Shown here: positions 1 to 50,030 of the stretch, in pieces | Numbering within the stretch: position 1 is the stretch's first letter | Layout: each line of letters begins with the position of its first letter | Assembly (NCBI GenBank): GCA_019310525.1 | Contig: JAFDEE010000005.1 | Span: 1-50,030 of the forward strand | Reading direction: 5' to 3' | From: Deltaproteobacteria bacterium | GTDB lineage: Bacteria; Desulfobacterota; DSM-4660; Desulfatiglandales; HGW-15 | Length of the DNA stretch: 50,030 bases | Notes under the pieces: model-generated | The model's input: the letters and a program-made list of their open reading frames with translations, nothing else | Told to the model about the DNA's origin: nothing | The model's database searches: none | Program-made: the position numbers and the translations under genes

Positions 1-120
1 GCGGAATCCCTGACGGCTCGGTCCGCCCCCGCCCTCGCCCGTGTCTGCCTGGATACGGCGCGGGTCCTTGCAGCCGTAAAACCCCCGGCAGATCCTTCCC
101 CCGCCTTCCCTTAAAAAAAA

Positions 121-148
121 TAAAGTTCCGGGACCCTCCTGCCGATAT
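121..148 (+). promoter_or_regulatory. sigma28 (FliA) promoter of flagellin gene
   Basis: A TAAAGTTC box at 121-128 and a GCCGATAT box at 141-148 are separated by 12 bases. They match the flagellar sigma28 consensus (TAAAGTTT, 11-12 bases, GCCGATAA) at nearly every position. The flagellin start lies about 190 bases downstream, leaving a long GC-rich leader. Nothing gene-like is seen in bases 1-120. Confidence 0.85.
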
Positions 149-334
149 CAATGGTCAAACGGGTAACGTACGATTCCAGTTAAGGAAAGGAGGTGGATCC
201 GAACAGGTCTTTACAACCCGGCAGGGACGCCGGGCAGGCCCGGGCCAAAGGACTGACCCGGGCATCAACCCCGGGGAGTTCGATACAGACTCGCCGGAGG
301 ATAAAACACCAAATATCACGGAGGATTTTTGATT

Positions 335-1477
335 ATGGGACTCAGGATTCAAAACAACATTGCGGCCATTAACGCCCACAGAAACCTGACCATTTCCAAC
401 ATGGGACTGGCAAGATCCCTTGAACGCCTCTCCTCGGGTTACCGGATCAACCGGGCGGCCGACGACGCGGCGGGGCTCTCCATCTCTCAAGGGTTGAGGG
501 CGGATATCGCCAGTTACAAGGTCGCCTCAAGGAACACCACCGAGGCCAATTCTCTGCTCCAGGTCGCAGAGGGCGCCCTGGACCAGATCGGAAACATGCT
601 GACAAGGCTCAAGGAACTGGCTACCCAGGCATCCTCGGCCAACGCAACCTCGGACCTTGACAAGATCGACGCCGAGGCCCAGAAGCTGATCGACGAAATC
701 GACAGGATCGCGGAATCCACGGAATATTCCGGAACCAAACTGATAGACGGAAGCTTCGGGGTGAGCGTCGGTTCGAAGACAGACACTATCAGCGGGGGCG
801 CTGGTTACGTCAGCATCACTGGAATGAAGGCGAGTGAGCACTACACGATTTCCGCCACCACGGTGAGCGGTTCTTCTGCCACCATCACCATCACGACCGG
901 TGATGTGAGCCAGACGGTCACCACATCCACGACCTCGGGCGACACCACCAAAAACGTGGAATTCAGCGCCCTGGGGATCCAGTTGACCATCAACAGCGCC
1001 TTTGATACCACCGATGAACTGGAAGGTAAAATCACCGCCGCATCCAGCGGTTCCTCAACCTTCCAGGTCGGCGCGGAGAATGCCGGAACCTCCAGGATCG
1101 CCATTTCCCTGGGTAACGCCACGCAGGAATACCTCGGGAAGACCAAGGGAGGATCGGGTTACGCCATTTCCGGTATCGACCTCTCAACGGCCAGCGGTGC
1201 CCAGAAGGCCCTTAACACGGTGGATTACGCCATCGCGGACCTTGCAAAGATCAGGGGTGATATCGGTGCGGCCCAGAACCGGTTGACTTACGCCGCCGCG
1301 AACCTTGCCACGACCATCGAGAACGTCACGGCGGCCGAATCGGTCATCCGCGATGTGGACATGGCTGCAGAGATGACCACCTTCACCAAGAACCAGATCC
1401 TGATGCAGGCCGGTACCGCCATGCTGGCCCAGGCGAACATGGCGCCTCAGTCGGTACTCTCCCTGCTCGGCGGATAG
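335..1477 (+). CDS. fliC: Flagellin (FliC/FlaA family)
   Basis: This is the structural subunit of the flagellar filament, 380 residues, exported through the flagellar type III apparatus. The N-terminal D0/D1 region begins MGLRIQNNIAAINAHRNL and contains the hallmark LSSGYRINRAADDAAGLSIS stretch. The C-terminal D0/D1 ends in the usual TTFTKNQILMQAGTAMLAQAN region and LLGG. The middle (about residues 145-265) is Ser/Thr/Gly-rich, as expected for the variable surface domain. I choose ATG 335 because GGAGG at 320-324 sits 10 bases upstream; an in-frame TTG at 329 is the only competitor. It is transcribed from its own sigma28 promoter and followed by a strong terminator, so it is probably a monocistron. 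FliD, FliS and FlaG follow on the same strand. Confidence 0.97.
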   Translation: MGLRIQNNIAAINAHRNLTISNMGLARSLERLSSGYRINRAADDAAGLSISQGLRADIASYKVASRNTTEANSLLQVAEGALDQIGNMLTRLKELATQASSANATSDLDKIDAEAQKLIDEIDRIAESTEYSGTKLIDGSFGVSVGSKTDTISGGAGYVSITGMKASEHYTISATTVSGSSATITITTGDVSQTVTTSTTSGDTTKNVEFSALGIQLTINSAFDTTDELEGKITAASSGSSTFQVGAENAGTSRIAISLGNATQEYLGKTKGGSGYAISGIDLSTASGAQKALNTVDYAIADLAKIRGDIGAAQNRLTYAAANLATTIENVTAAESVIRDVDMAAEMTTFTKNQILMQAGTAMLAQANMAPQSVLSLLGG

Positions 1478-1503
1478 ATCTCAGGACCGCCTTAACCTCA
1501 ACG

Positions 1504-1535
1504 GCCCCGTTCCCGGCCCCGGGAACGGGGCTTTT
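1504..1535 (+). terminator. Rho-independent terminator of flagellin gene
   Basis: A GCCCCGTTCCC stem (1504-1514) pairs perfectly with GGGAACGGGGC (1521-1531) around a 6-base loop and is followed by TTTT. It lies 27 bases after the flagellin stop codon. Confidence 0.9.
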
Positions 1536-1569
1536 CCATGATCCCGCCTCCCCACATCCCTTATATTCC

Positions 1570-1712
1570 GAGACCTTTGAAAAACGTCCTCTTTTGCCCA
1601 ATCTCTGCGTCAGGCTCAAATTTGAATCCTCGAAATACTTCAATGTATTCCTGCGGTTAAAATTTTCGCCTTCCTTGACCTTGAACAAAATTGAACGTTT
1701 TTCAAAGCTCTC
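1570..1712. repeat. Palindromic MITE-like element, type A ends
   Basis: This 143-bp non-coding element fills most of the fliC-fliD gap. It begins GAGACCTTTGAAAAACG, and its other end reads GAGAGCTTTGAAAAACG on the opposite strand (one mismatch in 17). ATTCC flanks it on both sides (1565-1569 and 1713-1717), consistent with a 5-bp target duplication. Its core at 1625-1683 is present in inverted orientation at 24870-24928 with only two mismatches in 59 bases, although that second element has quite different ends. No protein is encoded. Confidence 0.8.
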
Positions 1713-1730
1713 ATTCCCTTGTAAAAGGGT

Positions 1731-1758
1731 TCAAGTTCAGGCCCCGTTTTTCCGATAT
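1731..1758 (+). promoter_or_regulatory. sigma28-type promoter of fliD operon
   Basis: TCAAGTTC (1731-1738), 12 bases, then TCCGATAT (1751-1758). The layout and spacer equal those of the flagellin promoter, with weaker boxes. It starts 14 bases after the end of the repeat at 1712 and 67 bases before the fliD start codon. Confidence 0.65.
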
Positions 1759-1824
1759 GTAAGGTAACCGCGGGAACCACTCTCCCGGGTTTCCGTAAAC
1801 CAACTTTTTAAAAAGGAAGCAACC

Positions 1825-4800
1825 ATGACACTGAGCACCAATCTCATTTCGGGATTGTCCAGCGGTTTTGACTGGAGGAGTGTTGTCGATAAACTGATGG
1901 CCATCGAACGGCGGCCCGTTGATCTTCTTGAGCAGAAAAAGTCCGACTACGAGTCGCAACTTTCCGAATGGCAGTCCTTCAATACCAAGTTGCTAGCCCT
2001 GAGGACGGCGGCCCAGGCCCTTCAGGAACCTGACGATTTCAACATCTACACGGCCAACATGACATCAGACAGCGCAGACGTGGATGCATCGGACCTCCTG
2101 AGCGTATCAGCCTCTTCCTCCGCCTCGGTGGGGTCTTACAGCATCCAGATCACCAATATCGCCACGGCCCAAAAGCTTTCTTCCGCCTCCTTCTCCAGCA
2201 TCACCACCGCCCTGGGAAGCAGCTATGCCGGGGATCTCCTGATCAATGGGAAGGCCGTCACCATTACGGCAACGGACACCCTCTCCGATGTCCGCGACAA
2301 GATCAACAACGCCAACGCTGGAGACAACCCCACCGGGGTGACCGCCAGTATCATCACGTACGGGACGAACGATTACCGCCTCACACTGACCAGCGACAGC
2401 ACGGGGGAGGAAGGCATCAGCCTCCAGAACGCATCGAGTACCGACCTGGTCGAGCTTTTCGGATGGAAAGACAAAAGCACTTCTCTTAAAAACAGCATCA
2501 CGGGCGGTGCCCAATCAGACCTTTTCAGCAGCACCACCCAGGACATAAAAACCCTCCTGGGGCTATCCACCACCCAGTCCGGGACGATCCAGATCGCGGG
2601 TCAGAATATATCCATCGACTTCTCCACAGACTCCCTCGAGGGCATCAAGACCAAGATCAACGATGCGTCCATCCCTGGTGTTACAGCCAGCATCATCACG
2701 GATACAAGTGGGGATACCACCCAGTACCGGCTCCAGATCGACGGCACCCAGAGTTTCACGGACGACCAGAACATTCTCGAGACCCTCGGGATACTTGAAA
2801 ACGGAGTCAGCGCCGTCCAGGGGACCACCTCAGGGAACACCATGACGGCCGACGGGGAGAACATTTCGGCCTCCACCCTCCTCACCTCCATCGACGGTTA
2901 CAACTCCTGGACTTCAGGGGATTCCATCACCATTTCCGGCACGGATCACAGTGGAAACGCGGTGAACGACAGTTTCAGCATCACCTCTTCTTCCACCGTA
3001 CAGGACCTGATGAATGCCATTGAAACGGCCTTTGAGGCCGGCGGCGACGAGGTCTCCGTGTACGTAACCTCGGATGGCAAAATCGAGGTGGCCGACCTGG
3101 AGACAGGTTCGAGTTCCCTGTCAGTGTCCCTTACCTCCAGCATCTCTGACGGCAGCCTGGACTGGGGAACCTTCACCGCCCTGGGTACCGTGCGCAACCG
3201 GCAATTGACGGCCGGCCAAGACGCCACCCTCTCGGTTGACGGCGTCACAGTGACCCGTTCAGAAAACACCATAGACGACTTGATCCCCGGGGTAACCCTC
3301 AACCTGCTGGATTCCGACTCAGGCACGACCGTCACCCTGAACATCGCACGGGATATCGACGCCATCGTGGACAAGATCAATGATTTCGTGAACGCATACA
3401 ATGACGTGGCCTCCTACATAAACCAGCAGCAGTCCTACGATGAAGACAAACAGGAAACCGGTGGAGTGCTCTTCGGGGACGGGACCCTCAACTCGGTCGA
3501 ATACGACCTGACCTCCACCCTGGTCCAGAATGTATGGGGGGTATCGACTGAGTTTTCCACCCTCGGCCTGGTGGGGATCAACCTCGACAACGACGGCCAG
3601 CTCAGCATCGACAGCGATACACTCAAAGGATACCTCCGGACCAACTTCAACGATATAAAGCTCCTTTTCGCAGCAAACGGGGTAACCAGCACGGGAACCC
3701 TTGAATACGTCTCCTACTCGAGGGACACCGAGGCCGGGGAGTACACGGTCAATATCACCCAGGCTGCCACCCGCAGCAACTCCACCAGCGATACGGCCGT
3801 AAGCGGCACCCTGGGCAGCGACGAGACCCTCACCATCACGGAAGGTGACAAGACCGCCACCATCAGTCTCACCAGTTCCATGACCATTTCCGACATAATC
3901 AACGCCATCAATACGGAACTGGATACGGTTTACACGGAAAAGCTGGTGGGCGCCAATGCCCTTACGGCCTCCAGCAGTCCCATTACATCGAGTACCACAT
4001 GGGGAAGCATCGATGGGGCCAACCTGGTCGACGGAGACGTGATCTCCTTCAGCGGAACCACCCGGAACGGCACGGCGGTCTCAGGGTCTTACACCATCAG
4101 CGACGCGAGCTCTGACACGGTGCAGGATCTCCTGTCGGAAATAGAGTCCGCATTCGGAAACTCGGTGACCGCGGCCATCGACAGCACGGGACACCTCACC
4201 CTCACCGACAAGTACGAGGGAAACAGCCAGCTCTCCATCACCTTCGACTACACCCAGGCCCATGATCTGGATTTCGGATCGGTCCTTACGACCAACAGCG
4301 GCGGCCAGGAGGGGAGATACGCCATAGAAATAACGGCCTCCAACGACGGGAGCGACCACCTTGTACTGACCCACGACAGCTACGGAAGCTCTTACTCCTT
4401 CACCATCCAGGAAAGCACGGACACCGGGCTCTGGACGGGAAGCCAGACGACCCCCGTAAGCGTAAACAACGGGGTGGACGTGGCCGGCACCATTAACGGG
4501 GAGAGCGCGACCGGATCAGGACAGCTCCTCACGGGAGACGACGGCGAAGCCAACATCGACGGGCTGGTTATAAAGTACACGGGTACGACCACGGGGGATG
4601 TTGGAACAGTCAAGATTACGTTGGGCGCGGCTGAACTGTTCGACCGGGTCCTGTACAGTATCACCGACCCCCTGGAGGGGTACGTTGGCTTCAAGCAGGA
4701 TTCCCTTCAGGATACCATCGATGACTATGAGCTCAAGATCGAACAGATGGAGGCCCGGCTGGACCAGAAGATGGAAATGATGATCAACCGCTTCGTTGCC

Positions 4801-4881
4801 ATGGAATTGGCCTTGAGCAATATCCAGGCACAAAGCCAATGGCTCAGCGGACAGATCAACGCCATGAGTTATAATTGGTAA
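1825..4881 (+). CDS. fliD: Flagellar filament capping protein FliD (enlarged)
   Basis: FliD caps the filament and helps flagellin fold at the tip. At 1018 residues it is far longer than typical homologues (about 450-700). The N-terminal FliD_N domain is clear (about residues 5-105: ISGLSSGFDWRSVVDKLMAIE). The C-terminal domain closes with a helical, coiled-coil-prone segment (about 955-1005) and a terminal INAMSYNW. The extra length lies in a Ser/Thr/Asp/Gly-rich centre. It holds hook-IN/flagellin-hook-like segments and a duplicated module of about 95 residues (about 353-450 and 722-820) sharing GDxIxxSGT, TVQDLxxxIExAF and a closing DxGxF/V. Start ATG 1825 has AAGGAAG at 1813-1819. The fliS start is about 100 bases downstream, so fliD, fliS and flaG probably form one operon behind the sigma28-like promoter. 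Confidence 0.93.
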   Translation: MTLSTNLISGLSSGFDWRSVVDKLMAIERRPVDLLEQKKSDYESQLSEWQSFNTKLLALRTAAQALQEPDDFNIYTANMTSDSADVDASDLLSVSASSSASVGSYSIQITNIATAQKLSSASFSSITTALGSSYAGDLLINGKAVTITATDTLSDVRDKINNANAGDNPTGVTASIITYGTNDYRLTLTSDSTGEEGISLQNASSTDLVELFGWKDKSTSLKNSITGGAQSDLFSSTTQDIKTLLGLSTTQSGTIQIAGQNISIDFSTDSLEGIKTKINDASIPGVTASIITDTSGDTTQYRLQIDGTQSFTDDQNILETLGILENGVSAVQGTTSGNTMTADGENISASTLLTSIDGYNSWTSGDSITISGTDHSGNAVNDSFSITSSSTVQDLMNAIETAFEAGGDEVSVYVTSDGKIEVADLETGSSSLSVSLTSSISDGSLDWGTFTALGTVRNRQLTAGQDATLSVDGVTVTRSENTIDDLIPGVTLNLLDSDSGTTVTLNIARDIDAIVDKINDFVNAYNDVASYINQQQSYDEDKQETGGVLFGDGTLNSVEYDLTSTLVQNVWGVSTEFSTLGLVGINLDNDGQLSIDSDTLKGYLRTNFNDIKLLFAANGVTSTGTLEYVSYSRDTEAGEYTVNITQAATRSNSTSDTAVSGTLGSDETLTITEGDKTATISLTSSMTISDIINAINTELDTVYTEKLVGANALTASSSPITSSTTWGSIDGANLVDGDVISFSGTTRNGTAVSGSYTISDASSDTVQDLLSEIESAFGNSVTAAIDSTGHLTLTDKYEGNSQLSITFDYTQAHDLDFGSVLTTNSGGQEGRYAIEITASNDGSDHLVLTHDSYGSSYSFTIQESTDTGLWTGSQTTPVSVNNGVDVAGTINGESATGSGQLLTGDDGEANIDGLVIKYTGTTTGDVGTVKITLGAAELFDRVLYSITDPLEGYVGFKQDSLQDTIDDYELKIEQMEARLDQKMEMMINRFVAMELALSNIQAQSQWLSGQINAMSYNW

Positions 4882-4983
4882 TCTGTACTACGGTGTCCGT
4901 TCCACCCGCTCCATCACGGGTCGGTCTAAACGGATTCTGCCCCAAAAGCCGAAAACGAGAAAACCAGCATACGGGAGGAAACC

Positions 4984-5424
4984 ATGGGATACGGAAGGAC
5001 CTTAAGCCAGTATCGAAAGACTGAGATCGCCACCGCCGGAAAGATGAACCTGGTCGTGATGTGTTACGATAAGTCGATCCAGTTCCTGAAACAGGCCAAG
5101 GAATCCTACCAGACAGGCGACTACGAGAGAAAGGCGAAGCTCCTTCAAAATACCCTGGATATCATCAACGAACTCCAGAGCAGCCTCGATTTCGAAAAAG
5201 GGGGAGAAATCGCAAAGAACCTGGACGCTATTTATAACTACCTCACCAGGCGATTGATCCAGGGTGACGTGGAGAAGGACTTATCGGCGTTCGAAGAGGC
5301 TGTTCGCTTTCTGTCGGAACTGAAAGAGGCTTGGGAAGAGATTGCCACCAGGGAAAAAAGGAATGAGATGCCCCAGGCGCCCAATGTCGAACCCAAAGCA
5401 TTGTCCGCTCAAGTCGCAGCCTGA
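4984..5424 (+). CDS. fliS: Flagellin export chaperone FliS
   Basis: FliS binds the C-terminal D0 region of flagellin in the cytoplasm, prevents premature polymerisation and hands it to the export gate. The 146-residue protein has the family opening (YRKTEIATAGKMNLVVMCYDKSIQFLKQA) and the conserved later helix containing IYNYLTRRLIQGDVEKD. The last 20 or so residues are a Pro/Ala-rich tail. ATG 4984 is preceded by GGGAGG. Its place directly after fliD is the usual arrangement. Confidence 0.95.
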   Translation: MGYGRTLSQYRKTEIATAGKMNLVVMCYDKSIQFLKQAKESYQTGDYERKAKLLQNTLDIINELQSSLDFEKGGEIAKNLDAIYNYLTRRLIQGDVEKDLSAFEEAVRFLSELKEAWEEIATREKRNEMPQAPNVEPKALSAQVAA

Positions 5425-5549
5425 CATTCAAGGTATCACCCCTGCCTGCCGATCAAGAGGGTGGATACGGGAAATACAACAGCATAAACAGGTCGAACGG
5501 GAAGAAAAATTTTTAAGGCAGGAAGGGAGAAAAAGACGAGGTGAACAAA

Positions 5550-5930
5550 ATGGAAGCAGTCGGTTCAATCAAGTCGAGCGAAATCGGGCAGGCCGAAGCC
5601 GTCTTGAAAACCGGCCCCGAAGGACTGGATACCCGGCGTGGAACGTCATCCACCGCCTCCAAGGTTCAGTCATCTGATGAATTAAAAAACACCGCGGTAT
5701 CCGAAGAGACCAAGGGCAAGATCGAACGCATTGCCGAGGCCATGGACAAGTACCTCAAGTCCATGCAAACAAACCTCAAGATCCAGGTCCACAAGCCCAC
5801 GGGCTGTATCATCATCAAGGTCTTATCCGGAGACGGCAAGGTCATCAGGGAAATCCCGCCGGAAGAGATGCTGAACCTGGCGGCCAAGATGGAAGAGATG
5901 ACCGGCCTGTTTTTCAATGAAAACGTATGA
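5550..5930 (+). CDS. flaG: FlaG family protein
   Basis: This 126-residue FlaG-domain protein is commonly encoded beside fliD and fliS. In species where it has been tested, FlaG affects filament length; the biochemical role is not settled. The first half is polar and low complexity. The conserved domain occupies about residues 55-126, with LKIQVHKPTGCIIIKVLSGDGKVIREIPPEE and a closing MTGLFFNENV. I prefer ATG 5550 because GAGGTGA (5538-5544) lies just upstream; GTG 5541 is the in-frame alternative and would add three residues. It sits about 125 bases after fliS and probably belongs to the same transcript. Confidence 0.88.
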   Translation: MEAVGSIKSSEIGQAEAVLKTGPEGLDTRRGTSSTASKVQSSDELKNTAVSEETKGKIERIAEAMDKYLKSMQTNLKIQVHKPTGCIIIKVLSGDGKVIREIPPEEMLNLAAKMEEMTGLFFNENV

Positions 5931-5984
5931 TCCGGAACCCAAAGCCCCTGGGGCCTGAAACATTTTTCCCGATCGGAATGCTCG

Positions 5985-6665
5985 ATGAACCTGAAAATGC
6001 TCATCGTCGACGATGACAGGAGATTTCTCTCCGCTCTTTCGGGCTTTCTCACGGAACAAGGTTACGAGGTGGTCCCTTGTCATGACGGGTTGGACGCCAT
6101 CGAAAAGTGCAGGGAGGAAAAGTTCGACCTGCTCATAACAGACCTGATGATGCCCGGCGCATCAGGCCTCGAAGTCCTTAAAGAGGCCAAAAAACTCTAC
6201 CCGGACATTGTAGTAATCCTGATCACGGGATTCGCTTCCATCGAATCCGCTATCGAGGCCATAAGGGAGGGCGCCTACGATTACATCACCAAGCCCTTCA
6301 AGCTGGAAGAGATCAAGATCGTTGTTCACAACGCCGGCGAGAAAATACGTCTGACACGGGAAAACCGCCGGCTTCTTTCCGAACTTCAGGAAGCCTATAC
6401 CCAGCTCCGGATGGTGAAACGGATCATGGGTGCTGAATCGGACTCCGAGCGGAGTGAATCGGGAAATCCTTCAGATCCGAAGAGAACCGAACCTTTTATA
6501 GCGGGAAGCATGCTCTCCCATTATTACGTGGAGACAGGGCCGGGTCTTCATCCCCCCCTTCTCTCCGACCTGGAACGGATTTCGGCCCTCAGGGACCGGG
6601 GTTTCCTTACAGAAGAGGAATTCAAGCTGTGCAAATCCAAGTTGCTGAAGAACCTACAGAACTGA
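5985..6665 (+). CDS. Response regulator with C-terminal SHOCT domain
   Basis: This 226-residue cytoplasmic signalling protein starts with a receiver domain (residues 1-125). The acidic pair DD (9-11), phosphoacceptor D53 in ITDLMMPG, T81 and K103 are all present. After a helix and a linker of about 50 residues rich in charged and Ser residues, the C-terminus (about 193-226) reads LSDLERISALRDRGFLTEEE and continues to LLKNLQN. This resembles the SHOCT module, a short helical domain usually found on other protein types. There is no DNA-binding or enzymatic output domain, so the output is probably protein interaction. The last 37 bases overlap the start of the HD-GYP regulator gene, implying translational coupling. 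Confidence 0.85.
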   Translation: MNLKMLIVDDDRRFLSALSGFLTEQGYEVVPCHDGLDAIEKCREEKFDLLITDLMMPGASGLEVLKEAKKLYPDIVVILITGFASIESAIEAIREGAYDYITKPFKLEEIKIVVHNAGEKIRLTRENRRLLSELQEAYTQLRMVKRIMGAESDSERSESGNPSDPKRTEPFIAGSMLSHYYVETGPGLHPPLLSDLERISALRDRGFLTEEEFKLCKSKLLKNLQN

Positions 6666-8206
6666 CACTCCAGCGCCTCAAGTCTTCGAGGGTGCTCGTG
6701 GTGGACGACGAACGCGTCATCAGCGAGAGCCTCCAACTCTACTTGGAACACCTGGGGATCAGGGACATCCATATAGCCAATGACGGAAGGGAGGCCCTCC
6801 GGATGTTCCAGGAAAATCACTTCGACTTCGTGTTCCTTGACATCATGATGCCGGAGGTGAGCGGCCTAGACGTCCTGAAAAAGATAAACGAATCAGACCA
6901 ACTCACAACCGTCATCCTGATGACGGGTTATCCCACGATGGATGTGGTAATCGACGCCATGCACAATGGTGCCTCGGATTTCCTGGTCAAACCCTTCCGT
7001 TTCGAGGACTTGAAAATCGCCCTTGAAAGGATCCAAAGGCTCCACCTCCTGATGGAGAGAAACTGCCTCCTCAACCAAGAGCTGTTGAAAAAGCGAGAAG
7101 TGGAGGAACTAAACAATCAGCTTGAAAGAAAGATCCGGCTCCAGGGCATCCTTTACCATATCGTGGATTCCCTCTCCAAAATCAACCGATCTGAAAACCT
7201 CTACCGTTATGTCATTACCAAGGCGATCGAATCATGCAATGCAAAAAGGGCCTGTTTCCTGATCTACGACCAGGAAAACTCCCATCTGCTGACCCTGGCC
7301 CAGCAGGGATTCGAGAAGATGAATCCCGGGACCCAGGCCCGCTTCCTGGTAAACTCAGAGGGGAGTCCCATCCTGGAAAAGGATTTCATCGCCAACTACT
7401 TTTCTTGTTCTCCGGAGGAGGAGCTGATTCTTGACCGGCCTTTCAGGACTCATGACCTTCTGGCCACTCCCTTCAACATACGGGACGAACCATTCGGAGT
7501 CCTCCTGGTCAGTGAAAAAGAAGGTGGGAAGGCCTTTGACGGTGAAGATGAATTCATCCTCAAATTTCTCGCTGAAAAAGCGGCTTTGAACATCGAAAAC
7601 CTCGCCCTCTATGACAACCTGAAACAGAATTTTCTGGCCTCTTTGATGGCCCTCGTAACCGCTATTGAAGCAAAGGATACCTATACCCAACAGCACTCCA
7701 CAAGGGTGACGACTTACGCCCTCAAGATCGCCCGGAACATGGGCTGCGAAAAGATGGACCTCAACCGATTGGAGACCATGGGACCCCTCCATGATATCGG
7801 GAAGATCGGAATCCCCGATTCCATCCTGAACAAGCCCGGCCCCCTTACCGAGGAGGAGACAGAATGTGTCAGGGCCCATCCGACCATCGGAGTCAACATC
7901 GTCGCTCCTCTGGGTCTCGACGAACAGGAGACCGCCATTATCAAGCATCATCATGAAAGATGGGACGGGAAAGGGTATCCTGATGGGCTCAAAGGGGAAG
8001 AGATTCCAAAACTTGCAAGAATCCTCGCCGTGGCGGACGCTTTTGACGCCATGAATTCAGATCGGGCTTACAGAAAGGCCCTCCCCTTTGATGTATGCCT
8101 TGATGAGCTAAGACGTAACAGCGGATCCCAGTTCGACCCCAAGGTGGTGAAAGCCGCCATTCCAGTGCTTTCACAGCGGGAATCTCAATCCGGAACGAGC
8201 GATTGA
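6629..8206 (+). CDS. Response regulator REC-GAF-HD-GYP, probable c-di-GMP phosphodiesterase
   Basis: The 525-residue protein has a receiver domain (about 20-140; D71 phosphoacceptor in FLDIMMPE, K121), a coiled-coil linker, a GAF-like domain (about 170-330) and an HD-GYP domain (about 340-510). The HD-GYP metal-site motifs are intact: HSTRVTTYA, LHDIGKIGIPD (HD near residues 388-389), HHHERWDGKGYPDGL and VADAFDAM. HD-GYP enzymes hydrolyse cyclic di-GMP, and low c-di-GMP favours swimming, which fits its place behind flagellar genes. The start is GTG 6629 inside the SHOCT tail of the previous gene, with AGAGGAA at 6614-6620. No closer in-frame ATG precedes the receiver. Confidence 0.92.
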   Translation: MQIQVAEEPTELTLQRLKSSRVLVVDDERVISESLQLYLEHLGIRDIHIANDGREALRMFQENHFDFVFLDIMMPEVSGLDVLKKINESDQLTTVILMTGYPTMDVVIDAMHNGASDFLVKPFRFEDLKIALERIQRLHLLMERNCLLNQELLKKREVEELNNQLERKIRLQGILYHIVDSLSKINRSENLYRYVITKAIESCNAKRACFLIYDQENSHLLTLAQQGFEKMNPGTQARFLVNSEGSPILEKDFIANYFSCSPEEELILDRPFRTHDLLATPFNIRDEPFGVLLVSEKEGGKAFDGEDEFILKFLAEKAALNIENLALYDNLKQNFLASLMALVTAIEAKDTYTQQHSTRVTTYALKIARNMGCEKMDLNRLETMGPLHDIGKIGIPDSILNKPGPLTEEETECVRAHPTIGVNIVAPLGLDEQETAIIKHHHERWDGKGYPDGLKGEEIPKLARILAVADAFDAMNSDRAYRKALPFDVCLDELRRNSGSQFDPKVVKAAIPVLSQRESQSGTSD

Positions 8207-8582
8207 GCAAGCCATTCCGGCCGTTGGTTCAGGGGTTCTCCAAAGGCCGGCCTCTCCGTATAAGAATTCCCTCATTCCGTTTTTTAAAAGCAAACAGTTC
8301 TTCTCACATCAAAAAGCTTCCCATTGTCCCGTTCGGGGAGTAAGAGGACCTCCGGCCTTCAGACAAGGACTTCGGTTCGATCATTTTTTAATCAGCGGTC
8401 AAGGATTCAAGGGGTCCAGGTGCCGAGTGAAAAAAAGGATTCGAGGTAAAATGATTTTCACTTGAACCCTTGAACCCCGAAACCCTCGGCTCTTACAACT
8501 GTCGGCTTCATTCGACAGCAGTTTGCTATCAACAGGCGGTCACCGATTCCTGTGGGAATGATAACGACCGGATAAAAATGTA
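8207..8582. other. Gene-free interval with weak hairpins
   Basis: No convincing ORF is present. An imperfect stem CCGGCC...GGCCGG at 8217-8250 follows the HD-GYP stop codon but lacks a T-run, so it is a weak terminator candidate. A second imperfect inverted repeat spans about 8400-8480 (TTCAAGGGGT against ACCCTTGAA, GTGAAAA against TTTTCAC). It resembles the palindromic intergenic elements elsewhere in the window in style, but I see no sequence match to them. Confidence 0.4.
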
Positions 8583-8611
8583 TTGAAATAATACATTCGA
8601 TCTGTTATCAA
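8583..8611 (+). promoter_or_regulatory. Candidate sigma70 promoter of ABC importer operon
   Basis: TTGAAA at 8583-8588 and TATCAA at 8606-8611 with a 17-base spacer (5/6 and 4/6 matches to consensus). A perfect small palindrome GTATT-GAAAT-AATAC overlaps the -35 box and could be an operator. The coding start is 41 bases downstream of the -10. Confidence 0.5.
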
Positions 8612-8651
8612 AATGCCACCCAAATTCAAATTCCAGAAAGGAGAAATGGCA

Positions 8652-9650
8652 ATGGAAAAAAGCATGACGCTCAAATCGTCCCTTTTCACCTTTATCCTCA
8701 TCGCCGTGGCACTTCTCCTGCCATGGGCCGGAACCTGTGAAGCGAAAACCTATAAGATCGGAATCAGCACTATAGCCACCCACCCTGCTCTGGATACGGC
8801 CCGCAAGGGATTCCTGGACCAAATGGCCAAGGAAGGATTCAAGGAGGGGGTCAACGTGAAGTATTACATGGCCAATGCCGAGGGTGACATGAGTCTTGCC
8901 GCTTCAATCGCCCAGAAGTTCGTCACCCAAAAGGTTGACCTGATCCTTGCAATCACGACACCGATCGTTCAGGCTTGCGCGGCAGCGGTGGAAGGGACGA
9001 ACATCCCCGTGGTCTTTAGTTGTGTCACGGATCCGGTGGCCGCCGGGGTGGTGAAGAGCTGGGACAAGCCCGGAGGCCAGATTACCGGAGCCAGTGACTG
9101 GGCTGACGTGGCACATCAGGTGGCCGTCATCAAACAGGTCTGCCCGAATGTGAAAAGGGTGGGGACCATTTACAACGCTGGCGAGGCGAATTCCCGTGTG
9201 CAGATCAAAGAACTCAAGAAAGCAGCTCCCGCCCTCGGCATTGAAGAGATTGTGGAGGCGAATGTCGCCTCGACCGCAGACGTCATGCTTACGGCCCGAT
9301 CCCTTGTCGGAAGGGTGGATGCCATCTGGTTTCCCACGGACAACGTAGTCGTCTCGGCGCTTGAGGCCCTGGTGAAGGTCTGCGAGGACAACAAAATTCC
9401 TCTTTTCGGATCCGATACCAACCAGGTCGAGCGCGGGGTCATCGCCAGTTCAGGAATCAACTTCTACGACGTGGGAAGAGAGAGCGGCAAGATGGCTGCG
9501 CGGATCCTCCGCGGGGAAAGCCCTGCCAATATCCCCGTATCCAAAGGGAAGATGACCGATCTGTACGTAAATCCCTCCGCAGCAAAGAGAATGGGGGTGA
9601 CCATTCCCCAGTCCGTAATGGAAAAGGCCACCAAAGTGATCGACAAGTAA
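8652..9650 (+). CDS. ABC transporter substrate-binding protein, TrpX/YtvM-like
   Basis: This periplasmic ligand-binding protein of the ABC_sub_bind class (332 residues) resembles TrpX-type proteins. The Sec signal peptide is clear: charged MEKSMTLK, a hydrophobic core, then cleavage near CEA-KTYKIG. The mature part begins KIGISTIATHPALDTARKGF and includes the conserved FSCVTDPVAAGVV and FGSDTNQVERGVIASSGINFYDVG segments. Homologues characterised in streptococci serve tryptophan uptake; the ligand here cannot be read from sequence. I choose ATG 8652, with AAAGGAG ending 8 bases upstream, over ATG 8646 (too close to the RBS) and ATG 8613. Permease and ATPase genes follow on the same strand. Confidence 0.9.
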   Translation: MEKSMTLKSSLFTFILIAVALLLPWAGTCEAKTYKIGISTIATHPALDTARKGFLDQMAKEGFKEGVNVKYYMANAEGDMSLAASIAQKFVTQKVDLILAITTPIVQACAAAVEGTNIPVVFSCVTDPVAAGVVKSWDKPGGQITGASDWADVAHQVAVIKQVCPNVKRVGTIYNAGEANSRVQIKELKKAAPALGIEEIVEANVASTADVMLTARSLVGRVDAIWFPTDNVVVSALEALVKVCEDNKIPLFGSDTNQVERGVIASSGINFYDVGRESGKMAARILRGESPANIPVSKGKMTDLYVNPSAAKRMGVTIPQSVMEKATKVIDK

Positions 9651-9745
9651 TCCATCTTGTCTGAAAAGAGGGGGGAGGAGCGGTTAATACCTCCCCCTTT
9701 CCTCTGCTTAATCTTCAATCATGCCGTTTTACGAGGGAGGTGTTT

Positions 9746-10651
9746 GTGAACGCCATATTCAATGTCTTGTCGGTTTCCTGTTATGAAGGGTTGATATTCG
9801 GTCTCCTTACGGTCGGTGTTTATCTGACCTTTCGGGTGCTTGCCTTTCCCGACCTGGGGGTGGACGGAACGTTCCCCTTGGGAGGCGCCACGGCCGCTGT
9901 ACTGATCGTTAAAGGAGTGAATCCATTCCTGGCGACCCTCATCGCCTTTTTCGCGGGGGTCTGCGCAGGAATGGTGACTGGATTGCTCAACACCAAACTT
10001 CGGATAAGCGCCCTTTTGTCAGGCATTTTAATGATGGTCGGGCTCTATTCGGTCAACTTGAGAATAATGGGGGGAGCCAATATCCCCTTATTGCGGGAGA
10101 GCAACAGTTTCGATCTCGCAGGACGCCTCCTGGGTCTCCGGGGGATGAGCCTTTCGATCACCTTTGCCGCTATTGTGGCTGTCATCTTCTTTCTGGTCTT
10201 GAACTGGTTCATGCGCACCGAGATCGGCCTGGCCCTCAGGGCTTCGGGTGACAACGAGCAAATGGTAAGAGGCCTTGGATCGGATACGGATAAAAACGTG
10301 ATCCTCGGCTGCGCTATTTCCAACGGCCTTGTGGCCATTACGGGCGCCCTCGTGGCCCAGAACCAGGGTTTTTGCGATGTGGGCATGGGCATCGGGATGA
10401 TCATCATGGCTCTGGCCGCAATCATCATCGGAGAGGCCCTGTTCCGTCCAAGGGGGATTGCCCAGATCCTGATGGTCTGTTTCGCCGGGACCTTTATCTA
10501 CCGACTGTTCATTACCATCGCCCTGAGGGCGGGAATGAGGCCCGGTGATCTCAAAATGATCACCTCTATTCTCGTAATTTTTGCATTGGCGATTCCCTAC
10601 CTGAAGAAAAGACTCCGGCATGAGTGGGTGCCACCCGCAGCCAGGATGTGA
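9746..10651 (+). CDS. ABC transporter permease, partner of the TrpX-like protein
   Basis: This polytopic inner-membrane permease (301 residues) is of the branched-chain-amino-acid/sugar type (BPD_transp_2-like). About eight to nine hydrophobic segments are visible, starting at CYEGLIFGLLTVGVYLTFRV and ending at MITSILVIFALAIPYL. The conserved LRASGDNEQMVRGLG loop is at about 162-176. GTG 9746 is chosen because GGGAGG (9735-9740) lies 5 bases upstream; GTG 9740 overlaps that RBS. It lies about 95 bases after the binding protein and 18 before the ATPase gene. Confidence 0.9.
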   Translation: MNAIFNVLSVSCYEGLIFGLLTVGVYLTFRVLAFPDLGVDGTFPLGGATAAVLIVKGVNPFLATLIAFFAGVCAGMVTGLLNTKLRISALLSGILMMVGLYSVNLRIMGGANIPLLRESNSFDLAGRLLGLRGMSLSITFAAIVAVIFFLVLNWFMRTEIGLALRASGDNEQMVRGLGSDTDKNVILGCAISNGLVAITGALVAQNQGFCDVGMGIGMIIMALAAIIIGEALFRPRGIAQILMVCFAGTFIYRLFITIALRAGMRPGDLKMITSILVIFALAIPYLKKRLRHEWVPPAARM

Positions 10652-10669
10652 TTTAGGAGGCCTTCCAAT

Positions 10670-11497
10670 ATGAACACAACCCAGAAAAAAATCCTGCTCG
10701 AACTCAAGGATGTGAGAAAAATCTTTTCCCGCGGTACGATTGACGAGGTTTCAGCACTAAACGGCATCAACCTGAAGGTTTACGAAGGGGACTTCATTAC
10801 CGTAATAGGAAGCAACGGGGCCGGAAAATCCACCCTCCTCAATATCGTCGCAGGGGTCTTCCCACCGGAAAGGGGCGGCCAGGTGATCATCAACGGAGAT
10901 GATGTGACGAACCTTCAGGAATACCGCCATGCCGCTTACTGCGGAAGGGTATGGCAACAACCCAGCGTGGGCACGGCCCGTAACCTGACCATCGAAGAAA
11001 ACCTTTCCATGGCTTTTCGACGCGGCCAGAAAAGAGGGTTGAAATTCGCGATCAACAAGAAGCGGAGGGATTTCTTCCGGGAGGCCCTCAAGCCTCTGGG
11101 GCTCAATCTGGAAAACAGATTGACGACCCTGGTGGGCACACTTTCCGGAGGCCAGAGACAGGCCCTTGCCTTGGTCATGGCCACCATCAGCAAGCCTTCC
11201 ATCCTTCTCCTGGATGAACATATCGCCACCCTCGATCCCAAGACCGCCCAGACGGTCCTCAACCTCACGGATATGATCGTCAGAAGAGAAAAAATGACCA
11301 CCATGATGGTCACCCACAACATGGAAATCGCATTAAAGTACGGCAACCGCCTGATCATGATGCACAAGGGAAAAGTCGTGGTGGACCTGTCCGGGGAGAA
11401 AAAGAAAACCCTGACTATCGGAGACCTGATCCAGTCTTTCGAGCGAGCTGCCGGAGAGCAATTTACAGACGACAATGTTCTGTTAAGCCATCATTGA
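10670..11497 (+). CDS. ABC transporter ATP-binding protein, partner of the TrpX-like importer
   Basis: This is the nucleotide-binding subunit, 275 residues. Walker A is GSNGAGKST (about 48-56), the signature is LSGGQRQAL (about 159-167), Walker B is ILLLDEHIATLD and the switch histidine is in MMVTHNMEIAL. The Walker B acidic residue is followed by HIATLD rather than the common PTAALD, as is usual in this subfamily. ATG 10670 has an AGGAGG sequence at about 10654-10659. The gene closes the three-gene importer operon and is followed by a strong terminator. Confidence 0.94.
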   Translation: MNTTQKKILLELKDVRKIFSRGTIDEVSALNGINLKVYEGDFITVIGSNGAGKSTLLNIVAGVFPPERGGQVIINGDDVTNLQEYRHAAYCGRVWQQPSVGTARNLTIEENLSMAFRRGQKRGLKFAINKKRRDFFREALKPLGLNLENRLTTLVGTLSGGQRQALALVMATISKPSILLLDEHIATLDPKTAQTVLNLTDMIVRREKMTTMMVTHNMEIALKYGNRLIMMHKGKVVVDLSGEKKKTLTIGDLIQSFERAAGEQFTDDNVLLSHH

Positions 11498-11572
11498 GAA
11501 CGTCTCATTCGCGGGTGAGAGTCCGGTACAAAGACCCCGAGACCGAGGCGTTCCGCTAGAAAGGAAAAAACG

Positions 11573-11615
11573 AAACGGGGGAATCGGTTAAGAAACCGAT
11601 TCCCCCGTTTTTAAC
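11573..11615. terminator. Strong bidirectional terminator between convergent operons
   Basis: A perfect 17-bp stem (AAACGGGGGAATCGGTT at 11573-11589 with its complement at 11594-11610) closes on a 4-base loop. On the plus strand it runs into TTTTT after the importer operon. On the minus strand it runs into a T-rich stretch (complement of GGAAAAAACGAAA) after the cytochrome gene. Bases 11499-11560, just before it, have some folding potential but match no RNA class I know. Confidence 0.93.
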
Positions 11616-11672
11616 AGGCCTGACTTATAACTCTAAAATAGAGGCGTCACTTTTTCATCCCAGGCACAACAA

Positions 11673-12146
11673 CTACTTTTTCTCGTGGCATTCGAGGCAC
11701 TTTCGATAAGGTCCGGTCTTCTTGCCTTCTTTGGCCATAGTCTTGTGGCAGTTCTTGCAATTGATATGATAGGCCGTCTGGAGCTTCATGACGTCGTCGA
11801 TCTCCTCGTTTGCGTCATGACACTCTTTGCATTGCTGTGTCTCATCCGCCCATGGACTCCACTCGTTGACCCCCTCACTGTTATATTCATGATGGCAGTC
11901 CCAGCACAGGATCTTGTAATCCAGGGCGTGTTTTCTATGGCTGAAGATGACGGGTCCTTTCCGGTCCCGGTCATAGTCGGGATTATCAATAACGATGACA
12001 TCAAATTTTTTGCCTTTCTCCGAACCGGCCTTCGGGTCTTTCGTGACCCCTTCTTCTCCAGACGCCCTCATGCTTCCAACCAATCCCAAGAGGACAAACA
12101 CCATCGCCGTCCAGAGAATCATTCCCGCTTTTGTCTTCGACCCCAT
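11673..12146 (-). CDS. Periplasmic tetrahaem cytochrome, c3/c7-like
   Basis: This 157-residue exported multihaem cytochrome has a signal sequence (MGSKTKAGMILWTAMVFVLL to about residue 29). Four CXXCH haem-binding motifs are present (CWDCH, CKECH, CKNCH, CLECH). Extra histidines in FSHRKHALDYK and TAYHINCKNCH are probable distal ligands, as in class III cytochromes that shuttle electrons in the periplasm. The start is chosen at 12146, 9 bases after GGGAGGA; ATG 12152 is too close to that RBS. It lies 82 bases after fabF on the same strand and before a strong terminator, so it may be read from the fatty-acid operon. A functional tie to lipid synthesis is not evident. Confidence 0.88.
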   Translation of the reverse strand: MGSKTKAGMILWTAMVFVLLGLVGSMRASGEEGVTKDPKAGSEKGKKFDVIVIDNPDYDRDRKGPVIFSHRKHALDYKILCWDCHHEYNSEGVNEWSPWADETQQCKECHDANEEIDDVMKLQTAYHINCKNCHKTMAKEGKKTGPYRKCLECHEKK

Positions 12147-12228
12147 TCTCATTTTCCTCCCTTCTCCTAACCTAGCGCCTATACTCAAATGTATATTCCT
12201 TACTGGCAGGTTTCCCCGAAAAGGACCT

Positions 12229-13470
12229 TCAATCCTTATAAGCTTTGAATATGAGGCTGGCGTTGGTGCCGCCGAACCCAAAGGCATTGACCATCGCCAC
12301 CCCGACTTCCGCCTTCCTCGCCACGTTGGGCACATAGTCCAGATCGCATTCCGGATCCGCATTCTGGTAGTTGATGGTCGGGGGTATGATACCATGCTTG
12401 ATGGTCAGGACCGAATAGATGGCCGCGACCCCGCCCGCCCCTCCAAGAAGATGTCCAGTCATGGATTTGGTGGAGCTGACGGCCAGTTTATAAGCATGGT
12501 CCCCGAACACTGCCTTTATGGCCTTTGTCTCCGAGATGTCGTTGAGGGGAGTGGAGGTTCCATGGGCATTGATATAGTCAACCTCGTCGGGTTTCAGGTC
12601 CGCATCTTCCAGGGCGGATTGCATGCAGAGTATTGCACCGATCCCCTCCGGATCCGGAGCCGCCACATGATAGGCGTCTCCTGACATTCCGTAACCGATC
12701 ATCTCGGCATAGATGGGGGCTCCCCGCTCAAGGGCATGCTCCAACTCCTCAAGGATGAGGATACCTCCTCCCTCGGCCATCACAAAGCCGTCCCGATCCC
12801 TGTCAAACGGACGGGAGGCCTTTTCAGGCTCGTCGTTCCGGGTGGAAAGGGCCTTCATGGAACAGAATCCCCCCAGGGCGAGAGGTGTCACCACCGCCTC
12901 GGCTCCACCTGTGATCATGGCATCGGCCCTACCCTCCCGGATCAACCTGAAGGATTCGCCCACCGCATGACAGCTCGCTGCACAGGCGGTCTCCACCGAG
13001 ATATTGGGGCCCTTCACCCCGAATTCTATGGCGATGAGGCCAGGGGCCATATTGGCGATCATTCCCGGGATGAAAAAAGGGCTGATCCTGTCCGGACCCT
13101 TTTCGAGAAGGACACTGTGGTAATGCTCGAGCATGGAAAGCCCTCCCAAGCCGGACCCAGTGATGCTCCCCACACGATGCGCATTCGAGGAATCGACCTT
13201 CAGCCCGGATTCTTCCATCGCCATCCTTGCAGCGGCCAGCGAGTAATGAACAAAGATATCGAAACGCCTGACCTGTTGTTTGGCCATGAAATCCTCTGAC
13301 CGGAAGTCCGTGACCTCTCCTGCTATCTGGCTCCGGAAGGGAGAAGGGTCGAATTTGGTAATCCTTCCGATACCCGATTTTCCGGCACATAAGGCCTCCC
13401 AATTTTTCTCGACACCCGTGCCCAATGGAGTCACCATGCCCAAGCCGGTAACCACGACACGCCTTTTCAT
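12229..13470 (-). CDS. fabF: 3-oxoacyl-ACP synthase II FabF
   Basis: This beta-ketoacyl-ACP synthase II (413 residues) condenses malonyl-ACP with acyl-ACP in fatty acid elongation. It opens MKRRVVVTGLGMVTPLG. The Cys-His-His triad is visible: nucleophile Cys in VETACAASCHAVGES, His in INAHGTSTPLND and His in KSMTGHLLGGAGG. The length is typical. It is the last fab gene of the minus-strand cluster, 57 bases after acpP. Confidence 0.97.
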   Translation of the reverse strand: MKRRVVVTGLGMVTPLGTGVEKNWEALCAGKSGIGRITKFDPSPFRSQIAGEVTDFRSEDFMAKQQVRRFDIFVHYSLAAARMAMEESGLKVDSSNAHRVGSITGSGLGGLSMLEHYHSVLLEKGPDRISPFFIPGMIANMAPGLIAIEFGVKGPNISVETACAASCHAVGESFRLIREGRADAMITGGAEAVVTPLALGGFCSMKALSTRNDEPEKASRPFDRDRDGFVMAEGGGILILEELEHALERGAPIYAEMIGYGMSGDAYHVAAPDPEGIGAILCMQSALEDADLKPDEVDYINAHGTSTPLNDISETKAIKAVFGDHAYKLAVSSTKSMTGHLLGGAGGVAAIYSVLTIKHGIIPPTINYQNADPECDLDYVPNVARKAEVGVAMVNAFGFGGTNASLIFKAYKD

Positions 13471-13527
13471 ATTACCCCCGTGTTTTATTGATTACGTCGG
13501 GTTTTTTATGGAACGCCTCGATTTCGA

Positions 13528-13770
13528 TCACTCTTCTCCCAGGGCGTTCTTGATATAATTGATGGCGTCCTCGACCGTAGCGATTTTCTCAGCATCTTCA
13601 TCGGAGATAGATATCTCAAACTCCTCTTCCATGGCCATGATCAATTCGACCTGGTCCAGTGAATCGGCCCCCAAATCATCAACGAAAGAAGCCGTTGGAA
13701 CAACATCCTCTTCCGACACGTCCAACTGTTCACAGATGATTTCTTTGATTTTCTGGGCAATGTCCGCCAT
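13528..13770 (-). CDS. acpP: Acyl carrier protein
   Basis: This 80-residue acidic carrier protein holds growing acyl chains on phosphopantetheine attached to Ser37 in the DSL motif ([21 protein letters not shown]). The start ATG 13770 is preceded by GGAGGGAG; a longer in-frame opening to 13842 would add an unrelated N-terminus overlapping fabG. It sits between fabG and fabF, the canonical order. Confidence 0.97.
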
Positions 13771-13822
13771 TGAAGCTCCCTCCTTTTGTTTAGCAATTTC
13801 TTTTCTGAAAAACACCAACGGT

Positions 13823-14569
13823 TCACATAAAAATACCACCATTCACATGTATGATCTGACCGGTCATGTAACCCGCCGCATCAGAACAAAGCCAGTATAC
13901 CACTTCCGCCACATCCTCCGGTTGGCCGATTCTTCCCAGGAGCACCTTCTGGAGAAAGTAGTCCTTGACCTTGTCAGGCAATGGCTTGGTCATATCGGTA
14001 TCAATGAAACCGGGCGCCACGGCATTCACGGTGACCCCTCGAGAAGCCACTTCATAGGCAAGGGATTTGGTGAAGGCCATGATACCCGCTTTTGAAGCGG
14101 CGTAATTGGTCTGCCCCGCATTTCCGATCTGACCGACGACCGAAGAGGTGTTGATGATCCTGCCCCACCTCTGCTTGGTCATGGGCCGAATGACCATTCT
14201 GGTGCAGTTGAAAACACTCTTCAGGTTGACGCGGATAACATCATCCCAATCCTCTTCCGACATCCTCATCAAAAGGCGATCCCGCACGATTCCGGCATTG
14301 TTGACAAGGATGTCAACCTTTTTAAACCGGTTCAGGATATCCTTGAAAAGGGATTCCACTTTGCTGAAATCGGAAACGTCGCACCGATGACTCTCGGCCA
14401 CCGCGCCCTTTTCATGGATCATCCGAAGGGTCTCGTCGGCAGCCTCGTTATCCTTGTCATAATGAACAAGGATGATTTTTGATTTCCCGGCGGCGAATTT
14501 CATCGCGATGGCCCGCCCGATACCCCTTGATCCGCCGGTAATGACCACCACCTTTTCCGAATCTTCCAT
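13823..14569 (-). CDS. fabG: 3-oxoacyl-ACP reductase FabG
   Basis: This NADPH-dependent short-chain dehydrogenase (248 residues) reduces 3-oxoacyl-ACP. The nucleotide-binding [12 protein letters not shown] lies near the N-terminus, NNAG is present, and the catalytic Ser (SSVVG) and YAASK motif are intact. The C-terminus [14 protein letters not shown] is typical of FabG. ATG 14569 follows AGAGGAT by about 6 bases. Its upstream neighbour is plsX, at 208 bases, where many proteobacteria carry fabH and fabD. Confidence 0.95.
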
Positions 14570-14777
14570 GTCTATCCTCTTTTTTCCTCTCCTGTCCCGA
14601 TCCCCACTTTTTTTATCAACCCGGTAAAGCATAAACTACTATCGACTGAAGCCGATAGCTTTAAGGGCCAAGGTGCTCCCATTCCCGGAATGGGGCATTA
14701 AAACAAACACTGGTCCGCTGAGCAAACCCGGTGGGTTCTTTCGGTTTCAACCGTTCAATTTCCCCGGTCTCTCACCT

Positions 14778-15770
14778 TCACGTCCCTTGGAACCGGGCCA
14801 GGTATTCAGCCAACTTTTCAGGAATATCCTTTTCTCTGTATTCTGCGGCCATTTTAATGGCCTTCTTGACAGCCTTGGACGAGGAGGCTCCGTGGCATAC
14901 GATCCCAACGCCGTTGATTCCCAGGATCGGGGCCCCCCCGTATTCTTCGTAATCCAATCTTTTTTTCATGAGTTTTGTCAGAATCGAACTGGTCTCACCG
15001 CATCCCGCCCTTTCGATCACGCTCTTACTATCCGCAAGCATGGCGGTCACGGTCTCGGCCATGCCCTCCAGGACCTTGAGCACCACATTCCCGACGAATC
15101 CGTCGCACACGACCACCTGAACCTTCCCATCGAAAAGTTGGCGGCCTTCCACATTACCCGCAAATGGAAGGGGACTCGCCTTGAAAAGGTTATGGGCCAG
15201 ACGGACCTGCTCATTGCCCTTTCCCCCTTCACGGCCGATACTCAAAAGACCGACCCGCGGGTCTTTTATTCCAAGGAAAGCCTTCGCGAAAGCATGGGCC
15301 ATGGCGCCGAACTGCAAAAGATGCACGGGGCGGCAATCCACGTTGGCCCCGACATCTATGAGAATCACTTCACCTTTCGCCCCTGGAATAATGCTCGCAA
15401 AGGCTGGCCTCTCGACCCCGGGCAATCGGCCCAGAGTCAGAATCGCGGACGCTAGCATGGCCCCTGAATGGCCGGCACTTACGACAGCATCGGCTTCCCC
15501 CCCCTTGACGGCCTCGAAGGCGACCCGGATGGAGGCGTTTTTCTTCCTTCGTACGGCCCTCATGGGTTGTTCTTCCATGAAAACCACGTCGTCGCAATGA
15601 TGGACCTTTATCCCAGGACGATCAAGGTCGTTTCCGGCCCCTTTCCTGAGGGCCTGCTCATCCCCCATCAGCACAACTTCGATTCCGTACTCGGATACGG
15701 CTTCAAGTGCACCTTGAACGACCACCTCGGGGGCCCGATCCCCCCCCATGGCGTCCACGGCGATCTTCAT
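14778..15770 (-). CDS. plsX: Phosphate acyltransferase PlsX
   Basis: PlsX converts acyl-ACP to acyl-phosphate, the acyl donor for PlsY in phospholipid synthesis. The 330-residue protein begins MKIAVDAMGGDRAPEVVVQGA and contains SAGHSGAMLASA, DVGANVDCRP, VLLSIGREGGKGN-type and CDGFVGNVVLK segments characteristic of PlsX. Its gene starts one base after the rpmF stop codon region, and yceD-rpmF-plsX is a widely conserved order. Confidence 0.96.
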   Translation of the reverse strand: MKIAVDAMGGDRAPEVVVQGALEAVSEYGIEVVLMGDEQALRKGAGNDLDRPGIKVHHCDDVVFMEEQPMRAVRRKKNASIRVAFEAVKGGEADAVVSAGHSGAMLASAILTLGRLPGVERPAFASIIPGAKGEVILIDVGANVDCRPVHLLQFGAMAHAFAKAFLGIKDPRVGLLSIGREGGKGNEQVRLAHNLFKASPLPFAGNVEGRQLFDGKVQVVVCDGFVGNVVLKVLEGMAETVTAMLADSKSVIERAGCGETSSILTKLMKKRLDYEEYGGAPILGINGVGIVCHGASSSKAVKKAIKMAAEYREKDIPEKLAEYLARFQGT

Positions 15771-15771
15771 C

Positions 15772-15954
15772 TCAGCTCTCTTCTACCTTGATGATTTCCC
15801 TTCCTCTGTACATCCCGCACTGGGGGCAGACATGATGGGGCCGTACGGGTTCGTGGCATTGTGGGCAGAGGGATACATTGGGCATCTTGACGTGATGATG
15901 GGACCGCCGCATGTCCCTCTTGGACTTGGATTTCTTTTTCTTTGGTACTGCCAT
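15772..15954 (-). CDS. rpmF: 50S ribosomal protein L32
   Basis: This 60-residue basic ribosomal protein opens MAVPKKKKSKSKRDMRRSHHH, as L32 always does. A zinc-ribbon pair is present (CPQCHEPVRPHHVCPQCGMY), so this is the zinc-binding (C+) form. It lies between yceD and plsX, adjoining plsX by one base. Confidence 0.97.
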   Translation of the reverse strand: MAVPKKKKSKSKRDMRRSHHHVKMPNVSLCPQCHEPVRPHHVCPQCGMYRGREIIKVEES

Positions 15955-16011
15955 TTTTTTCCCCTGTAATTTGTGGCCTTAATCACCGACGGTTTCATAT
16001 CCATCGGTTGA

Positions 16012-16545
16012 TCATGGTTGGATCTTCAGTTGGTTCAGTTTCAAAAAAGCGGGGTGACCAGTTTCCCTGAGGCAACAACAGATTTCCTCGTTCAAATTCT
16101 TTCCGCACCTCGGACAAAGGCCCTTGCACTCCGCCGAACACAGGACCTTCATAGGAAGGGAAAGGTAGATCTGTTCCCGGATAATGCCCGTAAGATCGAT
16201 CTCTTCACCCCGGATGAAGTCAACGTCCATGTCCTCTTCGGTTAATTCCACATCACTCTCTTCCTGGGACCCGGGCGGAGGAAGGGCCAGGTAGGTCTGG
16301 AATTCGGTCTGGATGTCCCTGTGGTGAGACTCCAGGCACCTGTCGCAACGCACCTTCAACCCACCCCTCAGCCGACCATCCATGACATATTTGTCCCCTG
16401 CCGAATAGAGCGTGACCACCACCTTCAACGGGCCATCCAGGGACAAAATCTGGTCAGAGGGATCCTTGGGCTCCCACCACCCTTCCTTTAAAACGAACGT
16501 AAAGGTTTTCGATTCCTGGGAAATCCTTCTAAGATCAATGATCAT
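16012..16545 (-). CDS. yceD: YceD/DUF177 protein, rRNA accumulation factor
   Basis: YceD-family proteins affect 23S rRNA accumulation and are almost always encoded before rpmF. This one (about 177 residues) has the conserved CDRCLE pair (about 71-76) and the late CSAECKGLCPRCGKNLNEEICCC cysteine cluster, probably metal binding. Start: ATG 16545 (MIIDLRRIS) or GTG 16554; neither has a strong ribosome-binding site. A good sigma70 promoter lies about 70 bases upstream, so this is the first gene of the rpmF/fab operon. Confidence 0.88.
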   Translation of the reverse strand: MIIDLRRISQESKTFTFVLKEGWWEPKDPSDQILSLDGPLKVVVTLYSAGDKYVMDGRLRGGLKVRCDRCLESHHRDIQTEFQTYLALPPPGSQEESDVELTEEDMDVDFIRGEEIDLTGIIREQIYLSLPMKVLCSAECKGLCPRCGKNLNEEICCCLRETGHPAFLKLNQLKIQP

Positions 16546-16612
16546 CAGATTCACTCAGAAGAATGAAAAGGCCTAAGAACGTTTCCCCGGGTCCGGGAAA
16601 AATAAATGAATC

Positions 16613-16640
16613 ACTATAAAGGAGCACCATGTTTTGTCAA
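16613..16640 (-). promoter_or_regulatory. sigma70 promoter of yceD-rpmF-plsX-fab operon
   Basis: On the minus strand TTGACA (16635-16640) and TATAGT (16613-16618) are separated by 16 bases: a perfect -35 and a 5/6 -10. The predicted start lies about 60 bases upstream of yceD. Confidence 0.72.
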
Positions 16641-16684
16641 GAAAATTCCAGGAGAACCTCACCCAGAAAACGGGGCTTCGCCTT

Positions 16685-16701
16685 GTGCCCGTCCATAAAT
16701 G
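16685..16701. repeat. Solitary end of the GTGTCCATCC repeat family
   Basis: GTGCCCGTCCATAAATG matches the 17-bp terminal repeat seen at 24841 and 50002 at 15 of 17 positions. No partner end is found nearby, so this looks like a relic. It lies between the divergent promoters of the yceD operon and the 16939 gene. Confidence 0.5.
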
Positions 16702-16800
16702 CCCCTTTCCCACAATCTTTCAGGTCAGGCTAAAACCGGAGACCCGCCGGGAAGGCAGGGGCCCCGAGAAGACCAGGGTTCCTTAAAAGGCTCCTTTTTC

Positions 16801-16829
16801 TTGACATATTGACTATCTATCTGATAAAT
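16801..16829 (+). promoter_or_regulatory. Candidate sigma70 promoter of the 16939 gene
   Basis: TTGACA at 16801-16806 (6/6) with an AT-rich -10 region GATAAAT at 16823-16829 (spacer 16-17). The surrounding DNA is distinctly AT-richer than the rest of the window. The coding start is about 110 bases downstream. Confidence 0.6.
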
Positions 16830-16938
16830 TTGAATAGTTTAGCCAAATTCGCCCATCCCCAAAGGCCATCCGCCTTCATGCAAAACAGGGCTTTTCCCCA
16901 AAAAAACCTAATACAGAAAACCACAAGGACGGCGGCTG

Positions 16939-17997
16939 ATGTGGACGTACAGAGAAAGACTCAACTATTACGAAAAGCTCAGGAGATCCCTTTATGAAAT
17001 TCTCCGCGATACCCTGGAACTGAAACTTATGAAGATCTCCCTTATCGATTCTTTTTACAACTATCTGAAAAGCGGTGTAGAGTATAGCTTTCTCGATAAA
17101 AGCGAACTAAAGCCGAAAAGCAAAAAAATGGAGCAGGAATCAGAGCTTTTCAATACTTTTATCGTAATTTTCTGCGAAGGAATCGTCAGCCCCAGTTTGA
17201 AAAACTATATCCGGTTCTTTCCGGAAAACAAGATGATTAAAAAAAATGTGCAGTACCTTTCCAATTTCGTCCTTTACAAGAACTTCCACCACAACCTTCG
17301 ATACTTCGATCGGCCGGTCTTCCTGGACTTTCTCGAAAGGCTGTTGGATATCGACTATGCCCTTTTGATCCAACAGGATCCAACAGTAAAGAAAAAAAAC
17401 CGTTACGCCCTCACTCACTTCCACGTGAAGATAGACTGGCCCATAGCGGATGCTGCCGAGGATCTAGCCAAGGAACTCCGATACATCCAGAATAACCTCT
17501 ATGAAAAGGGTGACAAGCTTGCACGGGCGCTTCAAAATAAGTTGTTCGAATATTACGGATGCCACCATAGTGTCGGGGGGAGGCGCACGGCCGGACTCAT
17601 CGCCGCTCAACTCCTGAGAAAGCTGGATTTTATCGCCACCGTTTTTGTATCAAGCTCGGAATCCCGTTCGATGGTGAAGTATTCAGAGCGGGGCGTTTCA
17701 AAATTCTACCTGATACAATTGACGAACAAGCAGATCAATGCCCTGGCACAACGGGAATCCATGGATGTTGAAAAATTCAAAAACGCCTTCCTTTATCCGG
17801 CGGATGGCTATTACGTGGGTATATCGGAAGCCGTTTATGATCACACCAGTTACTCCAAACCCCCTGAAGACGGAAAACTCAGAAAACTGAAACCGGCATA
17901 TAATTGGCTCAAGCTCAGGGACGAGTTTCTTCACCCGAGGGATTCCTATCTCAACTTGAGGCCCATCAATTTCAACTGGGTTTACAAAACCGAATAA
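16939..17997 (+). CDS. Unrecognised 352-residue protein, AT-richer gene
   Basis: I do not recognise this family. The protein has no signal peptide and no evident membrane segment, and it is basic and rich in Tyr, Phe, Lys and Asn. The N-terminal half is helical (YRERLNYYEKLRRSLYEILR). The second half contains a Gly/His patch (YYGCHHSVGGRRTAG, about 199-213), a beta-like stretch (FIATVFVSSSESRSM) and a C-terminus LNLRPINFNWVYKTE. No nucleotide-binding, metal or catalytic motif is convincing. Codon use is visibly AT-richer than the neighbours, which suggests acquisition or a different expression class. It has its own promoter and ends two bases from the convergent 18000-18254 gene. Confidence 0.75.
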   Translation: MWTYRERLNYYEKLRRSLYEILRDTLELKLMKISLIDSFYNYLKSGVEYSFLDKSELKPKSKKMEQESELFNTFIVIFCEGIVSPSLKNYIRFFPENKMIKKNVQYLSNFVLYKNFHHNLRYFDRPVFLDFLERLLDIDYALLIQQDPTVKKKNRYALTHFHVKIDWPIADAAEDLAKELRYIQNNLYEKGDKLARALQNKLFEYYGCHHSVGGRRTAGLIAAQLLRKLDFIATVFVSSSESRSMVKYSERGVSKFYLIQLTNKQINALAQRESMDVEKFKNAFLYPADGYYVGISEAVYDHTSYSKPPEDGKLRKLKPAYNWLKLRDEFLHPRDSYLNLRPINFNWVYKTE

Positions 17998-17999
17998 CC

Positions 18000-18254
18000 T
18001 TAATGCTTGCCGATCTTCTCGAAGATCTTCACGAGGAGCCACACGCCCAAGGTCCGATGCCATTTGATCATATAGACCGTTTCGTTATCGGCGAGCACCT
18101 TGTAATAGTCGCACTCCGGGCCGTACCACCGGTCAATCACTTCCTTGACGGTGATTCTTTTCTCATCCAGGAAAAAGTAAAGGGGACGTTCGTTCGCCTT
18201 GTACCCGGAATAGGCCATCACCTTGATCTTCTTTGGAAGGTCCTTATCAGACAT
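18000..18254 (-). CDS. Small conserved-looking cytoplasmic protein
   Basis: An 84-residue basic protein. The core reads KVMAYSGYKANERPLYFFLD, then a VIDRWYGPECDYYKVLADNE segment and a final YMIKWHRTLGVWLLVKIFEK. I recall similar small proteins from Desulfobacterota (YSGYK...ERP, DRWY, YFKV.ADD), so it is probably a real conserved domain of unknown function. ATG 18254 has AGGAG about 8 bases upstream; the longer frame to 18359 lacks an RBS. It is convergent with the 16939 gene and divergent from tilS. Confidence 0.7.
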   Translation of the reverse strand: MSDKDLPKKIKVMAYSGYKANERPLYFFLDEKRITVKEVIDRWYGPECDYYKVLADNETVYMIKWHRTLGVWLLVKIFEKIGKH

Positions 18255-18520
18255 GCGCGGCTCCTGCCTATGGCTCTCTCCACCAAGAGAAGGCGGGGAG
18301 TGTTGTCCTGAGAAAACCCACCCACTTGTAATAGTGGACCATCGCTCCGATTTAATCAAGACGTTTGGCAGGCAACCCGAATCTCCGGTGCATCCGCCCG
18401 TTCGGAGCTCTTTTCTTTCACTTGGGGGAGCCCTGTATCCTTGACCCGCTTAACAGGAGAGGGAGGATTGTGTTAGGGTGTTTCAAGTGTGACCTACCTT
18501 TCGATGTGGGCCCGGGGGAT

Positions 18521-19915
18521 ATGGTGAGGAGAGAAAACGAAATCCTCGCAAAAGTAAGGAACACCATTTCCCGGCACGGGATGCTGGAGGCCGGGGACCG
18601 TGTGATCGTTGGCGTTTCCGGGGGGGCCGATTCGGTCTGTCTCCTCGATATCCTGTGGCACCTCCGGGACGAATTCGAAATTGAACTGATCGTCGCCCAT
18701 TTCGACCACGGGTTGCGGCCCCACGAAGACGAGGGAGAGACCCGGTTCGTTCGAAAACTGGCCTCTTCCATGAATCTTCCCTTTGAGACGGCCCGCTGGT
18801 TGAACAGGGCCAAGGGGCGGTCCACCTCCGAAGAAAAGGCCAGGGAAGCTCGATATCTGTATCTTGAGGAGGTGGCCAGAAAAAATAAGGCCCAGAAGAT
18901 CGCCGTTGCTCACACCCTTGACGACCAGGCCGAAACCGTGCTGATGAGACTCTTGAGAGGAAGTGGGGCCACCGGGCTTTCAGGAATTCCTCCCTGCAGG
19001 GATGGCCGGATCGTAAGGCCTCTTTTGGAGACGGCCCGCAATGAAATCCTCGCGTACCTGGAAAGACGCGGCCTCTCCTATATGACGGACAGCTCCAACC
19101 TGGAGGCGAATTACCTCCGAAACCGGATCCGGCTCCAGGTGATGCCCTTACTGCGCAGGTTACAGCCGCGCCTGATCGAGCGCCTCGGAGAAACGGCCCA
19201 ACTGCTACGGGAAGAAGATCAATTCATGGACTCCCTGGCAAGGGAATGGGTCGAGCGGGAGGGGATGCGGGAAGCGGAAAGGGAAGTTTCATTGCCGGTT
19301 TCCACCTTCAATTCCCTCTCCCCCGCCCTTAAAAGGCGGGTAACCAGGCTCATTACAGGGGAAGTGAAAGGGAATCTATTGAGGATCGGCCGGACACATG
19401 TACAGGCCGTTTGCCGCCTGGCCTCATCCCAGGCTCCCCAAGGGGCGGTTCATCTCCCCGGGGAGATGAGGGTCAAAAAGCGATACGACCGCCTGATTTT
19501 CACCACGGCCCGAGAAGAGGCACCTCCGTCCTTCCATATCACCATTCCCGGTCCCGGGATCTTCACCCTGCCTGAAATCCCTTTGACTTTTGACCTGGTC
19601 GAGATGGACAGGGAGGAAGCCCCGGCCTTTCCCTCCTCACGTGATACGGCCCTCCTGGATGCCTCCAGAATCCGATATCCGCTCGTAGTCAGGAATCCCA
19701 GGCCCGGCGACCGGTTCGTTCCCCTGGGGATGAAGGGACATCGAAAGATCAAAGACTTCTTCATTGACCTTAAGGTCCCCTCCACAGTCCGTTCCCGCAC
19801 TCCACTCCTCTGCTGCGGAGATATTCCGGTATGGGTCTGCGGTTACAGGATCGACGACCGGTTCAAGATCACTCCACACACCCGAAGAATCCTGATGGTA
19901 ACCATCCGGCACTGA
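18521..19915 (+). CDS. tilS: tRNA(Ile)-lysidine synthase TilS
   Basis: TilS attaches lysine to C34 of the CAU-anticodon isoleucine tRNA using ATP, an essential decoding step. The PP-loop VGVSGGADSVCLL (about residues 28-40) is intact, followed by the family HFDHGLRPHEDEGETRFV and HTLDDQAETVLMRLLRGSG motifs. The TilS substrate-binding domain (about 215-320) and the TilS C-terminal domain with RNPRPGDRFVPLGMKGHRKIKDFFID complete it. Length 464 is typical. Start ATG 18521 follows a G-rich stretch; GTG 18470, behind AGGGAGG, is an alternative adding 17 residues. Confidence 0.95.
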   Translation: MVRRENEILAKVRNTISRHGMLEAGDRVIVGVSGGADSVCLLDILWHLRDEFEIELIVAHFDHGLRPHEDEGETRFVRKLASSMNLPFETARWLNRAKGRSTSEEKAREARYLYLEEVARKNKAQKIAVAHTLDDQAETVLMRLLRGSGATGLSGIPPCRDGRIVRPLLETARNEILAYLERRGLSYMTDSSNLEANYLRNRIRLQVMPLLRRLQPRLIERLGETAQLLREEDQFMDSLAREWVEREGMREAEREVSLPVSTFNSLSPALKRRVTRLITGEVKGNLLRIGRTHVQAVCRLASSQAPQGAVHLPGEMRVKKRYDRLIFTTAREEAPPSFHITIPGPGIFTLPEIPLTFDLVEMDREEAPAFPSSRDTALLDASRIRYPLVVRNPRPGDRFVPLGMKGHRKIKDFFIDLKVPSTVRSRTPLLCCGDIPVWVCGYRIDDRFKITPHTRRILMVTIRH

Positions 19916-19918
19916 TCC

Positions 19919-20051
19919 GTCTTCCCGGTGGGTCCCCGGTTTGAGCCTGACCTGTCTGCCGTGCCTGCCTGTCCCGTTGGAACGGCAGATAGGCCCGGCA
20001 CAGGCAGGCGCAGAAATTGGGCAAAAGGGGGCGTTTTTCAAAAGTCTCGGG
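19919..20051. repeat. Degenerate palindromic intergenic repeat
   Basis: This stretch after tilS combines parts of the repeat family. Bases 19930-19951 are identical to 24971-24992, and 20009-20049 (AATTGGGCAAAA...GCGTTTTTCAAAAGTCTC) matches the right part of the element at 1570-1712 read in reverse. Between them sits a GC-rich palindrome (about 19952-20008) rich in GCCTGCCTG/CAGGCAGGC. Bases 20052-20208 hold nothing I can identify. Confidence 0.7.
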
Positions 20052-20208
20052 AACGATAAGTAGGTTGAATTTAAAGGAAAAACTAAGAGGCGTGCGATAT
20101 AGATCAGGCAGACCTATCCATTGGGGCGACCAAACCTTGGAAGTCCTCCCCTGGAATAAATACAGGCAGGATTGAACAGGGCAACCGCACAGAAGCCCGA
20201 TTCGTCAG

Positions 20209-20607
20209 TCAACCGGCTTCCTGCTTATAATGAAATGTCCCTTCCTCGATCTTCATGAATCCCCGTTTCTGATGCGTGACCTTCGGGTTCTTGGATCCGA
20301 AAAACTCGAGCAAAAATCTATAGGCCTTTCTATGATCCATGTGCTGACCGCAGGTTTCGAAGGTCACGGCGGCGAAATTGAATTCGGGCCATGTATGAAC
20401 GGCCAAGTGCGACTCCGCGATCGTGACCGTTCCGCTTACGCCCCAGGGCTTGAAAGTGTGGAAGGATTCGGCCACTACCGTCGCCCCCATCACTTCCGCC
20501 GCCTTGAGCATACCCTCCCTGATGCGATCGGCATCCAGGAGTTTGTCGTGGTCACAATCGTAAAGGTCAATGAGAACAAGGTCCAGCAAGGAATACAATG
20601 TTCCCAC
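20209..20607 (-). CDS. speH: S-adenosylmethionine decarboxylase proenzyme, SpeH type
   Basis: This pyruvoyl enzyme makes decarboxylated AdoMet, the aminopropyl donor for spermidine. It is the small prokaryotic form (132 residues) that self-cleaves before Ser66 in TIAESHLAVHTWPE. His71 and Cys86 (TFETCG) correspond to the processing and proton-transfer residues His68 and Cys83 of the Thermotoga enzyme. The start is uncertain: GTG 20607 lies directly in a GGGGGTGGG stretch that may itself be the RBS for TTG 20598. Next upstream on the strand is mtnA, so polyamine synthesis and recycling of its by-product are neighbours. Confidence 0.93.
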   Translation of the reverse strand: MGTLYSLLDLVLIDLYDCDHDKLLDADRIREGMLKAAEVMGATVVAESFHTFKPWGVSGTVTIAESHLAVHTWPEFNFAAVTFETCGQHMDHRKAYRFLLEFFGSKNPKVTHQKRGFMKIEEGTFHYKQEAG

Positions 20608-20748
20608 CCCCTTTCATGTAAGATTAGGTGTCGAAGTTCCCAACTCCTTTCTTTGCGGCCCCCGTATATTCGGTAGCCGTCCGGTTGTCCGGAAAAATTT
20701 CGCCCGGAAGCGAACGCGGGCGGAGTATAAGCCAATCTTCCTACAGGG

Positions 20749-21801
20749 TCAAGATGATATTGCGGGATCCTGGAAGATTTTCCGGATGGATTCTTGGTAA
20801 GGAGGTCTGATCACCCCAACCTCGGTTATGATCGCGGTCACATAGGCGGCCGGTGAGATATCAAAGGCCGGATTGAAGGCCCTGACTCCCATTGGCCCGA
20901 TGTTCCTCTTCCCGATCCTGATGATCTCCTCAGGTGACCTAATCTCCACCGGAATCAAGTCCCCTGAAGCGATATCGGGATCAATGGTGGACAAGGGAGC
21001 GGCGACATAGAAGGGTATCCCATTTTCCTTCGCCAATACGGCAACCTGGTATGTGCCGATCTTGTTGGCCACGTCTCCGTTGGCGGCGATTCGGTCAGCC
21101 CCGGTGACCACCAGGTCGATTTTGTTTTGGCGCATCAGGGAGCCGGCTGCACTGTCGGCGATGACTGTGACGGGAATATCCTCTTCCATGAGTTCGAAGG
21201 CCGTGAGCCTGAGCCCTTGAAGCCACGGCCTGGTTTCATCGGCGATGACCTGGATGTTTTTCCCCGCCTCGTGGGCCGCCCGGATGACACCCAAAGCCGT
21301 TCCATACCCCCCCGTTGCAAGGGATCCCGCGTTGCAATGGGTCAGGATGGTGGCCCCTTCAGGGACCAAGGTCGCCCCGTTCTCACCGATTTTTCGATTG
21401 ATCGCGATATCCTCGGCAAGAATTCTCTCTGATTCCTCCCTAAGAGCCTTCTTGATCTCATCCGGGGGCCGGGAGGTCATCCTGTCCACAAGGGCCGACA
21501 TCCTTACGACGGCCCACTTCAGGTTGACCGCCGTGGGGCGGGCCTTGACCATACGGTCCGCTATCCGTACAAAGCGCCTCCGGAAGGAGCCGTAAGTTTT
21601 AGCCTCAATGGACGCAGCCCCCAAGGCCAAGCCCATGGCTGCCGCCACCCCGATAGCCGGGGCCCCCCGGATGACCATATTCTCGATGGCCCGAATCACG
21701 TCCCAGTATCTCCTGCACACGTACCATTGAACGCGTGAGGGCAACTTGCGTTGGTCGATCATCCTGATCGTGTCTTTATGCCACTCAATGGTAGGGATCA
21801 T
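20749..21801 (-). CDS. mtnA: S-methyl-5-thioribose-1-phosphate isomerase MtnA
   Basis: MtnA converts methylthioribose-1-phosphate to methylthioribulose-1-phosphate in methionine salvage. The protein (350 residues) belongs to the eIF2B-alpha-like superfamily. The catalytic pair is present: Cys156 in ILTHCNAGSLATGG and Asp236 in VVTGADRIAANGD, close to Cys160 and Asp240 of the Bacillus enzyme. RGAPAIGVAAAMG (about 45-57) is also conserved, which favours MtnA over ribose-1,5-bisphosphate isomerase. ATG 21801 follows CGGAGACGAT. It is 19 bases downstream of ilvE and 141 bases upstream of speH. Confidence 0.93.
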   Translation of the reverse strand: MIPTIEWHKDTIRMIDQRKLPSRVQWYVCRRYWDVIRAIENMVIRGAPAIGVAAAMGLALGAASIEAKTYGSFRRRFVRIADRMVKARPTAVNLKWAVVRMSALVDRMTSRPPDEIKKALREESERILAEDIAINRKIGENGATLVPEGATILTHCNAGSLATGGYGTALGVIRAAHEAGKNIQVIADETRPWLQGLRLTAFELMEEDIPVTVIADSAAGSLMRQNKIDLVVTGADRIAANGDVANKIGTYQVAVLAKENGIPFYVAAPLSTIDPDIASGDLIPVEIRSPEEIIRIGKRNIGPMGVRAFNPAFDISPAAYVTAIITEVGVIRPPYQESIRKIFQDPAISS

Positions 21802-21820
21802 ATCGTCTCCGAATAAAGCG

Positions 21821-22894
21821 CTAGTCGATCTTCACCCTCCACCCGTAAGGATCCTCCTTTTCTGCGTACTGGATCGCCATGATCTCATCATAAAGCCTCT
21901 GGGAGATTTCCCCCATTTTGCCGCCGGCCACCAGGTAGTCCTCTCCTTTGTATGTGATCTGGCCCACGGGTGAAATGACCGCGGCGGTTCCCGTTCCGAA
22001 GGCCTCCTTGAGACGTCCGCTCGTGGCGGCCTCTACCACCTCTTCAATGGCAAGGGAGCGCTCCGAGACCTTCATCCCCCAATCCCTGGCCATGTGGATC
22101 ACGGAATCCCGGGTGATTCCAGGCAAAATGCTTCCCGTGAGGGGCGCCGTGATGACTTCATCGTCGATCACGAAAAACATATTCATGGTGCCCACCTCTT
22201 CCACGTACCGGTGGTGGGCGCCATCCAGCCAAAGCACCTGAGTGAATCCCTTCTCCTTGGCCTCTTCCGCAGCAAGGAGACTGGCGGCGTAATTCCCGGC
22301 CGTCTTGGATTCCCCCACGCCCCCGACGACCGCCCGAACATACCGGTCTTCCACGTAAATCTTGACCGGGTTCAGCCCTTCCTTGTAGTAAGCTCCCACG
22401 GGGCCGAGAATGATGTAAAAAAGGTAGTTATTGGAAGGACGAACCCCCAAGTGGGGTTCAGTGGCCAGCATGGTGGGCCGGATGTAAAGGGATGTCCCCC
22501 TGCTCCTGGGGACCCAGTCCCGATCCAACAGAACAAGGCGCTTCATCCCTTCCATCACCAGGTCCACATCCAGTTCCGGCATGCAGATCCGCCTCGCGGA
22601 GCGGTTCATCCGCTTGATATTCTCTTCGGGGCGAAACAGATACAATCCGCCGTCCCTCCCGCAATAGGCCTTGAGTCCTTCGAAGATCTCTTGGCCGTAA
22701 TGAAGCGCCATGGCAGCGGGATCGATGGCCAGGTCCCGGTAGGGTTCAATGCGGGGATTGAACCAGCCCGCTCCCGCCTCGTAATCCATCAGGAACATGT
22801 GATCGGTAAAGATGTCACCAAAACCCAGTTTCGAATCGTCCTCGGGTTTGGGTTTCAATTGTTCTTTCCGTGCAGGGGTCACCTTGATCTCCAT
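21821..22894 (-). CDS. ilvE: Branched-chain amino acid aminotransferase
   Basis: This fold-type IV PLP aminotransferase (357 residues) resembles the long BCAT form. Motifs include ALHYGQEIFEGLKAY, the PLP lysine in GESKTAGNYAASLLA, the VEEVGTMNMFFV segment, and LTGSILPGITRDSV binding the cofactor phosphate. It normally makes Leu, Ile and Val. BCAT-like enzymes can also transaminate ketomethylthiobutyrate, the last step of methionine salvage, which would fit its place 19 bases before mtnA; that is inference. ATG 22894 has GGAGAAAGG upstream. Confidence 0.94.
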   Translation of the reverse strand: MEIKVTPARKEQLKPKPEDDSKLGFGDIFTDHMFLMDYEAGAGWFNPRIEPYRDLAIDPAAMALHYGQEIFEGLKAYCGRDGGLYLFRPEENIKRMNRSARRICMPELDVDLVMEGMKRLVLLDRDWVPRSRGTSLYIRPTMLATEPHLGVRPSNNYLFYIILGPVGAYYKEGLNPVKIYVEDRYVRAVVGGVGESKTAGNYAASLLAAEEAKEKGFTQVLWLDGAHHRYVEEVGTMNMFFVIDDEVITAPLTGSILPGITRDSVIHMARDWGMKVSERSLAIEEVVEAATSGRLKEAFGTGTAAVISPVGQITYKGEDYLVAGGKMGEISQRLYDEIMAIQYAEKEDPYGWRVKID

Positions 22895-22939
22895 GACCTT
22901 TCTCCTTCCCGTCTTGGTTAGCGTTACGAATGCCTTGAA

Positions 22940-23196
22940 CCCGGATTATGCAATTGCCAAGTTTGCCGAAGATGCAAGGCCGCAAGGCGCGAAGACGTAC
23001 TTTTAGTACTTCAAGCGCCTTGCAACGCAGCAGATTCAGCAAAATCGGCAATCCCGTATGGTGACAAATTTTGAATAGATTCGATGTTTCCGGACCGCAT
23101 CTTTTTAGTGAATGCAATCTGATTTGGAAGCACACCCAACAACCTATAATGACTAAAAAAATAACATCTTTCAAAATTTGTCATGCATAATCTGGG
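22940..23196. repeat. Palindromic element with interrupted left end
   Basis: The right terminal repeat (23170-23196) is 27 bases. Its complement is found on the left in two pieces: 22940-22952 (CCCGGATTATGCA, one mismatch) and 23062-23075 (TGACAAATTTTGAA, exact). A separate palindromic element occupies the 109 bases between them. The interior (23076-23169) is AT-rich and codes for nothing. The rest of this 412-base intergenic gap (23197-23306) holds no recognisable feature. Confidence 0.75.
22953..23061. mobile_element. Nested palindromic insertion inside a terminal repeat
   Basis: A 109-bp insert splits the left arm of the surrounding element. It has imperfect terminal repeats (TTGCCAAGTTTGCCGAA at 22955-22971; TTGCCGATTTTGCTGAA on the other strand at about 23036-23052). 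An inner stem GCAAGGCGC (22983-22991)/GCGCCTTGC (23015-23023) surrounds GTACTTTTAGTACTT. It has no coding capacity, so it must be moved by a transposase acting in trans. Confidence 0.65.
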
Positions 23197-23306
23197 TTGA
23201 TATCACAAGGACAAGAAGATGACAACCCGCGAATTTATTCCCCGTTCCTCCGGATTTCCTCCGGGAGACCCCGGCAACTTTTCGCCTTGCCCATCCCTAT
23301 CCCGGC

Positions 23307-24596
23307 CTATTGGATCTCGGGAATGATGTTGCCTCCTGAGGGGAAGACCGCGACATCACATTGCGGCATCACGTCCGCCACGCGGTTTACGGCCTCTTGA
23401 AGGTTTGCGGCATACTCGTATTTCATCATCTCCACCTGTTCCTTGCTAAGGCCTTCGGTGACGTGGATGACCCGGAACCTTTCGGCCAATTCCTTAAAGT
23501 AAACCACCTGCATGATGTAGGAGATCCCGAACTGCCTGAGGTGTTCGGGGATATCCCCCGAGAGCAGTCTGCGGTGAAAATCACTTGCCGTCTCGTCGCT
23601 TCCCATTTCCCGGATCAAGGGCATGATGGGTCCGGCCTGTGTCTGGGGCGCGACCCAGATGATGGTGCCGCCCGACCGTGTACAGAAACCCGCCATCACG
23701 AGGGCCTTGGTGGATTGAACGCCGATCTCTAAGGGATAGGCCGAAATGACGGTGACATCCGCAAGCCTCGGGATAGACACCTTATAGAGGTTCTCCGCAA
23801 AGGCGGCGGCAGCCCTCTGTTCCTCCACCGGGTCCCCGGAAAAGGCCCTGAGGATCTCCTTCTTCTCATTCATGACCAGATCCACCTTGAAGACCATGGT
23901 GGAAAGCCGCCCCGCATCCACGATTTCCTCCCAGAAATAATTTTTTTCCAACAAGTTGACCCGGCAATTGTGGTGGCGCATCCAAACGAAATGGTGGTCC
24001 GCGATGGTCCGGTATGAACAGACCCCCGGCATGATAAGCTTGAACCCTCCCCCATACCCGGCGATGGGATGGGGCATGCATTCACCTACTCCCACAGCAA
24101 GATCCGCGGAGGCCACGTGGGGATTAATCTCAACGAGGGTTCCCCGGCGGGTCCTGCCGATGATGACGTTGTCCGGTGCGTGGGGATCATGGCAAAACAG
24201 TCTCCCTTCGAGACGGGAAAAGACCGCTTCCCCCACCTTGCTCTTCAGTTGTTCGAGATCGAGGAGGGGATGGGTTCCAAGGGCGCACACACCCCTGATC
24301 CGTTCGTCCGGCACACCGGCCCGATTCAACCGGTCCATGATTTCCGGCAGCACAAGGTGCGCGGGGGTGGGACGCTGAAGGTCGTCAAAGAGGAGCGTTA
24401 CCTCCATCCCCGGCCCGGCCAAATCCTCGAGTCTGGGGGCCCCTACCGGGTGGTCCAAAGAACGCCTGACCTCCTGCAGGGGGTCTTCTACGCCTTTCAC
24501 AGGGGGGCGATCCTCCCCGGAAATCAGGCTCCAGCCTTCTGGGAGCGTGAATTCGATCCTTTTCTCCCCATAGTTCACGAAAGACTTCCTGTTCAT
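23307..24596 (-). CDS. LarA-family nickel-pincer racemase/epimerase homologue
   Basis: The 429-residue cytoplasmic protein belongs to the LarA (DUF2088) family. Family members racemise or epimerise 2-hydroxyacids using a nickel pincer nucleotide. The residues that hold the cofactor and catalyse in Lactiplantibacillus LarA are all present with a 1-2 residue offset: Arg75 in FDDLQRPTPAH, His109 in ALGTHPL, His176 and Lys186 in PHPIAGYGGGFKLIMPG (Lys184 carries the cofactor in LarA), and His202. Substrate cannot be assigned, since the family covers lactate, malate, sugar acids and others. No LarB, LarC or LarE gene is in the window. A TATAAT at 24635-24640 (minus) could be its -10. Confidence 0.88.
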   Translation of the reverse strand: MNRKSFVNYGEKRIEFTLPEGWSLISGEDRPPVKGVEDPLQEVRRSLDHPVGAPRLEDLAGPGMEVTLLFDDLQRPTPAHLVLPEIMDRLNRAGVPDERIRGVCALGTHPLLDLEQLKSKVGEAVFSRLEGRLFCHDPHAPDNVIIGRTRRGTLVEINPHVASADLAVGVGECMPHPIAGYGGGFKLIMPGVCSYRTIADHHFVWMRHHNCRVNLLEKNYFWEEIVDAGRLSTMVFKVDLVMNEKKEILRAFSGDPVEEQRAAAAFAENLYKVSIPRLADVTVISAYPLEIGVQSTKALVMAGFCTRSGGTIIWVAPQTQAGPIMPLIREMGSDETASDFHRRLLSGDIPEHLRQFGISYIMQVVYFKELAERFRVIHVTEGLSKEQVEMMKYEYAANLQEAVNRVADVMPQCDVAVFPSGGNIIPEIQ

Positions 24597-24840
24597 AAAT
24601 CCTCCTCCTGCGTTTGGAAAGGGGTTGAATCCAAATTATAGGTGTTTGGCGATGAACACAACTCGATCAAACAGGCGCCCTCCCTCCGCCACATGCATAA
24701 GGTGTGGCTCAGGTCGGGCGGACAATCTATCACATATAACTTCTTTCTTGACAGCAGGCTTTTTCATAGGTGCTTGAACGCTTGCCCGCTGGCTGTTTGG
24801 CGGGCTTGCCCCCCGGAATTATGGCGGGAACGTTAGCTTA

Positions 24841-25061
24841 GTGTCCATTCATAAATGAAAAAATTTGTGCAAGGTCAAGGAAGGCGAAAATTTTAACCAC
24901 AGGAATACATTGAAGTATTTTGAGGATTAAAATTTGTCCGCGCTGCGCTTGGACTCCCCACCCTTCGGGCGGGTCCCCGGTTTGAGCCTGACGCAGCTTG
25001 TCACGCCGTAGCCATAGCGAAGACGGAAGATTGCGGAAATTGGCCATTTATGGATGGACAC
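24841..25061. mobile_element. MITE-like element with TIRs and target duplication
   Basis: The clearest copy of the family: 221 bp, non-coding. The left end reads GTGTCCATTCATAAATG and the right end, on the opposite strand, GTGTCCATCCATAAATG (16/17 identical). TAGCTTA is duplicated exactly at 24834-24840 and 25062-25068. The core at 24870-24928 matches 1625-1683 in inverted orientation, while 24936-24977 matches 37828-37869 in inverted orientation and 24971-24992 equals 19930-19951. It opens a 1.46-kb gene-free interval (24597-26059). Confidence 0.88.
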
Positions 25062-25074
25062 TAGCTTAGATCAA

Positions 25075-25270
25075 AAGGGGCATGGGGATCTTTTCTTCGT
25101 TCCCGGTCTCACGGCCTGGTTATTTCAAGGGGTTAGTGACGGGGGATTCTTGCCCCCTCCGCCGATCTCCCGCTTTTACAAGCGGGAGCCGGGGCTTCCC
25201 CCATCCCTAACCCCTTGAAATAACGAAGGCCTCCCAACAGGTCACTTCAGAAAAGATCTCCATGCCCCTT
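25075..25270. repeat. Large hairpin element, copy 1
   Basis: Nested inverted repeats: an outer pair AAGGGGCATGGGGATCTTTT (25075-25094, continuing to 25096) with 25249-25270 (one mismatch), a middle pair TTATTTCAAGGGGTTAG (25120-25136) with 25207-25223, and an inner hairpin CTCCCGCTT (25167-25175)/AAGCGGGAG (25180-25188). The whole 196-bp unit would fold into one long rod. Its left arm recurs at 49948-50001. Confidence 0.8.
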
Positions 25271-25317
25271 CCCCCGGTGGTGCGGACATTCGTTTTCATA
25301 TGAAATACTTGATTCAG

Positions 25318-25341
25318 AAAGGGCCTGGAAAAAGGCCCTTT
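25318..25341. terminator. Orphan terminator-like hairpin
   Basis: AAAGGGCCT (25318-25326) pairs perfectly with AGGCCCTTT (25333-25341) around GGAAAA. It looks like an intrinsic terminator, but no gene precedes it on either strand within about 700 bases. It could end a small RNA or be part of a repeat. Confidence 0.4.
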
Positions 25342-25437
25342 GTCAGTCAGGTTCGAGAGAGTCCGTTACAGTTGAAATTCTCGAGTGCCAAGGATTAATG
25401 CTTTCAGTTTTTTTCTCCTCGGAAGAATGGTTTGAAC

Positions 25438-25612
25438 AAAGGCCGATGGCCCCTTTTCTGAAGTGACCGGCGGGATTATCAGTGGGGGAAGCCGCAGCTC
25501 CCGCTCTTTTGGAGCGGGAGAATGCGGAGGGGGCCGGTGTCCCCCGCTGATAAGCCGCTGAAAACACCAGCCCGGGAGCCTCCGAACGAAAGAAAAGGCG
25601 CCATCGGCCCTT
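25438..25612. repeat. Large hairpin element, copy 2, opposite orientation
   Basis: The outer arms are AAAGGCCGATGGCCCCTTTT (25438-25457, continuing to 25459) and its near-complement at 25591-25612. The inner hairpin is CTCCCGCTC (25498-25506)/GAGCGGGAG (25512-25520). The core is the reverse complement of the core of the unit at 25075-25270, with shared GGGGGA, GCCCCCTCCGC, TCTCCCGCT and GGCTTCCCCCA words. The outer arms differ between the two copies. Confidence 0.78.
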
Positions 25613-26059
25613 CAAAAGCTGGTATCGAATTGAAGTACTCACCAAATCAGATTGAAAGAATATCAGGGATCTTTCCCTAATTCCATGGTGTTATATCTTA
25701 TATTCCGAGAGAGCCTTGAAAAACATGGAAATTTCAACTACCCCGCTTAGATTACCAAGCGGGACAGGCACCCATACATTGAAGTATTTCGAATATCCAT
25801 TGGATTAGAATGAAGGGGCATGGGATCCTTCTCCGGTGGTGCGAGCGGCCTTTAATCTGTTGACCTCATGGGGAGTTATATTCCCTCAGAGCTACAAAAA
25901 AAACAGAGAAGATGGGGGAACGACCCTTGAATTCAAATACCCCGGGAGGCAGCGGAAAGCAAGGGCCCTGGATTGGGCAAAAGAGGATGTTTTTCACAAA
26001 GGTCTCGTAGCGAGGAGAACATCCAGAGCCTCTTTACTTGAAGCAGTTTACTCTGTGAA
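25613..26059. repeat. Repeat fragments and gene-free DNA
   Basis: Bases 25613-25655 (GCTGGTATCGAATTGAAGTA and following) match 49914-49946 closely. At 25700-25725 TTATATTCCGAGAGAGCC and TTGAAAAAC echo the left edge of the element at 1561-1585. At 25780-25800 TACATTGAAGTATTTCGA echoes its core. At 25975-26015 GATTGGGCAAAAGAGGA and TTTTTCACAAAGGTCTC echo its right arm read in reverse. Several decayed copies are therefore present. No supported gene occurs between larA and dctM. Confidence 0.6.
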
Positions 26060-27373
26060 TCAGCGGCCGAGGAGCCCGGGCAACCAGAGGACCAAATCGG
26101 GCCAGGCGATGATCATGGTCATGGCGGCTATTTCGCACAGGATGAAGGGTACCGCCGCATAACAGATTTCCTTGATGTTGATATCCGCCGGGGCTACCCC
26201 CTTCATGACGAAAAGCAGCATCCCAAAGGGGGGCGTAATGAATCCGGTCTCGAAATTGATAAGCATCAGGACACCGAACCAAACGGGGTCGAATCCCAGC
26301 ATCTTAACGATGGGCATGAAGATGGGCATGCAGATCATCATGATGGAGATGGTCTCCATAAATGTCCCCATCACGAATATTATGACCTGCATCCCGATTA
26401 AAATCACCAGGGGCGGCACATGGAGCCCCTCCACCAGCCCAAGGAGCCCCTGGGTCGCTCCCGTATAGGCCAGAATGCTGCTGAAGGAGTTGGAGGCGGC
26501 GATGATCATGAACACCATGACCGAGATTTCCAGGGTCCCCATAATGGAGGCCTTGAGCATCCTCCAGGTCAATCTCCCGTAAACAAGAGTGACCAGGATC
26601 GTGGCCAGGGCCCCCGAAGCGGCCGCCTCCGTCGGAGTCGCCACCCCCAGCAACATGAGCCCCAGGACCATGAAGATGATGAATCCGAGCGGGATCACAT
26701 ACTTGACGGTTGCCGCAACCTTTTCGAAAAAGGACGCGGCCTCGACATCGTAACGGGGGGCCAGAGAGGGATTCAACCAGCACCGAATGATGATGTAAGA
26801 GGCGATCAGCCCTCCCAGGAGAAGCCCGGGGATGACACCGCCCACCAGAATCTTCCCCACCGATATATGCCCGATGCTCGCCAATACTACCGCAAGAGAG
26901 GATGGCGGAATGAGCATGGCCAATCCCCCGACCCCGATGATGGGGCCGACGGCCATGGAAGTCTTGTATCCCCTCCGCCGCATTTCAGGGAGCAGCACGG
27001 TTCCCAGCATCGCGGTGTTGGCCAGGGTCGAACCACTCAGGGCGGCGAAGAGCACGCCGGCGCCTGCGGCCAGCAGGCTTAAGCGCCCGGGAAGGCGGCC
27101 CAGCCACTTGTCGATGACATCTATTGTATTATTGGCGATGCCCGAGTGGAACATCAGTTCACCCATGAGGATGAACAGGGGAATCGGGGTCAGGGTGAAG
27201 GTGGAAAGTGAGGAGAAGATCTGGAGGGTAACCTGGTGGAGCCCCATGGGGCCCATGAAAATCAGGATCCCCAGTATATCGATCATCAGGAAGCCGAAGG
27301 CGATTGGGAACCCGGTGGCGAGCAGGATTATCAGCCCCAGGATGAAGAAGCTTAGAACGGCCCACCACTCCAT
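26060..27373 (-). CDS. dctM: TRAP transporter large permease (DctM-like)
   Basis: This is the main translocation subunit of a tripartite ATP-independent periplasmic transporter, 437 residues with about 12 hydrophobic segments. Family landmarks are visible: GFPIAFGFLMID near the N-terminus, LFILMGELMFHSGIA, the ALSGSTLANTAMLG loop, LLGVATPTEAAASGALA, and GFITPPFGMLLFVMKG near the C-terminus. ATG 27373 has GGAG 9 bases upstream; its RBS region contains the dctQ stop codon (TGATCATG), indicating translational coupling. Uptake is driven by an ion gradient. Confidence 0.94.
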   Translation of the reverse strand: MEWWAVLSFFILGLIILLATGFPIAFGFLMIDILGILIFMGPMGLHQVTLQIFSSLSTFTLTPIPLFILMGELMFHSGIANNTIDVIDKWLGRLPGRLSLLAAGAGVLFAALSGSTLANTAMLGTVLLPEMRRRGYKTSMAVGPIIGVGGLAMLIPPSSLAVVLASIGHISVGKILVGGVIPGLLLGGLIASYIIIRCWLNPSLAPRYDVEAASFFEKVAATVKYVIPLGFIIFMVLGLMLLGVATPTEAAASGALATILVTLVYGRLTWRMLKASIMGTLEISVMVFMIIAASNSFSSILAYTGATQGLLGLVEGLHVPPLVILIGMQVIIFVMGTFMETISIMMICMPIFMPIVKMLGFDPVWFGVLMLINFETGFITPPFGMLLFVMKGVAPADINIKEICYAAVPFILCEIAAMTMIIAWPDLVLWLPGLLGR

Positions 27374-27375
27374 GA

Positions 27376-27933
27376 TCACCCTCTCCTTTCCTCTGGTACT
27401 CCTTCCACTCCGCCCGGGCCCGGCGTTTCCGATCGCCCCCTGGTGCCTCTATCCGTCTCCGCCCGACGAAAAGAAGCAACGAGATTTCTCGCGAACTGGA
27501 GGCCCAGGGTAAGGAACCCGATGGGAATGATCACCAGAACGAGGTACTTAGGCACGTCCACGGCCTTTACATCCGTCACACCCCGTTGAAACTGGTTCCA
27601 GGTCACGACCAGGCTGTACCAGAAGAGCACCGAGCATACGCCCACACCCATGAAACCGTGCAAGATGTTGAAAACCCTTTTCGCCGGAGGTTTGAGCCGG
27701 GACGTGATGATGTCCATGGAGACGTGCTTGCCGCGCTTCAGAACCCAGGCCGATCCCAGGAAACACAGCCATAGAAGCGAGTACTCGTTGAACTGAACAG
27801 TCCAGAGGGGACTTCGGATTCCAACCAGGCGTGCGAAGATGCTGTAGCCGATCGAGAAGGCGAGAAAAAGGAGGAGAAGACCGGCCATGACCGCCATTGT
27901 CGCCAAAATCCTATCCAGGATTTTTCCAACCAA
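27376..27933 (-). CDS. dctQ: TRAP transporter small permease (DctQ-like)
   Basis: The 185-residue membrane subunit has four hydrophobic helices (about 12-35, 50-68, 90-110, 130-152), as is standard for DctQ. The signature WTVQFNEYSLLWLCFLGSAW with a following KRGKHVSMDI is clear. The start is taken as TTG 27933 because GGAGGAG lies just upstream; an in-frame ATG at 28035 would overlap the dctP 3' end. The C-terminal 30 residues are charged and polar. It sits between dctP and dctM. Confidence 0.88.
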   Translation of the reverse strand: MVGKILDRILATMAVMAGLLLLFLAFSIGYSIFARLVGIRSPLWTVQFNEYSLLWLCFLGSAWVLKRGKHVSMDIITSRLKPPAKRVFNILHGFMGVGVCSVLFWYSLVVTWNQFQRGVTDVKAVDVPKYLVLVIIPIGFLTLGLQFARNLVASFRRAETDRGTRGRSETPGPGGVEGVPEERRG

Positions 27934-27968
27934 ACCTTCTCCTCCTTCCCGAATGATTCGTTTTTCGA

Positions 27969-28973
27969 TTACTTGGAAACCATTTCTCTCAGTTTGGGCC
28001 CGTTTTCCGGAGACTTCTTGATGACGACATTCCACAGAGCGGAGTAAGCTGCATCAGAAAATTTCTTCGCCTCTGTGGGGGGCAAGTTAATGAATTGTAT
28101 TCCGAGTTTCCTATAGGCCTCGAATTTTTTCTTCATGAGGGCCTGGGCGCGGTCAATGGTATAATGCTCGGCCTGCTCTTCCGTTTCGATCAACAACTTT
28201 TGAAGATGTTGAGGGATCTGATCCCACTTCTTCTTGTTGATGAGCACAACGTTGGCGCCGGTGTAAAAGGGTACGTTGATGATATACTTTGTGACCTCCT
28301 GCCATCCCCAGTCGTCGATCAAACCTGCAATCCATACAAAACCGTCGACCACTCCGCGTTCCAGGGCAGTGTAAACGTCGGGCGGCGGGATGACCAAGGG
28401 CTGTGCTCCGAGGGATTTCAAGAAATTGATATGGGTCGGTGAGCAACGAATCTTCAGTCCGGTAAGATCAGCGCTTTTGACGGATTTGGTGAGGTAGACC
28501 ATGAAGGGAAGACCGTTGCCCATCCTGCCGAGGTAAACACAATTGACCTTTTCCCTGTGGATTTTATCGAGAAAGTCATTGACTCCCCTGGCCCGCTCTT
28601 CCCATGGCCGGATCTTTGTAAGGCTGAGGGCGTTTGCCTCCGGTACGGCCGAAACGTAATATCCGTCGGTGGTGAACACCATGTCCACCAGTCCGTTGCG
28701 GGCGGCCTCCACCTGTTCACGGTTGGGAATTACTTCTGGTCCGCCTGCATACTTGATCTCAAGTTGTCCGGGATATTGCTTCTTGACGTTTTGATTCACC
28801 ATTTCAATAAATTTCAAAAAATTCTGAACCTCGTAAACGGTCTTGGGCCATGCGGACACCGCCTTGATCGTCACCTTTTTCGGGGCCGCGATACTCACGG
28901 ATGCCATCGATACCACCAAAATCAGCGCCATACACACCCATAGGAATCGCCTGAATAAACGCTTTCTGTCCAT
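27969..28973 (-). CDS. dctP: TRAP transporter periplasmic substrate-binding protein (DctP-like)
   Basis: The 334-residue binding protein has a clear signal peptide (MDRKRLFRRFLWVCMALILV, cleavage near SIAA-PKKVTI). The DctP-family features include FTTDGYYVSAVPEANAL, the KSVKSADLTGLKIRCSPTHI ligand arginine region, and ALERGVVDGFVWIAG. The conserved arginine in LKIRCSP usually pairs with a substrate carboxylate, so an organic acid is the likely cargo. ATG 28973 follows AAGGAGGAG. It lies 138 bases downstream of the oxidoreductase beta subunit on the same strand. Confidence 0.93.
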   Translation of the reverse strand: MDRKRLFRRFLWVCMALILVVSMASVSIAAPKKVTIKAVSAWPKTVYEVQNFLKFIEMVNQNVKKQYPGQLEIKYAGGPEVIPNREQVEAARNGLVDMVFTTDGYYVSAVPEANALSLTKIRPWEERARGVNDFLDKIHREKVNCVYLGRMGNGLPFMVYLTKSVKSADLTGLKIRCSPTHINFLKSLGAQPLVIPPPDVYTALERGVVDGFVWIAGLIDDWGWQEVTKYIINVPFYTGANVVLINKKKWDQIPQHLQKLLIETEEQAEHYTIDRAQALMKKKFEAYRKLGIQFINLPPTEAKKFSDAAYSALWNVVIKKSPENGPKLREMVSK

Positions 28974-29111
28974 GTCTCCTCCTTTCAAACTTGTTTATTA
29001 TAAAACAAAACCTCACCGCGGTAATGCTCCCGCGGTCTTCCCGTCTCCCCTGAAACCACAAAAAGATCCGGTCCGAATACTCCCATACATCAGGCCGGAC
29101 CCAGCCCTCCT

Positions 29112-29996
29112 TCAACAAGTCTGTTTTTCTGAACGTCGCCTGAGTTCTTCCCAGGCCCGGTCCGTCTCATGCTGGATGGCCCGGAGTTCTTCTGCTCCCA
29201 GGTGCTTGAAGCGGCCCTGGAGGCCCAGGTAGGTCTCGACGGGGAGCCCTCTGGACTGGTAGTTGAGGGTATAGTGGATTCCATCCAGGATCTCATAAAG
29301 GGGAAACACGTTTGTTTCCACTGCGGCGCGGGCCACGCGGGGAGAGAGATGCTCGGCCGTTTTCCACCCCGTCGGGCAAGGTGAGAGTAGGTGGATAAAC
29401 CTCGTGCCACGGATCTCCCTGGCCTTTTGCACCTTCGCTGCGAGATCCTCAGGGAAACCGATGGAGGCAGTCGCAGCATAGGGTATGCGGTGGGCGGCCA
29501 TGATCTCCATGATCTGCTTCTTCCTCCGGGTATTCCCTCTGGGTGATGTCCCGGTCCAGGCGAACCGGGGGGTGGCCGAGCTTACCTGAATGCCCGTGTT
29601 CATGTAAGCCTCGTTGTCCAAGCACACATAGATGAAGTTCTCGTTTCGATCCGCGGCTCCGGAGAGGGACTGGAGCCCGATATCAAAGGTGCCGCCATCC
29701 CCCGCAAAGGCAAGCACGGGGATGTCTCCCCGACCCTGGATCTCCAGGGCCCTGGAAATGCCCGCCGCCGTTGGGGCCGCAATCTCAAAGGCCGAATGGA
29801 ACATGGGCACGTCCAGCGTGGCATAAGGAAAGGGCCCGGAAATCACGGCGCTGCAGGAAGGGACTACCACCACGACCGCCGGTCGGCCCAGGGCCCGGAG
29901 TACCATACGCATACCCATGGCCACACCGCACCCCGGACAGGCCGAATGACCGGACCGCATGACCTCTTCCGGACGCATGATTTCTTGCGCTTCCAT
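29112..29996 (-). CDS. 2-oxoacid:ferredoxin oxidoreductase, beta (TPP) subunit
   Basis: The 294-residue subunit binds thiamine diphosphate and a [4Fe-4S] cluster in a pyruvate-ferredoxin-oxidoreductase-type enzyme (PorB-like). Cluster cysteines are seen in SACPGCG (about 18-24), VPSC (about 48) and SPCPTGW (about 199). The TPP/Mg motif is FAGDGGTFDIG, followed by CLDNEAYMNTGIQVSSATPR, typical of PorB. Its ATG shares a base with the stop codon of the alpha gene (TAATG), so the two are translationally coupled. The precise 2-oxoacid cannot be fixed from sequence. Confidence 0.93.
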   Translation of the reverse strand: MEAQEIMRPEEVMRSGHSACPGCGVAMGMRMVLRALGRPAVVVVVPSCSAVISGPFPYATLDVPMFHSAFEIAAPTAAGISRALEIQGRGDIPVLAFAGDGGTFDIGLQSLSGAADRNENFIYVCLDNEAYMNTGIQVSSATPRFAWTGTSPRGNTRRKKQIMEIMAAHRIPYAATASIGFPEDLAAKVQKAREIRGTRFIHLLSPCPTGWKTAEHLSPRVARAAVETNVFPLYEILDGIHYTLNYQSRGLPVETYLGLQGRFKHLGAEELRAIQHETDRAWEELRRRSEKQTC

Positions 29997-31150
29997 TACT
30001 CCCCCTCCGCCATCCAGATCGGCCCGTCCGTGGCCTCCTTCCGCTCCAGGGCATCCATGACCACCCGCTCGATCAATTCCGGGTCCACGTTGGAACCTCC
30101 TATCCCTGCCACGTATCCCTGGACCTGATGAGGAAACGGGCTGTTAATAAGCGCCGCCTTCAACTCGGAGCAAAAGATCCCTTCCCGCCCAAGGGAGATA
30201 TTCCTCTCTATCACAGCTATCCGCGAAACCCGGTCGAGAACGTCTCTCAAAACCCGGGCAGGAAAGGGTCTGAAGACCCGGATTTTCAGGAGACCGATCC
30301 TATAGCCTTTCTCCCTGAGGCGTGCCAGGGCAACCCGGGCCGTTGAAGTGACGGTCGCCGTTGTGACCAGCACCAGGTCGGCGCCATCGATTCCCTCCGC
30401 CTCGATAAGGCCGTAACCCCGCCCGAAGACCTCGACGAATTCCCGGTCAACCTCCTCAACAACCTCCAGGGCATACTCCATGGCTTCCTGGCCAAGGCGG
30501 CGGTATTCCATGAACTGTTTCTGGGTGACCGTCGGGACCGCGTATCCGGGCTTGTCCGGGTCAAAACGCCTGGGGATGTCCACGGGGGGCAGGAAGCGGT
30601 CAACGAGTCCTTGCTCCGGCACCTCCACAGGCTCCATGAAATGGGAAATGAAATGCCCCTCGATCACCACCATACATGGAAGAAGAACTTTTTCAGCAAT
30701 CCGGAAGGCCTGGATGACCGAGTCAAGGGCCTCCTGATTATTCTCGCAGTAGATCTGTATCCAGCCGGTGTCCCTCTGGGCGAGGCTGTCGGTCTGATCG
30801 CTCCAAAAGGCCCATGGACCGGCAAGGGTTCTGTTCACGTTGACCATCACCACCGGGGCCCTGCACCCAGAGGCGAAATGGAGCATCTCGTGCATCAGGG
30901 CCAGCCCCTGGGAGGAAGTGGCCGTAAAGGTCCGGACGCCCGCAAGGGAGGCTGCCAAACAGGCCGCCATTGCGGAGTGCTCGGATTCGGTTCGCATCAT
31001 GACTCCCCCTAATTCCCCTGTTGCCTCCCATTCTGAAAGCCTCTCGTAGATCGGCGTCTGAGGGGTAATGGGATAGGCGGCCACCATCTGGGTCCGGCAG
31101 AGACGGACAGCCTCAGCAACTGCATGGTTTCCGGTCTGAAATTTCCTCAT
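29996..31150 (-). CDS. 2-oxoacid:ferredoxin oxidoreductase, alpha subunit
   Basis: The 384-residue PorA-like subunit contributes to the active site and 2-oxoacid binding. It starts GNHAVAEAVRLCRTQMVAAY with the conserved YPITPQTPIYERLSEW. MRTESEHSAMAACLAASLAG and TSSQGLALMHEML follow. The C-terminal domain II has KIRVFRPFPARVL and AVIERNISLGREG. The start codon overlaps the stop of the preceding fusion gene by 4 bases (ATGA). It is part of the tightly packed gamma, fusion, alpha, beta operon. Confidence 0.93.
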   Translation of the reverse strand: MRKFQTGNHAVAEAVRLCRTQMVAAYPITPQTPIYERLSEWEATGELGGVMMRTESEHSAMAACLAASLAGVRTFTATSSQGLALMHEMLHFASGCRAPVVMVNVNRTLAGPWAFWSDQTDSLAQRDTGWIQIYCENNQEALDSVIQAFRIAEKVLLPCMVVIEGHFISHFMEPVEVPEQGLVDRFLPPVDIPRRFDPDKPGYAVPTVTQKQFMEYRRLGQEAMEYALEVVEEVDREFVEVFGRGYGLIEAEGIDGADLVLVTTATVTSTARVALARLREKGYRIGLLKIRVFRPFPARVLRDVLDRVSRIAVIERNISLGREGIFCSELKAALINSPFPHQVQGYVAGIGGSNVDPELIERVVMDALERKEATDGPIWMAEGE

Positions 31151-32889
31151 TTCGCCTCATCCATACTCATTACTCCCCCGGGGCACACGTCGACACAAAC
31201 AGCACAACCCTTACAGTAGTCGGGGTCACACGTATACACGAAACGGTCCTCTCCGGGGGGTAGAATCGAAAGTTCCGGACAATAGAGAAAACACCGGTCA
31301 CAGCTCGTGCATGTCCCGCAAAAAAAGCAACGGCCGGCAAGTTCCTTTGAATCGCTCCGACTCAGGGATTGATTGATTTCCCGGAAATTTCCAAGGCGAT
31401 CTCCGGGGGAAAGCCGGGGGAGGTCGGCCCTCGGATGGGAATCGAGAAAGATCGGATCCATGCCATCGAAACGTACAACCATTTCCGGGTGCCAGCCCGG
31501 ACGTTCATGAAACAGGGCATGGATGGAAAAAGAATTCCCCGATCCCAAAAGAACTCGGGCTTCGGCCTCCTCGAAGGATCGGCCGAGTACGGTCTGATGT
31601 ATGGAAAGGGCCGCCCGCTTTCCCGCGGCGATTGCCCCTACCACGGACCCGGGGTAGTTCACTAAGTCACCCCCGGCATAGATCCCGCGAATGGAGGTTT
31701 GAAGGCTCTCTGCCTCGACCTTGGGTCCCCCTCTGGAATCCTTATCCAATGATACCTGTCCTTCAAGGATCGAGAGATCCGGTGCGCGGCCCACGGCCAG
31801 GAGAACAAGGTCCGCTTGCAGGACCATAGCCGTTGCATTGTCGTAAGCGGGACGGAAGGCCCCTTCGGCGTCAAGGACCGACAGGCACTTGATGAACTCG
31901 ATTCCAGTCACCCGGTTCGCGCGGCCCGAAAAGGTCCTTGGTCCCCACCCGTTATGGAATACGACTCCCTCCTCCAGGGCGTCGAGGCACTCTCTTTCGT
32001 CCGCGGGCATCTCGTGTCTCTGCTCCAGACATACGAGATCGACCCTTCGGGCGCCGAGCCTCAGGGCCGTCAGGGCCGCGTCTATGGCAACGTTTCCGCC
32101 TCCAATGACCACCACCCTGCCTTCGATTTGCCTAGGCTCCTGTTGCACCTCCTTCAAGAAATTGACTGCGTAGTGAACTCCCTCCAGTTCCTCCCCTGTA
32201 ATTCCCAGGTGCAGATCCCTCTGGGCGCCCAGGGCCAGGAATACGGCCTCGTGGTTATTACAGAGTTTTTCCAGCAGGAGGCGGTCCAGGCGGGTCCCGG
32301 TCCTTACCTGAATATCCAGAGAAAGAATCCGCTCCAGATCCTTCTCCAGGGCCTCCAAGGGAAGCCGGTAGCGGGGGATTCCCCACCGGAGAAGCCCTCC
32401 CAGGGATTCCTCCGCTTCCACCAGGGTAACGGGATGACCCATCCGGGCCAGATGGTAAGCAGCAGAGAGTCCGGCAGGGCCGGAACCCACGACGGCTACC
32501 GGAAGATCTCTCCCCGCATCCGTAAGGGGGACAGGCCGGGCCGTTCCCCAATCCGATGCGGCCCTTTCCAGGGCCCGAATATGGACCGCCCCGTCCCACT
32601 CTCCCCGGTTGCACTCCCCTTCACAGGGATGGTAGCAGACCCGGCCGCAGGTGCCGGGCAGGGGGTTCTCTTCGAGAAAGGCGGCCAGGGCGCCGTCAAA
32701 ATCCCCAAGAGAGGCCCTGTAAAGGGCCGCGGGAATGTTGTTCCCCGCAGGACAGGCCACCCGGCAGGGAGAAGCCTTCTCTTCGTGCCGGGGCCTGCGG
32801 ATTCCCCAGGTTCCCGTCTTGTTGACCTTGGAACTGTGGCGGGATATGGGGATGATCAACTCGGGATCCACGCATCGCCTCAAGGTCAT
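31147..32889 (-). CDS. GltD-like FAD/NAD(P) oxidoreductase fused to PorD-type ferredoxin
   Basis: This 580-residue fusion has an N-terminal stretch with TGTWGIRRP, reminiscent of the PorD opening. A GltD-type Fe-S domain follows (CRVACPAGNNIPAALYRASL, then CGRVCYHPCEGECNRGEWDG). The FAD site is VVGSGPAGLSAAYHLARMGH (about 134-153) and the NAD(P) site VVVIGGGNVAIDAALTALRLG (about 258-278). A C-terminal ferredoxin (about 520-580) has two cysteine clusters (CFFCGTCTSCDRCFLYCPE and CKGCAVCVDVCPGG). It probably takes the place of the separate delta subunit and links the oxidoreductase to NAD(P)H. ATG 32889 follows the gamma stop by one base, with GGAGG upstream. Confidence 0.9.
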   Translation of the reverse strand: MTLRRCVDPELIIPISRHSSKVNKTGTWGIRRPRHEEKASPCRVACPAGNNIPAALYRASLGDFDGALAAFLEENPLPGTCGRVCYHPCEGECNRGEWDGAVHIRALERAASDWGTARPVPLTDAGRDLPVAVVGSGPAGLSAAYHLARMGHPVTLVEAEESLGGLLRWGIPRYRLPLEALEKDLERILSLDIQVRTGTRLDRLLLEKLCNNHEAVFLALGAQRDLHLGITGEELEGVHYAVNFLKEVQQEPRQIEGRVVVIGGGNVAIDAALTALRLGARRVDLVCLEQRHEMPADERECLDALEEGVVFHNGWGPRTFSGRANRVTGIEFIKCLSVLDAEGAFRPAYDNATAMVLQADLVLLAVGRAPDLSILEGQVSLDKDSRGGPKVEAESLQTSIRGIYAGGDLVNYPGSVVGAIAAGKRAALSIHQTVLGRSFEEAEARVLLGSGNSFSIHALFHERPGWHPEMVVRFDGMDPIFLDSHPRADLPRLSPGDRLGNFREINQSLSRSDSKELAGRCFFCGTCTSCDRCFLYCPELSILPPGEDRFVYTCDPDYCKGCAVCVDVCPGGVMSMDEAK

Positions 32890-32890
32890 C

Positions 32891-33442
32891 TCATGCCTCC
32901 GGTTCGAAGATTTCGAGTTTCTCGTATCCCTGCTCAAGGGCTGCCAGATTCATCTCCCTTTTGGCCGGGACCATTTCCTCCACCGCCCTGATCACGTGTT
33001 CCAGAGGAAGCTCGTCGTTGAAACGGCAATAGGCCCCCAGTACCGTGGTGTTGATCACATGCCCCAGTCCGACCTCCTCGGCGATCCCGGTGGCATCGAT
33101 GAGTCCCAGGCGAAATCCAACAAGACCGGGAATAGCCGCTTCCGTTCGGGGTGTATTGATGAGGATCCCGGACCCAGAGCCCGCGACGGAGGAAAGATCC
33201 TCGGCGTCTAGGAGACTTTGATCGAAATAGAGGAGTTCGTCAGGGTTCTTGATGTCACATTTCAGTAAGATGGGATCCCGATCCACCCTGAGAAAACTCA
33301 CAACGGGCGCCCCTCGTCGCTCGCCGCCGAAAAGGGAATAGCACTGGGGGTACATCCCGGCCTTAAAAAAAGCCATGCCGAGCATCTGAGAGGCCATGAC
33401 GACACCTTGACCTCCCCGTCCGTGCAGCTTGATCTCCTTCAT
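32891..33442 (-). CDS. 2-oxoacid:ferredoxin oxidoreductase, gamma subunit
   Basis: The 183-residue PorG-like subunit begins MKEIKLHGRGGQGVVMASQM, the hallmark of the family. It continues with QCYSLFGGERRGAPVVSFLR and a final conserved helix region near VEEMVPAKREMNLAALEQGYE. It is the first gene of the operon, downstream of the candidate operator at 33520-33532. The following fusion gene starts one base after its stop. Confidence 0.92.
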   Translation of the reverse strand: MKEIKLHGRGGQGVVMASQMLGMAFFKAGMYPQCYSLFGGERRGAPVVSFLRVDRDPILLKCDIKNPDELLYFDQSLLDAEDLSSVAGSGSGILINTPRTEAAIPGLVGFRLGLIDATGIAEEVGLGHVINTTVLGAYCRFNDELPLEHVIRAVEEMVPAKREMNLAALEQGYEKLEIFEPEA

Positions 33443-33519
33443 TCTCCAGCGACCTCGTTACGCGCTTGGGCCCCATCCCCTATAACGCTTAAAAAGACCT
33501 TTTTTCACCTTATCATGGA

Positions 33520-33532
33520 ATACTGTACCCCA
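33520..33532 (-). promoter_or_regulatory. Candidate GntR operator before the oxidoreductase operon
   Basis: On the minus strand this reads TGGGGTACAGTAT, identical over 13 bases to 34513-34525 in front of the regulator gene. It follows a plausible -35 TTGTGA, 17 bases and -10 TTTACT (about 33531-33559, minus). A regulator bound here would cover the transcription start. The GTAC centre fits the GT/AC-type operators of the GntR family. Confidence 0.65.
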
Positions 33533-33695
33533 GTAAAATACCTAAAAACTTTCTTCACAAACGTTTCCAGGCTCCCTTTCCATCTCTTACCGCACGGCCT
33601 GCAGACAAACCGTGTCATAGGCCTTGATGACGGAAATGTTCCAGGCCGCCGATAACGACCCGTTTGAGTCCCTCGCCTTCTCTCTTCCCTTACCG

Positions 33696-34409
33696 CTATC
33701 TCCCGTTCTTCCCCGGAGGCACCCCTACCCTTCCTCGGTTCTCTATAAAGGCGTGTTCCTGGATACTCCTCTTGGCAAATTCCAGGTGCCTTCGCACCGC
33801 GGTGCCGATCCGCTTTTCGTCCCGTTTCTTAAGACACTCCAGGATGCCCTTGTGTCCTTCAATGGCCGCAAGAGCCGTCTCGGCCAGGTAGAGGCTCTCG
33901 ATCCGGTAACGCAGCATGTGGCGGCGTAACTGCTCGCACAGTTCCATCAAGCGTTCGCTGCCGCTCGCCCGGACCAGGATCTCGTGGAATTCCGCATCCC
34001 GTTCCACGAAGGCCTTTGGGTTGCCCTCTTTCACCTCCCTTTCAGCCTCTTCGATGTTCTTCTCCAACGCTCGAATATTTTTGGAGGTAATTCTTTTGAT
34101 GGCCCAGCGGGCAGCAAGGGTCTCGTTTACGGCCCTAATTTCACAGATCTCCTCGACCTCGTCCCAACTGAGCTGCTTCACCCTGTATCCCACGCGGGGA
34201 ATAGCCACAAGGAGGCCTTCCCTTTCCAGCAGGTGAAGGGCCTCCCTCACAGGGGTCCTCGAGGTCTTGATCTGTTTTGCAAGGCGCGTCTCTATCAACC
34301 GGGCGCCGGGTGCAATGTTGCCGTTAAGGATCTCGTCCCGAATGACCCGGTATACCTTTTCACGGATAGATACAGGGTTTTGGATCGAGATTTTCAGTGT
34401 GTTTTCCAA
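33696..34409 (-). CDS. GntR-family regulator with FCD domain
   Basis: This 237-residue DNA-binding regulator has a winged helix (about 13-78: VYRVIRDEILNGNIAPGARL, then SRTPVREALHLLEREGLL and RVGYRV). An all-helical FCD ligand-binding domain follows (about 88-215) with metal-ligand histidines in the expected helices (EFHEIL, RRHMLRY, EGHKGILE). FCD regulators sense small organic acids. The start is probably TTG 34409, since no ATG occurs before the HTH; the ribosome site is weak. It is encoded directly upstream of the oxidoreductase/TRAP locus and shares a candidate operator with it, so it is the likely local repressor. Confidence 0.9.
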   Translation of the reverse strand: MENTLKISIQNPVSIREKVYRVIRDEILNGNIAPGARLIETRLAKQIKTSRTPVREALHLLEREGLLVAIPRVGYRVKQLSWDEVEEICEIRAVNETLAARWAIKRITSKNIRALEKNIEEAEREVKEGNPKAFVERDAEFHEILVRASGSERLMELCEQLRRHMLRYRIESLYLAETALAAIEGHKGILECLKKRDEKRIGTAVRRHLEFAKRSIQEHAFIENRGRVGVPPGKNGR

Positions 34410-34512
34410 GACCAGGGTATAGCCTTTCTTTGAGATATAGGTTTCGGGGGGTTAAAGACCTTGAGCAGCCTTCCTGATGGAATCGGATTATTCCAAAGAA
34501 AGGCAATTATGT

Positions 34513-34525
34513 ATACTGTACCCCA
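34513..34525 (-). promoter_or_regulatory. Candidate GntR operator before the regulator's own gene
   Basis: Second copy of the 13-base word TGGGGTACAGTAT (minus strand), the same orientation and the same place just downstream of the -10 as at 33520-33532. This suggests autoregulation. Confidence 0.65.
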
Positions 34526-34526
34526 A

Positions 34527-34554
34527 TTTACAGAACCCTCTCAACACCTGTCAA
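34527..34554 (-). promoter_or_regulatory. Candidate sigma70 promoter of the GntR gene
   Basis: On the minus strand TTGACA (34549-34554, perfect) and TGTAAA (34527-34532, 4/6) with a 16-base spacer. The candidate operator abuts the -10. The start codon is about 115 bases downstream. Confidence 0.6.
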
Positions 34555-34844
34555 GGGAAAAAACAGGCGCCTCAAACAAGATTTTTTGAGACTTTTGGTC
34601 AAAACAGGGTATGCCGCTTAAAGCAGGGGACGTTATTTCAGTCAATTTTTTGACGCATATCAAAAAACCGTGTGTCCCACGAAGATCGAAATTTCCAGGA
34701 CCCCTTTCTCAGGGCACCGTGAAACAGGTGCGGCAAAATTCACCCTTTCTTAAAAAACCGGCACATTTTCTGCAATTAGTTTTTTTTGTCTCCGTCTATA
34801 AATTCAGGCAATTTTACTGAAGGCCGATCCTTCGGCCTGTCAGG
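34555..34844. other. Upstream region of the sigma54 activator gene
   Basis: AT-rich DNA with no ORF of note. A perfect small hairpin AGGCCGA-TCCT-TCGGCCT at 34821-34838 lies just before the activator's start codon and could affect its translation. TATAAA at 34797-34802 is a possible -10 without a clear -35. Confidence 0.35.
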
Positions 34845-37007
34845 ATGAAAACCGGGAAAGGCCCATTTTCCAAAACTCGAGACATGAAACGTCCACTGTT
34901 TGACATAGGAATCGATTTCAGGAAGATCTATGATCAGTTCGCTGACCCGGTCTTCCTCGTCGATTCGGATTCGGGGCGGATCCTTGACTGCAACAGCGAA
35001 GCGCTGATTCGATACGGATACTCCCGTGACGAATTCCTCCGGATGACACCCTTAGATCTCCATCCTCCGGAAGAAAGGGAGAGAGCGCTCAGAAACCTCC
35101 GGGAATCCCGACATACGGGTCCTCATCTCTATCATCACCTCACCAAGGACGGCCGCCGCATTCCTGTGGAAGTCAACACGAGTTTTATCCACCTGGAAGG
35201 CAAATCCACGATTCAGGTCAGCATCATCAGGGATATCTCCGAGAGGCAGGAGAACGCCGAGCGGCTCCGGCAAAGTGAGATTCGGTTCAGGCAACTCTTC
35301 GAGCAGTGCAACGACGGCGTGATCATTCACCGGGCGGGACAAATCCTGGAAGTAAATCACCGAACCTGCGAGATGCTGGGTTACACCAAGCAGGAACTCC
35401 TCTCGATGAGCATCCCTGAGCTTCACGCAAAAGAAAACCGCATTGAATCCCGTCAAAGGCTCATTTCCATCCAGTCCGGGGCCCCGATGGTCTTCGAGAC
35501 CCAGTGGCTGCGGAAGGACGGGACACCGGTTGATCTGGAAATCAGCTCCCGTGTCATTGTGCCTGAAAAGCAGATCGTTCAAGGTATTGTGAGGGACATA
35601 ACCGAACGCAAGCGTGTGGAAGAGGCCCTCAGGAGCAGCGAAGAGCGCTACCGAATCCTCGCTGAAAACGTGGCCGACGGGGTCGCTGTCCTGGTCAATG
35701 ACAGGTTCACTTACGTAAACGACGCCATGGTGGAGATCTTCGGATACGAAAAAGAATATCTCCTTTCCATGGATCCGGTCCACCTGATACGGGAAGAATA
35801 CAGGAAAGAATTCGAGGGCGCTCTTTTCGCGGTGGGCAAGGAGACCCATGTTCCGCCGTTTCAGTCTCCCGCAATTCGTGTCGATGGGACGGAGATCTGG
35901 ACTGAGCAGCATCTGAACCGGATCGTCTGGGAAGGTCGGCCGGCTGTTCTTGCCACTATCCGTGACGTTACGGAAACAAGACAGCGGGAATTGGAGATGA
36001 TCCAGGAAACAGAGTTCCTGCGCAAGGAAAACGCCAGACTCCGAAACGGGTTCAAGGACCGCTTCAGGTTCGGTGACATCATCGGCAAGAGCCCCGCCAT
36101 GCAGGAGGTCTATGAACTTATTCTCAAATGCTCGGTTTCAGACGTCAATGTAGTGATCTACGGGGAATCCGGCACCGGTAAAGAACTCGTGGCCCGAACC
36201 ATACACCGGATGAGCGAGGCCCGGGAGAAGCCCTTCGTGCCTGTAAACTGCGGGGCCATCCCTGAATCCCTGTTCGAAAGCGAGTTCTTCGGGCACCGGA
36301 AAGGTGCCTTCACAGGGGCTGTGGCCGACAAGCACGGGTACTTCGACCTGGCCCAGGGAGGCACCCTTTTTCTGGACGAGATCGGGGAACTGCCCCTTGC
36401 CATGCAGGCCAAACTTCTCCGGGCCATCGACGGCGGAGGATACATGCCAGTTGGAGGCAACCAATTCAAAGAGGCGCGCTTCCGTATACTGGCGGCCACC
36501 AACCGTGACCTGTATGAATACGTCCTAAAGGGTCTGATGAGGGAAGACTTCTTTTACCGGATCCATATCATCCCCATCCACCTCCCCCCCCTCAGGGAGA
36601 GGAAGGAGGACATTCCTATTCTTGTGGAACATTTCATTCAGTCGAGCGGATATAAGGGAAGTTCTTTCCCTATTCCGGCAAAGATTATGGATGCCCTTTG
36701 CAACTACGACTGGCCGGGAAACGTGAGAGAGCTTCAGAACGTTCTCAACCGCTACCTCACGGTCAGACGACTGGACCTTACCGGAAAACGCCCGTCTCCC
36801 TCTCCTTCCAAATCTCAAGGCGGGGCCCATGGTTCTCCGACCTACCCCCGGAATCTCCGTCGGGCCCTGGATCTCTTTGAGAAGTCGTGTATTGAGCGGG
36901 CCTTGGAGAAAAACCGGTGGCACCGGGGAAAGACCGCAGCAGAGCTGGGTATTCCCCCAAGGACTTTGCACAGGAAGATGAAAAAATTCAGGCTGATATC
37001 GTCTTAA
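34845..37007 (+). CDS. PAS-domain sigma54-dependent transcriptional activator
   Basis: This 720-residue enhancer-binding protein has three N-terminal PAS domains (about 22-135, 145-258, 265-380; the first has FADPVFLVDSDSGRILDCNS). An AAA+ domain (about 405-640) holds Walker A GESGTGKE (from about 440), the sigma54-contacting GAFTGA loop (487-492) and Walker B TLFLDEIGE. The C-terminal Fis-type helix-turn-helix (about 675-718) includes AAELGIPPRTLHRKMKKF. No membrane segment is seen, so sensing is cytoplasmic, perhaps of redox state or a small ligand. ATG 34845 is preceded by CAGG. A sigma54 promoter lies about 180 bases beyond its 3' end. Confidence 0.94.
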   Translation: MKTGKGPFSKTRDMKRPLFDIGIDFRKIYDQFADPVFLVDSDSGRILDCNSEALIRYGYSRDEFLRMTPLDLHPPEERERALRNLRESRHTGPHLYHHLTKDGRRIPVEVNTSFIHLEGKSTIQVSIIRDISERQENAERLRQSEIRFRQLFEQCNDGVIIHRAGQILEVNHRTCEMLGYTKQELLSMSIPELHAKENRIESRQRLISIQSGAPMVFETQWLRKDGTPVDLEISSRVIVPEKQIVQGIVRDITERKRVEEALRSSEERYRILAENVADGVAVLVNDRFTYVNDAMVEIFGYEKEYLLSMDPVHLIREEYRKEFEGALFAVGKETHVPPFQSPAIRVDGTEIWTEQHLNRIVWEGRPAVLATIRDVTETRQRELEMIQETEFLRKENARLRNGFKDRFRFGDIIGKSPAMQEVYELILKCSVSDVNVVIYGESGTGKELVARTIHRMSEAREKPFVPVNCGAIPESLFESEFFGHRKGAFTGAVADKHGYFDLAQGGTLFLDEIGELPLAMQAKLLRAIDGGGYMPVGGNQFKEARFRILAATNRDLYEYVLKGLMREDFFYRIHIIPIHLPPLRERKEDIPILVEHFIQSSGYKGSSFPIPAKIMDALCNYDWPGNVRELQNVLNRYLTVRRLDLTGKRPSPSPSKSQGGAHGSPTYPRNLRRALDLFEKSCIERALEKNRWHRGKTAAELGIPPRTLHRKMKKFRLISS

Positions 37008-37097
37008 TCCCGGCCACTTTTGACCGATCGTCAATTTCCCCTTTTATTTCCAAAAGTTATACAATTCACCCCTGCTCAATCCGGTCAAAACCGGCCG

Positions 37098-37115
37098 AAA
37101 TCAAGGACTTGATTT
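37098..37115. promoter_or_regulatory. Palindrome, candidate sigma54 activator binding site
   Basis: AAATCAAGGACTTGATTT is a perfect 18-base inverted repeat (8-base arms, 2-base centre) whose near edge lies 73 bases upstream of the -24 box at 37188. This is the expected distance for an upstream activator sequence. A second shorter palindrome, CCGGT-CAAA-ACCGG, lies at 37081-37094. Confidence 0.6.
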
Positions 37116-37187
37116 AACTGTCGCCCGATATCCCTTCTTAAATATTTATCCTATAAATTCAGTGCATTATCCGCTTTTCCATCGACC

Positions 37188-37203
37188 TGGCATACCTATT
37201 GCC
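37188..37203 (+). promoter_or_regulatory. sigma54 (-24/-12) promoter
   Basis: TGGCATACCTATTGCC has the invariant GG and GC with the required 10-base spacing and matches the consensus TGGCACG-N4-TTGCA at the key positions. The receiver-protein start codon is 52 bases downstream. Confidence 0.82.
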
Positions 37204-37255
37204 TTTATGAATGGAGAAACGGGAACGCTTTTAAATTTCAAGAGGTGAAAGGGAT

Positions 37256-37696
37256 ATGGATATCCTGATCGTGGAAGATGATGCCTGGACCGCTTCCGCC
37301 CTGAAATCCAACATGGAAAAGTGGAACCATCACGTGGAGGCCATCAATACCTGCAAGGAGGCCCTGAACCGTGCGGAAGAGAAAAGATTCGATCTTGCAA
37401 TCCTCGACATCTTTCTGCCGGACGGCAAGGGACATCAACTGATCCCCCACCTCAAGGCCCTGAATCATGATATTGGAATCGTCACCATGACCGGGTCCAA
37501 TTCAAGGGAACTTGAACTGGAGGTCAGGCAGGAGGGCATTTCTTTTTACCTCATCAAACCCTTGAGCCTGAAAGACCTGAAGAGGATCGTCGACCATATG
37601 AACAACAGGTTGAAAAAAGAGCCGAAAACTCCCTCCTTCATCTCATCCGTGAACAATGGCAACATATTCAATGATAGCGAGAATGAAAGGGGGTGA
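37256..37696 (+). CDS. Stand-alone response regulator receiver protein
   Basis: This 146-residue single receiver domain has acidic residues ED (7-9), phosphoacceptor Asp51 in LAILDIFLPDG, Thr79 and Lys101 (FYLIKPL). A tail of about 25 residues, polar and Asn/Glu-rich, carries no output domain. It may act by protein-protein contact in the manner of CheY or Spo0F. ATG 37256 has AGAGGTGAAAGG upstream. It lies under the sigma54 promoter and ahead of a Cache protein and a chemoreceptor, with no kinase gene nearby. Confidence 0.9.
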   Translation: MDILIVEDDAWTASALKSNMEKWNHHVEAINTCKEALNRAEEKRFDLAILDIFLPDGKGHQLIPHLKALNHDIGIVTMTGSNSRELELEVRQEGISFYLIKPLSLKDLKRIVDHMNNRLKKEPKTPSFISSVNNGNIFNDSENERG

Positions 37697-37701
37697 ATAT
37701 C

Positions 37702-37746
37702 ATGCTCGAAATTGACAAGGTTCTTTTCAAGGATGTCGTTACTTAG
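37702..37746 (+). other. Fourteen-codon ORF abutting a repeat insertion
   Basis: ATG 37702, behind AAAGGGGGTG, opens MLEIDKVLFKDVVT and stops at TAG, whose last base is the first base of the repeat at 37746. Deleting the repeat and one copy of the apparent TACTT duplication would give TGA at the same codon. The ORF was therefore equally short before the insertion, or the site had already decayed. It could be a leader peptide or chance. Confidence 0.25.
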
Positions 37747-37895
37747 TGCCCATCCACAAATGTATTTTGGGCACTTGCAAGTTTCCAATCCAGAAAAGAG
37801 CTGTTTTTCACGAGATCAAGGAACCTTGGGACCCAACCGAAGGGTGAAGAGTCCAAGCGAAACGCGGACAAAAGGAGCCATTTATGGATGGAAAC
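37746..37895. mobile_element. MITE-like element between signalling genes
   Basis: A 150-bp non-coding element whose ends read GTGCCCATCCACAAATG (left) and, on the opposite strand, GTTTCCATCCATAAATG (right). It is flanked by TACTT(A) and TACTT(G), an imperfect target duplication. Bases 37828-37869 are related in inverted orientation to 24936-24977. It separates the receiver gene from the Cache gene. Confidence 0.75.
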
Positions 37896-37953
37896 TACTT
37901 GAAATGGCAGCGTAGCGGGGAAAGAACCCAAGTACGAAAAAAAGGAGGAAATC

Positions 37954-38424
37954 ATGAGAATAAAAATGTTTGTTTTTTCCCTTTTTTTGGTCATTGGAAC
38001 TGGTTTTTCAGGAAGCGCCATGGCCGAAACCAAGGCCACGGCGGATGAGTGTGTTGCAAAGTGCAAAGAGGGGGCACAAATGGTTAACCAGCTTGGACTG
38101 GATGCAACCCTTGTAAAAATAAATGAGAGACACGGCCCTTTTGTCTGGAAAGACACCTATATTTTTGCAATCGATATCGATAAGGGAACCGTCATTGCTC
38201 ATCCCATTAAGCCAAAGTTGATTGGCAAAAAGCTCGTGGGCATCAAAGATGTTAATGGTAAAATGTTTTTTGCGGAATTCCTGAAGATCGCCAAATCGAG
38301 TGGTGAGGGATGGGTAAGCTATATGTGGCCGAAACCGGGAGAAAAGAAGCCTTCCCCGAAAAAAACGTATGTATACAGAGTTCCCGGATTATCAGTGGCC
38401 CTGTTGGCGGGAATATATGAATAG
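37954..38424 (+). CDS. Secreted single-domain Cache protein
   Basis: The 156-residue protein has a signal peptide (MRIKMFVFSLFLVIGTGFSG, cleavage near SAMA-ETKA). The rest is a single Cache (sCache_2-like) domain: helix with NQLGLDATLVKINERHGPFV, then DTYIFAIDIDKGTVIAHPIK, GKKLVGIKDVNGKMFF and GWVSYMWPKPGEKKPSPKKT. Cache domains are usually the sensor part of chemoreceptors and kinases. Here the domain is free in the periplasm and may bind ligand and present it to a receptor. ATG 37954 has AAGGAGG upstream; the chemoreceptor gene follows by 77 bases. Confidence 0.88.
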   Translation: MRIKMFVFSLFLVIGTGFSGSAMAETKATADECVAKCKEGAQMVNQLGLDATLVKINERHGPFVWKDTYIFAIDIDKGTVIAHPIKPKLIGKKLVGIKDVNGKMFFAEFLKIAKSSGEGWVSYMWPKPGEKKPSPKKTYVYRVPGLSVALLAGIYE

Positions 38425-38431
38425 GCCTACA

Positions 38432-38476
38432 GGGCGGACGGTCCGGCACGTAACCCCGCGGGCCCGCCGCCCTTTT
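38432..38476 (+). terminator. Weak terminator-like hairpin after the Cache gene
   Basis: GGGCGG (38432-38437) can pair with CCGCCC (38467-38472), followed by TTTT. The 29-base loop is GC-rich and may fold further. It might attenuate read-through into the chemoreceptor gene. Confidence 0.35.
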
Positions 38477-38501
38477 CATATTCGCTTCCTGGAGGCTGAA
38501 A

Positions 38502-40436
38502 ATGTTTAATATCAGTCGGTTTAACAAATTTACCATTAGATCCAGAGTGTTTCTTCTTCCCTTTCTGGGGATTCTCGGAATCGTATTCCTGGCGGGTACG
38601 AATTGGTACCTAAACCAATCCATCAGGCAGGCCCATCAGATCGGTTCGGACAGTAGAGAGGCGATGAACAAAGTGCTCAGACTTATGAATATTGAAGAGG
38701 AATTCATCGCCTTCCATGACAGCGCCTTGCTTAAACAACACAAGAAAGAGCAGGAAGTACTGAGAAGGAACCTCGAGTCCCTCCGGAAGGTGGTAAAAGA
38801 CATAAACGGAAAGGCCTTTCTTGAAAACATTGAAAAAGCATCAAGGTCCCATGATAGCTTCTTCAGAGAATTGACCGTTAATATCAATCAAATCGACGGG
38901 GGCCAGCTCTCCCTATTGAAAAACGTCCAAAAGGTAAATCAAACCCTTGAATCCGTAATAGATTCGATAGATACAGAGGCAGCCGAACTTGTCATGGAAG
39001 GAGATACCATTGACGAAAACAAAAGTTCTCTCCGAAAGGAACTAAACGACTTCCGCATGTTGGTTGATGAAGATGCCCTAAATATCCAGAATCTGTTTTT
39101 GTTCAGGGATGTCGAAAAATTCAAGAAACGCAACGGCGAGCTTTCAAAAAAAATGAAGCTCGCCCAAGAAAATATCGAAACACTCCTTGAGAATATAAAA
39201 TCAGATGAATTCCTTGAAAAATGGCGTTTCGCAAAAACAGGAGCGGAAAAAATCGGCAAAGATATAAATCTGTTATTCCTAGAATGGGGCAAAAATCAGC
39301 GAATCACGCCTGAACTGAAAAGGACTGGGGACGAAATCGCGGAATTGGCGGCAAAGATTGCCGAAACCGCAAAAGATAGAATTACACGGACCAACAAGTT
39401 AAGCAATAAGGCCTCCTTGATGTCGGTATTTGGAGGCATTCTTTTTCTTCTCATACCAGGCTATTTTATTACCAAGTCGATTAACCGATCCCTGAAATTG
39501 CAAATCGGAATGCTTTCAGAAGGAGCTGAACAAGTAGCCTCCGCCTCCGAGCAGATTTCAACCGCCAGCCAATCCCTTGCAGAAGGTGCATCAGAGCAAG
39601 CAGCCTCCATCGAGGAAACCTCCTCTTCACTGGAAGAAATGTCCTCAATGACGAAGCAGAATGCCGAGAACGCCAAAGAAGCCGACGACCTCATGAAGGA
39701 GACCAATAGAGTGGTGGGTACCGCTACCCGATCCATGGAAGAACTCACCGATTCAATGGAAGAGATTTCCAAAGCCAGTGGAGAGACACAAAAGATCATC
39801 AAAACCATCGACGAGATCGCTTTCCAGACCAATCTCCTAGCCCTGAATGCGGCGGTTGAGGCAGCGAGGGCTGGAGAAGCGGGGGCCGGATTCGCCGTGG
39901 TGGCCGACGAGGTGCGGAACCTGGCCATGCGTGCGGCCGAGGCGGCCCGGAATACGGCCGGGTTGATTGAAGGGACCGTCAAGAAGATCAAACAAGGTTC
40001 TGAAATCGTCACCCATACCAATTCCGCATTCGGGGAGGTCGCCGGAAATGCATCCAAGGTGGGAGAGCTTGTTGCAGAGATAGCTGCAGCATCAACGGAA
40101 CAGGCCCGAGGGATCGAACAGGTCAATAAGGCTGTCGCCGAGATGGATAGGGTAGTTCAACAAACGGCAGGCAATGCGGAAGAATCTGCTTCAGCCTCTG
40201 AGGAGATGAACGCTCAGGCCGAACAGATGAAATCAATAGTCGATGATCTCATTGCCCTTGTGGGAGGAGGTGGTAATTCCTCAAAAGAGAGGAAGCTGGC
40301 AACACAGGAGGCATCCTTTCTCCCATTAAAAAATGCCGCCGGCCTTGAAAAACGAAAGGTTACCCACCTGAAGGAAGAAAAAAAATCTCCGAAACAGATC
40401 ATCCCTATGGATGATGATGGATTTCAAAACTTCTAA
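38502..40436 (+). CDS. Methyl-accepting chemotaxis protein with C-terminal docking-like tail
   Basis: This 644-residue chemoreceptor has a first membrane helix at about 16-35 and an all-helical periplasmic region at about 36-305, comparable in size to the HBM-type four-helix sensor. A second membrane helix lies at about 307-326. The cytoplasmic signalling domain has the conserved hairpin tip [20 protein letters not shown] (about 436-455). Only about 15 residues (TKSINRSLK...) separate the second membrane helix from the methylation helices, so a full HAMP domain is absent. The last five residues, GFQNF, fit the x-[HFYW]-x-x-[HFYW] pentapeptide that tethers CheR/CheB. It follows the secreted Cache protein, a possible ligand-binding partner. 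Confidence 0.94.
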
Positions 40437-40507
40437 AAGATTGTTGTATCCCCACACAAGCCGTGGGCCATATTCCTTGGGGCTTGGGAAAACCAGGGAA
40501 TGAAGGG

Positions 40508-41734
40508 CTACATCACGTCCTTGTCGCTCTCCCTTACGGCCCGATCAATCTCCGCCTGGAGTTGGGGCGGGAGCCCTGGGATGTCTACGTTCAAAAAGCC
40601 CCGAACGATCGTGGCCGTAGCCTCTTCTTCGCTCAGGCCCCGGCTCATGAGATAATGGATCTCCTCTTGGGCGATCTTCCCCACGGCCGCCTCGTGCGAC
40701 ATCTCCACCCCGTCGGCGTGCCCTTCCAGTTCAGGGATAGCGTGGATCATGCCTCCGTTCAGCAGCAGCCCTTTGCATTCCAAGTGGGCCTTGATCCCGG
40801 GCACCTCGCCGATTAGATGGCCCCGGTTTATGATGTTGCCACCGTTGCTGATGGTTCGTGCCACGATCTCCGCCCGGTCCCCTTCTTCCCTGAGGTAAAT
40901 TCGGCCCCCAAGATCGATCTCGCAACCGGGGTTCCCGACTATGATGCTGTAGAACCTGGCCACCGCATTTTTCCCTACCAGGTAAGTGGTGGGATACATC
41001 TGAACGGACTTAACGGGTTTCATAGAGATGTAGTTGCTCAGGAAAAGTCCGCCCTCCTCCACCCTCGCAACCGACCGGGGTCTTACCACCATGTCCTCCG
41101 CCCAGTTGTGTATCATGGTGAAGGTCATCCTGGCATTCTTCTTGACATAGAACTCCGATACGCCTACATGGAGGCCCCGCTTCATGTGGGGAGAGGTGGC
41201 GCACCCCGTGATCACGTGAAGCTCGGAACCCTCTTCGGCCACGATAATGTTATGCACATTCTGCTGGAGGCCCTCTTTGTCCAGATACAGGCATGTCTGT
41301 ATGGGATAGACGGACCTGCTTCCAGGAAGGGCGCGGATGAGATACCCGTCGTGGAGTTCCAGTTCGGCCGCCGCGGTGAACTTGTCCGTTTCCACGTCCG
41401 CAAGTTTCCAGTAATACTTGTCCACCCAGTCGTAAGTTTCCAGGGCCTTGCGGATAGGGATCACCTCGATTCCGTCCCGGGGGGCATGGCAGTGAATCAC
41501 CGTGGTATCCTTCTGGAAAAAGGTCCCGCTCCGCTCACGCTTGGTGACGTCCAGTCCGGACATGATGAGTTGTTTCTGCTCCTCCTCGGGGAGGGCGCAA
41601 AGGTCTTCATCGGCCAGATAAGAATGGGGTACCGGGGCCGCATCAAATTCCTCGAGATCCACGTCGGACCCGATGGCCGGCTTTTTATTCACAGCCTTGA
41701 GGGCCTTCTCCTTTAGTTCGTCCCTGTTATACAT
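40508..41734 (-). CDS. SufB/SufD-family Fe-S scaffold protein (minimal type)
   Basis: The 408-residue protein belongs to the SufB/SufD family, in which a right-handed beta-helix holds the nascent Fe-S cluster. Cys320 (HLECKGLLLNGG) and His347-Glu348 (EMSHEAAVGKI) match in sequence and spacing the catalytic Cys405 and His433/Glu434 of E. coli SufB, so it is SufB-like rather than SufD-like. At about 410 residues it is shorter than standard SufB (about 470-495). ATG 41734 follows AAGGAG by 8 bases. Its start overlaps the SufC-like gene by 22 bases. No sufS, sufE or sufU is present nearby. Confidence 0.9.
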   Translation of the reverse strand: MYNRDELKEKALKAVNKKPAIGSDVDLEEFDAAPVPHSYLADEDLCALPEEEQKQLIMSGLDVTKRERSGTFFQKDTTVIHCHAPRDGIEVIPIRKALETYDWVDKYYWKLADVETDKFTAAAELELHDGYLIRALPGSRSVYPIQTCLYLDKEGLQQNVHNIIVAEEGSELHVITGCATSPHMKRGLHVGVSEFYVKKNARMTFTMIHNWAEDMVVRPRSVARVEEGGLFLSNYISMKPVKSVQMYPTTYLVGKNAVARFYSIIVGNPGCEIDLGGRIYLREEGDRAEIVARTISNGGNIINRGHLIGEVPGIKAHLECKGLLLNGGMIHAIPELEGHADGVEMSHEAAVGKIAQEEIHYLMSRGLSEEEATATIVRGFLNVDIPGLPPQLQAEIDRAVRESDKDVM

Positions 41735-42477
41735 CTCACGCACTCCTTGTATCCCGATTGCGCCACACAACTCAGGATCTCCCTGGGATTGCTGACGCAA
41801 CTGAGCATCCCGTCGTAAAGCACCTGGCCCTTATCCGCGGTCACATAATCCAGGATGTATCCCGTGTGGGTGATGATCAAACCCATCTTGGTCCGTTCCA
41901 TCCTCTTCTGCATCTTGGACTTGGTGTGGTTCACGGACAGATCTTTCTGTAGTAATTCCGCGATTGTTTTGCCCACAAGGGAGATGTTTTCCATGTCCAC
42001 GCCGGATTCAGGTTCATCGAAAAGCATCAGGTCCGGATCCTGGGCCATGAGCTGCAGCAGTTCCGAACGCTTGATCTCTCCACCCGAAAAACCGGCATTC
42101 ACGTCCCGATCGAGAAATTCGGTGAAATTAACCCGGGCCGCAAGGGCCTCCTCATCCACTTCGCCCCTGGCGCATATCTTGACCATCTGGCGCGTCTTCA
42201 AGCCGTTTATGGTCGGAGGGCGCTGATAGGACATGCCGATCCCAAGCTGGGCCCGTTCGTGGACGGGCATATAGGTAATGTCTTCTCCTTTGAAAAGAAT
42301 CCTTCCGGAAAGCACCTGATACTGGGGGTACCCCATGATGGTCATCAGGAGGGATGTCTTTCCGGAACCGTTGGGACCAAAGAGGACATGGGTCTCACCC
42401 GGCTGAATCTCCAGATGAATGTCTTTCAACAGGATCCGGTCCCCCAGTTTCACCTTCAAGTCTTCAATGAGAAGCAT
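41713..42477 (-). CDS. sufC: SufC-like Fe-S assembly ATPase
   Basis: The 254-residue ABC-type ATPase drives conformational change of the SufB scaffold. Walker A is FGPNGSGKTSLL (about 32-43), the signature FSGGEIKRSELLQL and Walker B LMLFDEPESGVDMENISLVG, all characteristic of SufC rather than transporter ATPases. A lysine/arginine-rich insert (VNHTKSKMQKRMERTKMG) lies before the switch histidine in LIITHTGYILDYV. ATG 42477 follows GGAGGTTAAAGGG; the longer frame to 42585 overlaps the upstream gene. It is paired with the SufB-like gene only. Confidence 0.92.
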   Translation of the reverse strand: MLLIEDLKVKLGDRILLKDIHLEIQPGETHVLFGPNGSGKTSLLMTIMGYPQYQVLSGRILFKGEDITYMPVHERAQLGIGMSYQRPPTINGLKTRQMVKICARGEVDEEALAARVNFTEFLDRDVNAGFSGGEIKRSELLQLMAQDPDLMLFDEPESGVDMENISLVGKTIAELLQKDLSVNHTKSKMQKRMERTKMGLIITHTGYILDYVTADKGQVLYDGMLSCVSNPREILSCVAQSGYKECVRCITGTN

Positions 42478-42563
42478 CCCTTTAACCTCCTTCCGGGTAT
42501 TGAGGATTCGAGAGACGGATTTCATCATCCCGCCCGACCCCGCCACCCTCACTCGTCGCGTCT

Positions 42564-43289
42564 TCAGACCAGATAGGCCTCCCACTGCCTGGCCGTTTCA
42601 GCGATATAGCCTCCAGGCACATCTTTCATGATCCGGTTGTGCCCGGGCAGAAGTATTTCCACCTCCAGATCTGCAAGCCGCAACAGGGAGTTCTTCAAGG
42701 CGGCGGCATCGGCACCATGGAGGTCAAACCGACCAATGGCGAAATCGGCATAAACGGTATCCCCGGGGATGAGGATTTTATCCTTGGGTTCATAGAGGGC
42801 GATTGATCCTGCGGAATGCCCCGGGACATGGAGGACTTCCCAGGTCATGCCTCCGAGATCAAGCTGGTCTCCTTCCTTGAGCATCCTGTCCACCTTAAAG
42901 GTAAAATCCCCCGGCTTCAAATTGTACTGGGCCACAACCATCGCTTTGAACATATCCATACCGTAAACCGTTCTCTCGTCTCCACCCTCGAGGGGTGCGG
43001 CCTCCACCTCGTGGACCCAGAGTTCCAGCCAGGGCATTTCCTGCTTGATCTCCTTGAAACAGCCGATATGGTCCAGATGGGTATGGGTCATGATGATTCT
43101 CTTGACATCTTCCGGTTCGATACCGGCATCCCGGATGCTCCGGACCTTGTAATCCCCTTTTCCCATGAGTCCCGCATCAACAAGGGAAAGGTCCTTTGTC
43201 TCCGGCTTCCCAATAAGGTAGACATGGGAATCAGGGATCAATTCATCTTGGCCGGGAATGAAATACACTCCTTTTGTCACTGTGGGCAT
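42564..43289 (-). CDS. Metallo-beta-lactamase-fold hydrolase
   Basis: The 241-residue cytoplasmic protein has the MBL-fold metal site: HTHLDHIG (about 70-77), His in VLHVPGHSAGSIALYEPKDK, Asp in LIPGDTVYADF and a final His in LLPGHNRIM. Glyoxalase II-like, quorum-quenching and other hydrolases share this pattern, so the substrate is unknown. ATG 43289 has AAGGAGCTGCAT upstream. It precedes sufC by 86 bases on the same strand and may be co-transcribed with the Suf pair. Confidence 0.88.
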   Translation of the reverse strand: MPTVTKGVYFIPGQDELIPDSHVYLIGKPETKDLSLVDAGLMGKGDYKVRSIRDAGIEPEDVKRIIMTHTHLDHIGCFKEIKQEMPWLELWVHEVEAAPLEGGDERTVYGMDMFKAMVVAQYNLKPGDFTFKVDRMLKEGDQLDLGGMTWEVLHVPGHSAGSIALYEPKDKILIPGDTVYADFAIGRFDLHGADAAALKNSLLRLADLEVEILLPGHNRIMKDVPGGYIAETARQWEAYLV

Positions 43290-43527
43290 ATGCAGCTCCT
43301 TATAGTAGATTTACCTTCCCCAGCCCCATTGGATACACCGGGGTCCGTCAATCAACCATAGGGCAATGGGGTCGGATATTCAAGGGTATTCAAAATTTTT
43401 CCAGGGACCTGAAACTGTCCAGCGGCCAAGACAGGGGGAGGAGGCACTATCGACGGACAGCTTGGTTGAGACACGGTTCGATTCAATAATTTGTCATTGT
43501 GTTGGGATTTCACTGGATTTTACAGGG
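43290..43527. other. Gene-free interval upstream of the MBL gene
   Basis: No supported ORF. It contains the upstream region of the minus-strand MBL gene and, on the plus strand, the DNA that precedes an orphan terminator at 43528-43553. A small non-coding RNA is possible but no clear promoter is seen. Confidence 0.3.
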
Positions 43528-43553
43528 CCCCCTTAAGAAAAGAGGGGGTTTTT
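43528..43553 (+). terminator. Orphan plus-strand terminator
   Basis: CCCCCT (43528-43533) pairs with AGGGGG (43543-43548), followed at once by TTTTT (43549-43553). No plus-strand gene precedes it, since the nearest genes on both sides run on the minus strand. Confidence 0.6.
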
Positions 43554-43612
43554 CCATCAAGCAGTTGGATACCGCCTCAAATGCTATTATTCATTTCCGC
43601 CAAAATCGGCCC

Positions 43613-43646
43613 AAAAGAGAAGGCCGGCAATCCCTGCCGACCTTCT
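43613..43646 (-). terminator. Terminator of the Ig-like surface protein gene
   Basis: Read on the minus strand, AGAAGGTCGGCA pairs over 12 bases (one G-T pair) with TGCCGGCCTTCT around a 5-base loop and runs into CTTTT. It lies about 47 bases after the stop codon at 43693. Confidence 0.85.
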
Positions 43647-43692
43647 TGAATCCCTTAAATTTCCCAGCCGATTATTCAATTATTTCCACGTA

Positions 43693-45876
43693 TCACCTCA
43701 GAAGAGAATCTAAAAAGCAACCACCGATGCTTTCTGTTGATTGGGGGACATCTTCATCAGGCTCTGCAATACCTACGGGATCGTCAATCGATCCATTCTC
43801 CGTGTTGTCGGCGTCATTATCGCCACCATCCGTTACCGTGTAATAAACGGAGTTACCCACGATATTGCAATCCACCTCGGTAAACCCGTCTGAGCCCACC
43901 TTGTACAATTTACTCCCCCACTTTATCTCAGACGGATACGTCAATTTCACTCTCACCTTTTCCCCGTTCAACAGGTCATTGATATTGAAATCCACGAGCC
44001 CGTGGGTAAACGTGTAACCAGAAGGTTTCCCCGCCTGATTGATCTCGGAGGCCGTATCCGAAACCGCCCGTACACCGGATAGGGTGCCCCTGGTATTTAT
44101 CCCCACATCCACCGTAATCTTTCCTGTGCCGGTGCTTGACTCAGGGCTTGCCTTGGTGTTATCACTCGGGACAACATCGATATTGTCACCCACACCGTCA
44201 CCGTCCGAATCCTTGTCGGTCGTAAACACCCACGAATAATTGGATCCCAGGGGATTTCCGGCCTCATCCTTTACGCCTGTCGTAATGGTAGCGGTGTATT
44301 GTGTGTCGAATGCAAGATTCCCGGAAGGGGTGAACGTGGCGGTTTTCCCGCTGTACGTAACAGTGCCCGATACCGTACCGCCTGAATAGGTAAGGGTAAA
44401 TGTATTGGTATTAATAGTAGAACTTCTCATGGATTCTGAAAAGGTGACCGAAATGGAAGAATCCACACCCACGGTCACGGCACCGTTGCTTGGGCTGACA
44501 GAAGAAACCGTAGGCGCCGTCGTATCAACCGTCCCCCCCGTTGAAAAACTCCAGGTGCAGGTCCCGGACAAGGCGTTCCCTGCCAGGTCCTTGACACCGG
44601 TTGTAAGAGTTACGGTATAGGTGGTGTTGTCTTGCAAATTAGCCGATGGGGTGAAAGTGGCCGTAGTGCTTGTTGTGGAAACACTGCCCGCAACGGGGCT
44701 GCCTCCACCGGAAAGGGAAAAGGTGCTCGTTGTAATTGTGGACTGATCCATGTCTTCTGAAAACGTGACGTTTACGGTACTGTTCAAGGCCACGTTCGTA
44801 TCTCCATCGGAAGGGCTTGTGGCCGTTACCGTGGGATTGGTCGTCTCTATCCCGACGCTCCCGTCCTTTGGGGATGCAAAGGTGAAGTTAAACTGGGCAA
44901 GGGTTCCGGTAACCCCGAAATTGTTCTGCCCGGTGGTAATTGTTGCGCTCGTATCCTCAGTGCTGTTCACATATGCCGCCAGGGACGCAATTGTGGCGCC
45001 TGATCCGAAGATGCTTGAAACGCTCGCGTCCGGGAAGAATATATTGATGTCTCTCTGTTCCCCCGATGGCCCATATACCGTCAGACCGCATTTTGCAGTC
45101 GTTGTCCCGGAGGTCCCCCCGATATTGGAAGTAGCAGCATTGGAATCAAAACCGGGAAGCAAAGAAAAGATATCTCCCGGCCAATGGTTGGTCTGCCCGA
45201 TAATCCTCAAGGGATCATTCCCGAAGGTGGTGGTGTTGGTAAAAATCATCAGGCCCGCAATAGACTGAAACGCCTCGCCTGCCTCATTGGTCGTTCCCGT
45301 GGTAGTGGTGCTAACGGTCAGGATGCTCGTACCCGAATTATATGTAACCGTTGGGATGCTCCCGCCAAGGACACTCACCAAATGGGGAGGTTCTCCGTTC
45401 ATGTCTACCGTGAAAGTAACCGTGGTTCCCGAGGGGACGGCCCTGTTAGCATCAACGTTTACCTTGTTTACTGGACCCGTCGTGCCCGAGAAGACGGTGG
45501 AATTGGCGTTAGTGGGGCAATTAACAGTAAGGTTGCTCAATTCGGTGAGGATTTGCGGGGAAACGGCGCTTACGGAGAACAACATTTGGCCGTATCCCGA
45601 ACTGTCGCCGAACATATCCGCGGCCGCAGGGGTTATGCTCGGAGGATCGGAACTTGCAGGAGGATCGATCGCCGAAACGGATGTGCCCGACGTTGAACCG
45701 GGATTTATCCAGATCCCGTTTCCGCTCTTGTCATTGTCAAAAACAACGGCATAAGTGTCCACATTAACTGCGGCCCCCAGATCAACACGGATAACCCTAG
45801 GAGCGGCAATGCATTGGGACATTGAAACAAAAAACACGAGCAGCGAAAAAATGGCGGTCCGCACGGTTAAGCACAT
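43693..45876 (-). CDS. Secreted Ig-like (Big_5) protein with choice-of-anchor-U-like domain
   Basis: This 727-residue exported protein has a signal peptide (RTAIFSLLVFFVSMSQCIA to about residue 24). Residues 25-340 are Ser/Thr/Gly-rich and unrecognised. Two SbsA-type Ig-like domains lie at about 345-445 and 450-552 (PTVxxxSPSxGxxxVxxxSxxxVTFSExM). A calcium-binding thrombospondin-3-like stretch follows (DKDSDGDGVGDNIDVVPSD). A domain at about 580-710 (VRVKLTYPSEIKWGSKLYKV, VYYTVTDGGDNDADNTENGS) resembles the choice-of-anchor U type. Such proteins usually end in a GGxxGCFIATAAYG-type tail. This one ends GGCFLDSLLR, so the tail appears cut short just after GGCF. ATG 45876 follows AAGGAGGAG. Confidence 0.85.
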   Translation of the reverse strand: MCLTVRTAIFSLLVFFVSMSQCIAAPRVIRVDLGAAVNVDTYAVVFDNDKSGNGIWINPGSTSGTSVSAIDPPASSDPPSITPAAADMFGDSSGYGQMLFSVSAVSPQILTELSNLTVNCPTNANSTVFSGTTGPVNKVNVDANRAVPSGTTVTFTVDMNGEPPHLVSVLGGSIPTVTYNSGTSILTVSTTTTGTTNEAGEAFQSIAGLMIFTNTTTFGNDPLRIIGQTNHWPGDIFSLLPGFDSNAATSNIGGTSGTTTAKCGLTVYGPSGEQRDINIFFPDASVSSIFGSGATIASLAAYVNSTEDTSATITTGQNNFGVTGTLAQFNFTFASPKDGSVGIETTNPTVTATSPSDGDTNVALNSTVNVTFSEDMDQSTITTSTFSLSGGGSPVAGSVSTTSTTATFTPSANLQDNTTYTVTLTTGVKDLAGNALSGTCTWSFSTGGTVDTTAPTVSSVSPSNGAVTVGVDSSISVTFSESMRSSTINTNTFTLTYSGGTVSGTVTYSGKTATFTPSGNLAFDTQYTATITTGVKDEAGNPLGSNYSWVFTTDKDSDGDGVGDNIDVVPSDNTKASPESSTGTGKITVDVGINTRGTLSGVRAVSDTASEINQAGKPSGYTFTHGLVDFNINDLLNGEKVRVKLTYPSEIKWGSKLYKVGSDGFTEVDCNIVGNSVYYTVTDGGDNDADNTENGSIDDPVGIAEPDEDVPQSTESIGGCFLDSLLR

Positions 45877-46164
45877 AAAAACTCCTCCTTTATTCCATCA
45901 TGTGCACCTTAAAAAACACATTCACAGGCGCCAAGAATCTGAAAACCCCTTTCACCGCACCCAGGGCAAAAACATGCATTTACGCCGATCCAAAGATATG
46001 TAATCTAGTACAAATTCACAGAAAAGTAAAGGAGGGCCAGCGCCCGGGAACAGCCCATAACCCTCCCCGGCTGCCGGGGAAATTTGACATTCCCTTGAGG
46101 TTACTTATAATGATCTGGGTAAGAGCCTGTCAATGGAAAACAAACCCCGATGAAGAGGGAAAAC
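45877..46164. other. Divergent intergenic region
   Basis: This region separates the minus-strand Ig-like protein gene from the plus-strand radical SAM gene and must carry both promoters. TTGACA (minus strand of TGTCAA) at 46126-46131 and TTGACA-like TTGACATTCCCTTGAGG at 46084-46100 are visible, but neither has a convincing -10. No repeat or small gene is recognised. Confidence 0.3.
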
Positions 46165-47067
46165 ATGACAAATCCGAGCCTTAAGGAAGAAGAAGGCATG
46201 CATTATGAAGGGAACTGCATCCGGCCGCCCAGCGAGGCTTACAGCATCCTGCTACAGGTCACGGTCGGATGTTCCCACAACAAGTGCATCTTTTGCGGAA
46301 CATACAAGGACAAGCGGTTCAGGATCAAGGACAACGAAATGATCCTGAAGGATATCCTTTTTGCATCCAAGTACATGCGCCGCCAGGACAGGGTCTTTCT
46401 CATGGACGGCGACGCTCTCATCATCCCCCAAAAGAGGCTCCTGTGGATCCTTGACCGAATCAACGAGCATCTCCCCTGGGTGCGGCGCGTCGGGGCTTAC
46501 GCCAATGTGAAGGGCATCAAGATGAAGACCCCTGAAGAACTGAAGGAACTCAAGGCCAGGGGTCTGGGGATCCTCTACCTCGGCGTGGAGACCGGGGACG
46601 ACGAGCTCCGGAAGAGGATCCGCAAGGGATCCTCGGCACAGACTTGCATCGAGATGGGCCGGAAGGTGAAAGAAGCCGGCATGAAGCTTTCCGTTACGGT
46701 TTTGCTGGGGATAGGCGGGCGCGAAGGATCACTGAAACACGCCCGGGCCACCGGAGAGCTCTTGAGCGCCATGGATCCCGACTACGTCGGGGCCTTGACG
46801 GTGATGCTTTACCCCGGAACCCAGCTTTATGATGAATTCCGCAGGGGTGAGTTCGTGCTGCCCGATGAACACGAACTCCTCTTAGAACTCAGGGAGATGA
46901 TCGCCCATACCAATCTCACGAGGGGGCTTTTCTTTTCCAACCATGCCTCCAATTACCTTCCTGTAAAGGCCAGGCTACCCGGGGGAAAACAGGAGGCCCT
47001 GGACCTGATCGACCGCGCCCTTCGGGGGGAAATCGGCCTGAGACCGGAATGGATGCGGGCATTGTGA
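46165..47067 (+). CDS. Radical SAM protein
   Basis: A radical S-adenosylmethionine enzyme of about 300 residues. The cluster motif is VGCSHNKCIFCGTYKDKRF, in which the first two cysteines are separated by four residues, a spacing used by one branch of the superfamily instead of CX3CX2C. ILYLGVETGDDELRKRIRKG, typical of the Elp3/MiaB/NifB-like domain, follows at about 131-150. No partner domain is fused. Possible starts are ATG 46165 (GAGGG upstream) and ATG 46198; the latter (MHYEGNCIRPPSEAYS) matches how I recall such proteins begin. Substrate unknown. Confidence 0.88.
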   Translation: MTNPSLKEEEGMHYEGNCIRPPSEAYSILLQVTVGCSHNKCIFCGTYKDKRFRIKDNEMILKDILFASKYMRRQDRVFLMDGDALIIPQKRLLWILDRINEHLPWVRRVGAYANVKGIKMKTPEELKELKARGLGILYLGVETGDDELRKRIRKGSSAQTCIEMGRKVKEAGMKLSVTVLLGIGGREGSLKHARATGELLSAMDPDYVGALTVMLYPGTQLYDEFRRGEFVLPDEHELLLELREMIAHTNLTRGLFFSNHASNYLPVKARLPGGKQEALDLIDRALRGEIGLRPEWMRAL

Positions 47068-47222
47068 GAGAGTCCTTTCCGGCAATAAATCAGCCTGCAG
47101 TTACCCACTTCGCCGTGGATTCGGAAAGGCGGATGGACTATTCCCGCTATACTTGGCACAAAAGGATCAGGTGACCCGGGTTGATTCGAGCTGTTACCGG
47201 AAAGGACCCAGGAGGGATAATC

Positions 47223-48455
47223 TTGGAATTAAAACCCAGGGGATACGACAAGGTTGTGGCGTTGCTCAAGAAGGGGGTCAAGATCCCCAATCCCCTAACC
47301 TTGGATATCGGGGACGAGGTTGAAGTCTCTCGCATTTCACCCGCAGGGGTCACAATCTACCCCGGTTGCAGGCTCTATGGACCGCAGACCGTTATCTGTG
47401 AAGGGGCCCAAATCGGCCTGGAGGGCCCGGTGACCATCGAGAACTGTCAGGTGGGTCCGAAGGTCCATCTCAAGGGCGGGTATTTCAAGGAATCCGTGTT
47501 CCTGGATGGAGCCCACATGGGCCTGGGGGCCCATGTACGGGAAGGCTGCATCCTTGAGGAGCAGTCCGGCGGTGCCCACTGTGTGGGGCTCAAACAAACG
47601 ATACTTTTCCCTTTTGTGACCCTTGGAAGCCTGATCAATTTCTGCGACTGCCTCATGGCGGGCGGCACTCACCGAAAAAACCACAGCGAGGTGGGAAGTT
47701 CGTATATTCATTTCAATTTCACTCCCGAGGGCGACAAGACCACTCCGTCTCTAATCGGGGATGTCCCCCGCGGGGTCATGATCAACCAGCCACCCATTTT
47801 CCTTGGAGGACAGGGGGGGATGGTAGGCCCGCTCCGCATGGGGTACGGCAACGTGGTGGCCGCAGGGGGAATCCTCCGGCGGGATTTCACCCAGGGAGGC
47901 AAACTCATCATCCCAAGGCCCCACCGGGGAGCTGTGCTTGATTATTCGCCGGGCGGTTACGGGGGGCTTGGCCGTATCCTTAAAAACAACTTTCTCTATA
48001 TCGCGAATATTCTCGCCCTGGACCAGTGGTACCTTCACGTCAGGAAACCTTTTCTCCTCCGCACCGAACACGGCTCCTTCCTGTGGGAGGGCGCACGTCG
48101 GAACCTTGCCCTCGGGGTAGCGGAAAGAATCAAGCGGCTTCGAATCATGGCCGAGAAAATCGGGGCCGATCAAAAAGACAGGAAGGAAGAGGGCTCCCTT
48201 TCCTCCCTCAAAGAGAATTTCTCCAAAAAGGCTGAAGAGATCTTCGAGTATTTTACCCTGGATCGGACCTGGACGGCGGGAAAGGAATTCCGGGATCGTT
48301 TCCTCGAAGCCCTACACAGGAAAGGAGCCTTGAAGGACGATTATATCAACGCCATCCAGGCCCTCCCCCGGCATATCACCCAGGAAGGGACCCGGTGGCT
48401 GGAAGAGACTGTGAATTCACTTTACCAGGGCGCCCTGGCCATCTTGGAATCCTGA
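47223..48455 (+). CDS. Left-handed beta-helix protein, UDP-GlcNAc pyrophosphorylase-like
   Basis: The 410-residue protein has hexapeptide-type repeats (about 35-125: GVTIYPGCRLYGPQTVICEG, AQIGLEGPVTIENCQVGPKV) as in left-handed beta-helix acyl- and nucleotidyltransferases. The core (LFPFVTLGSLINFCDCLMAG, NHSEVGSSYIHFNFTPEGDK, FLGGQGGMVGP) resembles the C-terminal domain of GlmU-like enzymes without a nucleotidyltransferase domain. The last 120 residues are helical. GlmM follows 52 bases later, which supports an amino-sugar role. I choose TTG 47223 because AGGAGG lies 8 bases upstream; TTG 47181 lacks an RBS. Confidence 0.8.
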   Translation: MELKPRGYDKVVALLKKGVKIPNPLTLDIGDEVEVSRISPAGVTIYPGCRLYGPQTVICEGAQIGLEGPVTIENCQVGPKVHLKGGYFKESVFLDGAHMGLGAHVREGCILEEQSGGAHCVGLKQTILFPFVTLGSLINFCDCLMAGGTHRKNHSEVGSSYIHFNFTPEGDKTTPSLIGDVPRGVMINQPPIFLGGQGGMVGPLRMGYGNVVAAGGILRRDFTQGGKLIIPRPHRGAVLDYSPGGYGGLGRILKNNFLYIANILALDQWYLHVRKPFLLRTEHGSFLWEGARRNLALGVAERIKRLRIMAEKIGADQKDRKEEGSLSSLKENFSKKAEEIFEYFTLDRTWTAGKEFRDRFLEALHRKGALKDDYINAIQALPRHITQEGTRWLEETVNSLYQGALAILES

Positions 48456-48507
48456 ACCGAAGGCCGGATCCCGCGTAGTAATCACCATCCTGAAGGAGAT
48501 CAGACGA

Positions 48508-49857
48508 ATGGGTAGACTTTTCGGCACGGACGGCATCCGGGGCAAGGCCAATCAGTACCCCATGGACGGCACGCTGGCCTTCTCACTGGGCCAGGCGGTA
48601 ACCCATATCCTTGGTGGGCCAGGACCAAGGCCCAAGGTGATCGTTGGAAGGGATACCAGGATCTCCGGGCCCATGCTGGAGAGTGCCCTGGTGGCAGGCA
48701 TCCTTTCCATGGGAGGGGATGCATTGCAGGTGGGAGTCCTGCCTACTCCGGGCATCGCCTACCTCGCCACCAGTCTCAGGGCTGATGCAGGCGTAATGGT
48801 TTCGGCCTCCCACAATCCTTACGAGGACAACGGCCTCAAGATCTTTTCCGGACAAGGATTCAAGCTCCCTGACGATATGGAGGAGAAGATCGAGAACCTC
48901 ATCCTGGGTGGAACCCTCCCGGAAAGGGTGCCCTCCCCGGAAAATCTCGGAAAGCAATCCCGCCTCAAAGACGCCGCCGGGCGCTACGTGGAATTCCTCA
49001 AACAGGCCCTGCCCCGCAGGTTCTCCCTGGAAGGTATGCGTCTGGTCCTGGATACCGCAAACGGAGCGGCCTTCGGGGTTGCGCCGGCCGTGTTCTCAGA
49101 ACTCGGAGCCGACGTCCATGTAATCAACGATCAACCCGACGGCGTGAACATCAACGATCACTGCGGCTCCCAATTCACGGAAGGTTTACAGGAGCAGGTC
49201 ATAGAAAAACGCGCAGACATGGGCCTTGCATTCGATGGTGACGGAGACAGGCTCATCGCCGTGGATGAAAAAGGAAACCGGCTGACCGGAGATCAGATAC
49301 TCTTTATCTGCGCACTATCCCTTAAAAACCGGGGGGAATTGAAAAACGACCTCCTGGTTAGCACCGTCATGAGCAACCTGGGGCTCAGGACGGCTTGCCG
49401 AAAACACGGCATCAAGCACCACGCCTCCGGGGTCGGAGACCGTTACGTGCTCGAGGATATGAGGAAATTAGGAGCCGTTATCGGAGGAGAGGAGTCCGGC
49501 CACCTGATCTTTCTTGACGCCCATACCACCGGAGATGGGATCTTTGCAGGGTTGCGCCTGGCCGAGGTCATGGTCCGGGAGAAACGCCCCCTCTCTGAAC
49601 TTGCTAAGTGGATGGAGGTCTTTCCACAGAAACTGGTAAATGTGGAGGTCCGATCCAAGCCCGACTTGAATTCGATCCCGGAGATCGTAGAGGTCATACG
49701 CGGCGCCGAGGCCGAACTGGGGGACCGGGGAAGGGTCCTTGTCAGGTATTCCGGCACCCAGGATCTCTGCCGTGTCATGGTGGAGGGACCCACGGAGGAT
49801 AAGGTCGAATCCCTTTGCCGCAGCATTGCCCGGGTCGTGGAAAAGGCCTTGGCCTGA
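48508..49857 (+). CDS. glmM: Phosphoglucosamine mutase GlmM
   Basis: GlmM interconverts glucosamine-6-phosphate and glucosamine-1-phosphate for peptidoglycan and LPS precursors. The 449-residue protein starts MGRLFGTDGIRGKANQYPMD. The phosphorylated serine is Ser101 in VMVSASHNPYEDNGLKIF. The metal loop is AFDGDGDRLIAVD, the sugar loop GGEESGHLIF and the phosphate loop VRYSGTQDLCRVM. The length is typical. ATG 48508 has AAGGAG 8-9 bases upstream. It probably shares a transcript with the beta-helix protein before it. Confidence 0.96.
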   Translation: MGRLFGTDGIRGKANQYPMDGTLAFSLGQAVTHILGGPGPRPKVIVGRDTRISGPMLESALVAGILSMGGDALQVGVLPTPGIAYLATSLRADAGVMVSASHNPYEDNGLKIFSGQGFKLPDDMEEKIENLILGGTLPERVPSPENLGKQSRLKDAAGRYVEFLKQALPRRFSLEGMRLVLDTANGAAFGVAPAVFSELGADVHVINDQPDGVNINDHCGSQFTEGLQEQVIEKRADMGLAFDGDGDRLIAVDEKGNRLTGDQILFICALSLKNRGELKNDLLVSTVMSNLGLRTACRKHGIKHHASGVGDRYVLEDMRKLGAVIGGEESGHLIFLDAHTTGDGIFAGLRLAEVMVREKRPLSELAKWMEVFPQKLVNVEVRSKPDLNSIPEIVEVIRGAEAELGDRGRVLVRYSGTQDLCRVMVEGPTEDKVESLCRSIARVVEKALA

Positions 49858-49907
49858 AGGCTGGCCTCCGATACGGAAGGTTCGAGCCTGGACCGATGGC
49901 CCCTTTT

Positions 49908-50001
49908 GGAGGCTGGTATCAAATTGAAGTACTCGCCGAATTAGATTGAAGGGGCATGAAGATATTTTCCTCGTTCCCGAGTATCACGGCCTGGTTATTT
50001 C
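49908..50001. repeat. Dispersed repeat segment interrupted at 50002
   Basis: Bases 49914-49946 match 25619-25651 and 49948-50001 match the left arm of the hairpin element at 25075-25126 (CATCACGGCCTGGTTATTTC-like end). Here the match stops at CTGGTTATTTC and a different terminal repeat begins at 50002, whereas at 25126 it continues AAGGGGTTAG. Confidence 0.75.
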
Positions 50002-50030
50002 GTGTCCATCCATAAATGCCCCTTTTCCCC
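50002..50030. mobile_element. Left end of a GTGTCCATCC element, cut by the window edge
   Basis: GTGTCCATCCATAAATG at 50002-50018 is identical to the right terminal repeat (complement) of the element at 24841-25061. The element continues past the window. It appears to have inserted into another repeat. Confidence 0.65.

Follow-up and report, generated by a model that had tools for sequence, protein, structure and literature searches.

In the window, the whole 50,030-nucleotide stretch of DNA that was analysed, a short element bounded by inverted repeats lies in intergenic DNA, flanked by one gene that is lactate-racemase-like (23307-24596, -) and another for a DctM transporter (26060-27379, -). 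A reading made from the sequence alone (the sequence-only reading) had described it as a MITE without a transposase, with 17-bp terminal inverted repeats (TIRs) and an exact TAGCTTA target duplication (TSD), and both were located as claimed at 24834-25068 (Table 1). The element at 24841-25061 measures 221 bp when the TIRs are counted, the interior being 187 bp, and holds no transposase ORF. Its conserved structured core, matched by model R1 at 24861-24957 (61.5 bits, E 2e-15), is interrupted by two insert modules, and with both in place the window copy folds better than 200 out of 200 shuffles (z -4.7).

Table 1. Features of the window element, related elements and end types. Positions are those of the window unless a locus is given; T1 to T5 are end types.
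Feature	Position	Strand	Sequence or duplication
Left target duplication	24834-24840	.	TAGCTTA
Left TIR, T1	24841-24857	+	GTGTCCATTCATAAATG
Conserved structured core, 5' part	24861-24936	+	
48-bp insert module, missing from 142-bp core copies	24937-24984	+	TCCGCG...GGTTTG
Core 3' strand	24985-24996	+	AGCCTGACGCAG
31-bp insert module, missing from 142-bp core copies	24997-25027	+	CTTGTCACGCC...GACGGA
Core end, pairing with core 5' end	25028-25044	+	AGATTGCGGAAATTGGC
Right TIR, T1	25045-25061	-	GTGTCCATCCATAAATG
Right target duplication	25062-25068	.	TAGCTTA
Second, diverged T1 MITE, 150 bp	37746-37895	+	TSD TACTTA/TACTTG
T1 MITE cut by contig end	50002-50030	+	
Lone decayed T1 end	16685-16701	+	
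143-bp T2 MITE	1570-1712	-	TIR GAGACCTTTGAAAAACG
Dispersed repeat with long inverted arms	25075-25271 and 49942-50001; L129:5824-5980; L128:17064-17224		
Autonomous IS, matching ends	L102		TAAATA
Autonomous IS, matching ends	L134, L135		TAATTA
Autonomous IS, matching ends	L136		TAGATA/TAGCTA
T3 ends			GAGGCTGTCCGAGAATG; 4-bp CTAG-like duplications
T4 ends			GAG[G/C]CA[A/G]TTTCAAAA; 4-bp duplications
T5 ends			GTGCCTGAACGAAAACT; TANNTA duplications

Matches to the T1 end with at most 3 mismatches numbered 7 in the window compared to 0.19 expected. The further ends reported earlier at 37746, 37895, 50002 and 16685 proved to be real, the first two being the two ends of one element. The MITE at 50002 sits behind TATTTC within another repeat, an unoccupied copy of which lies at 25075-25155. 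Next to the window element lies a dispersed repeat whose long arms are inverted (AAGGGGCATGGGGATCTTTTC...GGTTATTTCAAGGGG); MITEs are inserted in this repeat (target TATTTC) and alongside it (target TAGCTTA), at two loci and with different MITE subtypes.

The family was followed through the host genome (G000), a draft assembly of 3.78 Mb in 158 contigs that is 96.8% complete. The genome-wide search for the 17-mer that had been proposed returned 247 ends (136 + 111) at no more than 2 mismatches, and none (0 + 0) in the reversed control. Within the stretches read, 37 copies have paired ends, and 26 of these show an exact 6-7 bp duplication, compared to 3 of 1258 shifted-register comparisons; a recount gave 25 of 35 copies. 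The duplication consensus is TANNTA. The 7-bp duplication of the sequence-only reading is accordingly exact at the window copy but not typical of the family, where duplications are mostly 6-bp and TANNTA-like and reach 7 bp in four or five copies. Copy length ranges from 38 bp to 532 bp. The 38-bp element (L121 3996-4033; G000:C7:43995-44032) consists of two complete T1 ends with 4 bases between them and an exact TACCTA TSD, and is probably the result of deletion after insertion. Empty sites were identified in paralogous repeats as opposed to the window copy's own locus. When flanks are joined with a single duplication, those of L122 (TATTTC) match the unbroken repeat at L129:5824-5907 and window 25075-25155, and those of L004 (TAGTTC) match the unbroken repeat at L127:6784-6702. 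Tandem MITEs split by one common target duplication were also seen, as near-identical units at L099 3842-4199 and as different subtypes at L120 2867-3243.

With two positions relaxed, the T1 terminus is present in 37 of 85 genomes from the order. In G033, whose genome is a single contig, two such ends lie 1693 bp apart between TAAATA flanks (L102 2248-3940) and enclose a gene for a 455-aa DDE transposase, which matches NF033593, the model for the ISNCY family transposase, at 439 bits (cut-off 325). Related insertion sequences (IS) in G072, G077 and G006 carry the same ends and are flanked by TAATTA, TAATTA and TAGATA/TAGCTA, respectively, and intact ISNCY copies in the relatives span 1.66-1.70 kb. 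The full-length, transposase-bearing element with the same ends that had been suggested as a check is thus found in relatives and is of the ISNCY type. The nearest annotated plasmid kin of the relatives' transposase are ISRm17 and ISRle10, ~45% identical. A 15-letter stretch of the terminus returned no match in the literature. The earlier statement that no named family has this terminus does not hold, as ISRle10 and ISRm17 (ISNCY) end in GTGCCC[A/G]TCCATAAAC and are flanked by TAG[T/A]CTA, the ISRle10 plasmid copy having GTGCCCGTCCATAAACG ends and TAGTCTA at both flanks. These two resemble the window MITE in their ends and TAGTCTA-like flanks, are ~1.68 kb long and carry a transposase, whereas the MITE has none, nor was its interior detected in the IS.

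In G000, a profile search of the draft assembly found no intact ISNCY transposase and only 35 N-terminal residues at C57:12068. This relic (C57:12068-12172) is a truncated 5' piece with 74% DNA identity over 194 bp to a complete IS of a relative; it has a frameshift, after which the similarity breaks off. An intact copy of the relatives' element (L163, SOJY01000103.1) was also seen on a small contig binned with a Bathyarchaeum MAG, by contamination or transfer. Judging from shared ends and targets, an ISNCY-type DDE transposase (NF033593; ISRle10/ISRm17 kin) would recognise the GTGTCC ends and mobilise the MITEs in trans, inserting them at TANNTA-like sites and leaving 6-7 bp duplicated; the relatives show the ends, the target and the partner, and from these we infer the movement. 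The G000 copies have probably stalled, or would depend on an IS that the draft assembly lacks. The MITE reading is borne out by paired ends, by TSDs in the majority of copies, by empty sites in paralogous repeats and by full-length relatives that encode a transposase and have the same ends and target preference, and we are very nearly certain that the window element is a MITE, a non-autonomous DNA transposon, with ISNCY-type ends.

The core of these elements is ~104 nt long. It was detected in 51 of the 85 genomes of the order by BLAST and in 52 by covariance model; in the phylum sample, 86 of 395 genomes carried it, spread over 64 of 252 genera, the genomes surveyed being mostly draft MAGs. 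It was not found in phages, plasmids or viral contigs. No Rfam family scored above the gathering threshold, and matches to Rfam microRNAs, far below threshold, were discarded as generic hairpins. Copies in G000 carry optional hairpin-like modules at fixed core positions (CCTCCGG..CCGGAGG, CTGTCTGCCG..CAGGCAGGCG and CCCCGCTTGG..CCAAGCGGG; for example L118 7142-7315, L123 2473-2653 and L129 4130-4330), some of which are also present in other repeats. At the G033 loci L093-L112 the hairpin tip is replaced by a G+C-rich hairpin and the base retains its motif (TCAAGG / GACGC.GAGAT).

Were the element an ordinary ISNCY-derived MITE, its interior would be a leftover without function of its own, and hairpin and conservation would result only from its fold-back shape and from having spread recently. 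Hairpin folding is usual among MITEs, 102 of the 105 core copies lie outside ORFs, in intergenic DNA, and the orientation of the core to flanking genes, which is biased in G000 (18:6), is even in the other genomes (17:17), all of which fits this explanation. The manner in which the core varies, however, makes it unlikely. For 42 diverse copies the consensus fold is a single long hairpin that comprises 33 pairs and has internal loops that are conserved; CsrA sites or a kink-turn in these loops were considered by eye and are not proposed. In the wider sample of 105 copies 97.4% of cells pair, 20 of the 33 pairs vary in both partners and covariation scores 0.244, far above the shuffled (0.110) and slid (<=0.067) controls; having been fitted to the model, this alignment leans towards it, and the 42-copy alignment not fitted to structure gave a like picture, with 15 covarying pairs and a score of 0.226 compared to 0.064. 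A palindrome kept at the DNA level is expected to show G-U and A-C in roughly equal numbers. On the strand shown, 65 non-redundant copies hold 204 G-U cells and 17 A-C cells, and when columns with a G-U consensus are removed the counts are 59 and 17 cells, in 18 and 4 columns. Because G-U is found far above A-C, selection appears to act on one strand of the core, either as RNA or as folded single-stranded DNA.

The balance tips slightly towards the core being read as RNA, most likely within host transcripts. Its defined double-stranded structure, which might for instance serve as a hairpin for RNase III or for a binding protein, would make insertions tolerable. No general cis role in mRNA is claimed, because orientation is even outside the own genome. 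The covariation could also be explained by single-stranded DNA, with the core acting in folded form, for instance in replication or in the strand exchange that swaps ends. Folded DNA tolerates G-T wobble too, the other genomes lack an orientation bias towards genes, and the ends change where the core stays. We nevertheless hold this explanation to be improbable; DDE transposases of these families are not known to require single-stranded hairpins.

Copies in G000 that match the interior but not the T1 ends were found to carry GAGACCTTTGAAAAACG TIRs, termed T2. This type has 162 exact ends in G000 and duplications of 5 bp, observed in 11 of 19 copies in the own genome and 19 of 34 in others. The T2 MITE of the window is flanked by ATTCC (1565-1569 and 1713-1717) and bears the same core as the window element at 1589-1692 (-; 120 bits). 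A lone T2-type end was seen at 20032-20048. Types T3 to T5 are given in Table 1 and a sixth end type on the core was recognised by eye. The T3 partner is a 2.2-kb IS (L297) with T3 ends, CTAG on both sides and a gene for a transposase of the IS1182 family (398 bits; cut-off 270), while for T2 and T4 no convincing long end pair with a transposase was found. Since T1 and T5 may be served by one kind of transposase, the distinct systems bracketing the core, as told by TIR and TSD (6-7, 5 and 4 bp), are counted as at least four, with partners found for two (ISNCY and IS1182).

Core identity is 0.829 within an end type and 0.823 between types, and differently ended cores reach 96% identity, with one pair of this kind inside G000. 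The core tree shows 17 end-label changes with copies of unclassified ends left out, but it is built on 104 columns and has few supported forks, and as its well-supported branches force only few changes the number of exchanges is uncertain. Breakpoints, judged by eye, fall within a few bases of the TIR inner edge. An interior common to the ends of different transposase systems is a further argument against a leftover of a single IS, and a structured core that changes its ends is likely. Exchange would perhaps come about through a switch of template at the hairpin base.

The reading we prefer, at a probability of roughly 0.72, is a composite, namely a MITE moved by ISNCY that carries a hairpin core, likely RNA, selected on one strand and repeatedly changing its ends. 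One-strand selection would keep the hairpin, in line with its covariation and G-U excess, and by swapping ends the core would ride on ISNCY, IS1182 and at least 2 further systems, as the TIR and TSD types indicate. The alternative that the structured core might suggest, an immobile RNA or regulatory element conserved at one fixed place, is refuted by the TSDs of the dispersed copies and by the empty sites in paralogous repeats; the conserved RNA named earlier as evidence against a MITE is not seen at the window locus, and what is conserved and structured is the interior, which is compatible with MITE status.

Geobacter, the host group of the Chunjie MITE, is one that we take to be close to the window's host. 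Chunjie in Geobacter uraniireducens is 178-235 bp long, intergenic, variable in size and present in tens of copies (PMC10969869), and the window family is like this description in length, copy number, location and size variation. MRSC-65-2 has a single long stem that covaries, is present in dozens of copies in a genome, is suspected of a transposase link and has a conserved UYCCGG repeat (PMC11109978). The core resembles it in stem, copy number and suspected transposase link, but was not equated with it, as UYCCGG occurs in 2 of the 105 cores and is absent from the window element. The core may nonetheless be included among Chunjie and the 250 mobile or repeat structured motifs that have been counted (PMC10969869, PMC11109978). 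The window MITE differs in ends and hosts from Correia/NEMIS and ERIC. To our knowledge these two have one end type each. Their hairpins in transcripts are processed by RNase III or affect mRNA decay (PMC10969869).

The composite of an ISNCY-moved MITE and a selected hairpin core has consequences for how such elements are understood. MITEs are usually viewed as reduced versions of a single insertion sequence. One selected structured core wearing the ends of several unrelated IS across the phylum means that payload is separable from ends. Its copies provide hundreds of natural replicates for testing the role of MITE hairpins, and a concrete motif to probe. We give about even odds to the broader proposal that this phylum-wide structured RNA or folded single-stranded DNA is a persistent unit that survives by swapping the TIRs of unrelated transposases; if true, one payload would be moved by several incompatible machines.

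Follow-up and report, generated by a model that had tools for sequence, protein, structure and literature searches.

The window, i.e. the whole analysed stretch of DNA of 50,030 nucleotides, contains a gene for a GntR-type transcriptional regulator with an FCD domain, followed on the minus strand, after a gap of 253 bp, by genes of a 2-oxoacid:acceptor oxidoreductase in the order gamma-GltD-alpha-beta and by genes of a TRAP transporter, DctP-DctQ-DctM, which extend down to position 26060. The features of the locus are as follows.

34845-37007, divergent from the FCD regulator gene and adjacent to it: PAS/sigma-54 activator
34526..34554, minus strand: predicted promoter of the FCD gene, TTGACA at 34554-34549 and GTAAAT at 34531-34526, spacer 17, abutting operator B
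34509..34525, minus strand: putative operator B, TGGGGTACAGTATACAT, upstream of the FCD regulator gene, centre of the dyad at 34517 (PWM score 27.5, best of the window)
33696..34409, minus strand: FCD-domain GntR regulator, 237 aa (Pfam GntR 60.4 bits, cut-off 27; FCD 93.6 bits, cut-off 24.3)
33533..33560, minus strand: possible but weak promoter of the operon, with TTGTGA at 33560-33555, 22 nt upstream of operator A, and without a clear -10
33516..33532, minus strand: putative operator A, TGGGGTACAGTATTCCA, upstream of the oxidoreductase operon, centre of the dyad at 33524 (PWM score 26.4, second best of the window)
32891..33442, minus strand: oxidoreductase gamma (PF01558 109.5 bits; TIGR02175 148 bits, cut-off 81)
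31147..32937, minus strand: GltD-like FAD/NAD(P)-binding subunit with a 4Fe-4S dicluster (delta-like, ferredoxin-like) tail (profile matches)
29996..31150, minus strand: oxidoreductase alpha (PF01855 229 bits)
29112..29996, minus strand: oxidoreductase beta, TPP-binding (PF02775 78 bits; NF008818 371 bits, below the cut-off of 405)
27969..28988, minus strand: TRAP solute-binding protein DctP (PF03480 111 bits)
27376..28035, minus strand: TRAP small membrane subunit DctQ (PF04290 82 bits)
26060..27379, minus strand: TRAP large permease DctM (PF06808 268 bits)
23307..24596, minus strand: LarA-like nickel-pincer 2-hydroxyacid racemase/epimerase, after a gap of 1.46 kb (PF09861 160 bits)

The regulator combines an N-terminal GntR winged helix with a C-terminal FCD domain, the domain pair of the FadR subfamily of the GntR family. 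The LarA-like protein is 70% identical to the LarA-like neighbour found in relatives; it reaches the Pfam Lar_N cut-off and lies below every NCBIfam cut-off (LarAH6 malate racemase, 257.8 of 500 bits). A LarC-family gene is present in the source genome, and no operator of its own was found for the LarA-like gene. Genes for an MtnA-like protein and a branched-chain aminotransferase (20749-22894) follow on the same strand. Elsewhere in the window, the stretches 24840-25080 and 37740-37880 are alike by eye (gaagggtg.ggagtccaagcg...cgcggacaa) and are perhaps a dispersed repeat.

The word TGGGGTACAGTAT is present in two exact copies on the minus strand, at 33520-33532 before the oxidoreductase operon and at 34513-34525 before the FCD gene, as the earlier note had reported. 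A genome scan for further sites, proposed in the same note, returned only these two places in the 3.78 Mb genome (158 contigs) with up to one mismatch, compared with 5 for the backwards control pattern; the word is not common. The 17-bp version with up to three mismatches gave 62 matches in the whole genome versus 93 for its control, a background level; the two window sites rank among the best matches. No third site that would point to a wider regulon in the source genome was detected by either pattern. One 13-mer is common to the two intergenic regions, of 253 and 435 bp, on the same strand. Since a common 13-mer was also reached in 2 of 600 dinucleotide shuffles, the repeat judged from the window alone is only suggestive.

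The search for orthologs of the regulator covered 118 relatives, 85 genomes of the order, 395 genomes of the phylum and named genomes; orthologs from the latter are those among the matches listed. They were found in 11 of the 85 genomes of the order (E 1e-50) and in 25 of the 395 genomes of the phylum (E 1e-45). The class-level search covered the same 85 genomes as the search in the order, and two more rows came from a looser threshold. Of the loci inspected, those of the better matches, most have the regulator gene at the head of the oxidoreductase operon, preceded by the word. In four loci (L060, L185, L186 and L187) the regulator gene follows that of beta, and the word is located before gamma instead. 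In Desulfobacula (L068), the regulator gene and a DctP-led operon lie on opposite strands, and TGGGGTACCGTATGCAC, an operator variant common to both sites of that genome, precedes both.

Matrix work was carried out on 38 of the 46 upstream regions, including two from the window and two from Desulfobacula; G040, G028, bin589, CSMAG, G168, G396b, G313b and G333b (identity of 47% or less) were omitted. G108, G396, G431, G145 and G341 are represented by the region before gamma, picked after the gene order and the site had been seen. The matrix itself was built on 31 of the 38 regions, those with a promoter-strand match of at least 12 and full flanks. An unbiased EM motif search in the 38 regions found the word first, with a log-likelihood of 355 versus 63 and 58 for shuffled sequences. 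With each region scored by a matrix built without it, 34 of the 38 regions upstream of orthologous FCD regulators or their operons reached at least 13. None of the 98 upstream regions of control FCD genes contains a site (maximum score 11.4); these genes were taken from the source genome, relatives and other phyla, and the controls omit 9 of the 76 lower-scoring named loci listed (L071-L146). The number of exact core matches in the 34 genomes with an ortholog or a remnant of it is not raised (32 versus 38 for the backwards control); it is their position alone that is unusual, 23 of the 32 being located at the regulator's locus.

A clade of 37 regulators (support 98/94) in a tree of 43 comprises all 31 rows labelled as operator-bearing, and the label is clustered on the tree (6 changes versus a shuffled mean of 10.7). 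Six rows of the clade were labelled as lacking the operator, one of which, G396b, has sites on closer inspection. G396b and bin589 had been omitted from the matrix yet belong to the clade; the sites of G396b score 16.6 and 14.0, and bin589 has none. No clear site was found inside the clade for G027, bin589 (L069) and G378, and only weak sites are present in Olavius (L067), also a member. In G130, where the FCD gene lies inside the operon near a contig edge, no site was found. The operons of G028 (gamma-GltD-alpha-beta) and G040 (gamma-GltD to the contig end) are accompanied by FCD regulators from outside the clade and have no site, while in L054, L055 and L056 the regulator and the site are kept together with other genes, without the oxidoreductase operon, which argues that the site tracks the regulator and not the operon. 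L063:900-2690 holds the remains of an FCD regulator gene and, after them, an exact operator, a LarA-like gene and then an LDH-like gene.

According to an alignment of 31 sites, the operator proper is the 17-bp dyad TGGGGTAC-N-GTAYMCCA, whose centre is the base that follows GTAC (33524 and 34517 in the window). Position 9 of the 17-mer gives the best dyad centre, with a complementary fraction of 0.69 versus a median of 0.26. The earlier note had placed the centre in GTAC itself, which this alignment rules out. Complementary pairs are formed by positions 8/10 in 30 sites, 7/11 in 31, 6/12 in 30 and 3/15 in 30; the invariant core is TAC-N-GTA with the outer G3 and C15, and the flanks are poorly conserved. 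The sites of G341 are perfect dyads, TGGTATAC-N-GTATACCA; two of them are located between the regulator gene and gamma (L188:666-682 and L188:806-822). Perfect or near-perfect palindromes of 24 bp, each composed of two 17-bp operators that share 10 bp, were observed at L171:9349-9372, L171:12377-12400 and L231:7232-7255, and possibly accommodate two dimers side by side.

The earlier note described both copies of the word as lying immediately after a -10 box. This is firm for the FCD gene, where the predicted -10 (GTAAAT, or TAAATT in the alternative TTGACA-18-TAAATT, the version picked by the promoter scan) ends at the operator. It is weak for the operon, whose best -35, TTGTGA, has 4 of 6 consensus matches and on whose side no hexamer pair on the minus strand reached the promoter-scan threshold. 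In a survey of 46 upstream regions, a perfect TTGACA precedes the start of the operator by 22-23 nt in 10 regions and by 12-13 nt in 15, which places the operator at two positions one helical turn apart; the distance is 21 nt in G011 and 18 nt in G051, and in the remaining regions no perfect TTGACA lies in this range. Both window sites belong to the long-spacing class (23 nt for operator B, 22 nt for operator A, the latter with no better -35 than TTGTGA). With the long spacing the operator lies over the expected start point of transcription, while in the short class the -10 (TACAGT) would fall within the operator; both positions would suit repression by occlusion. In nine genomes the ATG of the regulator gene is located 2 nt after the operator, which fills the place of the ribosome-binding sequence. 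Because no space is left for such a sequence, the regulator mRNA of the nine short-spacing loci is probably leaderless. In these nine loci, L170, L173, L177, L178, L180, L181, L182, L183 and L184, TTGACA lies 13 nt before the operator. Since no terminator between the FCD gene and the operon was found by a scan of the window, read-through from the promoter at operator B may also serve the operon.

The reading that we prefer, with a probability of about 0.85, is that the FCD regulator represses its own gene and the operon of the NADH-linked 2-oxoacid oxidoreductase and the TRAP transporter via the 17-bp dyad, and that a 2-hydroxyacid or 2-oxoacid probably relieves this repression. The product of 33696-34409 would bind 34509-34525 and 33516-33532 as a dimer; over the start-point region just past the -10, the bound protein would block RNA polymerase, and both the regulator gene and the oxidoreductase/TRAP operon would be repressed. 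A 2-hydroxyacid or 2-oxoacid, imported by the TRAP transporter or derived from the import, would then bind the FCD domain and release the repressor. Comparative analysis shows the dyad, its constant link to the regulator clade, its placement at promoters and its restriction to two places in the genome; we infer physical binding, dimer stoichiometry, the class of the ligand and repression over activation. As for an autoregulated local repressor, the operator precedes both the regulator gene and the target operon in the window and in Desulfobacula (L068). The proposal of the earlier note that a local regulator controls itself and its catabolic operon gains support from the word following the FCD clade in several families, from its moving with the gene order and from its absence in the controls; the sign of the control, repression, is suggested by the position of the operator only.

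It is improbable that the regulator binds the same sites as an activator or in a dual role: FCD regulators can activate, a dual role of E. coli LldR is cited in the reference list, as available, of the LurR paper, and the promoter at operator A is weak, as activated promoters often are, but at most loci the operator, 12-13 or 22-23 nt past TTGACA, overlaps either the -10 or the likely start of transcription, where a bound protein would stand in the way of polymerase, and TTGACA is perfect in most of these promoters. Recognition of the word by another regulator, for example the PAS/sigma-54 activator, is very unlikely. Its gene is adjacent and divergent, and relatives of it occur near some loci (one cluster, 5 of 44 loci), but most operator loci have no such gene nearby, and the operator label clusters on the tree of FCD proteins. 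Moreover, no sigma-54-type promoter was found at either of the two sites (9 matches in the window versus 18 expected), which speaks against control by this activator. The shuffles that produced a common 13-mer are what favours a chance repeat without function; this explanation has a negligible probability, and conservation of the word across many families at ortholog promoters, in 34 of 38 regions versus 0 of 98 controls, rules it out.

For repression by the FCD regulator, the composition of the regulon provides hints about the ligand. Nine exact core matches lie away from the regulator locus, and six of them, in five places, have TTGACA upstream. A second type of oxidoreductase follows the core in L233; in L231 the core precedes a gene resembling, by eye, lactate/malate dehydrogenase, and in two places of L232 genes resembling, also by eye, branched-chain amino-acid ABC transport; the target of the core with upstream TTGACA in L235 is unclear. 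LarA-like genes were found in 19 of 44 regions; other regions contain lactate/malate dehydrogenases and pairs resembling GlcD/GlcF. Enzymes of the LarA family act on 2-hydroxyacids, according to the available parts of two papers (PMC7583248, PMC11770544), the first of which also states that the context of LarA is not always predictive of its substrate. Because LarA-like and lactate/malate-type dehydrogenase neighbours recur, the ligand is likely a 2-hydroxyacid or its 2-oxoacid. The best PDB match of the DctP sequence is uninformative in this respect ('TRAP dicarboxylate transporter-DctP subunit').

The system is of a known kind, LldR/LutR-like and with ordinary local control, and its operator and regulon appear to be new. 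LldR, PdhR and GlcC of the FadR subfamily have the same GntR and FCD domain pair and locally control organic-acid catabolism. The regulator scores below the NCBIfam cut-offs for PhnR (117.9/271.5), NanR (70.6/260), CsiR (61.7/218), LldR (49.2/311), PdhR (35.8/330) and GlcC (23.9/301). The closest solved structures by sequence, found with a family profile, include 7xp0/7xp1 ('Probable transcriptional regulator', E 2.5e-38) and 3sxy ('Transcriptional regulator, GntR family', E 1.1e-25), the latter being, as we assume, TM0439; they are distant, and their names and functions are not transferable. Residues D138, H142, H186 and H208 are invariant in 16 orthologs and align with D, H, H and H of 3sxy, which we take to bind metal there. 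The regulator thus has the D-x3-H...H...H residues, presumably the metal ligands of the FCD pocket, as putative metal ligands of its own. The gamma, GltD-like, alpha and beta make-up of the operon is similar to what we take to be that of the NADH-dependent phenylglyoxylate dehydrogenase PadEFGHI, but matches to NCBIfam PadE, PadG and PadI are far below the cut-offs (113/300, 282/700 and 228/700 bits).

The operator departs from the FadR-subfamily consensus of TKGT/ACMA boxes, in which GT and AC are mostly 2-3 nt apart, as given in the part of the source available (PMC4494728): its core is TAC-N-GTA with an outer G and C. Since NanR and BioR are exceptions in the same source, this mismatch does not exclude membership of the subfamily. 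LurR of Desulfovibrio was ruled out as a regulator of the same kind, since it works with the sensor kinase LurS and has a different site, as far as its description was available. The operator was not found described in the literature searched, and an earlier description in work on GntR regulators of Desulfovibrionales (PMC3536172) is possible; for a GntR regulator combined with TRAP and 2-oxoacid oxidoreductase genes, only work on MocR regulators turned up.

LutR of Bacillus subtilis is a GntR-type repressor of L-lactate utilisation with the site TCATC-N1-GATGA downstream of promoters and L-lactate as effector (PMC11734750, available in part). It resembles the present regulator as a GntR-type repressor of a 2-hydroxyacid operon with a transporter, and its site is likewise an inverted repeat with a one-base centre, located past promoters. 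It differs in the half-site and in its operon, which, in that part of the source, encodes iron-sulfur lactate oxidation proteins and a permease, without a 2-oxoacid oxidoreductase or TRAP transporter.

Tentatively, and with somewhat less than even confidence, the regulators may represent an undescribed FCD group of Desulfobacterota-like bacteria with its own TAC-N-GTA operator and a regulon of racemase, dehydrogenase, NADH-linked oxidoreductase and TRAP transporter, in which the operator slides mainly by whole helical turns and in one position holds the -10 and abuts the start codon of a leaderless mRNA. If so, the operator in the short-spacing position would overlap the promoter, the start point and the translation start at once. 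On the preferred reading already, a word with two copies in the window becomes a testable operator and regulon common to many uncultured anaerobes and a handle on the organic acids served by their 2-oxoacid oxidoreductases and TRAP transporters; the regulator and its site are also a candidate pair of sensor and operator for 2-hydroxyacids or 2-oxoacids. Set beside the operators of known FCD regulators, the predicted dyad would widen the range of their shapes.
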